This document shows, piece by piece, positions 1 to 64,000 of a stretch of 64,000 bases of DNA (position 1 is its first letter; each line of letters opens with the position of its first letter). Below the pieces are notes generated by a model. It made no database searches. It worked only from the letters and a program-made list of their open reading frames with translations, and was not told the DNA's origin. Where the stretch lies: assembly GCF_900660615.1 (NCBI RefSeq), contig NZ_LR215023.1, positions 806,001 to 870,000 on the forward strand, read 5' to 3'. A program made the translations under genes and the position numbers. The DNA comes from Malacoplasma iowae (GTDB lineage Bacteria > Bacillota_I > Bacilli_A > Mycoplasmatales > Mycoplasmoidaceae).

Positions 1-1670
1 ACCGCTTTTATTTTAATTCCATAATTTTCATTAACAAATTTTTCAATATTTCTAACTTCTCTCAAAGAAATACCTTGTCCATAAATTAAATAAACCATTT
101 CAGGTTTTCTTATTTTAGCTTTCATTTTTTTAATTAATGAAATAGCAGCTGATTCTGTTGATTTTTCAGATAAAACAATTCTTTTATCTAAAATACCAAT
201 GTTATCTCCTTTTTGAACCATAACATCATTAAATTTTGCTGTTTTAACTGATTTAGAAATTAAACCAGTAATTGATTTTTTAACAACCTTATTCATTTCT
301 TTTTGATTTTCATAAATTGATAATGATGAATTAAAGTTCAAACATGCCAACATTGATTCCATTAGGTTTTTACCTCTAACAATGGAAACATTAACTTTAT
401 TTTTTAAAAGTTCAACAGTTTGTTCAGCACTTAAAATGATATTAGAATCATCAGTTACAACAATAACATTTTTAGATTTTGTATCTTTTATACTATTTAA
501 AATATCATTAGTTGATGGATTACCAGTATCTTCTGTTATTATTGAATTTTCAATATTTAACTCTTCTAAATAATATTCAGAAATTTTCTGAGACGGCAAA
601 GTAACAACAAGTTTTACATCATCGACAAGTTGAGTTGTTTTAAACATATCTTTAGGATTAATTTCAGGATGAGTATCTAAATATTGTTGAGTCATATTTT
701 CAACTTTAATTTTTAAAAACTCACCATATTTTTGACCAACCAATAAAACCTTATATGGTTCTAAAGCATGCATGTGCACTTTAATAATATCTTCATCTGT
801 AACAACAATTAACGAATCACCAAAAGCAAGCAATTCTTTTTCAAAAGAATTTTTGTTAAATTTTTCTTTCTCTTTTTGTCCATCATAAGTAATAAAATTT
901 TGTTGAATAATAAATTCACAACAATATCCAAATCCTTCTTCTGAAATTTCAGATCTTGATTGGTTATTAATAAAAGTGTTTTTAGAATTAATAGTTATAT
1001 CTTTTATATCAGATTCATCTTTTTTAAGTTTTTCATTACTTTTATCTGTAACTAAGCTACCACTAACACAAAGATACATTCCCTCAAAAAATTTACAAAG
1101 ACCATAACCACCAGAATCAACAACTTTTGCCTCTTTAAGAGAAATTAACATTTCTGGTGTCTTCTTTAAAATATGAAAACCAACTGAAACAATTTCTTTA
1201 AAAAAATGTTCAATATCATCAATTTCTTTAGTTTGCATTTCTTCTGAAATGACTCTAATAATTGTAAGAATAGTTCCCTCTATTGGGTTTGTAATGCTTC
1301 TATAAGCTCTTTCTTTTGCAGAAATTAAACACTTTTTTAATAAATCACAATCAAGTTTATTATTTTCCTCTTTAATAGAATCAAAAAAACCTCTAAAAAT
1401 TTGACTAAAAATAACCCCTGAGTTACCTCTGGCATTCATTAACAATTGTCTTGAAAGAATTGATGTTATCTCAACAAATGTACTATTATCACTAATTTTT
1501 TGGAGCGTTGATTCATATGCGCTATTAGTAGTAATTTTTAAATTAGTTCCAGTGTCACCATCAGGAACTGGGAAAACATTTAATTCGTTAATATAATCAC
1601 AACTATCTGTAATTTGCTGACAACCAGCTCCAAACATATCTAAAAACTTTTTACTATCTATTGTTTTCAT
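1..1670 (-). CDS. fakA: Fatty acid kinase FakA (DhaL/YloV family), C-terminus cut off by window edge
   Basis: FakA phosphorylates fatty acids held by the FakB/DegV carrier so that they can enter phospholipid synthesis; in a mycoplasma it would serve uptake of host fatty acids. About 556 codons are visible. The N-terminal DhaL domain shows the ATP/metal motif VFPVPDGDTGTN at about residues 30-41, and further on the RGNSGVIFSQIFRGF loop typical of DhaL proteins. The start ATG at 1670 follows the Asp23 stop by 17 bases and has a GGTG ribosome site. The neighbour pair Asp23/YloU then YloV is the usual Firmicute order. The 3' end lies outside the window, so full length is unknown. Confidence 0.88.
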   Translation of the reverse strand, partial: MKTIDSKKFLDMFGAGCQQITDSCDYINELNVFPVPDGDTGTNLKITTNSAYESTLQKISDNSTFVEITSILSRQLLMNARGNSGVIFSQIFRGFFDSIKEENNKLDCDLLKKCLISAKERAYRSITNPIEGTILTIIRVISEEMQTKEIDDIEHFFKEIVSVGFHILKKTPEMLISLKEAKVVDSGGYGLCKFFEGMYLCVSGSLVTDKSNEKLKKDESDIKDITINSKNTFINNQSRSEISEEGFGYCCEFIIQQNFITYDGQKEKEKFNKNSFEKELLAFGDSLIVVTDEDIIKVHMHALEPYKVLLVGQKYGEFLKIKVENMTQQYLDTHPEINPKDMFKTTQLVDDVKLVVTLPSQKISEYYLEELNIENSIITEDTGNPSTNDILNSIKDTKSKNVIVVTDDSNIILSAEQTVELLKNKVNVSIVRGKNLMESMLACLNFNSSLSIYENQKEMNKVVKKSITGLISKSVKTAKFNDVMVQKGDNIGILDKRIVLSEKSTESAAISLIKKMKAKIRKPEMVYLIYGQGISLREVRNIEKFVNENYGIKIKA

Positions 1671-1687
1671 TTATTTCACCTTACTAA

Positions 1688-1936
1688 TTAGTCGCACAAA
1701 ATTATATCCACTTTATAATCTTTAGAGTCTGTATGTTCATTTAATGTGTATGCAATCTGTTTTTGTATCATTGATATTAATTCAATAAAATTAATGTTTT
1801 TATCTATTAATTTAAGTTTGATAGTTATATTTTTTTCGTTAATTACAATGTCACTATCTTTAATATCTGTTGATATACCAGGAGCTGTATCCAAACTTTT
1901 TTTTACTAACTCTTTTGTTAACTTTACAGAGAACAT
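1688..1936 (-). CDS. Asp23/Gls24 family protein (YloU-like)
   Basis: A small protein of 82 residues, shorter than the usual 110-150 residue Asp23/YloU proteins. It keeps the family pattern of an amphipathic core with VKLTKELVKKSLDTAPGI near the N-terminus and a C-terminal strand/helix segment ending YKVDIILCD. Family members are membrane-associated or stress-linked proteins of unclear biochemistry. It lies directly upstream of fakA in the same direction, matching the conserved yloU-yloV pair, which is the main support for the call. No membrane segment is present. Function beyond the family name is not known. Confidence 0.7.
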   Translation of the reverse strand: MFSVKLTKELVKKSLDTAPGISTDIKDSDIVINEKNITIKLKLIDKNINFIELISMIQKQIAYTLNEHTDSKDYKVDIILCD

Positions 1937-1959
1937 ATAAACCCCTCATTAATTTTTTT

Positions 1960-1965
1960 ATTATA
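1960..1965 (-). promoter_or_regulatory. -10 box of the Asp23-fakA operon
   Basis: TATAAT on the minus strand, 24 bases before the Asp23 start. No convincing -35 element is visible, as is common in mycoplasmas. Confidence 0.5.
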
Positions 1966-2061
1966 ATATATTTTAAAAAAAGTACTTAACAATTTTTTAT
2001 TATAATTGATATGTTTAAGTTTTTATAAATTTATTACTATTAAACCTATTTTAAAAAAATA

Positions 2062-2106
2062 GAAAAATTGACTAAAAAATCTTTGTGATTTCAAAATCAA
2101 TTTTTC
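2062..2106. repeat. Target-site duplication, left copy (45 bp)
   Basis: These 45 bases are identical to 3269-3313 and flank the insertion sequence. The right copy includes the last codons and stop of rnr, so this left copy is the duplicated piece. The repeat is itself an imperfect inverted repeat: its first ten bases GAAAAATTGA are complementary to its last ten, with an inner AAATC/GATTT pair. Confidence 0.9.
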
Positions 2107-2113
2107 GCTCGAT

Positions 2114-2131
2114 TGACATGTGAAGTGCAAC
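2114..2131 (+). repeat. IS left terminal inverted repeat core
   Basis: TGACATGTGAAGTGCAAC, identical to the reverse complement of 3244-3261. Confidence 0.9.
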
Positions 2132-2156
2132 GCTCAAAAAAGAGTGTGCACTTCAT
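2121..2156 (+). terminator. Stem-loop inside the IS left end
   Basis: TGAAGTGCA (2121-2129) pairs with TGCACTTCA (2148-2156) and the stem continues inward through ACGCTC/GAGTGT with one G-T pair, leaving an A6 loop. A T-rich run follows. It overlaps the terminal repeat. It probably stops transcription entering the element from the left flank or hides the transposase ribosome site in read-through RNA; this role is inferred. Confidence 0.6.
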
Positions 2157-2211
2157 TTGTTTTGTTTGTAAGTGTTCACTAATAAAAAGATAATGAATAT
2201 TAGGAGTGCTT

Positions 2212-3186
2212 ATGAAAACTTATAAACATTTAACAAAAGAAGAAAGATGCTTAATTTATTTTCTTTGAAATAAAGAAAAATATTCTATGAATAAGATTGC
2301 AAAAATCTTAAATAAAAACAAATCAACAATATCAAGAGAATTAAAAAGAAACACATCTTCTACAGGGATTTATTATTCATCAACTGCTCACAAAAAATAC
2401 ATTAGAAGAAAATCAAATTGTCATATGTTTTTTATGTTGAAGTACAAAAACTTCACAGATCTTTTTATTCAAAAATTTAATCCTAAATCTTATGGTGTAG
2501 AAGCTACAATTTTTTGAATAAAAGAAAACTATCCATTAGTTAAAGTTCCAAGTGCTAGGCAAGTATTTAGATGAATCAATAGCAAGATTTGAAAGGTACA
2601 AAGAAGAGATTGTTTAAGAAGAAAATATGTTAAAGGAAAAAGAAGAAAAATAGGTATATTTTCTAAAATTGATGGAAAATACTGCATTCCTTATAGTCTA
2701 AGACCAGAAAAGATAAACAATAGAAAAGAATTTGGACATTGAGAAGCTGATCTAATAGTTAGTAAAAGGCAAAGTGGTTATTACCACTTATTAACATTAG
2801 TAGAAAGAAAAACAAGGTTGGCAATTATTAGAAAAATAAAAGGGAAAAACGCTAGATCAATGATGGCTAAAATGTATACCATTATTCGAGATGAAAAACT
2901 CCCTATAAAAAGCATCACTGTTGACAATGGGTTAGAGTTTCAAATGATGGGAATAACTGCAAAACAATTCAACTTTAAAGTTTATTATTGCCAACCTTAT
3001 TCTTCATTCCAAAGAGGGTCCAACGAGAACATAAATGGGATAGTTAGAAGATGATATAAAAAAGGAACTGACTTCAGTTTAGTAAGTGAAGATAAAATAA
3101 AAACTCTTGAATGAAAAGTAAACAACATCCCAAGAAAAATGTTTGGTTATAAAACAGCTTACCAAATGTATCAAGAAAATATTTAA
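2212..3186 (+). CDS. IS30-family transposase, intact
   Basis: A 324-residue DDE transposase whose frame is continuous when TGA is read as Trp. The N-terminus has the IS30 helix-turn-helix (LTKEERCLIYFLWNKEK, then MNKIAKILNKNKSTISREL, about residues 5-45). The catalytic core shows D in HWEADLIV, D in ITVDNGLEF and E in RGSNENINGIVRRW, in the expected order and spacing. The ATG at 2212 is preceded by TAGGAG. It is one of only three protein genes read rightward in this window. No frameshift or internal TAA/TAG is present, so the enzyme is likely functional. Confidence 0.95.
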
Positions 3187-3193
3187 AACAAAA

Positions 3194-3227
3194 AAACTCT
3201 CAACTTATATTTCAAAGTCGAGAGTTT
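3194..3227 (+). terminator. Terminator of the transposase gene
   Basis: AAACTCTC..CTT pairs with AAG..GAGAGTTT around an 8-base loop, with one mismatch in the stem, starting seven bases after the transposase stop. Confidence 0.7.
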
Positions 3228-3243
3228 AATGTAACATTGAAGT

Positions 3244-3261
3244 GTTGCACTTCACATGTCA
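3244..3261 (-). repeat. IS right terminal inverted repeat core
   Basis: Reverse complement of the left core at 2114-2131, 18 of 18 bases. Confidence 0.9.
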
Positions 3262-3268
3262 GTTAGGG

Positions 3269-3313
3269 GAAAAATTGACTAAAAAATCTTTGTGATTTCA
3301 AAATCAATTTTTC
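3269..3313. repeat. Target-site duplication, right copy (45 bp)
   Basis: Identical to 2062-2106. It contains the final eleven codons and the TAG stop of rnr (3279-3281), so the IS landed just behind rnr without changing its product. Confidence 0.9.
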
Positions 3314-5444
3314 TATTTGTTTTATTTGATCCAATTACTTTAATTTCAACTTTTGTTCCTAGAGATAAAATTTTATTTGTGTTTTTACCTTTATATATAA
3401 GTTTGTCTTGATCAAATTCATAAAAATCACCTTTGATATTTTCATGTTTAGCACAACCTTCAATCGTGTTGTCTAATCTTACAAAAATACCAAAACTTGT
3501 TATATAAGTTACCATCCCTATATATGTTTTACCGATTTTAGATTGCATATATTCTGCAAACTTCATTGAATTAACATCTCTTTCAACATTGGTAGCAATA
3601 ATTTCACATTCAGTTGAATGGTCACAAATTTCTTTAAGGTTATCTAATAATTCATTTCTTTGTTTATCTGTATATTTATTTTTTTCTAATAAAAACATCC
3701 TAAATAATCTATGAACTATTAAATCTGGATATCTTCTAATTGGGGATGTAAAGTGAGTATAGTTTTTTAAAGCTAATCCAAAGTGTCCAATATTATTAGT
3801 ATCATACTTAGCTTTTGCCATGGTTCTTAACAAAATCATATTTATTAATTCTTTGTTAGGATTATCTAAATTTTGTCTTAATCATCTACTAATTGTATTA
3901 GGTTTTAAGTTATGAATATCGTTATCAAATTTAAAATTTAATTTGTTAGCTTCAATTTTGAAAGCTTCTATTTTTTTATCTTCTGGTTTATCATGAACAC
4001 GGTAAATAAATTTAGCATCTTTTAAAGATTCATTAAATTTAATAGTGACAGCTTCATTAGCTGCAACCATAAAACATTCAATCATGTTTTGTGCTTCGCC
4101 TGTTTCTTTTTTTTGAATGTCAATTATTTTTTCGTTTTCATCTAATATAATTTTAGGTTCTGGAATATCAAATTCTATATAACCATTATTTTCTCTTTTG
4201 GTTTTCAAAATTTTAAATAAGCTATAAGCATTTTTAAGCATCAATTGCAAATTTTCTTTTATCGAATTGGATTTAAAATTATTAAAAAATTCATTAACAT
4301 CTTCATAGGCAAAACGTTTCTTTGACATGATAATTGCTGGATAAACCTTTATATCCAAAAAATTACCCTTACTATCAATGTCCATTTCACAAGTCATAGC
4401 CATTCTTTTTTCGTTCTCATTTAATGAACATATATCATTTGATAAATTATGCGGAAGCATTGGAATAACTTTATTAACTAAATACACTGATGTTGATCTT
4501 TTGTTTGCTTCAATATCAACTTGTGAATTAATTTTTACATAGTATGAAACATCTGCTATTGCTACATACAATTTAAAATTGTCGCCTCTTTTTTCAACAT
4601 ATATAGCATCATCTAAATCTTTTGAAGTTCTAGGGTCTATAGTTATGATATCAAGGTGAGTTAAATCAACCCTATTTGATACTTCTTCTTCATTAAAATC
4701 ATAGTCTATTTTGCTTGATTCTTTTATAACCTCATCACTAAATTCTGGTTCTATTCCAGAATCATATACAATTGATAAAATATCTGTACCAACATCATTT
4801 TCATGACCAATAATTTTTGAAACAGTAGCATATGCTATATTGTCTTTTATGTTTCATATTTTAAAAAGAATTTTATGTCCATTTACAAGACCATCAATAC
4901 TATCAAGTTTTACTATTAGACCAAATTTTTCATCATCAACTTTTATAAAATAACCATCTTTTGTTTTGTTAAAAGTACCTGTGAAAAAATCTTTATTTCT
5001 TTCAACAACTTTTAATATCACACCATCTTTTAATAGTGATGTTGTTTTATTAAAGTTAGTGTTCTTTTGTTTATCCATTAAACAGCAAATTACTTTATCA
5101 CCATTTAAAGCATTAAGTGTATTTTTTTTATTAATATAAACTTCACTTAAATCTGAATCAATTCTTTTAACAAATCCATCACCTTTTGAGTTTAAAAAAA
5201 TTAATCCCTCAAATTCTGATCCTTCAATTAGTGGACCATTAATATAACCTAAAATTACTTTGTTTTGAAAAATAACTTTTAATGTACTTTCTAATACAAG
5301 TTCATCTAGTGCAATAAAAAAAGCACTTTTATTAACAAACTGCTTTTTAGTTAATTTTTTATATAGTAAATTTTTTTGAATTGGTCTACCATTTTCTTTT
5401 TTAACCAATTCTACTAATAAGTCTTTAAGTTTTTTATTATCCAT
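3279..5444 (-). CDS. rnr: Ribonuclease R
   Basis: A 721-residue 3'-5' exoribonuclease of the RNB family, the usual processive RNA-degrading enzyme of mollicutes, which lack PNPase. The order is an N-terminal winged-helix and cold-shock region, the RNB catalytic domain (YVAIADVSYYV near residue 290, then MLPHNLSNDICSLNENEKRM, and later HFTSPIRRYPDL) and a C-terminal S1 domain (GKTYIGMVTYITSFGIFVRL). Length is normal for the family. It begins two bases after the secG stop, the common secG-rnr pairing. Its last codons lie in the target duplication of the adjacent insertion sequence, and the stop is retained. Confidence 0.95.
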
Positions 5445-5446
5445 AA

Positions 5447-5680
5447 TTAATTCGACACCAATCTTATCGCTATACCAATACCAAGTAAGACAAAGACCAT
5501 AACAAACAAAATAAGTTGTAGTACTTTAACAACACCTCTATCTTTAGTTTTTTTGAATAGTTCAATTTCATTACCAGATGTTGGACTAATACCACCAGTA
5601 TTACCATGACCTGACAATAGTAATGCAATGATTAAAGCAACAATCGCTAAAACATAAAAGATAATATCATATCATTCCAT
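5447..5680 (-). CDS. secG: Preprotein translocase subunit SecG
   Basis: A 77-residue membrane protein with two hydrophobic helices (about residues 5-23 and 52-72) separated by a GHGNTGGISPTSG linker, the hallmark of SecG, which assists SecYE in protein export. The ATG at 5680 follows GGAG by seven bases. It overlaps nothing and is followed after two bases by rnr, a typical bacterial neighbour. Two TGA-coded tryptophans or similar readings occur only at the N-terminus (MEWYD). Confidence 0.92.
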
Positions 5681-5706
5681 AGCAATACTCCGAAAAAATT
5701 AATTTA

Positions 5707-5712
5707 ATTATA
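5707..5712 (-). promoter_or_regulatory. -10 box of secG-rnr
   Basis: TATAAT on the minus strand 26 bases before the secG start. No clear -35. Confidence 0.5.
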
Positions 5713-5744
5713 TAAGAATATATTAGATTTTACTATTAATAAGT

Positions 5745-7118
5745 TTAGAATTTTTTCTTAAATTTTTCAAAGTCATCATGACCATTTACATAACGATATT
5801 TAAATGAATTCTTTCTACTTTTAATAAAAACTTTTGGGTATGAAAAAGAGGTGAAACTATGAAGTCTTTTGCAACTTATATTACCAGAATTACCAATACC
5901 ACCTATTGGAACTTTTTTAAATATTTGAATCATAACATCATTAACAACTAATAGTTTTGAATCAATCATGGTATCAACTTCTTTTATTAACTCTTTATCC
6001 TTTGTAAATAAATAAATAGAATTAGGAGTTTTATTATGTTCTATAACACCAAATATATCTGATGTGTTGTTGTATTTTATAACAGGTAAAATCGGTCCTA
6101 GAATGTCTGTTAACATAATTGATGATTTAAGATTTTCAGATTCTATTAATGTTATATCAATAGTTTGTTTTTCTTTATCATAATCACCACCAAAAATGAT
6201 TTTGCTTCTATTTTGTTCAATTATTTTAACTAGATCATTAAATAGTTGTGGAGTTGGTATTTTAGTATAATTTGCTTTATATTCATCATTTAATAAATAT
6301 TGAGATTCTCATTCTTTTTTAAAGTTTTCTATAAATGAGTTGTAAATAGATTCATGAATTAAAATGAAATTTGGACCATAAAATGTTAAACCAGAGTTTA
6401 TTGCCTTAGCTCAGACAATTTTTTTTGCTGCTAATTCAAGGTTAGCTGTTCTATCAATCACAAGTGGATTTTTATTAATAAGGAAAACTTTTGTTTCAAT
6501 GTTTCTTGGAGCAAATTCTTTAATAATAGATTTACCCTTTTTTTGTGTACCAGCAAAGAATACCAAATCAAAATTTAAACTATAAATTTCTTTCATTTTT
6601 TCTTCATCTAATGTTTCATCCAAAACAATAACTTGTGATTTTTTAAATATAGCACCAATTATTTTAAAAATTAATTTACTACAAGTTGGAGCATAATCTG
6701 CCAATTTAATAAAAACTGTATTACCACATGCTATTGATGCAATTAAAGGTATGAAAGAAAAATAAAATGGCAAACTAAATTCACACATAATAAGTACAGA
6801 TCCATATGGTACATATTGAACATAATTTTTAGATGAAAATAATGTTTTAATGTCGTTTGCTACATAACGTTTTTTAGTTAAACGTTTGATATTTTTAATA
6901 AAGTAATTAAGTTCATTTATTATCTGAGAAAACTCAGTCATATATGATTCAACTCTTGATTTGTTAAAATCAATTTTTAATGCTTCGTAAATGTTTTCTT
7001 CTTCTTCTATTAATATATTTTTTAATCTTTTAAGTAATTCCAATCGTTTTACAACTTTATAATCATCTGTATAAAAATAGGTCTTCTGGTTATCTAACAA
7101 ATTAATAAAATCTGACAT
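5745..7118 (-). CDS. Aldehyde dehydrogenase-like protein, active site lost
   Basis: A 457-residue protein with the full fold of class-3 (fatty-aldehyde type) ALDH: ACGNTVFIKLADYAPTCSKL (cofactor region, about 130-150), FDLVFFAGTQKKGKSI, DRTANLELAAKKIVWAKAI, LGPILPVI and the C-terminal VPIGGIGNSG. Yet the three catalytic positions are replaced. The Asn of the WNYP motif is Ser115 (EFSLP), the Glu of LELGGKSP is Phe212 (VFLINKNP), and the Cys of GQTC is Phe246 (SGLTFYGP). It therefore should not oxidise aldehydes by the ALDH mechanism. ATG at 7118 is chosen over an upstream GTG because it is correctly spaced from GAGG. The frame is intact with its own -10 box, so it is probably expressed as a pseudoenzyme. 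Confidence 0.85.
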
Positions 7119-7138
7119 AAACACCTCTTAATTTCATT

Positions 7139-7144
7139 ATTATA
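7139..7144 (-). promoter_or_regulatory. -10 box of the ALDH-like gene
   Basis: TATAAT on the minus strand, about 20 bases before the start codon. Confidence 0.5.
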
Positions 7145-7258
7145 ATATAACTCTTTTTTTCTAATAAAGAATAATAAATTCAAGTTAGTATCACTAATTT
7201 TAAATCTTTATTTTCACCTTGTAAAAAAACTTTTAATAATTATTACAAAGAAAATAAA

Positions 7259-7286
7259 ATGTGTTATTTCAAAGGAAATAACACAT
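7259..7286 (-). terminator. Terminator of lysS-AsnA-like operon
   Basis: Perfect 12-bp stem ATGTGTTATTTC/GAAATAACACAT with a 4-base loop just past the AsnA-like stop, followed on the minus strand by a T-rich run. Confidence 0.85.
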
Positions 7287-7292
7287 AAAAAA

Positions 7293-8270
7293 CTATTTAT
7301 TAAAATACAATTTATAAATTTTGTCTAAATTAAAATCTGAGTTGCAAGATGGAATTTCTTGAATATCAGTTTTGCTTAAAAAATAATATATTAGCAAATC
7401 AAAATTAATTTTAAAACTACATGTATTTACTTCACTATCTTTTTTTAAAATGTCTGTAAAGTTATTATTTAAAATCTTTTCCCCATTTATTCCTTTTTGT
7501 TTTTTATAAGTGTCTCAATTGGGTCTAAAAGTTATTGTAATTAATTCTTTTACTTGTTGACTATTTTCATCAAAAAATAACAAACTATATGTATTTTCAA
7601 AATCATGTGAATCTGAACTCTTTTCCAAATAAACATTACTATCATGTTCAAATTTGTTTGATATATCTTTTATCAAATGAATTCCATTATTTAATATAAA
7701 TTTATCAACAGCATCTTTGATTGGTAAAACTAAATACATTTTTTTAATTTCTTTTAAAGATACACATCTTATTTTTTTAGTTTCCAATCTATAATTTTTA
7801 TTTAAAGAACTAGAATAAACTATCTTTAAAAAAATATTCCAAAAATAATTAATTAAATCTAAAACATATTCTTCTTTTTTTTGTTCTTCTAAAATAAAGA
7901 ATTCAAAATTTAACATATTATTTTCAATAGATGAAGAATTATTTATTATTGCATCCCTATTTATTTGTTTATATTTACTAACAACAACATCATTATTTGT
8001 TAATTCAAGGAATCAACAATAATAACGAATCATATTATCTGGTTCATAAATTATTTCATAAATATTTTTATCATTATAATTATCAAAATTAATTGCCCTA
8101 TTGTTATTAAGCAAATTTACATCACTTTTCATATTGCTTACAAGTGGTAAGTCTAAATTAATTAAGTTGTATTTTTGCTTAATCGTTTCTGCTAATTGGT
8201 TGTAAAAATAATCTATGAATTTAACCACATCTTTAAAACTTGAATTGGCTGTATGTTTATTTCATTCCAT
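7293..8270 (-). CDS. Divergent AsnA-like (aspartate-ammonia ligase fold) protein, probably inactive
   Basis: 325 residues, close to the 330 of asparagine synthetase A. Patterns along the whole length follow AsnA: FIDYFYNQLAETIKQKYNLI and LDLPLVS at the N-terminus, LLNNNRAINFDN, then SLKEIKKMYLVLPIKDAVDKFI, SDSHDFENTY (AsnA HRHDVRAPDYDDW), LLFFDENSQQVKELITITFR (AsnA LVWNPVLEDAFELSSMGIR) and a C-terminal remnant of the GGGIGQSR motif-3 segment. The invariant HSLAKWKR and YVDQWDWE active-site motifs and the motif-3 arginine are not recognisable. Identity is low, so the family call rests on pattern only. It starts three bases after lysS and shares its transcript. AsnA is itself related to class II tRNA synthetases, so a decayed synthetase-like paralogue is another reading. 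Confidence 0.5.
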
Positions 8271-8273
8271 ATA

Positions 8274-9746
<1,473 letters not shown>

Positions 9747-9859
9747 AAGATATCAATATACCTTTCTAAAATATCAAATAATATTATATTATTTACAAAT
9801 ATAAAAAAATCATAAATTTAATTCATTCAAAAAAACAATTGTAACTATATAAATAAAAA

Positions 9860-9906
9860 AATTAATTCAACAATTGAACTTATAATAAGTTTTTGCTGAA
9901 TTAATT
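9860..9906 (-). terminator. Stem-loop after the 995-residue lipoprotein gene
   Basis: Outer 10-bp arms AATTAATTCA/TGAATTAATT enclose a second perfect hairpin AACTTA-TAA-TAAGTT. It lies 15 bases past the lipoprotein stop in the intergenic gap before lysS. A terminator role is inferred. Confidence 0.55.
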
Positions 9907-9920
9907 AAACAATATTTAAA

Positions 9921-12908
9921 TTAAATAAGTATATTTGCTAATGATAATTTAACTTTTCCATAATTAAGAGTTGAATTAAATATTGGAACACGAACATCTG
10001 CAACTGCATCAATAACTAAATTTGTTTTAGTTAAAGAAAAACTATTTGATCAACCACTAGAAGTTTTTACCTTGAATGGTAAGTAAACATTATTAGAGAA
10101 ATTAGAAATATTTAAAAATATGACCAAATCCAATGTTGTTTTTTTATTACCAACTTTACCTAAAACTCTAAATGGAATTCTAATTTTAACACCTTTATCA
10201 ACTTTGTCTTTTTTCGCTGTTTCTGTTCCTGTGTAAGTAGAATTTAATGCATTATAAGAAAATAAATATCCATTCTTATTCAGATTAGAATTTTCAAAGT
10301 CTGTTATTAACATTTTATTCAAATTATTTTCATCATTAATTTTATTAAAAAATGTTTCACTACCAACCGTTTCATTTTTACTTAAGGAAGTTAATGTAAA
10401 ATTAGAATTTATTGAATTAAATGTATTTTGATCTATATTTAAATTTAAATAAGAAAAACTATAATCTTTCATATATAAATCATCTCTATAATCAAAATTA
10501 TTTAAAATTTTGTTTACGTCATAACTATATAATACTCCAGATGTAGAATAAACCTTAGATAATATGTTAACAATAGTTAAACCAACTTCATTTCATATGT
10601 TAAATCCATAACCACCAAGAGTTTGATCTCCAAAATTAGTTTTTATTTTTTCAAACATTGATGGAGCATTCAAACTAATTTTTAAAACATATGGTAATTG
10701 AATTCCAAAATATCATTTTCCATCTGTATCTTTTGTTGGATTAAGTCATAATTTTTGGTTTGTATTACTATAATTAAATGAAATTTTATCATTGTTTCCA
10801 AATGTTAAATTATCAGGAATCTGTTTTAATATGTCAGTAATATCTTTGTGATTATCATTATCACTAAAAATATATCATTCATATCCAGCACTTTTATCTG
10901 TATTTATTACTTGATAACCATCAACTTGACTATCAATTGATGCTGTATCAATACCAAGTTCTTTTAAATCTATTTTCTTAGGAAATAATTTTTTTACTGG
11001 TGTTAAATCAATTGTTATTTCACTATTAAAAACATATTCATAACTATAATCATATGTAACTTTTTGATTTTGTTTATCATATGAAAAATTATTAAATTTC
11101 TTATCAATTGTTGTTTTATTTAAAATCCCTTCAGTTAATGGTTTTAATGTTTTGTTGAAAATATCTAATAAGTTTTCTTTGCTAAAACCATCTGAATTAA
11201 GAAATAAACTTAAAATAGATTTTATTGTTTGATTATTGCCAATTAAACTTCCAATTAATCCAATAATTTTTTCTTTATTATCAACAAATAATTCAATTAA
11301 TGGTTTATTAATGCTATTATTTTTGAAAAGTTCAACCAATAAATCAATAATAGCTGAAAATTGAGAACCAATTGCGCCTTTTAATAAATTAATGATTTCA
11401 TCATTAGTTAATGCAGTTTTAAGCATATCAAATAATGTTCCATCATTTAATAAACAATCTATAAGAACATTAACAAATGAAAGATTGTTAGCTCCAAATT
11501 TTCCCAATAAACCATGAATCTCTTCTTTTAGTTTATTTTTTTCATCTTGTGTCATGTTGGGTTTAAATTTAGTTAAAAGTGAACTAATTAAATTAACCAC
11601 AAAAGGATCTTTACTAATTAAACTAGTAATTATTTCTGTAAAGATTTGGTTGTTATTTGCAATAACAACAATTAGCGGTTTGTTTTCTACAAGTAAATCA
11701 ATAAATAAATTATATACTTTTTCACCTTTTGGTATGATATTTAATTCTTGTAAGATTTTTACAAAACTTGGAGTAATTTTTTTAATTAATGTTAATGCAT
11801 TATCATTATTACCAAGTGAAGTAACAAGTGCATTAGCAGCCGTTACAAATTCTTTATAAATTTGTTGACTACCTGCAACTCCTTTTTCAATACTATCTTT
11901 TATTTCTTGTTCTGTTAATGCATTGTAATATGCTTTAACTTGTTCGTGATCTAAAGCTCCTTCATAATCTAATGCATCAGTTACATATGTATATTCTGTT
12001 AAAAATAAATTTGAGAATGTGTTTTTAGTAAATGAAAAATTATTTTCGCTAAATTTAATTTTTCCATCACTTGTGTTCTCTTCATTAGAATAAGTGTTTT
12101 TACCATTAGTTCCATTTGGTTGTTCTGGATTATCTGGTTGTTCTGGTTTACTTGGTTCATTTGGATTACTTGGTTCTTCTGGATTACTTGGTTCATTTGG
12201 ATTGCTTGGTTGTTCTGGAACATAGAATTCACTCTTAGTTAAACTAAATTCAACATTATCAAAACTTACACCCAAAAAATATCTATTATTACTTGAGTTA
12301 ATAATAAATTTTGGTTGTTGAGAACCAATATTAAGATCTAGTATTAAATAATCATATCCTTCTAGTTCAATAGAATGTCCTTCAAAATTGAATACTTGTT
12401 TATCATATCTATTGTTTTCAATTTTTAAACTAATAGATAAACTTACTTTTAATTCATTTTTTTCTTCATTTTTAGTTACTTCTAAAGCAGTTGGTTTATT
12501 GAAATAAAAAGAAAATATACCTCTATTTTCTGCATATATTTTATAAAAATAAGAATAAGCGTCTTTTAAAAACATTTCTTTTGAAACTTTATTTTGAATT
12601 TTAGATTCATCAAAAGCATTAGTTAAAAATTCTTTTATACTTCTATAAACTTTATCTTCATTATCGTTATTAACATCAATAACTTTTATATCACCTGAAG
12701 CACTAATAGATTCTTTAATTTCTGGTTCAACATAACTTTTTTTAACAACATTTGAACTCCCTGTAGAATTATCAACAATTCCACCACCTTGATTAATGTT
12801 ATTATTATGATTATTACCAAAACATGAAGTTAAAGGTATAGTCACCAAAGAAGTTGTTAAAGCTAAACTAAAAATCTTAATTAATCTATTTCTTTTTTTA
12901 AAACCCAT
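9921..12908 (-). CDS. Large surface lipoprotein with hexapeptide repeats
   Basis: A 995-residue protein. A basic N-terminus and hydrophobic stretch end in the lipobox PLTSC (Cys29), so it is predicted to be a diacylated lipoprotein on the outer face of the membrane. After a beta-rich module ending SNNRYFLGVSFDNVEFSL come five tandem six-residue repeats of the PSNPNE type (about residues 231-264), then a long helical region with recurring LLVELFKNNSINKPLIELF-like units, then a C-terminal domain. The module and helical region are shared with the lipoprotein at 26572-29337, so the two are paralogues. It has its own promoter and hairpin. Function is unknown; adhesion or antigen roles would be guesses. 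Confidence 0.85.
12117..12218 (-). repeat. Tandem 18-bp repeats coding PSNPNE-type hexapeptides
   Basis: Five to six degenerate 18-bp units encode PSNPNE, PSNPEE, PSNPNE, PSKPEQ and PDNPEQ in frame within the lipoprotein gene. Copy number could change by slippage without shifting the frame. Confidence 0.8.
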
Positions 12909-12934
12909 AAAAACAACCCCAAATTTTTATTAGA

Positions 12935-12940
12935 ATTATA
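12935..12940 (-). promoter_or_regulatory. -10 box of the lipoprotein gene
   Basis: TATAAT on the minus strand 26 bases before the ATG; the ribosome site is GGGG about eight bases before the start. Confidence 0.5.
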
Positions 12941-13133
12941 ATCTTTTATTAAATAATATTATATTTTAAATTTTTATTTACTTTATAACAAAAAATATAT
13001 TTCTTCTAATCTTCTAATTTAATTTTAAAAAGAAAAACTATAAAGTAAAACTTTTTATTACCACTAACAAAAAATTAATAGTTTGAATTAATGGTTTATT
13101 TTCTGGTTTTATATTTAATATTTAAATTAAAAA

Positions 13134-13157
13134 TGTGTACATTAACAAATGTACACA
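13134..13157 (-). terminator. Terminator of the ATP synthase transcription unit
   Basis: Perfect 10-bp stem TGTGTACATT/AATGTACACA with a 4-base loop, 14 bases past the last gene of the unit and followed on the minus strand by TTTTTAATTT. Confidence 0.85.
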
Positions 13158-13171
13158 AGCACAAAATATTA

Positions 13172-14524
13172 TTAAATAAATTCATTTAGTCTTCTTATGA
13201 TTCTTTTATGACGGTAAGCAAATATTAATGCACAACTAAATAACGATATTAGATAAGGAAATATCAAAAGGAAAATAAATATTGTTATATTAAAAGGATC
13301 ATTTGTTGATGTTGAATATAAAATTATAGGATAAATGATCACAATTGCTGTGGTGATTAAATTTATATAAATTAATAAATAAAAAAATAAGCTAAATATT
13401 TTAAAGATATAGTTACCAGTAATTATTGTGTTGTATATTAACGATTTAAATTTATCAAACAAAATGCTTATTGCAAAAATATTGAATAGGATATTTAATA
13501 TTACAAAAAATGAAAAGACAGCAATAATAATTCCATTGTTGTTATTAACATTAAAACCTATATAACTATAAATTGTTCCAAGATTTAAAAATATTTCACT
13601 AAAAAGAAATATTATTAAAAGAAAAAATTTTTCTTTAAACATTAATTTTAACAAATTAAAAGTATTAGTATTTTTTTGTTCAAAAAATTTATTATGTTTA
13701 TTGTTTAAATCATATTGCTTATTTCTTATAACTAAAACATCATTATAATTGCTATTATCAACACATAATTCATAAGTTTTTTTAGAATAGTAATTTATTT
13801 TTTGACTACTAAAAAAGATTATAGTTTTAGCTAATTGTTCTGTTTTAAATGGTACATTTAAATCTTTTTTAATTACATCAATAGCATTGTCATTTTGATT
13901 TTTCAAAAATTTTTCAAGATTTAAAAAGAAATATTTTTTATTATCAATATTTGTGAAATATCTTTCTATTCCTTTAATAAAAACATATTTAGGATTATTA
14001 ATGGTTATTAACAACAAAATGTAATCTAAAATTTTTATTTCTTCTAATTGTTTTAATTTTAAATTTCTATATTCAAAAAGTCCAAATGATTGTAAAAGCA
14101 GTTCTGCTTCTTTTAGTGCTTGTTTAGTTTTATTTCCAAAGCAAACAAGTTTTAAAACCAAGTGATCAATTAAAGTTTTATTTAATTCATAAACATCAAA
14201 TTCACTAATAATCGCAAAGTTTTTACTTATAAAATCAGCTTTTTGTTTCAATGAAAAAGAATTTATATTGTACTCATCAAAAATAATATTTCCAAGCTCT
14301 GGTTTATAAAATCCTGTAAAGATAAAGAAAATATCATTTAATAGTTCATTATTATTACAATTTAAAAAATTAATTTTGTTTTCATGTACTGTAAAAGTTA
14401 AACCATTTTTATATAGATCACTATAATAAAAAACAAAATCACTACCATCTTTATTTAATAAATGGTTATGATTTTGTTTATTATTATAATTTTTTCTAAA
14501 GATAACTGATTCAAACTTTATCAT
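13172..14524 (-). CDS. Degenerate ABC-ATPase domain fused to a membrane domain
   Basis: 450 residues. The first half follows the ABC ATPase layout: TGFYKPELGNIIFDEYNINS at about residue 70 is the segment after Walker A, LKQLEEIK at about 175 stands where the LSGGQ signature belongs, and NNPKYVFIKGIERY is the Walker B line. But the Walker A lysine is Leu62 (CNNNELLND), the signature is lost and the Walker B Asp-Glu pair is Lys-Gly, so ATP hydrolysis is not expected. Residues about 295-445 form roughly four transmembrane helices. It lies 18 bases after atpC and before the unit's terminator, so it is co-expressed with the ATP synthase. Its role is unknown; a scaffold or assembly role is only a guess. 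Confidence 0.65.
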   Translation of the reverse strand: MIKFESVIFRKNYNNKQNHNHLLNKDGSDFVFYYSDLYKNGLTFTVHENKINFLNCNNNELLNDIFFIFTGFYKPELGNIIFDEYNINSFSLKQKADFISKNFAIISEFDVYELNKTLIDHLVLKLVCFGNKTKQALKEAELLLQSFGLFEYRNLKLKQLEEIKILDYILLLITINNPKYVFIKGIERYFTNIDNKKYFFLNLEKFLKNQNDNAIDVIKKDLNVPFKTEQLAKTIIFFSSQKINYYSKKTYELCVDNSNYNDVLVIRNKQYDLNNKHNKFFEQKNTNTFNLLKLMFKEKFFLLIIFLFSEIFLNLGTIYSYIGFNVNNNNGIIIAVFSFFVILNILFNIFAISILFDKFKSLIYNTIITGNYIFKIFSLFFYLLIYINLITTAIVIIYPIILYSTSTNDPFNITIFIFLLIFPYLISLFSCALIFAYRHKRIIRRLNEFI

Positions 14525-14542
14525 ATAGATATAATTATATCT

Positions 14543-14944
14543 TTATTTTATAGATTTAATTTTTTTTATTAAATATATTTCCATGTCTACATCAAAATAA
14601 TCATGGTTAGGTAAATGAGTTAATACATCATAATCTCTTTCTTTATCATGTTGAAGTTGATCAATATTCTCTTGATTAAATGGAACAAAAAAACCAGTCA
14701 CAATTTCTAACAAATTGTTATTGATACAAAACATTCCATCATCTATAAGATAAAAATGTTCTTTGTTTTCAATATCTGTTATTTTAATTTTTCCAAATTT
14801 AATTGTTCCAACAGTTGGTGCATAATTTTTAAACAAAACAATATCACCATCTGTACATCTAAATCCAATCTTAACAATATCTTGATCAAACCCACTACCA
14901 ATAGGTGTAAGAATATTTAATCTTAAATTTTCTGGTTTACTCAT
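14543..14944 (-). CDS. atpC: ATP synthase epsilon subunit
   Basis: 133 residues; the N-terminal beta-sandwich (LNILTPIG, later KNYAPTVGTIKFGKIKI) matches the epsilon fold with its conserved PG(H/T)-type turn. It couples the F1 head to the c-ring and regulates activity. It follows atpD by two bases, the expected last F1 gene. The C-terminal helical hairpin appears reduced and hydrophilic. Confidence 0.85.
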   Translation of the reverse strand: MSKPENLRLNILTPIGSGFDQDIVKIGFRCTDGDIVLFKNYAPTVGTIKFGKIKITDIENKEHFYLIDDGMFCINNNLLEIVTGFFVPFNQENIDQLQHDKERDYDVLTHLPNHDYFDVDMEIYLIKKIKSIK

Positions 14945-14946
14945 AA

Positions 14947-17353
<2,407 letters not shown>

Positions 17354-17361
17354 AATTTAAA

Positions 17362-18900
17362 TTATTCTGATTCAAAACCTAAATTATAGTTTGGAATATG
17401 TTTTACAAAATCGCCAACTAACTTATTAAATTCTTTATTTAATTCTTCTTTTATTTCATCTGTTACATCTTTTAATTCACGAATCTTTTTGATTACAGGT
17501 TTATCATTGAAGTATTTGAAAATTTCATTTTTAAATTCTTCAATTGATTGTTCAGGTATTCATTTAATAATTTTTTCTTTGATTGCATAAAGTAATAAAA
17601 CTTCATTTTCATGAGTCAATGGCATATGTTGGTTTTGTTTAATAATACTCATAACTTTTTTACCATGACTTAAAATGTCTTTTGTTTCTTTATCAAGATC
17701 ACTACCAAATTGACTAAAAGCATCAAGTTCTCTAAACTGAGCCAATTCAAGTTTTAAACTACCTGACATTTTTTTAATAGCTTTTGTTTGTGCTGCACTA
17801 CCAACACGGCTAACAGATAACCCTGCATCAATTGCTGGACGTTGACCAGCATTAAATAAACTTGTCATCATGAATAATTGTCCATCTGTAATTGAAATTA
17901 CATTTGTTGGAATATAAGCTGAAATATCACCAGCTTGTGTTTCAATTATTGGTAATGCTGTAATACTTCCACCACCATTTTTTTTGTTAACTCTTCCACT
18001 TCTTTCTAAAAGTCTAGAATGTAAATAGAATACATCACCAGGATAAGCTTCTCTTCCAGGTGGTCTTCTTAATAATAGTGAAAGTGTTCTATAAGCTTCA
18101 GCATGTTTTGAAAGGTCATCATAAACAATTAAAACATCTTCACCTTTAGACATTCATTCTTCAGCAATTGTAATTCCAGCAAATGGAGCTAAGTATTTAA
18201 GTGATGGTAAATCTGATGCTGACGATGAAACAATAGTAGTATATTTCATAGCATCATTTTCGCTCAACACATTAAGCAATTGAACAATTGTTGAGTTTTT
18301 TTGTCCAATTGCAACATAAATACATTTAACGTTTTTACCTTTTTGATTTAATATGGCATCAAGTGCAACTGTTGTTTTACCAGTTTGCTTATCACCAATA
18401 ATAAGTTCTCTTTGTCCTTTACCAATTGGGAACATTGAATCAATTGATAATATACCAGTTTCAAGAGGTTGATCAACAGACTGTCTAGTCATAACACCTG
18501 GTGCAACTTTTTCAATTGGCATAGTTTTTTTATAGTTAATTTTTCCTTTACCATCAATTGGTATTCCAATTGGATTAATAACTCTTCCAATTAATTCGTC
18601 CCCCACTGGAACACTAACAACAGTTTTAAGTCTTTTAACTAAACTTCCTTCTTTAATATTTTCATAATCACCTAAAACTACAACACCAACAGTATTTACT
18701 TCAAGGTTTAATGTCATCCCATAAGAACCGTTTTCAAATAAAACTAATTCATTAAGCATAACATTAGAAAGTCCACTTACTTGAGAAATTCCATCACCAA
18801 CATTGATTACTTTCCCAACCTCTGAAACAATGGCTTTATTTCCATACTCTTTAACTTGTTCTTTAATGATTTTTGAAAATTTATCCAATGATACATCCAT
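17362..18900 (-). CDS. atpA: ATP synthase alpha subunit
   Basis: 512 residues, normal length. Non-catalytic nucleotide-binding F1 subunit with Walker A GDKQTGKT near residue 175, the [20 protein letters not shown] and SITDGQLFM motifs and the VSRVGSAAQ segment. The ATG at 18900 is two bases from the atpH stop, with a GGAGGTG ribosome site lying in the end of atpH. Confidence 0.97.
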
Positions 18901-18902
18901 AG

Positions 18903-19454
18903 TTAACGTTCACCTCCTTCATTTATATTGTGTAATTTATCTTTCAATGAATTAATTTTTCCTTTAATTGAAAAATCCAAAACATTGTTATTATATGTAA
19001 TTTTTATTCCCCCAATTAATGCTGGGTCAATAATGATGTCATAAACTAATTCTTTTTTTGTTTTTATTTTAATAAGTTCTAAAATTTTACTTAATTGATT
19101 TTCGTCTAATGCAAATGGAGTATAAATTTTAACGTGTAGAATTTGTTTTTCTTCGTCAAAGATTTTAAAGAAATCTTTGATTATTAAAATAATATTTTCA
19201 AAAAATTCATTATCTATTAAAAGATACATAAAGTTAATAATTAGTTTATTTATTTCATTATTAAAAATTTTACCTACAATTTTTTTTCTTTCGTTTTTAC
19301 TTAAATTTAATGATGACAAAATACTTATAATTTCATTATTGTTTTTGAATGCTAAAAAAACATCTTGTACATCATCAACAAATTTTTTGTCATTTTCTAA
19401 AGCAATTGAATACAAAGCACTAGCATATTCATGAATTTGTGAAGTTAAATTCAT
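18903..19454 (-). CDS. atpH: ATP synthase delta subunit
   Basis: 183 residues, the peripheral-stalk subunit that ties F1 to subunit b. It shows the delta pattern: helical N-terminal domain ([13 protein letters not shown]) and C-terminal [27 protein letters not shown], equivalent to the family's GGxxxxxGxxxxDxSxxxxLxxL end. Located between atpF and atpA as expected; its last codons encode the next gene's ribosome site. Confidence 0.92.
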
Positions 19455-19457
19455 TTA

Positions 19458-20024
19458 CTATTCTTCTTTTAATTTAGTACTTTCAAGATCTTTAATAATT
19501 GAATCAACTAAATCTTTGTTTTCAGATTTATCAATTTTTTTACCAAGAAGTACTTCTGCTGCATCAAGTGCTAAATCAAAAACTTGTGAATTCATTTTTT
19601 TATTTAATTCATTCTCTTGTTTTTTAATATTTTCACTTGCTTCTTTTTCAATAAATGCTGCTCTGTTTTTAGCTTTCTTTTCAATATCTTTTCTTAATTC
19701 ATCAGCTTCAAGAGTTGCATTATTAATAATTTCTCTAGCAGTTTGTTTTGAATCAAGTAATTCTTGTTTTGAAATTTCAAGATTTTTGTTTGCTTCAATT
19801 CTTGCTTCTTTAGATTCAACTACATTTTTCTCTATGACATCTTTTCTTTTCTTTAAAAATTCTTTTGTAGGTTTTCAAGCAAATCAAATAATTGCCCCAA
19901 GGATAATCAATGTAGCAACAATATGAGCAATAAATACTCATAAGTTAGGAAATAATTGATTAACAATTTCATCACCACCAGGGGCAGCTGTTGCATTAAT
20001 TATTGTTATAACTTTTTCTAACAC
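19458..20024 (-). CDS. atpF: ATP synthase subunit b
   Basis: 188 residues with one N-terminal membrane helix (VFIAHIVATLIILGAIIWFAW, about residues 27-47) followed by a long charged coiled coil, the peripheral stalk. The start is GTG at 20024, six bases from AGGTG; the nearest ATG is out of frame. The gene ends with two stops (TAG, TAA) just before atpH. No lipobox is evident, unlike the lipoprotein-type b subunits of some mycoplasmas. Confidence 0.9.
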
Positions 20025-20084
20025 ATTAATCACCTAGTTTCTTTAATATATAAATGTAAAAAATACAAAATGTATTTAATAAAA

Positions 20085-20399
<315 letters not shown>

Positions 20400-20409
20400 T
20401 TAATAAAAA

Positions 20410-21351
20410 TTAAACACTAGAGACACTGCTAAGTTTTACATATCCATCAGGATAATAATCAATAAATTTATATTGTCTATCATTAAGTTCAATTGATTCA
20501 TCATCTCCACGTTCTAAAGATCAATAAACCATTGTTAATAGAGTAAATACATATGCTTGTATAGTACCAACAAACAAGTCAAAATAACTATGTAATAGTG
20601 GTGCAACAACACCTGCAATTATAACTATTGGGTGTCAAGTTTCTTTTGTTGGATCATGACCTATAAATGTCATTGGCAACGCATAAAATAAAGTCAATAT
20701 GAATCCACCAGCAAAAATATTTCCTCATAAACGTAATGAAATAGAAACTAATGGTGTTATTTTCCCAATAACTTCAAGTGGGTTTACCATTACAGGAATT
20801 TTTGTAGAGCCTTTTTTAGTTTTAATTGGAATATTAAATGTAAATCTTTTTAGATAACTTAATTTTTGATATCTAAAACCAACAACAATAGTTCCAATAA
20901 AAGTTACAATTCCCATTGAGAATGTAACTGTTGCTGAACTGGTTGGATTTTCAAAACCTAAAATTCCTATCATATTTGAACATCATATATATAAAAATAA
21001 TGTTAGAAAATATGGTGTGAATTTATAAAATTTATAACCCAAAGTATCAAAAGATAACTTTTTAAAATATTCAATAATAGTGAATAAAAGTAAAGCTAAA
21101 CCTTTTGGTGCTGATTCTCCGTTTAACTTTTTCAAAGCTCGATAATAATATACAAAAATAGCGAGTAGAATAAAAGCAACAAGAGCTATAGAGAAAATTT
21201 GAGGCACAATCTTTGTGTAATCTCAAGCACTTAAACCACCAGATTCTGTTGCGGTAGAAAGAGCATTTTCCCCTGAACCATTATTAATTCAAGAATCGCT
21301 TGATCCACCATTAGAATTTCATGGTGCTGCATATAATACAAAATCTAACAT
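20410..21351 (-). CDS. atpB: ATP synthase subunit a
   Basis: 313 residues, a polytopic Fo subunit. The essential arginine is in SISLRLWGNIFAGG (about residue 210), and the last helices carry the polar VAPLLHSYFDLFVGTIQAYVF-type segment. An N-terminal Ser/Gly/Asn-rich extracellular stretch of about 45 residues precedes the first helix. The start ATG at 21351 has a strong AGGAGG nearby. First structural Fo gene in the usual order. Confidence 0.95.
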
Positions 21352-21392
21352 GCAACCTCCTTTCCCTATAAAAAGGGTAGACACAAGGCAAA

Positions 21393-21905
21393 TTATTTTT
21401 GGAATGTGTTCAAACTCTTTTTAAAAAAATAAACGCTACTCATAATAATAGCAATTAAAATTATAACTCCAAATAAAATTCCATAAAAATTAATTACAGA
21501 ACTTTCTATTTTTAATATAAGAAGAATGATACTTAAAGCTAATAAAACAACAATAATTGAGTATTTAATAAAATATATAACCATAAAAAATGAAAATCTT
21601 CTTTCTCTTACAAGTTGTTTTAATTTCTTTAATTCATAATAATTCATATAAATTGCAAAAATAATAAATGGAATAGAAATTAAAAAACCATAAAAAAAAG
21701 AAATTGTAAGGTTAGATAAAAAACCAACTAATAAACTAATAAAAACACCAAGACAAAATAAACTAATATTAAATATCAGTTGTGTCTTGATGTTTTTATT
21801 TAATAATCTTTGATCTATTTCTCTTGTAGTGTTTTTTATCACTTTATTATTTTGTTGAAGTGTTATATTTATTTCTTCTTTACTTATTTCATTTTCATTT
21901 TTCAT
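21393..21905 (-). CDS. Four-helix membrane protein in the AtpI position
   Basis: 170 residues with a charged N-terminal 45 residues followed by four hydrophobic helices (about 43-65, 67-87, 103-127, 135-160). Sequence similarity to AtpI is not obvious, but position directly upstream of atpB, size and topology match the AtpI/UncI assembly factor for the c-ring. It starts 24 bases after the DprA-like gene. Function is inferred from context only. Confidence 0.5.
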   Translation of the reverse strand: MKNENEISKEEINITLQQNNKVIKNTTREIDQRLLNKNIKTQLIFNISLFCLGVFISLLVGFLSNLTISFFYGFLISIPFIIFAIYMNYYELKKLKQLVRERRFSFFMVIYFIKYSIIVVLLALSIILLILKIESSVINFYGILFGVIILIAIIMSSVYFFKKSLNTFQK

Positions 21906-21929
21906 ATAAATATAATATTACAACTTTAA

Positions 21930-22637
21930 TTAGTGAAGTAGTTTTTTTTCAAAAAAATCACTTATAGAATTTATCTTTTTAAATTCAAATATGTTTTCTA
22001 TATTGTCATATCAATAGAAATTACTTTTTTCTATCCTTAATATATTAAGAAGTTCTTTTAATTTAATTTTGTCATGGCAATCAAAAATAAGATTTTTTGA
22101 TATTCCAAAAATAATTCTTAAAAAAGACTGATCATAATAGTCAGATTTAATTTTATTTGGAATCTCTGTAATAACCAAATTATTAGAGTCTATAATTTTT
22201 TCAAAAATATCATCTTTTTTAATGTTATTTAAACCATATTTATATAATGCTATAAATCTAATATTTTTTTCTAATAAAAAGTTTATTAATTTCTTTTGAT
22301 TAAAATCCACAATATAAACAACAAATTTATTTTTTAATATATCATCCAATAATTTTTGATTTAAATTGTTGTCATCAACAATTATAGAAACATAACTATC
22401 TGTTTTAAATAACAAACTTCTATTACCATAAACAAATAATGAAAATGGTGGTTTATATATACTCTTTAAATGAATTGGATAATTTCTATCAATTAATGAT
22501 ATATAGTGATTTTTATGAAGCACATAAAGTTTTTGTGCACTTTCATATGTTATTGCTTCTTTTGCTGATAATGCATAAAAAATTGCATCTCAGTCTCCTC
22601 TATACTTTATAGTAAAAAATAATAATACTTTCTCCAT
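21930..22637 (-). CDS. Degenerate DprA/Smf-like protein
   Basis: 235 residues. The opening part matches the pre-Rossmann segment of DprA (LIDRNYPIHLKSIYKPPFSL then FVYGNRSLL), and the middle keeps DprA landmarks: IRFIALYKYGLNNI (the AVLGSGLD strand) and NNLVITEIP (the LLISEYP strand). The GSR and SGxAxGID motifs that form the DNA-binding surface are missing (SIIVDDNN in place of GSR), so DNA-processing activity is doubtful. The ATG at 22637 has a strong GGAGGG site. It leads the ATP synthase transcription unit, which is unusual. Confidence 0.6.
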
Positions 22638-22702
22638 ATTCCCTCCACTATATAAATGTTTATTTTTAATAGAAACTACAAATTTTTTTTAAAAAAATAA
22701 AA

Positions 22703-22730
22703 AACTCATAATCTATATAGATTATGAGTT
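22703..22730 (-). terminator. Terminator of the ABC exporter operon
   Basis: Perfect 11-bp stem AACTCATAATC/GATTATGAGTT with a TATATA loop, 22 bases past the ABC stop and followed on the minus strand by TTTTTATTTTTTT. Confidence 0.9.
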
Positions 22731-22752
22731 GGAGTTGATTATTAAATAATAT

Positions 22753-24642
22753 TTAATCTTCTTGATCTATTTTGTCACTCTTTGAGTTACTAAGTTGATA
22801 ATAAAAACCTTTTTTAGCAATTAGTTGATCATGGTTTCCCATCTCAATTATTTCACCATTTTTGATTACAACAATTTTATCTGCATTTCTTATTGTACTT
22901 AATCTATGAGCTATAACAAATGATGTTTTATTTTTAATTAATTTCAACATTGCATCTTGAACAACAATTTCTGTTCTAGTATCAATGTTTGATGTGGCTT
23001 CATCAAGAATTAAAATACTTGATGGTGAGAGCATTGCTCTAGCTATTGCTATTAATTGTTTTTGACCTTGAGATAATTCACTAGCATTTTCTGTTAGTTG
23101 AGTTTCATATCCATTCTCTAATTGCATTATAAAATTATGACAATTAGCAATTTTAGCAACATTTATAATTTCTTCATCAGTTGCATCTTTTTTTGCATAC
23201 CTAATATTTTCTTTTACTGTATCTGAAAATAAATAAGTATCTTGTAAAACTACAGAAACTTGTTTTCTTAAACTGGATTTAACCATTGTTTTTATACTAT
23301 GACCATCAAAAAGAATATCCCCATCATTAATATCATAAAATTTAGTTAATAAATTTATAATTGTTGTTTTACCACTTCCTGTTGGTCCAACGATTGCAAT
23401 TGTTTCTCCAGGTTCCGCTGTTAAATTAATGTTTTTTAAAACAGGTTTATTTTCAATATAACCAAAGTTTAAATTTTTAATTTCAACTTTTCCTTTTAAA
23501 CTATCAACATTATATTTTTCAATTTCTAAATCTTCATTTGGTAAATAAAACATTTCATTAGTTCTAACACTACCTGCAAGTGCTGCTTGAAGTGATGCTA
23601 TCATACCAATAATGTTGTTTACAGTTTGAGTTAAATTTCTTGATGCCAACATAAACGATGTGATTAATGCAATTCCTTTTTCTAAAACAATTTCATTTGA
23701 TTGACTATAATCTATTTTTTGAAATAAATCACTACCAAATGGAGTTTTAGTTGTAATAAAAACCATTCCAATAACAATAACAACAATAATTAAAAATGTA
23801 TTGATAAAATTCATTCAAGGAATCATGATTCCACTCATACTTTGCGCTTTTTCAGCTTCTTTGTTTAAAGTGGCATTGATTTTTTCAAATTGAGCTTCAG
23901 TGTTTTTTTGTTGGCTAAATAAGTTTACTATATTTTGACCTGAAATAATTTCTTCAATATATCCATTCATTCTTCCAAGTTCTTTTTGTTGTCTATAAAA
24001 AGCTGGTATAGATTTTTTTGATAAGAATCATATGTATAGTAATAGGAATGGAAAACATGCAATTATTATTAATGCCATATATGGTGAAATAAAAAACATT
24101 AATATAATCATTCCAACTAATGTTGTAAAACCAAACATTAACTGACCAAAATTTTGAGAAATAAAAATAACAAGGTTAAATACATCATTAATCAAAATAC
24201 TCATTATGTCACCACTTTCGTGAGTGTCATAGTATTGTAATTTAAGCATTTGTAATTTATTAAATAAATCCATCCTTAAATGGTAACCGATCCTTTGGGC
24301 CACATAGGTCATAAAGAAATTCATAATGAAATTGGTTAATGCATTTAAAAAGAATCCAACTAATACTAAAATAGAAAAAGTTAAAAGAGTTTTTCAAGCT
24401 ACTTCATTTGATATATAGTTTTGTAAAACAGTACTAAGGTATCCAACTCCTATAATTACAAGAATATTACAGATAGTTGATAAAGTAGATGACATAAAAG
24501 CAATTCAAAAAGCTTTCTTAGAAAACTTTATATACTTATAACAAAGTTTTATAGCTATTCATAAACTAGATTGTTTTTTAACAGGAGCAACTGTAGTAAC
24601 ACTTGTTGTTTGATCACTTGCTGTATTAACATTAACTTTCAT
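22753..24642 (-). CDS. ABC exporter half-transporter, second subunit
   Basis: 629 residues: a six-helix type I exporter membrane domain followed by an ATPase with Walker A GPTGSGKTT, signature ELSQGQKQL and Walker B SILILDEATSNID. The catalytic Glu (DEATS) is present. The start ATG at 24642 lies two bases from the stop of the upstream partner with its GGAGGTG site inside that gene's end. A non-hydrophobic 30-residue N-terminal extension rich in Thr/Val/Ser precedes the first helix. Together with the partner it should form a heterodimeric lipid, drug or peptide exporter; substrate unknown. Confidence 0.93.
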
Positions 24643-24643
24643 G

Positions 24644-26371
24644 TTACTTAACACCTCCTTGTGACATTGCTATTTCTTTGTATAATTCACAATTTTTCAT
24701 TAGGTTATTGTGGTTTCCATAACCAACCATTTTCCCTTTTTCTAAAACAATAATTTTATCAGCTTTAGAAATAGCACTAATTCTTTGACCAATTAAAAAA
24801 ATTGTTGTGTTTTTATATTTTCTAATTGCTTGTTGAACTTTAGCTTCAGTTATCATATCAAGGGCACTTGTTGAATCATCAAGAATTAATATTTTAGGTT
24901 TTTTAATTAATGCTCTTGCGATTGAAATTCTTTGTTTTTGTCCACCAGATAAATTTGTACCTCTTTGTTCAACAATTGCATCAAATCTTCCATCTTTAGA
25001 ATTAATAAATTCCATCGCTTGAGCAAATTCACAAGCTTCTGTCATTTCTTCTTCAGATGCATCTTCTTTACCATATTTTAAATTAGTTGCTATTGTACCT
25101 GAAAATAATAAACTTTTTTGTGGGGAAACACCAATACTATTTCTTAAAGAATCATAATTTATTTCTCTAACATCTTTGTTTGAAATTAATACTTGACCTT
25201 TGGTGACATCATACATTCTAGTAATTAAGTTTACTAAAGTAGTTTTACCACTACCTGTTGGACCTATAATACCTATCATTTCACCAGGTTTAGCTTCAAA
25301 AGAAATATTTCTTAGTGCATATTCTGTTTCTTCATTAGCAAAATATTTAAAACTTACATCATTGAATTTAACATGTGATGTTTCAATCATATTATCTGAC
25401 TGATTTCTTTCAATTGAAGGTTTTGATGCAAATATTGCATTTATTCTGTCACATGATGCTTTTGTATAAGCAATATTTATTAATACTGTGACCATTAAAA
25501 TTAGCCCTAAAACAACTAAAGAAGAAATTTGAATTATTGAAGCAATTATTGCACTACTATGTAAATTAACAGAATCTTTTGATGCACCAATTGAAATAAT
25601 TATAAGAACTGTTGAAATTTGAACTAAAAAGAAAATAATAGGAATAATTGAAACAATTCATCTACCTGCGATTGTTGATGTTTTTGTTAATTTACTATTT
25701 TGAGCATCAAATTTTTCAATTTGTTCTTTTTGTAAATTGAATGCTTTAACAACTCTTACACCAAGTAAATTTTCTCTCATCACCCCGTTAGTTTTATCCA
25801 TTAGTTTTTGTTGTTTTCTAAAATATGGAATTGCAACGTAGAAGATAATAGAAATTATTGTGATTAAAACTACTACAATAGCTAGGAAAATAAATCCTAT
25901 TCAATATAAGTTTATTTGATTTCCTAAAACAAATATTGCAACTAATCCTCCAAAAAATAAAAGTGATGATCTTAACACGATTCTTAAAGATAGAATTAGT
26001 GTGTTTTGAAAAAACATAATATCATTAGTTATTCTTGTAATTAATGATGGTGTTGTAAAATGATCAATTTCTTTAAATGTTAAAGATTGAATATGCTTAA
26101 AAGCACTAACCCTAATATGACTTCCCAGTCTTACCCCAACTCTAGCTGTTGTATATGTGGATATAGTCCCACATATAAAACCAAAAATCGCAGCAGCAAG
26201 CATTATACCGCCAAGTTCTAAAACTCTAACCAATGTTACATTTGGATTTAGAACTTGAAATAATAAGAACGGTTGAACAACATCTGCAACAACTTGCAAA
26301 ATAGTTAAAATAAAACTAATAAAAGTTAATCATAAGTCTTTACCTTTTAAAAACTTTAATAGCTTTATCAT
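24644..26371 (-). CDS. ABC exporter half-transporter, first subunit
   Basis: 575 residues: six-helix membrane domain then ATPase with Walker A GPTGSGKTT, signature NLSGGQKQR and Walker B ILILDDSTSALD. The residue after the Walker B Asp is Asp rather than the catalytic Glu, the sign of a degenerate site; the partner has a normal Glu but a changed signature (SQGQ). This pairing is the asymmetry known from heterodimeric exporters such as LmrCD/BmrCD and supports assembly of the two. ATG at 26371 follows GGGGGA. Last codons hold the ribosome site of the second subunit. Confidence 0.93.
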
Positions 26372-26383
26372 TAATTCCCCCAA

Positions 26384-26389
26384 ATTATA
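26384..26389 (-). promoter_or_regulatory. -10 box of the ABC exporter operon
   Basis: TATAAT on the minus strand between the hairpin at 26400-26439 and the GGGGGA ribosome site. Confidence 0.4.
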
Positions 26390-26399
26390 TACATAAAAC

Positions 26400-26439
26400 A
26401 ATAAATTAATCACTAGGTTTCCCAAGTGATTAATTTATT
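26400..26439 (-). terminator. Long stem-loop between lipoprotein and ABC operon
   Basis: 15-bp perfect arms AATAAATTAATCACT/AGTGATTAATTTATT with a 10-base loop. Probably ends transcription from the lipoprotein gene; it also sits directly upstream of the ABC promoter. Confidence 0.7.
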
Positions 26440-26485
26440 TAATTATTATAATACTTTTTATTAAAACAGATATACTAATTTGATG

Positions 26486-26519
26486 GTTGTTATAAATCAA
26501 AAAATACTTTTATAACAAC
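26486..26519 (-). terminator. First hairpin after the 921-residue lipoprotein gene
   Basis: 11-bp arms GTTGTTATAAA/TTTATAACAAC around a 12-base A-rich loop, about 50 bases past the stop. No good U-tract follows, so termination may depend on the second hairpin at 26400-26439. Confidence 0.5.
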
Positions 26520-26571
26520 ATAAATATCATTTATTTTTTACAAATTATTTTTTATTTTATAAAACATATAA

Positions 26572-29337
26572 CTATACAATTCAATCATTATAGAATGTTT
26601 CATTAACTAAAGTTGAATATGAAATACCAGCTTTTAAATAAGAACCTGTTTGTGAGTATAAATAGTCAACAAATTCTTTTTTATTGTTATATGTTTTAAA
26701 AGGTAAATATGAACTAACCATAAAAGTAAAATTTGTTACATTAACATTAATGTTAAACTTTGTTGCTATACCAAAAAGAATTTTAACACTTAAAGGAATA
26801 ATAGTTGTTTGGTCTGTAAAATCAGAAATTTGATTTAACATAATAAATGGTTTATATTGTGAATTTTTAAACACAGTATCATAGTCTTTTATCAACTCTT
26901 CTCCTAATTGTTCTTGTGTTAAACTATTTGTTAAATTATAACTATTCAATACCACTTCAACATTATTACTTGTTTTTACTTTATATTCAGTAAGAACATC
27001 TTTTTTTGAATTTGTTTTAACCTTGTTTTTAAATTCTTTATTTAAAGTTATTTTTCAATCATATGGAATGTTATTTATATATAAATCATTATTATAAACA
27101 AGTCCATCTGTTATTTCATTTTTATTATCAATTACAGAAACGTTTTGGTAAAAATTATGTTGTTGTGTTAAAAACTCAATAAATAATTTAGTAAATCCAA
27201 AGTAATTATCTGTTGATTTATATTGACTAACAATAGATTTTACACCACCAGGTAAGTTTAATCTAAAACCTGATACTGTTGGAACACTATATCCAAAAAA
27301 TTCTTTTGAACCAATATTTTGTGGGTTAAGTCAAATTTGTTGATCTTTAGCTGTGTTTGTAAATTCAATTGAATCTCCAATAGTAAAATCTATATGTTGT
27401 GGAATAAATCCAAATATATCCTTTTTATCAAAAATATATCATTCTTTACCTATGTCATTATTTAAATTTAATAAACCCTTACCAACTTCTTTAACTTTTT
27501 TTTCAATTTCATTAGTATTTAATCCAAAGTCTTTTAAATTAAGTTTATTTGGAAGTAAATCAACTATTGGTTTTAATTCTCATTTAAATTCTTTAGTTAT
27601 TTGATATGTTGTAGAAAAATCAAAAGTAAATTCATTTTTTTCTTTATCAAATTTAAAATTCTTAAATTCACTCTTGCCATTATCAAAATTACTTAGTAAA
27701 CCTTGTGTTAAAGAATAGAAAACTTTACTAAAAATAGCATTTAAATTATCTTCAGTGAAATTTGTATTCTTAGTTATTAAAACGTCAATAACCTTTTTAA
27801 TAGTTTCATTTGGGATAAGAGTATTTAAGATTTTAATCAATTCATCTTTGTGTTTAAAAATAACATTGATTAAGTTATTAGATAATTCACCACTTTCAAT
27901 AATTTTTACTAATAAATTAACTAGTGGTTTTATATTTTCTGGTAATTTATTAATTAATTCTTTTACACCTGGTTTTGTTAAAGCTGTTTTAACAAAATCA
28001 TATATGTTTTGGCCAGATAATAAACTTTTTACTAAATCTACAATGAAAAGATATTTATCACTAGAATTACCAATAAGTCCAATTAATGAGTTAATTTGAT
28101 CTACAATGTTTTTTTGTTCTTGTTCAGGTAAATTAGGTTTTACTAAATCTAAAATATTTTCAGCTACTGATAATATTAATTGATTGTTGCCTACTAAATC
28201 CTTAATAAGTTCTAAAATGTATTGTTTATCTTCTTGAATAACTTGTACAACAGATTTATCTTTATTTAGTAAGTCTGTAATTAATTTATTTATATTATCA
28301 CTTAAATTCACTACATTAAATTTACTTAATAGTGTTAATACACCAGAAGCATTTTTAGATATAAATGATTCAAGACTATCTTTTTCAGATATTGATTTAA
28401 ATAAATTATTTATCATGACCAAGACATTTTTATATTGATTTTGATTATTTAAAAATTGTTGTTGAAGTTCTTTTTTAAATTGTTCATCTGTTTTGCTTTT
28501 TAAAATATCATTAACTGTTTTATTTGATAAAACATCTTTATAATCAGAATCAGTTGTTAAATATAAGAATTCTTTTTTGAAATTATAAGAAAATTGATTA
28601 GATGTAAATGTAAAGTTGTTAAGAGTAAAATTTCCTAACTCTTTATCTTTTTGGTCTTTAAAAATAAAATTTACATTATTGAATTTTAATCCCAAAAAGT
28701 ATCTATTATTAACACTATTAATAGAAAAAGATGGAATTTGATTTTCAAATGAAATTTTTAAAGTGTATTTAGAATTAGAAATTAATTCATATGTATTAGA
28801 TAATAATTTAAAAGTTTGGTTTTTGTTTTCTTCGTTAATTACATCAATTGATAAGCTCAAACTAACTTGTTTTTTGATTTCTTTTGATTTAGTTTTAACA
28901 TCAGAAACTTTTATAGTTGGTTCATCGTTTAATTTAAGTGAAAAAGCTCGTTTGTTATCCCTAAAAATAGAATTAATAAAACTATACAAATCTCCTTTAA
29001 TTCCTTCTTCAGATACAAGATTTATATATTCATTATCAATATTGTAATTTAAGAAATTACTTATACTTTCTAATTTATCATAAGTTGTTTTATCTCTTGT
29101 ATCAACTATATCAACATGGACTGGTTTTGAGATAAATTCAATTATCTTATTATCAATTGTTCCATTATATCTATTATCATTTATTGAACCACCTATATTT
29201 GGGTTTCAATCATTATTATTACTTCCATTTTGTCCTGTATTCAAAGTGTTATTATTGCTACATGACGCTAATGGTACTATTACCAAAGATATTGGCAACA
29301 AGCCTATTGCCAATTTTTTAAATATTCTCTTTTTCAT
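26572..29337 (-). CDS. Large surface lipoprotein, paralogue of the one at 9921-12908
   Basis: 921 residues with signal peptide and lipobox PLASC (Cys26), so a predicted surface lipoprotein. An Asn/Gly-rich linker follows. The beta module ending SVNNRYFLGLKFNNVNFIF matches the first lipoprotein's SNNRYFLGVSFDNVEF; the helical middle repeats units such as LLVKIIESGELSNNLINVIF and LIKDLVGNNQLILSVAENI; the C-terminal domain also corresponds. It lacks the proline-rich hexapeptide repeats of its paralogue. RBS AAGGAAG lies before the ATG. Function unknown. Confidence 0.85.
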
Positions 29338-29445
29338 AATTTTTACTTCCTTTGCCTATATGTATAAATAGGTTAAATACAATTTATCACAATAATTTGT
29401 TTTTTCTATATGTTTCGTTTTTAATAAAATTAATTATATTATTTT

Positions 29446-32400
29446 TTATTCCAAGTAATTAATAACTACTTTTAAATTTGTTCTTTTCAATGAAATAACC
29501 ATAATAGCAAAATTAACTAATAAAATTGCAATTATTGATAAAGCGCCATAAAGATATGGCAATCAAGAAATAGATGCACTAATGAATATTGACGAAATTC
29601 CATACACTAAAAATTGTATTATAAACGTTGTACCTACAAATAATGCAAATCCCAATAACAATCCAACTAAAATAATTGGTAAATATGTAAATAAAATACT
29701 TAAAATATTTTCTTTATCTGAATATCCCAATGTTTTTAAAACTGAAATTATTTTTTTAATGTCACTCATCATTAATGAAGTTAAAACAAATATCATAATT
29801 ATGATTATTGGTGCTACTATAGACATCCCAATAATTTGAACAATTTTAATTGTATTAACAATGCTCACATAAACTTGTGTTATTGATAAATTATTATCTA
29901 GTCCAGATAAATTAACATTGATTGGTGTTGCACCAAATATACTAATAATAAATTGTGACATTGATTCATCAGATGGGTATTCTTTTACTAATGTACTTGC
30001 AATTGTATTAAATTTTGAAAGATCAGCTTCATTTATAAAACTATTGTTTTGTGGTGATACTAATTGAAATAAAAGTTCATTTTGTCTAATCCTTAAGTTT
30101 TGATAATTCATTTCACTTTTTTTACCTGGATCTTGTCATTCTTCTTGTTTTGAATAATTTAACAAACTATTTCTGTCAAATTTAGAAATATTTGGTCAAG
30201 ACCCTATAGAACTATAGAAAACTAAACTATTGTTTAATAGTATAGGATTATTAGAGTTTGAAATTATGCCGTTGAAAGGAACATAACCACTCTTAATTAA
30301 TTTATCATTTGATACATAGTTTCTTTTAATTTTATCTCTTTCTGTTATTTGATTATTTAAATAAACTTTTGCACCTTGGTCTTGATTAGATAAATTTAAG
30401 TTTAATCCTATTGCTTCATTTGCTGATTTTTGTGATGTATAAAATTCTTCACCAAATGAACTTGTTGCAATTACAACAACTTTAAATGATTTAATTTTTG
30501 CTGCTTCATACTTTGATATATCAATATTTTGATTAGATAATATTTTTTCACTATATCTATAATATGAATTTTTAACACTAAAGTTGATAATGTCCCCAAC
30601 TTTTATTCTATATTTATAAGCAGCACCATTATTAACAATTATTGTATTTGGTTCTTTTAAAAGATTATTAATCATTTGAGATTTATCATTTCTTAATTGA
30701 ATCATTTTTGATTCTGGATTAATACCAACAATTTTTATATCTAATGGATTTTTTTGTAGCACCGTTGATGCATCTATATATGTAAACGTTTCTGAATTAT
30801 TATCATATGGAACTATTCCAAAAGAAAGTTTAACATCCTTGTTACTTAATTCTTCAACTCCATAAACCTCACCAATAAATTTTAAAAATTTTGAATTAAA
30901 TTTAATTTTTGATGGATCTAGTGTAGTTTGATCAACCACAGCATTTGAATTTAATATATATGTGTTTGATGTTTGGTCATATAAAATAAATTTATTTTCA
31001 TCTAAATCTTTTTTAATATATTTATTATTAGACTCATAAATGGCTTTTAAAAAATTATTGCTTTGTGTTTCAACTTTTGCAACCAATTCAGGAGATAAAC
31101 TTTCTTTAACAAATTGTCATGGATTAATTCCAATAGTTGAAAAATTAAAATCAAGCAATCATTTACTTAATACAACATTTTGAGAAAAGTTTAAATCACG
31201 CTCTAACATTAAATTTGCATTGTAAGAAGGTAATAAAATATTTCCAAAATAAATTTCATTTCCATTAGCATCTTTTTTTGGCTCATTTGTAACAGGATCA
31301 TAAATTTTTAATTCTTCTAATTTGTAAGGATAATTATAAATTGATGGTGTTTCATATTTTGTTTTGTTAACCATTCCTTTATAAATTGGGTAAATTCCTT
31401 TTTCTGGATCACTAAATCCAAGTTCACTATATTTTTGATATTTATATAACCCACTTTGTTCTGTTGGTGTTGTTAAATCAAATTTGTAATTATATTGTTT
31501 ATTTATAGAAGTGTTGTATTGTGACTCTTCAAATTTTTCTCTTAAAACAATAGAACCTGTTATAAACGCTAAACCTATAGAACATAATAATGTATAAAAC
31601 ACAAATCTACCTATATTACTAAATGAAAGATTTAATCTAAATTTAAATAATGGGCTATCCATATTACTATATAAACTAAATTTACTTCATCCCAATATTT
31701 TATTAGCTTTCATTTCAGTGTTTTGAGATATTAATTGAGATATAGGAGTTTTAAATCTAATAGTCAATATTATGTAACTAAAAATGAAAAACAAAATAAA
31801 TGAAATAATAAATGTTCCAAAAAAAGTTAGAATCGAAAATGCTGATAAACTAATAGATATAAATCAATATGTAGAAACAACTTGTAAGAATTGTGTTTGT
31901 AAAAATAGTGCTGCAATATAACCAAATATACCTGCAATTAATGAAACAAACATTCCAAATAATGATATTCCAAAAGTAATTCTTAAATTGCTAAATCCAT
32001 TAGCTTTAATAATTGCTAATTGAACTAAATTTCTATTAATATATGTTTTAACCAATAGATATGTTAAATATATACCCACAACCACAAGAATTACAATTAC
32101 AGTTATTGCAATAGATGAGATATATAATTTTATTTGATTTGGCAAAACAATTCTAAAAGTTAAAATATTTTTATTGTTTTTAAAATCTCCAATATTATAT
32201 ACAAGATTAGAATTTGAGTTTTGATTAAATTCACTTTTATAAATCTTATTTAAATTATTTATATATTTATTGGTTTCTTGATAGCTACCTTTATCTATTT
32301 GAGCTGCATAGTATTTGTTTTCGAAAATAGTTGGCTGAGTATTTAAAATAGATTTATAACCTTGTTCGTCTACATATAATAATATTTCATTTTTTGGGTT

Positions 32401-34242
32401 AATAATTAAACTTTCTAGAGAGCTTGAAGGATAAACCATCTCGGGTGAAATACCAGAACCTATAATGACAAAAGTTAATGTATTAACTTTAAAATAATAT
32501 CTAGAATCAAGATTTGCTAGTCATTTTTTAAAGTCGTCACTTGTTTTGTTTAATGCTTCTTGTCATACATATCTAGGTAATACATTTTTATTATTTGTAA
32601 CCAAATATTTTTCTGGAACCACTGTTGCAAAACTATATGGATTAAACATACTAAAAGTATTGTTAGTTGGAAAAGTGTCAACACCATCAAGATAACTAGT
32701 TTTAATATCTATTCTTTGATATTTAGTTTCAACCAATTCTTGTTTAGTGATATTTGGTTGATATATTGCAAAAAATTCAGAATAATTTTCATTGTTAACT
32801 GCTAATCCATCATTCAATGAATTTAAAACATTAACACCTTTATTGTAGACACTTTTTAAATATTCATTTCCAGTAGTAACCGAACCACTTAACATTAAAT
32901 AAAGTAAATTGTATAAATATGATTTATTATCACTTGTTATCACTACATCATTAATGGCATTAGCCATGTCTAGATATTTTGTGCTATTTTGTAATCTACT
33001 ACCATCTGAGTAAACAATTCTATCGATAGTTTCATTTCCTTTTCTTGAAACTAGGTAACTAATTGATGAATCTGAATATGGTAAAGTGAAAGATTTGTTT
33101 TTATTGTATGTTATGTTTTGATCATTCAAAAATTTTTCTGACAACAAATCATATTTGGAACTTAGTTCTTTATTTAATTTTTCAGATTCTTGTGATGCTA
33201 TTTTTTGCAATCAATTTTTTAATAGTTCATTCTTTTTCTCAAGATTATCTTTATTTTCAGCTTTTAAATTTTCGTCCAACCATGAATCTTTAATTAATAC
33301 TTTTTTATTTAAAATATTATCTTTTTGTTCTTTTGTATAAAATTTATCAATAACTTGTTTTTGGATTGAAGACAAATTATTATAGTTTAATGTTAAAGTA
33401 TAGAAATTTTCTTCTTTCATTTCAACATTTTTAAATAATGCATCATATAATTCTGCATATCTTGTAACTGATACTACATTTTTTAGTAATGTAGATGTTG
33501 GAAGGTTAACTATTCTATTTTTATAAGTTCCTTCTAAACCTGAAGTTGCAACTGTTGCATTATTTAAAGCATAAATATCTGTTCAGGTATTTTTATTTGC
33601 AACATAATTACTCTCATTAAATGTTATTAATTCATCTACTTGACCTGCAGTTTCATTAAAATAACCACCTAGTTTTAAATCTGAAATATTATTCCCCACA
33701 AATATTAAATTATTTGGATCAAACAATTTAATACCACTAGCATTTGCAAATGATCAGCCCAAAGCAAATCATTTAGTATGATCACTAGTATTTATATTTT
33801 TAGGAATAAAATCATTTTCACCATTTAAATTTGTAATAGTTGAACCATTTGCTCTTAAGATTCCTTTTTTACGGTATTCTCATGGTTTTGAATTAACTAG
33901 AGAATTAGAAAAATCATTTGGCGAATACGGGAAAAGAACATTGTTATTTTGTGAATCAGATGTCTGATAGACAAATTTTGAAACATATGTCTTTTGTTTA
34001 GTTGGAGTTAGTTTTTCATCAACAGAATAAATTGGTGCTGTTGTCTGATAGTTTTGTTCCACTATAGTATTAGCACTATTACCATATGCATTTATGGAAT
34101 TAATACTTGATTGCAAATTATCATTAAGAAATGATAAAGACAATGAACTAAAAATGATACTAAACAGAATAAAAACTAATGCTGTAATTAGCAAAAAAGA
34201 TGATTTGAATGATTTCAAAACGTTTTTCATCAACTCTTTCAT
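29446..34242 (-). CDS. Giant FtsX/MacB-type ABC transporter permease
   Basis: 1,598 residues read through many TGA Trp codons without TAA or TAG. One N-terminal helix (about 10-35), a large extracellular domain, a block of helices about residues 705-900, a second extracellular domain and a final block about 1460-1590. Both helix blocks contain the FtsX signature: AIIKANGFSNLRITFGISLF and VLKTLGYSDKENILSILF. This is the layout of the very large mollicute permeases normally paired with a LolD-like ATPase, but no such ATPase gene is adjacent here. ATG at 34242 is preferred over an upstream TTG because GGGAAG is correctly spaced. Substrate unknown; lipoprotein or lipid handling is possible. Confidence 0.85.
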
Positions 34243-34257
34243 TTTTAACTTCCCTAA

Positions 34258-34278
34258 TATCAATTACCAAAATTGATA
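34258..34278. promoter_or_regulatory. Palindrome just upstream of the permease ribosome site
   Basis: TATCAATT-ACCAA-AATTGATA, perfect 8-bp arms ending three bases before the GGGAAG site. Could be an operator or a hairpin that affects initiation; no family assignment possible. Confidence 0.3.
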
Positions 34279-34500
34279 TATTAAACGTATCATAAAAAAT
34301 CAAATTATTCAAAAGAATCGTGTTAATAAAAAAACTATAAAAAACCGTTATAAAAAATAAATTTTTTCGCTAAAAACTTAAAATTTATTTTGCGTGTTTT
34401 TTATGTTCGTTTTTTTCTTGTCATTAAAATTTATTGATTAAATTTAACAAAAAAAGTTTATAAATTAAAAAACTTAATTTAACAACTTTTAAACAGATAC

Positions 34501-35343
34501 TTAATTAATATGAAAGAAATTTTTTGCAATTTGCAAATCATTTTGAATGTTTTTTAATAATTCTTCAAATGAATTGAATTTTTGATTTTCTCTTATGAAT
34601 TTTAAAAGTTCAACCTTGATTTTTTTACCATATATATTTTCTGAAAAATTAAATATATATGTTTCAACAACTTCTAAACTTGATTCAACAGTTTTTGGAA
34701 TTCCAACAAAAGAAATGCTACTGTACCATTTTTTATCTACAAGTGTTTTTGATACATAACTTCCTGCTTTAATTTTTATTGTTTTATTTTGAACCATATT
34801 AGCTGTTGGAAAAAAATTTTTAGTTCCAATTTTTTTACCATGTATAACTTCACCATAATAATAAAAATTAAATGCTGATAATTTATTAGCTTTTTCAATT
34901 TCTCCATTTTCAATTAAAGATAGTATTTTATGTGTCGATATAACTTCATCATTATTTATACAATCAACATTAAAATATTTTTTTAATAAATTAACATCAC
35001 CGGTTTTATTTTTTCCAAAACGATAGTCAGATCCAACAATAATGTTTTTTATATTAATTTTTTTTAAATATTTTTCAATAAATTCAATAGCATCACAATT
35101 GTCTTCTAAGATATCAAAATAAAAAATAAATTCTGGTTTAAATTGTTTTAAGTTTTCTATTCTTTCATCTAAAGAATACATATTATAACTTTTTGAAGGG
35201 TTATTTTGAAAAATAAGAAAAGAAAAATTTTTATGTTTATTAATTAATTTTAGATGTCCATTATGAATTATGTTGAAATGTCCAATAATTAAATTATCAA
35301 CTTCATAATTAGTAGTTAAATTATTTAGGTTTACTATTTTCAT
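34501..35343 (-). CDS. ribF: Bifunctional riboflavin kinase / FAD synthetase
   Basis: 280 residues making FMN and FAD from riboflavin. The N-terminal adenylyltransferase domain has IGHFNIIHNGHLKLI (HxGH nucleotidyl-transfer motif) and VGSDYRFGKNKTGD; the C-terminal kinase domain starts near residue 160 with GEVIHGKKIGTKNFFPTANM. Length is slightly short of the usual 300-310. It is last in the leftward rpmG-pepP-ribF run, separated from pepP by a terminator hairpin. Confidence 0.93.
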   Translation of the reverse strand: MKIVNLNNLTTNYEVDNLIIGHFNIIHNGHLKLINKHKNFSFLIFQNNPSKSYNMYSLDERIENLKQFKPEFIFYFDILEDNCDAIEFIEKYLKKINIKNIIVGSDYRFGKNKTGDVNLLKKYFNVDCINNDEVISTHKILSLIENGEIEKANKLSAFNFYYYGEVIHGKKIGTKNFFPTANMVQNKTIKIKAGSYVSKTLVDKKWYSSISFVGIPKTVESSLEVVETYIFNFSENIYGKKIKVELLKFIRENQKFNSFEELLKNIQNDLQIAKNFFHIN

Positions 35344-35385
35344 AACAATATTAATTTTAATATAGTTTACAAATAAAAAAATAAA

Positions 35386-35409
35386 AATAGTCCTTTGAAT
35401 AGGACTATT
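35386..35409 (-). terminator. Terminator behind pepP
   Basis: 9-bp stem AATAGTCCT/AGGACTATT with a 6-base loop, overlapping the pepP stop and followed on the minus strand by TTTTTATTTTTTTATTT. Confidence 0.85.
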
Positions 35410-36463
35410 AATTAAATCTATATTTATTTGCTAAACTTGTTAGAGTTATATGATTATTATCCTTATCAACTAAAACCATGTCTTCAATTCTAATTCCACC
35501 AAGACCTGGTATATAAATACCTGGTTCAACAGTAATAACTGAATTATGTTCTAAAGGTTTATTATAACTTGTACTAACATTTGGAAGTTCATGAACTTCA
35601 ATTCCAACACCATGACCTGTTGAATGAACAAAATAATCTTTAAATTCAGTTTCTGAAATTATATCCCTACAAATTTTATCAAGTTCATTACCATTCATTT
35701 TGTATTTAACACTTTGAATTCCTGTTTCATTTGATTTTAATACTACATTATAAGCATCAATTAATTTTTGATCAGGAGTTCCAATAGGGAAAGTTCTAGT
35801 CAAATCAGAACAATAACCTTTGTAGATACATCCCATATCAATTGTTACAAATTCATTATTTTCAATAACTCTATTTGATGGTCTATGGTGAGGATAAGCT
35901 CCATTAGGACCACTTGCAACTATTGGATCAAATGAATTTTTTTCTGCTCCAAGATCTAACATGTGAGCACTAACCATATTTGATACTTCTATTTCTGTCA
36001 TTCCTGGTTCAATCACTGTTTGAATTCAATTCATAGTTTCACAAACTATATCACAAGCTTTTTGAATGTTTTTTAGTTCTTTAGCTGTTTTTTGAATTCT
36101 TAAAATGCTTGATTGAAATGGAATTATCTTAGTAATATCTTTCCCATAAAAACTAAAGTCACTTAATAAAAAATGTTCTTTTTCAACAAGTAATTTATTA
36201 ACACCTAATTCAACTAGTAAATCAAGAACTTGTTGTTGAGATTTCAAATCAATGATAATAATATTTTCATCTTTAATTGTATCTACTGCTTTTTGAAAAT
36301 ATCTTTTATCCAAAAATAAATATGTTTTATTTAAAGTACAAACCACAAATCCATAAGATGATTGAAATTCTGTATATCAGTAACGATTTACATCAGACAC
36401 AAACAAAAATGCATCTGCATTATTCATTTCAATCACTTTTTTTACAATATTTTGTTTTAACAT
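35408..36463 (-). CDS. pepP: Xaa-Pro aminopeptidase (M24 family)
   Basis: 351 residues. A creatinase-like N-terminal domain is followed by the pita-bread metallopeptidase domain with all five metal ligands visible: the two Asp of VTIDMGCIYKGYCSDLTRTF, His of VHSTGHGVGIEVHELP, Glu of TVEPGIYIPG and Glu of GIRIEDMV. It removes N-terminal residues before proline, recycling peptides taken up from the host. Starts five bases after rpmG. Confidence 0.93.
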
Positions 36464-36468
36464 TAAAA

Positions 36469-36630
36469 TTATTTCTTTTTAGTTTCTTTGTGTGGTTGTG
36501 CTTTTTGACATCTAGAACAATATTTGTTTAATTCTAAACGTTCTGGATGTTTCTTTTGGTTTTTGAATGTTAAATAATTAATTTCTTTACATTCATTACA
36601 CTCTAATCTAACGCTTCTTTTAATTGCCAT
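36469..36630 (-). CDS. rpmG: 50S ribosomal protein L33
   Basis: 53 residues, basic, with two CxxC zinc-binding pairs (ECNEC and YCSRC), the zinc-containing form of L33. Start MAIKRSVRLEC. The ATG at 36630 has GAGGAA upstream. A TATAAT at 36685-36690 on the minus strand may give it its own promoter inside the end of the leuS intergenic gap. Confidence 0.93.
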   Translation of the reverse strand: MAIKRSVRLECNECKEINYLTFKNQKKHPERLELNKYCSRCQKAQPHKETKKK

Positions 36631-36684
36631 AAAAATTCCTCATTACTTAAAAATATAAATATAACTTTGCAATTGTACTTGTAA

Positions 36685-36690
36685 ATTATA
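36685..36690 (-). promoter_or_regulatory. -10 box of rpmG-pepP
   Basis: TATAAT on the minus strand in the 62-base gap after leuS. Confidence 0.35.
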
Positions 36691-36692
36691 CA

Positions 36693-39098
36693 TTATTTTA
36701 TTATTAGATTTACAATTTTGTTTTTAACATAAATTGTTTTAACAATCTCTTTGTTTTCTATTAATTGTTTTATTTTTGTTGTATTTAAAGCTTGGTTTAA
36801 AATTTCTTTTTCTTCTTGATCAATTTTTATATTTATAACATCTCTAACTTTTCCATTAATTTGAACTGGAATATTAATTTCAGAAACAACAATTTTTGAT
36901 TCATCAACTATAGGTCATTTATTTTTTGTAATACTATTTTTATTTTTTAAAAAGACTTCATTAATTTCTTCACAAATAAACGGAGTGAAACAAGACAAAA
37001 TAGTTACAAACCCTTCCATTATTTTTGCATTTAATGTTTCATATTTATAACATTCATTAACAAAAATCATCATTTCAGATATTGCTAAATTTGTTTCATA
37101 ATTTTCAATTTGTTTTGTTATTTTTGAAACAAATTTTATATATGCTAATTCTAATTCTTTGTTTTCTTTATCATCTATTTTTTTAGTATCAAACATTCTA
37201 TAAACACGATTGATTCATTTATTCATCCCAGCAAGACCATTATCATTTCATTCAAGAGATGCTGTTATTGGTCCCATAAATAATTCATACAATCTCAAAG
37301 AATCAGCGCCATAAAGTTTTATTACATCAATAGGGTTTACAACATTCCCTTTTGATTTAGACATTTTTTCACCATCACTACCTAAAATCATTCCTTGATT
37401 TACTAATTTAAAAAATGGTTCTTTATTTGGAACAACTTTTATATCATATAAAAATTTGTATCAAAATCTAGCGTAAAGTAGATGTAAAACTGCATGTTCT
37501 TGTCCACCAACATATAAGTCAATAGGCATTCATCTTTTAAAAATATCAAATGCTTCTTTAGAGTTTAGGGGAATATATTCACCATTATCTTGTTTTAATA
37601 AATAACCTAAAAAATATCAACAACTACCAGCTCATTGTGGCATTGTATTAGTTTCTCTTTGATATAATTTGTTTCCAATTTTAACGTTAACTCAATCTGT
37701 TAAATTAGCTAAAGGACTTTTTCCATCACCACTTGGTTTGATATTATCAGTTTTTGGCAACTTTAATGGAAGGTTATCTTCAAGTAAAATATTACCATTA
37801 TTATCAAATAAAACAGGGAATGGTTCTCCTCAATATCTTTGTCTGCTAAATAATCAATCTTTTAATTTATAATTAGTTTTACTTTTTCCAATTTTATTTT
37901 TTTCAAGATATTTAATTATTGTTTCAGTAGCTTGATTTATGTTTAAATCATTTAAAAAATCTGAATTAATGTGTTTGCCATCTTCTTGGTAACAATCTTG
38001 TTCTGAATCTACTACTTTAATGATTTCACAACCATATTTTTTAGCAAATAAAAAATCTCTTAAATCATGTGCTGGAACACCCATGACTGCACCATTTCCA
38101 TAGTTTGATAAAACATAGTTTGTAACATAAATTGGAATTTGTTTTTTAGTGATAGGATGAATTGCATACAAATCTAAAAAAACACCAGTTTTTTCAGCTT
38201 CGTCCTTATTTCTTTCATACTCTTTTAAAGAGTTAACACTATTAATATATTTTTGTACATTTTGGTCTTTTATTGCTTTTTGTTTTACTATTTCATGATC
38301 AATTGACAATCCAATAAAACTTACTCCAAAAATAGTATCTGGTCTTGAAGTAAAAACTTCAATTATATCTTTTGAGTTTAAAACTTGAAATTTAATACTT
38401 GCACCATTAGTTCTGCCAATTCAAGATGTTTGAATATTTTTTAAACCAAGATTTCAATCTGTTAAATCTAAATCATCAATCAATCTATCTGCATACTCAG
38501 TGATTTTAAGAACCCATTGTTTCATTGGTTTTTTAACAACTGGGTGTTTTCCCCGTTCAGATACTTTGTTTCCATTTTCATCTGTTAATACTTCTTCATT
38601 AGCTAAAACTGTTCCAAGCGCTTCACATCAATTAACATCAACATCTTTTATTTCTGCTAGACCTTTTTTATAAAGTTGAATGAAAATTCATTGTGTTCAT
38701 TGATAATATTTGGGATCAATAGTATTAACTTCTTTATCATAATCATAACTAAAACCAAACATTTGTAATTGGTTTCTAAAGTTATCTATGTTTTTCATAG
38801 TAAATGATTCTGGATGATTACCAGTATCTAAAGCATATTGTTCAGCTGGCAACCCAAAAGCATCTCAACCAATTGGATGCAAAACATTAAATCCTTGAAA
38901 TCTTTTATATCTTGCAATTACATCAGTAAAAGTATAACCTTTACCATGGCCCACATGTAAACCACTTCCGCTTGGATAGGGGAACATATCTAAAACATAA
39001 AACTTTTTATCATTTTTAATATCATCATGGAATTTAAAAGTTTTATTTTCTTTTCAATACTTGCTTCACTTTTTTTCTATCAAACTATGATTGTACAT
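36693..39098 (-). CDS. leuS: Leucyl-tRNA synthetase
   Basis: 801 residues, class I. The HIGH-type motif is [16 protein letters not shown] near residue 42 and the KMSKS motif is GEKMSKSKG near 575. The CP1 editing domain is present, with TSRPDTIFG and [16 protein letters not shown] including the editing Asp; some mycoplasmas have lost CP1. The C-terminal anticodon and LSD regions end with VQINGKVRD. It begins 13 bases after the kinase gene, so the two are co-transcribed. Confidence 0.96.
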
Positions 39099-39111
39099 TT
39101 TAATCACCCAA

Positions 39112-40128
39112 CTAAGTTTTAATTTTAATTTGATTTATTTTATCAACAGCTGTTTTTTCTATTGATTTTATTTTAGCAATAGATAAGTTAAGTTCATTAC
39201 CAATTTCATCATATGTTTTTTTAGATGCATATGGTTCTAAACCATTAAGCATTGTTATAACTGTGATTTCTTGTTTATCTAATACTTTGTTAATCTCAGA
39301 AATAAATTCATTAGCTTTTGAACTATTTAAATCTTTTGCAGAAAAGAAATTATAGTGGTTAATAAAATTTTCTATTTTATATGAATCAGTACCATTAATT
39401 TTTTTATGTCATGCTGTAATAGATTTAATTTTGTTTAAAACAATATCAACTTTTTCTTCTAATGGTTTGTTTGCATCAACAAGTATATAATCTATTCCAA
39501 AATCCTTACAAACATTAACCATATATTCTTCATATATTTCTAATAGTTTTCTAAAGTATGTTTCATTCTTTTTGTAATTATCAATTTCAATTTTTCTATT
39601 TCTTTCAAACAAACGTTCTTTAAATAGTTTTCAATCCCCTGTTAATATTACATATAATTTTGGTACACCATATTCATAAATTAATTCATATGCAACATCT
39701 TTTCATAAACTATCATAATATGAAAAAACACTTGGCCTTACAATGTTTTCATGTGCAAATAATCAATCTTCAAAAATACTTCTATCAAAAATAGTAATAT
39801 TTTTGTTATTACAATTATTTTTATAATTTTGAAATCTATTCAATACAAAATACAATTGGAACAAAGATCCAAATAGTAAGTTATTTTCTCTTTCATACAT
39901 TTTTTGCAATAACAAATTCATTAATTGATCTTCATCATTTAATTCAAACACTATTTGTGAATCTTTAATTGCTTCATTAATTTTTTTAGCTAATGTTGAT
40001 TTACCAAAAGCAATCATACCCCCAACAACAATACTATTTGATACCTTTATTTTTTTTAAATCAGGTTTTAGTGTGTTAATGTTTGTATCTTGAATTGTTT
40101 TATTATTTCTTTTTTTAAAAAATGTCAT
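39112..40128 (-). CDS. Deoxynucleoside kinase fused to a sigma-70 region-4-like domain
   Basis: 338 residues. Residues about 30-240 are a dNK-family kinase: P-loop GGMIAFGKST at 36-45, FDRSIFED (the DRS substrate motif) and a LID-like Arg-rich segment FKERLFERNRKIE. It would phosphorylate a deoxynucleoside for salvage. The final 58 residues (281-338) read like sigma-70 region 4: LDKQEITVITMLNGLEPY, then KKTYDEIGNELNLSIAKIKS, then IEKTAVDKINQI, matching the family's LxxRExxVIxLRxGL..TLEEIGxxLxVxxxxIxxIExxAxxKLR. This tail is not part of normal dNKs of 200-230 residues. ATG at 40128 is seven bases from GGAG; an upstream TTG is less likely. A role linking salvage to DNA binding is inference. Confidence 0.8.
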
Positions 40129-40223
40129 GATAGTTCTCCACAATTTTTATAAAAATAAGTAAGTAATAAAAAAACTAGTACATAAAAGAACTAATTTTTT
40201 AATTATTTAATTTTAGCGGTAAA

Positions 40224-40496
40224 TTAGTTACCACGTAAATTAAGTTTTTTAATAATTTCACGGTATCTATTAATATCAGTATTTTTTAAATAAGTTAATA
40301 AAGATTTTCTTTGTGAAACTTTTTTATATAATCCTCTTTTTGATGTATTATCTTTTTTGTTATCAACTAAGTGGTTTGTTAGCGATGAAATTTCAGCAGT
40401 TAAAATAGCAATTTGAACTTCTGTTTTTCCTGTATTTTTTTCATTACCACCAAATTCTTTAACAATTTTAGCTTTTTCTTGTTTAGTTATAGCCAT
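40224..40496 (-). CDS. rpsO: 30S ribosomal protein S15
   Basis: 90 residues with the S15 pattern: [39 protein letters not shown] and [16 protein letters not shown]. Binds 16S rRNA and organises the platform. Preceded by AGGAAAAAAATATT and a structured leader (40521-40595). Confidence 0.96.
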
Positions 40497-40520
40497 AATA
40501 TTTTTTTCCTTTCATAAATA

Positions 40521-40595
40521 TACAATAATGACAAAGCGACCTTAACTTAAGGAATAAAATTAAGACAATGTCATATAAATAACATTAATATTGTA
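40521..40595 (-). promoter_or_regulatory. Nested inverted repeats in the rpsO leader
   Basis: Three nested arm pairs lie upstream of rpsO: TACAATA/TATTGTA (40521-40527, 40589-40595), ATGACA/TGTCAT (40528-40533, 40569-40574) and an inner CCTTAA/TTAAGG. The first two pairs stack directly on the left side. S15 commonly represses its own mRNA through a structured leader, so this may be an autoregulatory RNA. No published motif is claimed. Confidence 0.3.
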
Positions 40596-40681
40596 TATCA
40601 TAATTTGATTTTTCATAACTTATATTTTAAATATTTGATTTGTAAATTAAATTATTATTCTAACCTCTATTAGAGATAAAA

Positions 40682-40719
40682 AAATGGTAAGTTGTTTGTT
40701 TAAAACACCTGTACCATTT
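40682..40719 (-). terminator. Stem-loop behind the YitT-like gene
   Basis: AAATGGTA/TACCATTT arms with a further imperfect AGTTGTTT/AAACACCT stem inside; 32 bases past the stop, followed on the minus strand by TTTTTTATC. Confidence 0.6.
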
Positions 40720-40751
40720 CATAAAATATATAAATTTAAATAATTGATAAA

Positions 40752-42563
40752 TTATTTTTTCTTTTTATTTTCTTTATCTTCTGAATTATCTACCACTTTT
40801 TCATTTGTGTTTTTTTCTTGATGATTATGGTTTATTTTTTCTTGTTCGTTTGAGTTTTCAATTTGATCAAAAATTATTTCTAATTCATCATCTTTATTTT
40901 CGCTTTTTTCTTTAGATGAAATTTTACTTTTTTCTTGTTGTTCTTCTATAATATCTTTTAAATGTAATTCATCCAATTTTTCATCAATAATTTCATTACC
41001 AACAATAAAGGTAGTTTCACTAGCCTCATCATTTTCATCATCCAAATCAATATCAATTGTTGAATCATAGTCCTTTATCTTTTCATCAGCAGAATTAATT
41101 TTAAGTTTATCTTCTAATAAACTCATGTTGTTTTGATCAACTTCAATTTTAATTTCATGTGGTTTTTCAGATTCAATTTCATGTTTCTTTTTAAATAAAC
41201 TAAATCATTTTTTAAAATTAAATTGTTCAACTTCTTTGGCTTTAAAATAAGCATAACCATCATATGATTTCAAAATGGAAACTATATATAAAGCATTTGG
41301 ATCAATTTCTCTTGTATATTTTAAAAGTTTAGCAGCATCTACATACATGCAATTTGTTGTAAGTATTTTATGTTGTTGTCTACTATATCCACCTTCAATT
41401 GTATAAATTGAAATTGCATATGGTTTTTTATCAGCAATGATTGACTCACGCAATTTATCAACATATCTACTATTAATTTCAACTTTACACATTTGGTATT
41501 TTGGAAATAATTTATTTAAAAACAAACCTAATACAATACTCATGATTATTGATGAGAAAAATGCTGGTGAAAATAAAATATCAAATGAAAATGGAAAAGT
41601 TTCAGCTTTTGCTAAATCATCAGCTATTTGAACCAAACTATCATTACCACTATTTCTTGCTTCGCTTATTGATAAGCTTGCTGGAATATATGTACCAATT
41701 ACATAACTAAAAATAAAGAAAACAATATTTATATATGTAAAAACAGTACCAATATCTTTATATTTTTTCTAAGCATATCAAACAACAATAAAATCTAAAC
41801 CACCTGTTGATGAACTTAAAATAAATAAAACAGAATAAAAAATAGATGATATTGCCCCAAACATAAAACCATAAATAAATAACGACAATTGAGCAGTAGA
41901 ATCAGAGTTTAAATTTCAAGTAATAAATTGAACACTATATTCTGAAAATATTGGACTTGATTTAACTGTTGCAAAAATAAATACATTTTCAAACCCAGGA
42001 ATAAAACCTAAAGATAAACCAAATATACTACTTACAACAACATAAAAACTTGTATACAAGCTAAACCTTTTTTAAATTTTGTATCACCCAAAAATTATTA
42101 AAGGAATATTTAAAACAATAATTATGGACCAAAATAATGCATTAAAAACATCTTGTGCTACAAGTTCACTAGCACCATTACTCCTAACCAAAAAAGCAGC
42201 AAGACGTCCTATACCTTGTGATAAAGCATCTAACCCTACATTATATAATCCTGTATTTTGTAATAATATAACTCCAATAAAACCTGTTAAAACAGAAATA
42301 ATAAAAACAATTAATAAATTTAATCAAACTTTTTTGTTATCATACAAACTTGAAAATTTTAATAATGATTGAGACAATTTAACTCTAATAAAATTATCTA
42401 AAACTACAACATTATTTTTTTCAACTCTTGCTTTTACTCTTTGATCATGTAAACTTTTTCTTTTATCTTGTATTCTAGTTCTTCTTTCTTGAACTTGCTG
42501 TCTATGAGCAATTTGTTTTTCACTTAATGTTTTTTTATTTTTTACATTTCTAGTTTCAGCCAT
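40752..42563 (-). pseudogene. YitT-family membrane protein gene with two in-frame stops
   Basis: Start ATG at 42563 follows AAAGGA. One frame of 604 codons gives a basic N-terminus, membrane helices of the YitT type (GFIGVILLQNTGLYNVGLDA, SSSTGGLDFIVV), the C-terminal DUF2179 domain (YAISIYTIEGGYSRQQHKIL) and an acidic tail. But codon TAA at 42072-42074 (after FGWYKI) and TAG at 41769-41771 (after FIVVWYA) interrupt it, while the frame and conserved sequence continue on both sides. Each stop is one base from a Lys or Gln codon that would suit the position. Most likely a young pseudogene; suppression, recoding or sequencing error are alternatives. Confidence 0.8.
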
Positions 42564-42743
42564 AATCATTCCTTTATTTTAAAAATGTTGATACAAGTAA
42601 AAGTTAAAACAAATACTATTAACAAAATATATTAATAATAAATAAACCCAAAATCTATAATTTCAAAATAAAAAATTTATAGACTAAGGTTTGCTTAATT
42701 ACTTTAATTCTACATTAATTAAAATGATATAAATAACTTACTT

Positions 42744-43232
42744 TTAATAAAGCAATTTTTTAATTTTATCTTCAATATCAAATGGGGTAATTTTTGGCAT
42801 AATTCTATCTACTACTTTACCATTCTTATCAACCAAAAATTTTTCAAAATTTCATTTCACATTTTTAGCACGTTCTGTTCATTTAATTTCGTTTTTTAAA
42901 AAGTCATACAAAGGCTCAACACCTTCTTTTCCATTAACTTTAATTTTTGCAAACATATCAAATGTAACATTATATTTAGTCTGGCAGAATTCTAAGATTT
43001 CTTCATTTGATTTTGGTTCTTGCATAAAAAACTGATTACATGGAAAACCTAATATTACCAAACCATCATCTTTATATTTATCATATAAATTTTGAAGTTC
43101 TTCATATTGCTTTGTGTTACCACACTTACTTGCAACATTAACAATGATCATAACTTTATTTTTATATTTTGATAAACTTACATCATTTCCTTTAATATCT
43201 TTTACTACAAAATCATATATACTCATACTCAT
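42744..43232 (-). CDS. Glutathione peroxidase family protein
   Basis: 162 residues, thioredoxin fold, thiol peroxidase. The catalytic tetrad positions are visible: Cys37 (NVASKCGNT), Gln67 (GFPCNQF), Trp127 and Asn128 (KWNFEKFL, with the Trp coded by TGA). It would reduce peroxides with a thiol donor, probably thioredoxin. The start ATG at 43232 has AAGG seven bases upstream. It is divergent from the hydrolase gene that begins 47 bases away, so the short gap must hold two promoters. Confidence 0.93.
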
Positions 43233-43279
43233 AAAAAAACCTTATAATTTTATTTATATTAAAAAGATTGTAATACATT

Positions 43280-44083
43280 ATGAACATAAATTGAAAAAAC
43301 ATTGAAACAAAAATAATTATTAATAATAAAAATCCAGAAACTAAAAATATTTTATTTCTTCATGGTTTTGGTGGTAACTTTAATAACAAAATATCTTTTT
43401 ATGATTATTTTAATAATTGTAATTTCTATTGTATTAACATGATAGGTCATGGTAATTCTATTATTGAAAATGATAACCAGTTAGATTTAATTTATTTTAA
43501 AGAAATCGCTTTAGAATTTATATTAAAAAATAATCTAAAAAATCTTATTATCATGGGTCATTCTATGGGTGGTGGAATTGCTTTACTATTATTTGATGAT
43601 TTAAAAAAACATAACATTAATTTTCAATATATTCTTGAAGCTCCACTAAACCCATCAGTAATAAATAATTATTCGCTTGTAGAAAAATTTATTCCAAAAA
43701 CAATTGATGACACAATAATGATAATAAATTCTCTTTTTTTTGATCCTTTAAAAATATTTAAAGAAAAAACAATATATGATAAATACATTACAAGTGAATT
43801 CAATAAAATGCATAATAATTACCAATTAAAATTATTAATTAAAAAAGAAAACCAGCTAAAATGAGTTGAATTAATTGGAGATGTTATTTCAAGATTAGAT
43901 GTTTTAACATTACTAATTTTAGGAGATAGTGATCCTTTAATACCATCCAAAGAAACATTTTCATTATTTAAAAACAATCCAAATGTTAAAACATTTATTA
44001 TCAAAAATAGCAAACATATGCCGTTTTTTGAAAATAAAGAAATTTGTTTTTCAATAGTAAAAAAATTTATAGATAATTTATAA
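43280..44083 (+). CDS. Alpha/beta hydrolase
   Basis: 267 residues. The oxyanion HGFGG motif near residue 29, nucleophile Ser95 in GHSMGG, an acid in LGDSDPLIP (about 220) and His in NSKHMPFF (about 250) form a complete triad of the lipase/esterase type. Substrate unknown; such enzymes in mycoplasmas are annotated as lysophospholipase- or triacylglycerol-lipase-like. There is no good Shine-Dalgarno before the ATG at 43280, which may signal a leader-short transcript from the divergent promoter region. Confidence 0.88.
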
Positions 44084-44129
44084 CTTAGTATTTTTATACA
44101 CTTTAGAAAAGTTATTGATAACTTAAATA

Positions 44130-44135
44130 TATAAT
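44130..44135 (+). promoter_or_regulatory. -10 box of the DUF2278 gene
   Basis: TATAAT 36 bases before the start; no -35 at the right distance. Confidence 0.4.
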
Positions 44136-44170
44136 TATTATATTAATTTAATTTATTTAAAGGAGTTTTT

Positions 44171-44827
44171 ATGTTAGATAATTATGGAATTATTAAAGGT
44201 AAAATAAAATCTTTTGAAACAGAACTTAACATGTTAACTGAAGACGAAAGAAGAAAAAAGGGGCCACATTACAATATGATATTGGATGTAAACGGAAAAG
44301 ATTATCATGTTAATATAAACATTTTTTCAAACAATCCCCAATCTCCAGATTTAAAAATATACTGTCCAACTCACCCAATAGATGATTTAAAAAATAAAAG
44401 ACCACTTAATAAGGCAATGAAATTACAAAGTGGAGCATATAAAAACATTAAGAAAAATATTTCCATAGACTATATAAGAAATAAAATGTTTGATCTTAAT
44501 AAATTAAAAGTATTTGTAAATGAACAATTTGTAGAGCAATTATATTTATATTTTTTACTAGATCATAATTTAAAAATAGCTAAAGAAAAAAATCTTGATA
44601 TAACAGTTTGGTGTCAATTATATGAAAACATCGATGAAATGAATAATGTAAAACTTGGTATTCATGATGTTCATATGAATCAAGGTAATAAAAACAATAG
44701 AGACAATGGTATATATAATGATGGATTACTAATGATATCTGAAAATAAAGAAATTAAATTTGTTTGTTTTATAGCATTTAGTGGACAATGTTTATGTACA
44801 GATAAAAATGGTAATTGTAAAAATTAA
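44171..44827 (+). CDS. DUF2278 (YukJ-like) family protein
   Basis: 218 residues. The family hallmarks are clear: NYGIIKGKI at the N-terminus, GPHYNMILDVNGKDYHVNIN, and the C-terminal GIHDVHMNQGN followed by DNGIYNDGLLMI and FVCFIAFSGQC. DUF2278 proteins are cytoplasmic and of unknown function. An AAAGGAG ribosome site precedes the ATG. Its own promoter and terminator make it a single-gene unit. The family is patchy in mollicutes, so transfer is possible, though base use is like the neighbours. Confidence 0.85.
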   Translation: MLDNYGIIKGKIKSFETELNMLTEDERRKKGPHYNMILDVNGKDYHVNINIFSNNPQSPDLKIYCPTHPIDDLKNKRPLNKAMKLQSGAYKNIKKNISIDYIRNKMFDLNKLKVFVNEQFVEQLYLYFLLDHNLKIAKEKNLDITVWCQLYENIDEMNNVKLGIHDVHMNQGNKNNRDNGIYNDGLLMISENKEIKFVCFIAFSGQCLCTDKNGNCKN

Positions 44828-44828
44828 T

Positions 44829-44858
44829 AAGTGGTAAAAAAAGTACCACTTTTTTTAT
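44829..44858 (+). terminator. Terminator of the DUF2278 gene
   Basis: AAGTGGTA/TACCACTT stem with a 7-base loop and a T-tract, immediately after the stop. Confidence 0.9.
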
Positions 44859-44901
44859 TTATTAAAGTGATACTTAATAATTTATTTTTATATAGAAAAT
44901 A

Positions 44902-45441
44902 TTATTGTTGATATTCTTTTTTTAAGATTCCAATGTATGGTAAATTTCTAAAAGATTCTTTAATATCAAATCCCCAACCAACAATTCATTCATTTGGAAG
45001 AGACAAACATGAATAATCAACATCAAAGTTTATTTTTCTACCTTCTTTTTTATCTACCAATGTTACTAAAGTAACACTTTTAGCCCCATATGAAATAAAC
45101 ATATCTTTTAAAGCTTTTAATGTTCTTCCACTATCTATAACATCATCAGCAATGATGACATTTTTATCTTTTACATCTACCATTAAATTTTTAATTTTTA
45201 TATTTTCATCTTGTTTTACACCATTTGCATAAGAAGACACAGATATAAAATCTAAAACTAGATCAATTTTAAGCTTTGGTAATAGGTGACCAACAAAAGG
45301 AGTACAACCTTTTAAAACACCAATCAATACAACACTTTGATTTTTAAATTTACTATTTATTCAATCAGCACATTTGTTTATACTTTTAATTATCTTGTTG
45401 TGTGTAACTAAAATTTTCTCTACATGCTTATCAATTCTCAT
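44902..45441 (-). CDS. hpt: Hypoxanthine-guanine phosphoribosyltransferase
   Basis: 179 residues. PRPP-binding motif NVIIADDVIDSGRTL near residue 95, the LIGVLKGCTPFVGHL loop near 40 and the flexible loop SVSSYANGV. Converts hypoxanthine and guanine to IMP and GMP, essential for a purine-auxotrophic mycoplasma. Start ATG at 45441 (MRIDKHVEKILV) with GAGGATGC upstream. Confidence 0.94.
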
Positions 45442-45530
45442 ATTGCATCCTCTTTTTTTATGTTTGATATGGTTATTATAAAAATTGTTGGTACTTATTC
45501 AAACAATATAAATTAATTTTTGTTAATATT

Positions 45531-47537
45531 TTAGTTATTTCAGAATGGTTTTTCAATTATAGGAATATTTAAACTCTTAGCCTTTTCAATTTTGTTTTGT
45601 GTAGGCGAATTACCAATAATTAAATAATCTGTATTTTTTGTTACTGAAGAAGTAACTTTTGCATGATAAACACTTTCTAAAATATTTTTTATTTCATTTC
45701 TGTTTTTTTCAAATGATCCTGTAATTACAAATGATTTATTTTTATATTTTTCATTTTCAGGAGAAACAACAAAATCTGCATATTCGTTTATATAATTGAA
45801 ATTAACACCATATTCTTTAAGTCTTTTAATTGTTTTTATATTGTCTATATCATTAAATCAATTAGTTATTGATATAGCAATTTTTTCTCCAACTTCACCA
45901 ATTGATAATATATCATCAACAGATGCATTAATGATTCCATTGATACTTTTAAAACGTTTTGCAACAAGTTTTGCAACATTAAAACCAACATGTCTTATTC
46001 CTAATCCAAAGATTAGTTTCTCTAGTGAATTTTCTTTTGTTTTTTCTATTGCATTAACAATGTTATTAAATGCTTTTTCTTTAATTAAAATGTCCAAATT
46101 TAATATTGCTTCTTTTTTATTTTTTATTTCATATAAATCAGCTACATTATTTATTAAATTATTTTTATAAAACTTTTCAATAATAGCTTCTGATAAACCA
46201 TCAACATTCATAGCATCACGACTACAAAAGTGTGATATTTGTTGTATTATTTTATCTTCACAATTGGTATTTATACAATATTGATCAACTTCATTTTCAA
46301 ATTTTACTAAAACACTATTACAACAAGGACAGTGAAGAGGTGGTTTTCATTCTACACTATTTTTATTTCTTTCTTCTTTTATTGGTTTAATTATCTTAGG
46401 AATAATATCGCCAGCTTTATATATTTCTACAACATCATTAATTCTAATGTCTTTTTCTATAATGTATTCTGCATTATGAAGTGTTGCTTTAGAAATGATT
46501 GAACCATCAAGTTCAATTGGTGTAATATTAGCTATAAAATTAATTCTTCCAGTTCTACCAACTGTTACATCAATTGAATTAAGTGTCGATGTTTTAATGT
46601 TTGCAGGAAACTTATAAGCTGTTGCCCATTTAGGGAATTTAGATGTATAACCAATTTCTTCATATCAATCTATATTATTAACTTTAATAACTATTCCATC
46701 AATATCATATTTAAAGCTATCTCTTAGTTTTGTTAACTCTTCAACACGTTGAATTACTTCATCAATATTTTTTGCTTTAATAATATCTTTTGATGTTAAG
46801 ATTTTGTGATCTGATAATCATTTTAGAACATCATATTGTTTGTTAATGTTTAGTTGTCTTGAATTTGGAACATAATAAAAATATCCAGTTAAATTTCTTG
46901 AAGCTGTAATTGATGTATCTAGATTTCTTAAAGAACCACTTGCAGCATTTCTAGCATTAGCAAATTTTTTAATCAAATTTTTATCATTATTTATTTTTAA
47001 AAAATCTGCTTTAGTTAAAAATATTTCACCCCTAATTTCAATTTCATCTTGATAGTCTATTGTTAATGGTATTGTTTTAATTGTTTTAACATTTGCTGTA
47101 ACATCTTCACCAATAACACCATCACCTCTTGTTATCGCTTGTAAAAGTTTTCCATTTTTATAAATTAAAGAAATACTTAAACCATCAATTTTTGGTTCAA
47201 CAACATATTCAACTTCTTTAACATTAAGTTCTTTTTTTATATCAGCATCAAATTTAATAAGATCATTTTTATCAAAAGCATTTGATAATGATAACATAGG
47301 ATATTTGTGTTTAACTTTGCTAAACTTTTCTGATATATAACCACCAACACGATTTGATGGTGAATCATCAGTTTTAAATTCTGGGTATGCTATTTCAAGT
47401 GAAATTAATTTTTTTAAAGCTTGATCATATTCATAATCGCTTACTGTTGGATTCTCTAATCCATAATATTCATACTCTCATTGTTTTAAATTTTGCTTTA
47501 AGATTTCGATTTCTTTTTTGATATTTTCTTTATTCAT
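45531..47537 (-). CDS. ligA: NAD-dependent DNA ligase
   Basis: 668 residues, the normal length. Adenylation domain with the AMP-lysine motif EPKIDGLS near residue 115 and the preceding [15 protein letters not shown] Ia-domain NMN site; OB fold; a four-Cys zinc finger (CPCCNSV...CINTNCE); helix-hairpin-helix motifs ([29 protein letters not shown]); and a C-terminal BRCT domain (FVITGSF). The gene starts 12 bases after the membrane-protein gene upstream. Confidence 0.96.
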
Positions 47538-47549
47538 TCAAACTCCAAA

Positions 47550-49187
47550 TTAAATAGATATAGAAGCAATTGAGATTGCAAAAATAATTAATGACATTAA
47601 ACTATATGAAGTCATAATTGAATAATTAGAAGTTAAATACAATCCCATTTTTTTCTTAAAGTTTAAATATTTATGGTCCAATTTACCAAAATATCTTGAA
47701 TTATTGTAATCCATTTTCACAACGTTTTTATAAAAACTTAAATACACTATCAATATTAAAATAAGGAAATAAATTTTAAAATCAAAAATAAATAAATTTG
47801 ATAATGAAGCTATTTGGTTAAGTAAGTTTATAAACAAAGGATTATAAAAAAATAAAGCAATATATGAAACAACTAATAATCCTGATTGGTTTCTATTAAT
47901 TTTTTTAATTTTGATAAAAGCATACAAAACCCCATAAGCTAAAACACCTGTATAAAATATTCAAAAAGATATATTTATACCCTTAACTAAAGCTTGATCA
48001 TTATTACTTGTAATTATTGCAATAAGTGAAATATCTATTACAACTTTAGATTGCAAAATCAAAATTACATAAACTAAAACAAAAATAAAAAATATAAAAA
48101 ACAAAAAATATCTGATTTTATCTTTAAAGAAAAGTTCAAATTTTCAAATTAATTCATAATATTTTTCACTATTTTTTCTATAAACAAAATGAAAAGAAAA
48201 CAAAACAATAAAAACACCAAGCAAAATAAATGTAACAACTAATTGAACATTTACAAAGAAAATTGCACTTGTAAAAACAAGGTATAAGAAAGTTCTAATT
48301 AAGTTATCAACAGCAAAAGAAATACTTTTACAATATGAGGTAATAAAAAAGAATACAAAAATAACAGCAGCAAAAAATACAAAATTTGTATTCAAAAAAA
48401 CAATAGATATAATTCCTGTATTTAACAATAAATGTTTTCTTTCAAAACTTTTATTAGTACTATTTGATACAAGCAAATCAACAGCTAATACCAATACTAT
48501 TAACAATATAGATACAAAACTTATAATCGAATCAATGTTATTAAAAACAAAAAAACTAATTACAAGACTTAAAAACAAAGTTCCAATAAAACGATAAGTA
48601 TAAAAATAGTTCTTAATTTTTACAATAGATAAAATAGCACACGTATTTAAAAAAAGAACAACAACCCCAAATGAATATTTATAAAAACTATTAATGTTTG
48701 TTGCATCAGTTATTTTAAATATTTTTAAAATATTGTCTAAAAAAACATTTTTAAAAATAGAAAAAACATTTGCATTATTACTAAGTAAAAAAGGATTGTC
48801 TTTAGAAAAATAATTTGAAAAAGGACTTAAATCAAATATTACAAATAATAAATAATATGAAATAGATATAATTAAAACCAATAAAAAAGTTAATAATTTA
48901 TTTCAATTTATATAAATTGAAAAAATAAATAATTTTCAATTATAAAGATAAAACAATAATAAAAGTATTTGTATTGAAAGTACTATATAAGGAAAAGTAT
49001 ATGATATTTCATTAACAATAAAAAAAGGAACAGATATCAAACTAATTAAAGAAACAAATACAAAAAAACCTGCACAGAACATAGTTGGATTATTGATTGA
49101 TATTTTATATTTTGATATCAATTTACCAATTCCAAATGAATTAAAAATAAACAATAATGGTATTAATACTAATCCAAGAGTCTGCAT
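47550..49187 (-). CDS. Polytopic membrane protein of unknown function
   Basis: 545 residues, very hydrophobic, with about thirteen to fifteen predicted membrane helices spread over its length and short loops; one longer loop lies near residue 125 (DLSPFSNYFSKDNPFLLSNN). No transporter signature or catalytic motif was recognised. Start ATG at 49187 follows AAAGGA. It is immediately upstream of ligA on the same strand and behind the deoC terminator, so it heads a two-gene unit. Polysaccharide polymerase/flippase-like proteins have similar topology, but nothing in the sequence proves that. Confidence 0.75.
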
Positions 49188-49247
49188 AATTTTCCTTTTT
49201 TACAATATCTATATTTTAATTGATAAATTCTTTTAGAAAATAAAAAA

Positions 49248-49267
49248 AGATTCTTATACAAGAATCT
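49248..49267 (-). terminator. Terminator of deoC
   Basis: AGATTCT/AGAATCT 7-bp stem just behind the deoC stop, followed on the minus strand by TTTTTTTATTTTC. Confidence 0.8.
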
Positions 49268-49272
49268 AAATT

Positions 49273-49950
49273 TTAATATGTATTTAAATTATCCTCTTTA
49301 TTTGTCATTAACATAACACCACGAGATGTCCCAATTCTATCTGCACCAGCATCAATCATTTTTATTAGATCATCACTATTTTTAATTCCACCAGCTGCTT
49401 TAATTAGTTTTTTATCACCCAAACATTTTTTAAATAAAGTGATATCTTCAACTGTTGCTCCACCAGTTGAAAAACCAGTAGATGTTTTTATAAATTCAGC
49501 ATTGCTTTTTAAAACTATTTCACAAGCTAATTGTTTTTCTTGTTCTGTTAATAAGCAAGTTTCAACAATTACTTTTAGTACATTGTTGCCACAAGCTTTT
49601 TTAATTTCATTAATTTCAGAGACACAATAATCTATATCTTTATTTTTAAGTTTAGAAATATTAATTACCATATCTATTTCATTTGCACCAGAATTTATAG
49701 CATCTTTTGTTTCAAATACTTTTGATGATGTTGTATTTTGTCCCAAAGGAAAACCTATAACAGCACAAACTTTAACATTAGTATTAGCTAATATTTTTTT
49801 AGCTAAATTTATATAATATGGATTTACACAAACAGAATAAAAACCATATTTTTTTGCTTCTTCACATAATTTAATTATTTTATCTTCAGAAGCATCAGAT
49901 GAAAGACATGTATGATCTATATAACTTGCATATTCGCTCATATTTTTCAT
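49273..49950 (-). CDS. deoC: Deoxyribose-phosphate aldolase
   Basis: 225 residues, TIM-barrel class I aldolase. Asp of EIDMVIN, the Schiff-base Lys of EFIKTSTGF and the second Lys of LIKAAGGIK are in place. It splits 2-deoxyribose-5-phosphate to acetaldehyde and glyceraldehyde-3-phosphate, feeding deoxynucleosides into glycolysis. The start at 49950 (MKNMSEYASYID) is eight bases from GGGG; a longer frame upstream begins with an unlikely hydrophobic extension that overlaps the promoter. Confidence 0.95.
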   Translation of the reverse strand: MKNMSEYASYIDHTCLSSDASEDKIIKLCEEAKKYGFYSVCVNPYYINLAKKILANTNVKVCAVIGFPLGQNTTSSKVFETKDAINSGANEIDMVINISKLKNKDIDYCVSEINEIKKACGNNVLKVIVETCLLTEQEKQLACEIVLKSNAEFIKTSTGFSTGGATVEDITLFKKCLGDKKLIKAAGGIKNSDDLIKMIDAGADRIGTSRGVMLMTNKEDNLNTY

Positions 49951-49975
49951 AAAAAATACCCCTATGAATAAAAAT

Positions 49976-49981
49976 ATTATA
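49976..49981 (-). promoter_or_regulatory. -10 box of deoC
   Basis: TATAAT on the minus strand 25 bases before the start codon. Confidence 0.45.
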
Positions 49982-50026
49982 ATATAATTTTTTTTATAAT
50001 TTTTTATAAAAAAAATATACAAAAAA

Positions 50027-50057
50027 AATAATAGATTAACTGATGTAATCTATTATT
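50027..50057 (-). terminator. Terminator of the HIT-lipoprotein operon
   Basis: 12-bp perfect stem AATAATAGATTA/TAATCTATTATT with a 7-base loop, overlapping the stop of the last lipoprotein and followed on the minus strand by a long T-rich tract. Confidence 0.9.
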
Positions 50058-53000
50058 TTCAGTTACTTGCTCATTTAGGACCAAGTTGAGTATTTAATCT
50101 TGTATCATATATTTCAACTTTTCTTGTAGCTAAAATTGAATTTAATGCTCTATCTTGTTGTCCTGTATCTTTTGCTGCAATAATTAATAAGTTATATAAA
50201 ACTTCTGTATTGTTACCAACAGCAGTTTTTAAAGTTGTTCAATCCTTTAAATCATTAGTATTTATTTGATAAACATAAGCTCCTGTTTGTGTTGCAGAAA
50301 TTGGCGAATCTATAACTTCCATCTTATCATTTTGATTATTGTTTTGTTGACCATTTGATGTTTTGCCTGAACCGTTTATTGTTGGAGTTTTTCCAACATA
50401 CCCTTTTCTTTGGTCAAACATCTCTTTAACAATTGGTTTAGCATCTTTTGTTGACGGAGATGAAGAACTATCATTTTGATAATTATTATTAATTAAATTT
50501 TTCAAAGCTTCCTTTTTAGCTGATAAACTATTATCAGAAATATTTAACACACTTTCAAATTGAATCATTGGTAAATATTTCTTTAATTGATTTGCTAAAT
50601 TATTAACTTCACTTGATAAAGTATAAGACTCAATAGTAGTTAATAAATCTTCTTTTGAATCACCAAAACTATGTAATATTCCAACCTTACTTGAATTATC
50701 AAGTGATGTATTAGTAAACAACCTTTCACTAATTGAACTATCTAATGATGAACTATCATTTTGAGTTATAAGACCCATAAATCCAGTCATGCCTTGAACA
50801 ACTGTATAATAATTTGAAGAAACTCCAAATAATGAATTTGAATTATTTCTATCTAGTGTTATAGTTTCTCCTGTTGTACCAGTTCCTTCACTATTAGAAC
50901 TATTTGTGTTTCCAGTATTAACCAAAGTAACTTGACTACCAGCATTAGTTGTTCCTGAATAAGTTAATCCATAATAAGCTGATTCTTTTGAATTATTAAC
51001 ATTCATCATTAGGTTATCTGTTGCTGACAATAATTCTTTAACAGTTGATTTATTTAATCCATTAACTTGTAAGTTTTTGTTTTGAGTACCATATCATGTA
51101 ATATATGCATTTTCACCAACAGTTACTTTAGTTTTTAAATAGTTGATAAATTCTTTTGCATTATCTTCTAATAAGTATTTAGCAGTTGCTAACATTGTAT
51201 ATAAAGACAAATAATTGCTGCTAGTTGCTGCATTATCAACACTTAATGAATATTTAAAAAGTTTATTTCTATAAGAATCCAATTGAGATTGAGTGATTGG
51301 AAATGCAGTTTGTGGTGTAGTTTCTGCAACACTTTTTGGTGTACTAGCCTCTTTTGAAGGAATGTACTGACCTCATTTATCTGTTAACCCATCAAAAGAT
51401 GAATTGTAGTACATATTACTTAAAGCACTATTTATTCCTTTAACTCCATTATTTCCAGTTTGCGTTGCAGTACTTGGAGTTGTGGTAGAACCATTTTCTA
51501 AACTAGTTATTAAATTACTGTTATTTTTAAATTCTAATTTATCAAAATCGAAATCATTAGTACCAATATAATCTTTTAATATATCATTTTTAATAACATT
51601 AGATAATGAATTACTATCAGAACCAAAAGCTAATAAAACAGCATTTAAAGCATTATTATCACTATAAATATATTGACTATATTTATAACCAGAGAAAGAA
51701 CTTGATTGATTAGTTACACTTAAATCATTCATATATGTAGTCAAAGCATTCATGAATGTTTTTTTAGCACCATTTGTTCCATCAAATAAATCATAAGTTC
51801 CTTTAACATATGAAGAATATGTAACATCAAAATAATTTGGATTTTTTTGAAGTTTATCTTCATTTTGTGATGGAGATGAGTTACTTTGAGTAGTAGTTTG
51901 ACTATCTTTTGCTTTTTCATAAACTCATCCAGAAGCAAAACCATTCTTTTTAGTATTTATACCTGTATTAACTGAAAATTTAGATTTTGCATCATACATT
52001 TTGGCTTGATAATCTTTAACTCTATCAACTTTAGTGATTAAGAATTGATAATTAACTAATTTATCAGCAAAAGTAACATAATTGTTACCAAGTAATTTTT
52101 TCATTTCTTGATCATTTAAATCAAACATTTTTATTTTAGGTGTATCTTCTTTAGTGTTTGTTCCACCATTATTTTGATTACCCATTAAATGTTTAGCATA
52201 TTCATAAATTAATCAATCAGTATTGTTAGAATAGAATGTACTTAACTCAGATTTAAGATCAATAGACATACCATATGTTAAATCTTCATTAGAGTTTTTT
52301 AATTTAGAATAATAAAATACTACATCACCAGCACGTTGTTTATAATTTTTAGTATTTTGTGTTTGTGTATCATTTTTTCCAGTTCCTGCACTTCCATTTG
52401 TATATCCATCTTTAATATATTTAGATGCTTCTATACCAACAGCATGAACACCAGCTTGATTTCTAATGAACATAAAATCATTTAATTTATCAGTGCTTGT
52501 TCCTCTAAATGAGTCAATCGAATAAACAGTTCCACCATTAGTTGTTAATTCATTTAATGGACCATTTTTATTAACTATTTGAGAAACCAAATTACTAGAA
52601 TATTTAATTATTCCATTGATAGTGGTTGGCATTTGATTATTAGTAGATGAACTTGATCCATCTTTTCCCGTTTGAGTTGTACCACCATTACCACCACCAT
52701 TGGTGTTTGTTACTTTATAAACAAAATTACTAGTTATTGGGTCTAAACCACTTTTTGAATTAGTAGAAATACCTTTTTCTAATTTATTATTAGTTGTTGA
52801 TGACTCAGCTCTATTAGTACCTTGTTGAGTTGGGTTTGCTAATTCACCAAATAAATAAGAACTAGCCGCTGCAAATTCAATATATAAATCATTATAAATA
52901 GAACCATTTTTAGCAAGAATTAAAGTTGCTGAATCATCTGTATAATTTTTACTAATTTCTCTAATACCTAATTTATTTTTAGTTGTATCCTTTGATAAGA

Positions 53001-53934
53001 AATTACCATCACTACTACCATTTGTGCTTGTTCCACTAGCTTTAGCATCATTAACAAAATGAGTAAACTTATCTAATGTACCATAACCAGTGTTTGTTGC
53101 AACTGCATTGTTAAAATATGGATATTCATAAGTACCACTAGTTATAGAAGTACTAGAATCTAAATTATAAAAATTGCTCATCCCTTCACTACCAGGAGTA
53201 CCATATTTTCATAAAGACATATTTACAACAAAAGGGTTTTCAATTTCAATTCATTTATCATATATGAATTGTTGAAAATCAGCATATGCTGGATCAGAAT
53301 TTTTATTTTGCCCAATTAATTTTGTATCAGCACTAAATCCAAAATGATATTCACCAGTTAAACCTTTAAGCAATTCAGATTCTGAATTACTTCTAATAAC
53401 TTGATTATTAGAATTTAATAATGCTGAATAATCAGAATTAAATAATTCACTTGATAATCTATTTTTTGCTCAAGATAATAGTTGTTTTTCTTTATATGCT
53501 TGTTCAGTTCCACCATTTAAATCTAAAAATTCTTGTTGAAATTTTAATTCTCAATCAGCACCATTATTATTTTTATAAGAATCTATTGTGCTTTTAAAAC
53601 TATCATCAATATTTTTAATTTCATTATCAAGATCTCTTTTTGTTTGTGGATCAGTTTTTGCTAAATTTTTAAATCATTGTAAAGCAAGGTTTGATGTTAA
53701 ATATTCTTGATAAGCTTTTTGACCAGAATCTGACTTTAAAGCTTCCGTTGCAACTTTTTTAATACTATAATTTGTTGCAAAATTAGAACCATCACCTTTA
53801 GAAATTGAATTTTCAATTAACTCTTTATTAACAGAAGAACAAGAAGCTAATAAAATAGCAGGAGCAGATAAAAAGAAAGCACTTGATAAAACTTTTATTA
53901 ATTTTAATTTTTTGTTTTTAATTTGTTTTTTCAT
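50053..53934 (-). CDS. Giant lipoprotein A of the HIT locus
   Basis: 1,293 residues. Signal peptide and lipobox LLASC (Cys32). Blocks shared with the two upstream paralogues occur in the same order: FQQEFLDLNGGTEQAYK (about 132), DKWIEIENPFVVNMSLWKYG (about 230), YNDLYIEFAAASSYLFG (about 350), DVVFYYSKLKNSNEDLTYGM, YQAKMYDAKSKF with KKNGFASG, SSFSGYKYSQYIYSDN, and a C-terminus RKVEIYDTRLNTQLGPKW. Between blocks are Gly/Ser/Thr/Asn-rich linkers of different length. It is last in the operon, 28 bases after lipoprotein B, with an AGGAG site. Predicted surface exposed. Role unknown; the N-terminal helical part vaguely recalls SurA/PrsA-like chaperones. Confidence 0.88.
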
Positions 53935-53962
53935 TATCTATCTCCTGTATGTATTAGTTTTT

Positions 53963-56900
53963 TTAATTAGTTGTATCTGGTTTATAAATTCAATTACTTA
54001 CTCAATCAGCTCCTAATTGATTATTTAATCTTATATCATTTACACTTACTTTTCTACTAGATAAGATTGAGTTTAAAGCCATTTGTTGAACACTGCTATT
54101 TGTTGCAGCATTTATTAATAAGTTATAAACTATTTCATTAGCTTGAGTATTCATATTATTTGCTTCTGTTTGTTTACTTGATGAATCTGTTCCATTTATT
54201 TTTTGAAGTTTATTACTAATAGTTGTTACTAAAGTTGAAATGGTTGCAGTATTTTTACCATTACTATTACCACTATTGTTAATGTCTTTAGAATTAATTT
54301 GAATTACTTTTGCTCCATATTCTATTGCATTATTTCCATTAGAAACATCTGGAATTGGCGTAACATTCATAGTTGAATTAGTATTACTAGATCCACTTGC
54401 AGCTGTGTTTGCAGAACTTGTATTAGCATTACCAATATAACCACTTCTCTCGTTAAAATAAGTTTCTGGTATGTTACCATTATCTTTTACTAATTTACTT
54501 AATAATTCTTTTTTATCTTTAAGAGTTGTTTCTTTACTTATAATTCTACTTATATTTAATGATGGAATTTTAGATTTCAAATTGTTTGCAATTGATTCAA
54601 CTTGAGATGATGAACCAAGTGTCATTATATATTTTGAAAGTTGTTCTTTACTTTCGTATCCATATAAAATTCCATTACCACTAGCATTATTTGCTTTTTG
54701 ATTTGAAAATAACCTAGATGATATAACTGATGACAAGCTATTTGAAGTACTAGTTTGTATTCCCATAAATCCTAAACTATCACCAACCACTTTATAATAA
54801 TTTGATTCATCATTGAATAACGAACCTTTATTATTTAATAAAATTCCACTATTTGTTGTATTTGTAGATTCTGAACTACCAACTTTACTTGCACCACCAG
54901 CACTACCTGTGCTTCCAAATGTAGTTGAAGAATAATTACCAACATAACTTGAAAAATAACTATTATTTATATTTTGTGAAATTTTACTAGCATCAACTAA
55001 ATCTTTTACTGTTGTTTGTTTATTTTCTTGTAGTAATGTGTTTTGAGAATTTTGTCACGTTATATAAGCTTCAGCACCATATGGAATAATAGCATTAAGA
55101 TAATCAATAAAATACTTTCCATCATTTTCTAAAAGATATTTAGTTGTAGCAACAATAGTATAAAGATTGTTATATTCTAAACCACTTGAACTATTTTTTA
55201 TTTTAGTTTTTTCTTGTCATAAATATTTTCAATATTTAGCAAGATTGTTTTTATCAAATGTGGCACCATTTGTTTCTTGTTTTCCAGTTGTTTTATTTTG
55301 TGCAGTAAATTTATCTCAATAATATCAATTTAGTTCATCAGCTGTAAAAGTATTGCTAAAGAAATAATTACTTAACCCTGAATCTAAATAAGTATTTACT
55401 CCATTTAATATAAGTTTAGATTGTGTATTACCATTATTAGATTTAAAACTTAGTTTTTCATAATCATAAACGTCACTAGTGTAATCTTTTAAAATTTTTT
55501 CTTTTTGTGCAAATGATAATGAGTCACCATCTGTACCAAATTTAAGTAAAGCATAATTAATTAATCAATTGTCAGAATATACATATTGACTATATTTAAA
55601 ACCTTCAAAGTTGCTTGTTAAACCGGTTGTAAAATTAGGTGATTCAACAAATTTTTTTATACAATCTTCTAATTTTTGATAAGAACTTTTGTTGTTGTTT
55701 GCATCTGCTTTTCCAACAGATGTTGTAGAATTTTCTGGTTTTGTAAAAGGATCTGAAACTAATCCTGATTGTTTTGCTACATCAAAATAATAATTTGATT
55801 TATCACTTGCATTAGTTGCATAAACTCATGGAGATGCTAATCCATTTGTTTTAGTATTAGCACCATAATTTTTAGAATATGTTCTTTTAGCATCTATCAT
55901 CTTTTTATTGTAATCATCTACATAAGTATATTTAGATAATTCAAATAGATAAGTGTTTAATGCTGATAATAATTTTTTAAAATTTTCATCAGATGTTACA
56001 CTTGCTATATTGAACAAACTTTGTTTAGTTTCATCACTATCAAAATCATTATTTGTTGATTCACCTTCTTTTGGCGATGATTTTGTAGTTGTGGTTATTT
56101 TTAAAGATGTAGATTTAGCTTCATTACTTATTTCTTGGAAAGTTGCTTTTTCAGCATAGCTATAAACTAAATAACTAAAATTATCTTTAAAGAAAGTTGA
56201 TAGTTCATTATTTATATCAGTTATAGTCACATCACTATCAATATTCATTTTATTTTGGAAATATCTATATAAAACTACATTTCCAGCTCTCTTGTTAGCA
56301 GTTAATTTATCACTTGCTTTTTTAATATAATCTCAACCATCTATAGATATAGCATGAACACCAGCTTCATTTCTTAGCAACATATATTCATTTAGTTCTG
56401 TGTCAGTTATCATAAAAGAATCAATTGAATATAAATCATTATTTCTTAAAGATGAAAGTTCACCACTTGAATTAATTATTTCATTTACCAATTCTTTAGA
56501 TAAATGAGTTTCATTAAATTTAGTTGTAGTTGCAGTTGTTTGAGTCGTTTCCTTCTCTGGTTTTTTTTCAGGAGTATTAAAACTTGTTTTAGAAACAAAT
56601 TGTCTTGTTATTAAATCCAAAACATTTTCAGTAGAGCCATTGTTCCCACCATTACCACCACTACCTCCATTAGTTGGCATATCTAGTTTTTTGCCAATTG
56701 TAGTATTAATAGTGCTATCACTTCCATCAGTTCCTGTTTTCATTTGTGTTTGTTGAGTAGGAGCTTGTGATTGTGTTCCGTTTCCAACCATTGAATAAAG
56801 ATAAGAACTAGCAGCAGCAAATTCTATATATAAATCATTAAATATAGATGAATTTTTAGCCAATATGTATGTTGAACTATCATCTGTATAAATTTTAGGA

Positions 56901-58060
56901 ATTTTCTTAAGACCTAAAGATTCTGCTGTATTATTACCATTTTTAGAAGATGGTTGTGTAGGTGTAGTTGTTGAACCAACTGTTTTTTCTTTAAAGTTAT
57001 TATCTGTTTTACTTGCTGCAACAAAAGCTTTAAACTTCCCAATAGTTGACCCTGGGTTATCATTATCATCTTGACTTTTAAAATATGGAAAAGCATAAGT
57101 ACCAGAAGTTGATGGAGTTGTAGTATCAGATCCATCTCCACTTCCTGTATCTCCACCACTTTCACCTTCACGAGTAGAAGATTGTGTAGTAGTTGTACCA
57201 TCAGAAGAATCACCTGTAGAATCATCACCACTTGAAGTTGATTGAGGCGCAGCACTATAAACACTATTTATACCATTGCCTGGTGTAGTGTATTTTCATA
57301 ATGACATGTTAATAACATAAGGATTAGAAAATTGAATTCATTGATCATAAACAAATTTTTGGAATTTAGAATATTCTTTATCAGCTGCTGTATCATTTTC
57401 TGCTTGACTTAACTTAGAAGCAAAACCAAAACTATATCCATTAGTGCCATTATTAGATCCACTAGTAGTATTATTATCATTTAATAAAATATCTAATAAT
57501 TGAGTACCAGTAATGTTTTGAACAGCGTTTCCTGTTTTGTTATCAATAATAGTTAAAAAACTTTTACCAAAAACTCTAGATTGAATTTCAGTTTTTGCTC
57601 ATTCAAGCATTTGAGAGTCTTTATATGAAGATTCTGTACCACCTTTTGGATCTAACACTTCTTGTTGGAATCTTGCACTTCAAGACTTAGGATAATCTTT
57701 TTTGTACTGACTTAATTTAGAATCATATTCATCATTTACTTTTTTAACTTGATCATTATAAAGATTTCTAAATGTAGCATTTCCAGTAGTAGATAATCTT
57801 TTAAATCAATCAAGTGCCATTTTACTTGCAGCTTTATCCATCATTTCAATTTGTGATGGATTGTTATATAAAGCTTTAGTTGCAACATCTTTTAATGAAA
57901 GGCTATTTGAAAAACTTGTACCATTGTTTGATAAGATACTATTACTTACAACTTCATTAAGGCTATCAGAACATGAAGTTAAAACTAATGGAATTGTTAA
58001 ACCTGCAACAGTTCCACCTATTAAAAATAGTTTCTTTTTTAAACTTGTTATTTTTTTCAT
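53963..58060 (-). CDS. Giant lipoprotein B of the HIT locus
   Basis: 1,365 residues. Lipobox LVLTSC (Cys30). Same block order as its neighbours: FQQEVLDPKGGTESSYK, DQWIQFSNPYVINMSLWKYT, FNDLYIEFAAASSYLYS, MIDAKRTYSKNYGANTK, FEGFKYSQYVYSDN and the C-terminal VNDIRLNNQLGADW. The segment between the second and third blocks (about residues 262-400) holds Ser/Thr/Gly/Asp-rich low-complexity runs such as GDTGSGDGSDTTTPSTSG and NGGSGGNGGNNGST that differ from the paralogues. Middle gene of three. Predicted surface lipoprotein, function unknown. Confidence 0.88.
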
Positions 58061-58096
58061 ATGTTAGCCTTTCTTTGTTTTATATTAACAATAAAA

Positions 58097-61000
58097 TTAA
58101 TCTTTTCAATTTTTGACTCAATCAAAACCTAAACCATTGTTTAATCTTATATCGTAAACATCTACTTTATTTTGTTCACTTAATTGTGAAACAACATAAT
58201 TTTGTAATGAAGTTTCATTAACTGCAGCATAAACAAGTAAATTTATAATTACTTCATCTGCTGCTTTTTGTTTATCATTATTTGTTGTGGTTGATGCTGT
58301 AGTTGCTGGATTTTGTGAAGTATTGTTACCAATGGCATTGCTATTCATTATTCTTTGTGAAAGTTTGTCATAAGAAGACACATCATCATAATTTAATTGA
58401 ATTACATTAGCAGCATATTTAACTTTTGCACTTGCTTGTTCTGTATTTTCTATCAAATTATTTGTTGAAGTTGCATTTGATGGATTATTAACCTTGCTTG
58501 CTGGTGGTGATGGTTCACTTTGTTTTTCTTTTGTTTGTATACCATCCCTTGGTTGAAACATTTCATTAGTTATAATTGATGATCCATTTTTTTGTTCTGA
58601 AACTAATTGTAGCAATGCATCCTTTTTTTGTTTCAAACTATAAATATCATTTTTAATATCGCTAGTATCAACACCTGTTCTAGCTTTGATTAAATCAGCT
58701 AAATCATTTGCTTGTGTATTACTTACAATATTATTAATGTATTTTTTTAAACCTTCCCTATCTTTGAATGAATAGAATAAACCTTTTTTATCTGGATTAT
58801 AATTTGTTGGTTTTGTAAATAGAATTTCTTGAATAGTTGTTGGGAATGAATTTGAATCAGAAGTTTGAATTCCATCAAAACCTAGCATTCCATTAGATAT
58901 TTTGTAATAATTTGAACCAACATTAAACAATGAATCCTTAGTATTATTTTTTAAATCATTGTTTGATGTAGTTGGTGTGCTGGCTCTAGATGATGGAGCA
59001 GCCGGAGGATTTGTGCTACCTGAACCATTTAATAAACTATTACCAACATATCCTGAGAAATAACCATTCTCAATATTTTGTTTTATATTTGCTGCACTTA
59101 GTAAATTCTTTTGTTCAAGTAAATTACTTGTACCATTTGCTGTTGTTGCTGAACTTTGTGTTGGATTATTTTCCATATAAATAGATTCATTAATTGAATT
59201 AGTTCAAGTAATATATGCATCCTTGCCTAAAGCTACTTTAGTTTTAAGATAATTAATAAATTCTTTAAAATTATCTTTAGCTAAATAATCTATTGTTGCA
59301 TATACAGTTAGCATTGAATTAAAAGAATCAATATCATTATTGTTTTTAACATTTTCTAATCATAAGTTTTTTCTATATGTTCTTAATTTTTCAACACTAA
59401 AATCATTATTAGTTGTTTTTTCAGTAGATGAACTAGATTTTGAAAGTTCATTATATTTTAGTCATTTTCCAGTAGTTAAATTATCAAATACATTTGAAAA
59501 GAAATAATTGTTTAATGCATTATCAACATAACCATTTAATGTATTAGCATCAGTTTTTGTAGTTAATGTACTTGCGGTTCCGCTTTTAAAACCATTATAT
59601 TTAAATTCACCATTACCATTGAATAAATCTTTTCATTTTTTGTTATAAATACTAGCTCTAACAATAGTAGAAAGTGAAGTATCATCAGCATTCATAAGAA
59701 CATAATTCATTTGTTGATTATTTGAATAAACATATTGACTATATTTATAACCACTAAATGATGATGTTTGAGCAACTAGAGATTTAGTAAAATTTTCTAC
59801 ACTTTCTTCAAATGTTTTTTTACTTCCTTTTGTTTGTACATATGGATCAGCTGTTGGCACTGTATCAAGCAACTCATAATCATAAATACCTGAACCTGAT
59901 TTTAATCCATAAATTCAAGGGGCAGCCAAACCATTCTTTTTAGCATCTATTCCAAAATTAGAACTATATGATGATTTAGCATCATACATTTTTTGTCTAT
60001 AATCTTGTCTTCTTGTAGAAATTGAAGTTTCAAAATTATACTTAACTAAATTTTCGATTAATGTTTTTTCATTTGTATCAGAAAAAACAGAATCAATTTT
60101 TGGAATACTTTTGTCATTAGTATTTAATATTCCATTACTTGTAGGATTCATTTTCTTAGCATATTCAAAAATTAAATAGTTAAAGTTATTAGTTAAATAT
60201 CCAAGTAACTCACTTTTTAAATCTATAGAAATTGAACCAATAGAAGTGTCATCATTTCCATTTAAATTATTCATGTAGTGAAACAACACTACATTTCCAG
60301 CTCTTGTTTTTAGATCTTCTATTGATGTTGCCTTATTTATATAAGCACCACCTTCAATAGAAACAGCTCTAACTCCATCATTATCTCTTATAAAAATAAA
60401 ACCATTCACATTTGATGCTAAAAAACCATCAACTGAAGTTAATGTTTTATCTCTATAGCTTGATAAATTTTTAGAAGAAATAATTTCATTAACAAGTTCA
60501 GATGATAATGTTACTTTTGCACTACTATTTGTGAATGTTGCATTATTTGAATTAGTTGATGATGTTGCTAATGAAACAGCACCTGATCCATCACTTGAAG
60601 TATTATTACTTCAAATAAATTCATCAGTTATTGGATCTATATTAGTTGTTGACCATGAAGTAACAATTTTTTTACTTATATCATTTTTCTTTGTTATTGG
60701 ATTTGTTGTTTGTTTTCCATCTTTTGATGGTTGCCCATTACTAAAAGTTGCATCTTTATATAACATAAAAGAAGAAGCAGCAGCTAATTGGATACTACTT
60801 AAATCACTATAAGAAGTTGCATTTTTAACAAGCATAAGTGAAGTTGTGTGGTCATCTGAATATTGAGATAAATTCTTTTTCAAACCATTAGTATCTTCTA
60901 CCTTAGCATTTGTTGTTGAAGAGGCTGTGTTATCACCATTTTTTTGTCCTGTTTCAGCTGAATTCATAGATGCTGCAAGCGTAACAAAATCCTGGTACTT

Positions 61001-62077
61001 TTTAACTGTTGAAGTTGTATTATTACCAGTTGGAATTGAACTTGAAAAATAAGGATATATATAACTACCGGTTGAAGTTGATGGAGTTGTAGTACCACCC
61101 TCTCCTCCTTCTCCACCTTCACTTCCCTCTTCATAAGTTACAATATTAGAATTTAATCTTGCAGAAGAACTTTGTTTAGTTGTTTCACCACCTGATGAAT
61201 CACCACCACCAGTATCTCCACCTTCTGAACCACCTTCACCTGATCCACCATCACTACCTGACGTAGTAGATATTAAATAATAATCAGATAAACTTGAACC
61301 AGATGGTGGCTGACCATATTTTCAAAGAATATTATTAATTAAAAATGGGTTAGTAAATTGTACTCATTGATCATAAATATATTGTTGAAATGAAGCATAT
61401 TCTTTTTGTGCATATTCACTATCATTATCTGCTTGGAAAGCAAATTTATAAGTTTCTCCATTAGCAGCATTTGCAGTTCCATTAGTTCCATTAGTAAAGA
61501 CTTTTTTAAGTTCACTTGTAGTTAAACTACCACCAGTTACAGGAGAATTTCCTTTCATTAATTTAACATAAACATCTGTAGCAAAAACATTGTCAATTAA
61601 GTATTGTTTAGCTCATTTATTTAATTCAATTTGTTTGTATGATTCTTCAGTTCCACCATTTTTATCTAAAAATTCTTGTTGGAAATATATATCATAATCA
61701 CTTCCATACTTTTCTTTATAGTCTTTTAAAGTATCGTTATAAGTTTTATTAACTAAATCTTTTTTTGCATTTAATGCATTTTTTACCCTTGTGTCTTTGT
61801 TTGAAATATTTTCTACTCATTTATATGCAAAAAAACCAGCAGCTGCATCTGCAAAGTTTGTTTGAGCTGTTGAGTTGTTTTTAAGTAAAGAAGAAGACAT
61901 TGTTTTTAAATCAATAGAATCAGTAAACTTACCTAAACCATTAGTTAAAACAGAGTTATTAATTAATTCTTGTTTATTAGAACTACAAGAGGCTAAAATT
62001 AGTGTAGAACTTGTAGCCAATAGTCCAGCACCTAATAGTGAAAATAATTTAGATTTGTTTAACTTTTTAATCCTCAT
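58097..62077 (-). CDS. Giant lipoprotein C of the HIT locus
   Basis: 1,326 residues. Lipobox LILASC (Cys31). Shared blocks: FQQEFLDKNGGTEESYK, DQWVQFTNPFLINNILWKYG, SSIQLAAASSFML, AGNVVLFHYMNN, YRQKMYDAKSSYSSNFG, SSFSGYKYSQYVYSNN and the C-terminal VDVYDIRLNNGLGFDW. The insert between the second and third blocks is the longest of the three (about 180 residues) and very Gly/Glu/Ser-rich (GSDGGSGEGGSEGGDTGGGD). It follows the HIT gene by 27 bases with a GAGG ribosome site, so it is expressed with it. Function unknown. Confidence 0.88.
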
Positions 62078-62104
62078 CGTTATACCTCAACAAAACCCAA
62101 AATA

Positions 62105-62548
62105 CTATTTAATTGTATATTTAGATTTAGCAATTTTTTCAAAAACTAAATCAATATCTTCAAGATATCTTTTTGATTTATCAATAGCATTTTCTAAAAT
62201 AAAACCTTCATTCTTTGCATATTTTGGAATAATGTGCAAATGAAAATGTTTAACAACTTGTCCTGCAATATCTTTTTCATTGCTTAAATAATTAATCCCT
62301 CATGGGTTTAATTTACTATTATTAAGTTTTTTAACAATTTGTTTAGTTAACAACATTACTGCAACTAAATATTCATCATCACATGAACTAAAATCTTGAT
62401 AGTGTTCTTTTGGAATAACTAAAATATGTCCATCACTTACTGGATCTATATCCATAAAAGCTAAAGCTTTTTGATTCTCAGCAATTAATTTAGAAGGAAT
62501 TTCTCCATTAATAATCTTACAAAATATGCAATCTTTGTTGTGAACCAT
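62105..62548 (-). CDS. HIT-family (HinT-like) nucleotide-binding protein
   Basis: 147 residues. Opens with the zinc-site-like CIFCKIINGEIPSKLIAE and DIDPVSDGHILVIPKEHY, and closes the active site with the histidine triad KHFHLHIIPKY (about residue 107). HinT proteins hydrolyse purine phosphoramidates. In Mycoplasma hominis HinT is encoded with and binds the P60/P80 membrane proteins; here it is the first gene of an operon with three giant lipoproteins, which suggests a related system. It has a strong promoter and an AAGG ribosome site. Confidence 0.93.
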
Positions 62549-62576
62549 TACAATACCTTAATTTTTTTATTAATTT

Positions 62577-62605
62577 ATTATAGTTTATTAATATGCCTAT
62601 ATCAA
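62577..62605 (-). promoter_or_regulatory. Promoter of the HIT-lipoprotein operon
   Basis: Minus strand TTGATA (62605-62600), exactly 17 bases, then TATAAT (62582-62577), 28 bases before the HIT start codon. The best -35/-10 pair noticed in the window. Confidence 0.75.
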
Positions 62606-62679
62606 AATAAATTCAAGTTTTTTTGCAAAACATTTTTACTTCAATTGTTTTTTATATTCAAAACTTTTCTATTTTTATA

Positions 62680-62685
62680 TATAAT
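62680..62685 (+). promoter_or_regulatory. -10 box of the SRP RNA gene
   Basis: TATAAT ending five bases before the predicted RNA start; a weak TTCAAA at 62657-62662 is at -35 distance. Confidence 0.6.
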
Positions 62686-62690
62686 AATAA

Positions 62691-62770
62691 AGACATCACA
62701 ACATTAGTGGCGAATCGTGTCAGGCCAGAAATGGAGCAGCACTAAGTTTTAACTTTTGTGTGTGGTGTCT
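62691..62770 (+). ncRNA. ffs: Small signal recognition particle RNA (4.5S type)
   Basis: About 80 nt. The conserved domain IV core GTCAGGCCAGAAATGGAGCAGC is visible in two parts: GTCAGGCC and, opposite it, the GGAGCAGCACTAA side, with the GAAA-type tetraloop region between. The ends pair: AGACATCACA with TGTGTGGTGTCT. It binds Ffh and targets membrane and lipoprotein precursors. Strong -10 box and downstream terminator support the boundaries to within a few bases. Confidence 0.9.
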
Positions 62771-62787
62771 ATTTTTATTTACTTAAC

Positions 62788-62815
62788 AAAAGGATGCAAA
62801 TCTAAGCATCCTTTT
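62788..62815. terminator. Shared terminator between SRP RNA and recR
   Basis: AAAAGGATGC/GCATCCTTTT, 10-bp stem with an 8-base loop and T-tracts on the plus side; positioned between two convergent genes, so it can serve both. Confidence 0.85.
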
Positions 62816-62818
62816 TTA

Positions 62819-63424
62819 TTATTCCATTTTTGTTTTATTTTTAATCGAAAACTTTAACGATTCTCAATCTATATAATCAATTGATGCATTTAATGGAATA
62901 CCCAAAGCTAATCTATAAAACTCAATATTAAAGTTTTTTTCTTTTAAATAGTTTTTAATGTATTTTGCTGTTAATTCACCATTAGTTGTCATATTGGTGG
63001 CAATTAAAATTTCATTAATATTGAAATTATTAATAGTTTGTTCTAATTGGTCAAGTTTCATATTTTTTATAGAATCTTTGTTTTTATAATCAAGTTCATT
63101 TTTTAAAATAAAATATGTTCCATAAAAAGATTCAGATGATTCAATTTTATATAAATCATCAATAGAGCTCACAATACATAGTTTGTGATTATGTCTATCA
63201 CTGTTTTTACAAATATCACAACTAAAACTATTTACAACCATATTATTACAATACTGACAAAATTTAATTCTTGTTTTTGCTTCAATTATTCTATTAACAA
63301 GTTCATTAAAATATTCTTTATCACTATTGATTAAATGATTAGCAATTTTATTTGCACTTTTAGTTGAAACTGTTGGTAGAGATTTTAATGCATCTATTAA
63401 ATATTCATACTCTTTAACTTTCAT
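62819..63424 (-). CDS. recR: Recombination protein RecR
   Basis: 201 residues. Helix-hairpin-helix near the N-terminus (LKSLPTVSTKSANKIANHL), C4 zinc finger (FCQYCNNMV and SCDICKN), and a Toprim domain (LCIVSSIDDLYKIE, later ILIATNMTTNGE). It works with RecO in RecA loading. Follows ybaB by two bases in the standard dnaX-ybaB-recR order. The start and length are normal. Confidence 0.94.
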
Positions 63425-63426
63425 AA

Positions 63427-63720
63427 TTAAAATGGAAGACCAGGAATAGAAATGTTTGTTATTTTGTCTTTTTCCTTACTAACATTTTCAATAGCTTCAT
63501 TGATTGCTTCACAAACCATTTCTTCTAACATGTTTTTGTCTTCTGGATCAACAAGTTGTTTATCAATATCTATTGATATAATTTGTAAACTACCTTTAAG
63601 TTTTACATTTATATATTTTTTGTAATTAAATTCAAATTCTTTTTCATCAAATTCTTTAAGTTTTTTTTCCATACTTGCTTGAAGTTTTTTAGCTTCAGCC
63701 ATCATTTTTTGAATGTTCAT
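63427..63720 (-). CDS. YbaB/EbfC nucleoid-associated protein
   Basis: 97 residues. Starts MNIQKMMAEAKKLQASMEKK, the usual YbaB helix, with a central strand region (VKLKGSLQIISIDI) and a C-terminal helix; ends SIPGLPF. A homodimeric DNA-binding protein. The ATG at 63720 is three bases from the dnaX stop. Confidence 0.92.
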   Translation of the reverse strand: MNIQKMMAEAKKLQASMEKKLKEFDEKEFEFNYKKYINVKLKGSLQIISIDIDKQLVDPEDKNMLEEMVCEAINEAIENVSKEKDKITNISIPGLPF

Positions 63721-63723
63721 ATA

Positions 63724-64000
63724 TTACTCCTCTTCTATCTCATCACCTAATATACTAATTGCTAAATCTTTCATAGTAGTATTAGATTTATTGGCTTTAT
63801 CAATTAAATCATTAATTTCTACATCATTTAATTTCTTTTTGTTTTTTAAATGTTGTTTATATTTTTCTGTTAGTTCAGTTGCAGTTTCTGTTGTCATTCC
63901 TATAACTTTATAAATTTTGCCAAATGTATTTTTTAGATAAACTAAAAATTTAGGGTTTGTTGAAACTACATTTAAGTTTTTAGCACTAACTTCATTTTCA
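63724..64000 (-). CDS. dnaX: DNA polymerase III gamma/tau subunit, C-terminal end only
   Basis: About 91 residues before the TAA at 63724, open to the window edge. The visible tail is charged and helical (NLNVVSTNPKFLVYLKNTF, then TELTEKYKQHLKNKKKLND, ending GDEIEEE). It has no diagnostic motif; the identification rests on position directly upstream of ybaB-recR, the near-universal dnaX-ybaB-recR order. Confidence 0.7.
   Translation of the reverse strand, partial: ENEVSAKNLNVVSTNPKFLVYLKNTFGKIYKVIGMTTETATELTEKYKQHLKNKKKLNDVEINDLIDKANKSNTTMKDLAISILGDEIEEE

What the first reader, a model, noticed from the sequence alone, without database searches (positions are those of the whole stretch)
39112..40128. 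Deoxynucleoside kinase with a C-terminal sigma-70 region-4-like helix-turn-helix
Seen: one uninterrupted frame has a dNK kinase with P-loop and DRS motif, then an extra C-terminal part whose last 58 residues fit the sigma-70 region-4 pattern (LDKQEITVITMLNGL, TYDEIGNELNLSIAKIKSIE, AVDKINQI). Known: mollicute and Bacillus dNKs end after about 200-230 residues with no DNA-binding domain, and region 4 binds -35 DNA or the RNA polymerase flap. Inference: the kinase could sense deoxynucleosides and act at promoters, or the tail could be a dimerisation helix bundle. It is co-transcribed with leuS. I know of no described fusion of this type.
Basis: partly seen in the sequence, partly recalled or inferred. 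Interest (0 to 1): 0.78.

Follow-up and report, generated by a model that had tools for sequence, protein, structure and literature searches.

The report
Deoxynucleoside kinase with sigma-derived tail
In one small group of wall-less bacteria (Malacoplasma), an ordinary DNA-precursor-salvage kinase has acquired a tail derived from the promoter-reading end of the main sigma factor; the tail is kept by selection but has lost the residues that read promoters, so it is probably a re-used protein-interaction module and not a gene switch.

Summary
On the minus strand, 40128-39112, one frame (338 aa, table 4, TGA=Trp) encodes an intact deoxynucleoside kinase (residues ~31-236, fold of M. mycoides deoxyadenosine kinase) followed by a ~100-residue tail. 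The tail is a diverged copy of the end of the primary sigma factor RpoD: profile-profile E 9e-10; 46-47 bits against Mycoplasmoidaceae RpoD, versus at most 13.6 bits for 3000 shuffles. Region 4 is secure; extension into region 3.2 is only suggested. Full-length AlphaFold2, with no RpoD rows, gives the four region-4 helices. The tail occurs in one clade of three Malacoplasma species and is absent from the G005 ortholog in the same rpsO-dNK-leuS setting and from every other family ortholog read. Purifying selection keeps it (dN/dS 0.12). Best reading: a sigma-4 fold exapted as a protein-interaction or assembly module on a working kinase; RNA-polymerase flap docking remains possible. An independent second case was found: a glycyl-tRNA synthetase in another mollicute carries an inserted copy of its own RpoD region 4.

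The parts
39112..40128 (-). whole fusion gene, 338 aa, table 4
   Evidence: open frame ATG..TAG; in-frame in three separate assemblies (G000, G009, G001)
39427..40038 (-). kinase domain, residues 31-234
   Evidence: Pfam dNK E 1.3e-16; model aligns to M. mycoides deoxyadenosine kinase 2jaq, Z 23.0, rmsd 1.7, 184 residues
39994..40023 (-). P-loop GGMIAFGKST, residues 36-45
   Evidence: G36, G37, M38, G42, K43 invariant in 35 aligned kinases
39778..39786 (-). DRS motif, residues 115-117
   Evidence: D115 and R116 invariant in 35 aligned kinases
39115..39420 (-). lineage-specific tail, residues 237-338; first ~35 residues possibly sigma region 3.2/linker
   Evidence: absent from all tail-less orthologs; hhalign to RpoD 324-415, E 9.1e-10; dN/dS 0.116
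39133..39324 (-). sigma region 4-like helices, residues 269-332
   Evidence: AF2 helices 269-282, 285-295, 306-313, 317-332, blocks of pLDDT 74-92; Sigma70_r4 match 287-331
39133..39180 (-). helix equivalent to the -35 recognition helix, residues 317-332 (IAKIKSIEKTAVDKIN), with base-reading residues replaced
   Evidence: residue table; contact list from PMC4943231
36693..39098 (-). leuS, 13 bp downstream of the fusion gene stop, same strand
   Evidence: start taken at the ATG of MYNHS
40224..40496 (-). rpsO, 95 bp upstream of the fusion gene, same strand
   Evidence: same order rpsO-dNK-leuS in G009 and G005

Best explanation
A working deoxynucleoside kinase (salvage of deoxynucleosides to dNMPs) has been fused at its C-terminus to a duplicated 3' end of a primary sigma factor gene. 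In the ancestor of three Malacoplasma species the copy kept the folded region-4 helical bundle but lost promoter reading. The tail now most likely works as a protein-protein module in cis, altering assembly or affinity of the dimeric kinase, much as terminal extensions do in Giardia deoxyadenosine kinase. Shown by computation: the two-domain architecture, the RpoD ancestry of the tail, its restriction to one clade, purifying selection, and loss of -35-contact residues. Inferred: kinase activity, that the tail folds as predicted, and its assembly role.
For: Kinase intact and like dAK. RpoD ancestry of the tail. Only in G000, G009, G001, which form one clade in RpoD (99/97) and kinase (86/86) trees. 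Tail dN/dS 0.116, bootstrap 0.057-0.208, for G000 vs G009, and 0.44 (0.21-0.78) for G000 vs G001. 11 of 13 DNA-contact residues that are identical in E. coli and Malacoplasma RpoD are changed in the tail, against 6 of 14 other conserved positions (Fisher p 0.046; p 0.077 for G001). The helices of region 4 are predicted. Precedent for terminal extensions controlling assembly and Km of a dAK: PMC11662666. The tail was kept when the gene moved away from leuS in G001. A second enzyme, GlyRS of G016, has independently acquired an RpoD region-4 copy, also with the -35 motif lost (TRERIRQ to SAEEIFQ).
Against: No direct evidence for altered assembly. The recognition-helix stretch (LSxAKIKxxEK) is the best conserved part of the tail, which could mean nucleic acid or other partner binding. 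Three of six listed RNAP-core-binding positions (E555, I565, L598) keep their residue class, so flap binding is possible. Tail-only AF2 from 3 sequences is poor (mean pLDDT 62), and the tail-alone fold search is not significant. The tail-bearing genomes have ribonucleotide reductase, so selection for extreme kinase affinity is less obvious.
Confidence: 0.45

Rival explanations
1. RNA polymerase docking: the tail keeps region 4's other partner, the beta-flap tip, and tethers the kinase to RNA polymerase or competes with RpoD region 4, without reading promoters.
For: RpoD ancestry. E555 is unchanged in all three proteins; I565 and L598 stay aliphatic, positions listed as RNAP core binding in PMC4943231.
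Against: R562 is Leu in all three, F563 is Asn in two, G577 changes in two; the tail lacks the C-terminal residues after the recognition helix (alignment). The branch from RpoD is very long (3.68 changes per site), so both old interfaces have been under changed constraint.
Confidence: 0.25
2. DNA-binding regulator: the kinase senses deoxynucleosides and the tail binds a DNA site other than the -35 element.
For: The helix-turn-helix is the most conserved part of the tail and has invariant lysines (K319, K321, K325).
Against: All base-reading residues and most phosphate-contacting arginines are lost; net charge -1 to +2 versus +5 in RpoD. One HTH per chain would need dimeric display. No target evidence was sought or found.
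Confidence: 0.1
3. Slightly harmful or neutral accretion: a fragment of rpoD became fused by chance and is now kept only so that it folds and does not disturb the kinase.
For: Tail evolves 4-5 times faster than the kinase (dN 0.084 vs 0.018). The GlyRS case in G016 shows that rpoD 3' fragments do get captured by enzyme genes.
Against: dN/dS clearly below 1 over two divergences; no stop or frameshift in three species; tail kept after gene relocation.
Confidence: 0.2

Closest known systems
Mycoplasma mycoides deoxyadenosine kinase (PDB 2jaq/2jas/2jat) and the non-TK1-like dNK family (Pfam PF01712)
   Same: Kinase fold, P-loop, DRS motif, catalytic region; best structural match (Z 23.0)
   Different: The known enzyme ends where residue ~237 of this protein lies; no C-terminal domain
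Primary sigma factor RpoD/SigA, regions 3.2-4 (Pfam PF04545, NCBIfam TIGR02393)
   Same: Sequence homology over ~70-90 residues; same order of four helices; GLxPY loop typical of Mycoplasmoidaceae RpoD
   Different: No regions 1-3; -35 base-reading residues and most DNA-contact arginines lost; no residues after the recognition helix; fused to an enzyme
Giardia intestinalis deoxyadenosine kinase (PDB 8puu, PMC11662666)
   Same: dAK whose extended termini were shown to control tetramer formation and Km; works-like precedent
   Different: Its extensions are short and not sigma-derived
GlyRS with inserted RpoD region 4 in mollicute genome G016 (found here, L187/L204)
   Same: Enzyme carrying an RpoD region-4 copy whose -35 motif is degraded
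   Different: Insertion inside the enzyme, donor is clearly that genome's own rpoD 3 kb away (58% identity), one genome only

Membership tests
Deoxynucleoside kinase (PF01712) | Profile match over the whole domain above the curated cut-off | tested here: met
   61.4 bits, cut-off 27, residues 33-234
Deoxynucleoside kinase (PF01712) | P-loop, conserved Glu, DR(S/T) and lid arginines | tested here: met
   G36 G37 G42 K43 E62 D115 R116 R172 R176 R178 invariant in 35 sequences
Deoxynucleoside kinase (PF01712) | Phosphorylates deoxynucleosides | not testable with these tools
   needs an enzyme assay
Sigma-70 region 4 domain (PF04545) | Profile match | tested here: met
   24.1 bits in the full protein, exactly the cut-off; 26.8 bits for the tail alone; all 3 orthologs match
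Sigma-70 region 4 domain (PF04545) | Four-helix HLHTH fold | tested here: inconclusive
   Helices predicted at the right places in the full-length model, but the tail-only model is poor and its fold search not significant, although the top two hits are sigma A chains
Sigma-70 region 4 domain (PF04545) | -35 recognition residues R584, E585, Q589 | tested here: not met
   I/V/I, A/A/A, S/A/W in the three proteins
Sigma-70 region 4 domain (PF04545) | Binds RNA polymerase beta-flap | not testable with these tools
   3 of 6 listed core-binding positions keep residue class
Sigma factor (sigma-70 family) | Region 2 (-10 recognition, core binding) | tested here: not met
   No region 2 match; the N-terminal part is a kinase. 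It is not a sigma factor

The most novel reading that the evidence does not exclude
The fusion links deoxynucleotide salvage to transcription: the sigma-4-derived tail docks the kinase on RNA polymerase (or competes with RpoD there), so that kinase state alters transcription or dNTP supply is placed at the transcription machinery; more broadly, mollicutes recurrently re-use RpoD region 4 as an add-on domain on metabolic enzymes.
Probability: 0.2. Interest if true: 0.85.

Novelty: new variant of a known kind. Interest (0 to 1): 0.58.

Why it matters
Region 4 of the primary sigma factor is among the most conserved DNA-binding domains in bacteria and is not expected outside transcription. A selected copy of it on a salvage enzyme, stripped of promoter-reading residues, is a clean natural case of a regulatory DNA-binding domain turning into something else. 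The second, independent capture in a glycyl-tRNA synthetase suggests that reduced genomes may do this repeatedly, which can be tested by surveying enzymes for RpoD-derived pieces.

Tried and rejected
Tail as a normal part of the kinase fold: rejected, since orthologs end at ~237 and structural matches stop at 237. Tail as a general HTH of another family: RpoD models outrank all other families. Other Sigma70_r4 hits in the genus turned out to be RpoD, YlxM-like proteins, IS30-type transposases and unrelated HTH proteins, not further dNK fusions. A second own-genome hit of the tail (C1:594033) lies in an aldehyde dehydrogenase-like frame and is chance. Homology of the first ~40 tail residues to region 3.2 taken alone is not significant (G001: 32 of 3000 shuffles reach it; G000 not significant); it rests only on collinear alignment. 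Placing the donor RpoD by a tree failed: the tail branch is too long. Fold search with the full model lists only kinases, as one domain fills the list; the tail-only model gave no significant match. Phage and plasmid records hold no fusion, only plain dNKs. Literature searches found no description of such a fusion, within an open-access library only.

Full report
Observation. The finding lies on the minus strand: ATG at 40128, stop at 39114-39112, 338 codons, four TGA read as Trp. The gene sits between rpsO (95 bp upstream) and leuS (ATG 13 bp downstream), all on the minus strand, so an operon is likely but unproven; consensus scans show nothing above shuffles. The window belongs to a 1.28-Mb, one-contig genome; a near relative's record is titled Malacoplasma sp. 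(L096).

Kinase half. Residues 33-234 match Pfam dNK (E 1.3e-16). P-loop, Glu62, Asp115-Arg116 and lid arginines 172/176/178 are invariant in 35 relatives. The full-length AlphaFold2 model (35 rows, none of them RpoD; mean pLDDT 83.5) aligns best with M. mycoides deoxyadenosine kinase, Z 23.0, rmsd 1.7 over 184 residues. It is the genome's only PF01712 match apart from a weak one to a thymidylate-kinase-like protein. Catalytic activity is inferred.

Tail half. Residues 237-338 match RpoD. NCBIfam RpoD_Cterm is best (E 2e-9), Sigma70_r4 is at or above cut-off. Profile-profile comparison of the three tails with five genus RpoDs gives probability 96.5 and E 9.1e-10 over RpoD 324-415. A tail profile run over 320 genomes of the order finds RpoD-like frames in about 100 of them, usually from tail position 6-12 to 97-98, best E 2e-13 (the loci read are RpoD). 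Tail scores of 27-47 bits compare with at most 13.6 bits in 3000 shuffles. Region 4 is therefore secure. The first ~40 residues align collinearly with region 3.2 but are not significant on their own. AlphaFold2 places helices at 269-282, 285-295, 306-313 and 317-332, the order expected of region 4, with a low-confidence hinge at 243-247. Tail-only modelling with three sequences was poor (pLDDT 62) and its fold search not significant, so the fold is predicted, not demonstrated.

Distribution and origin. Of the orthologs in the order, only G009 (92% identity) and G001 (67%) share the tail. G005, with the same rpsO-dNK-leuS order, ends at the kinase and leuS follows directly. None of the other relatives fetched from 84,980 species or from viral contigs has it (the best 80 of 224 genome relatives were read). 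The three carriers form one clade in an RpoD tree (99/97) and a kinase tree (86/86), so one gain, in their ancestor or before with loss in G005, is enough. In G001 the gene lies elsewhere, next to a glutathione-peroxidase gene, with its tail intact. The tail's branch is too long to place the donor; the GLxPY loop fits Mycoplasmoidaceae RpoD.

Selection. G000 against G009: tail dN/dS 0.116 (bootstrap 0.057-0.208), kinase 0.026; G000 against G001: tail 0.44 (0.21-0.78), kinase 0.18. The tail is translated and constrained, though less than the kinase.

What it has lost. PMC4943231 lists -35-contact and core-binding positions of E. coli region 4; PMC8407463 gives R584, E585, Q589 as the -35 readers. 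In the three tails these are I/V/I, A/A/A and S/A/W. Of 13 contact positions identical in E. coli and Malacoplasma RpoD, 2 (G000) and 1 (G001) are kept, against 8 and 6 of 14 other conserved positions (Fisher p 0.046 and 0.077). The E. coli sequence and its numbering in that comparison were written from memory. Net charge of the 50-residue core falls from +5 to -1, 0 and +2. Of six core-binding positions, E555 is unchanged and I565 and L598 stay aliphatic; R562 is lost in all. The conserved LSxAKIKxxEK stretch shows that this surface still matters.

Mechanism. I commit to a working kinase whose RpoD-derived tail is an exapted helical module acting on assembly or affinity of the kinase (0.45). 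Giardia dAK is a precedent in which terminal extensions set tetramer formation; their removal raises Km about 50-fold (PMC11662666). Rivals: flap docking (0.25), neutral accretion (0.2), DNA-binding regulator (0.1). Against strong pressure for affinity, the carriers encode ribonucleotide reductase.

A second case. In mollicute genome G016 the glycyl-tRNA synthetase gene carries an in-frame insertion of about 90 residues, absent from its relatives, where the flanking matches (query 1-130 and 220-534) are directly adjacent in the genome. The insert is 58% identical to G016's own RpoD, encoded 3 kb away, and groups with it in the tree (99/97). Its recognition motif is changed from TRERIRQ to SAEEIFQ. 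This is one assembly and needs confirmation, but it shows that capture of RpoD region 4 by an enzyme gene is not unique.

Verdict. Real, well above chance, not described in the library searched. The architecture is new; each half is a known kind.

Noticed in passing
L187 (G016:C1:308500-314500), L204: Glycyl-tRNA synthetase with a ~90-residue in-frame insertion that copies region 4 of the same genome's RpoD, encoded 3 kb away; relatives G013-G015 lack it. Further glyS-like fragments lie nearby (G016:C1:316583 and 320375).
   Followed up: partly
L073 (G005:C19): An 878-residue (incomplete) protein of unknown function containing a sigma region-4 motif with an intact TRERVRQI recognition sequence.
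   Followed up: no
L185 (G261:C26) and L186 (G285:C1): Two RpoD-like genes in tandem in G261 and a second, shorter sigma factor (351 aa) near rpoD in G285: mollicutes with more than one primary-type sigma.
   Followed up: no
window about 2227-2349 and about 60 further places in G000: IS30-type transposase present in some 60 near-identical copies in this genome (weak Sigma70_r4 matches).
   Followed up: no
window 42744-43232 and L005 2523-3017: A glutathione-peroxidase-like gene lies 2.6 kb upstream of the fusion gene here and directly downstream of it in G001, where the kinase gene has left the rpsO-leuS setting.
   Followed up: no
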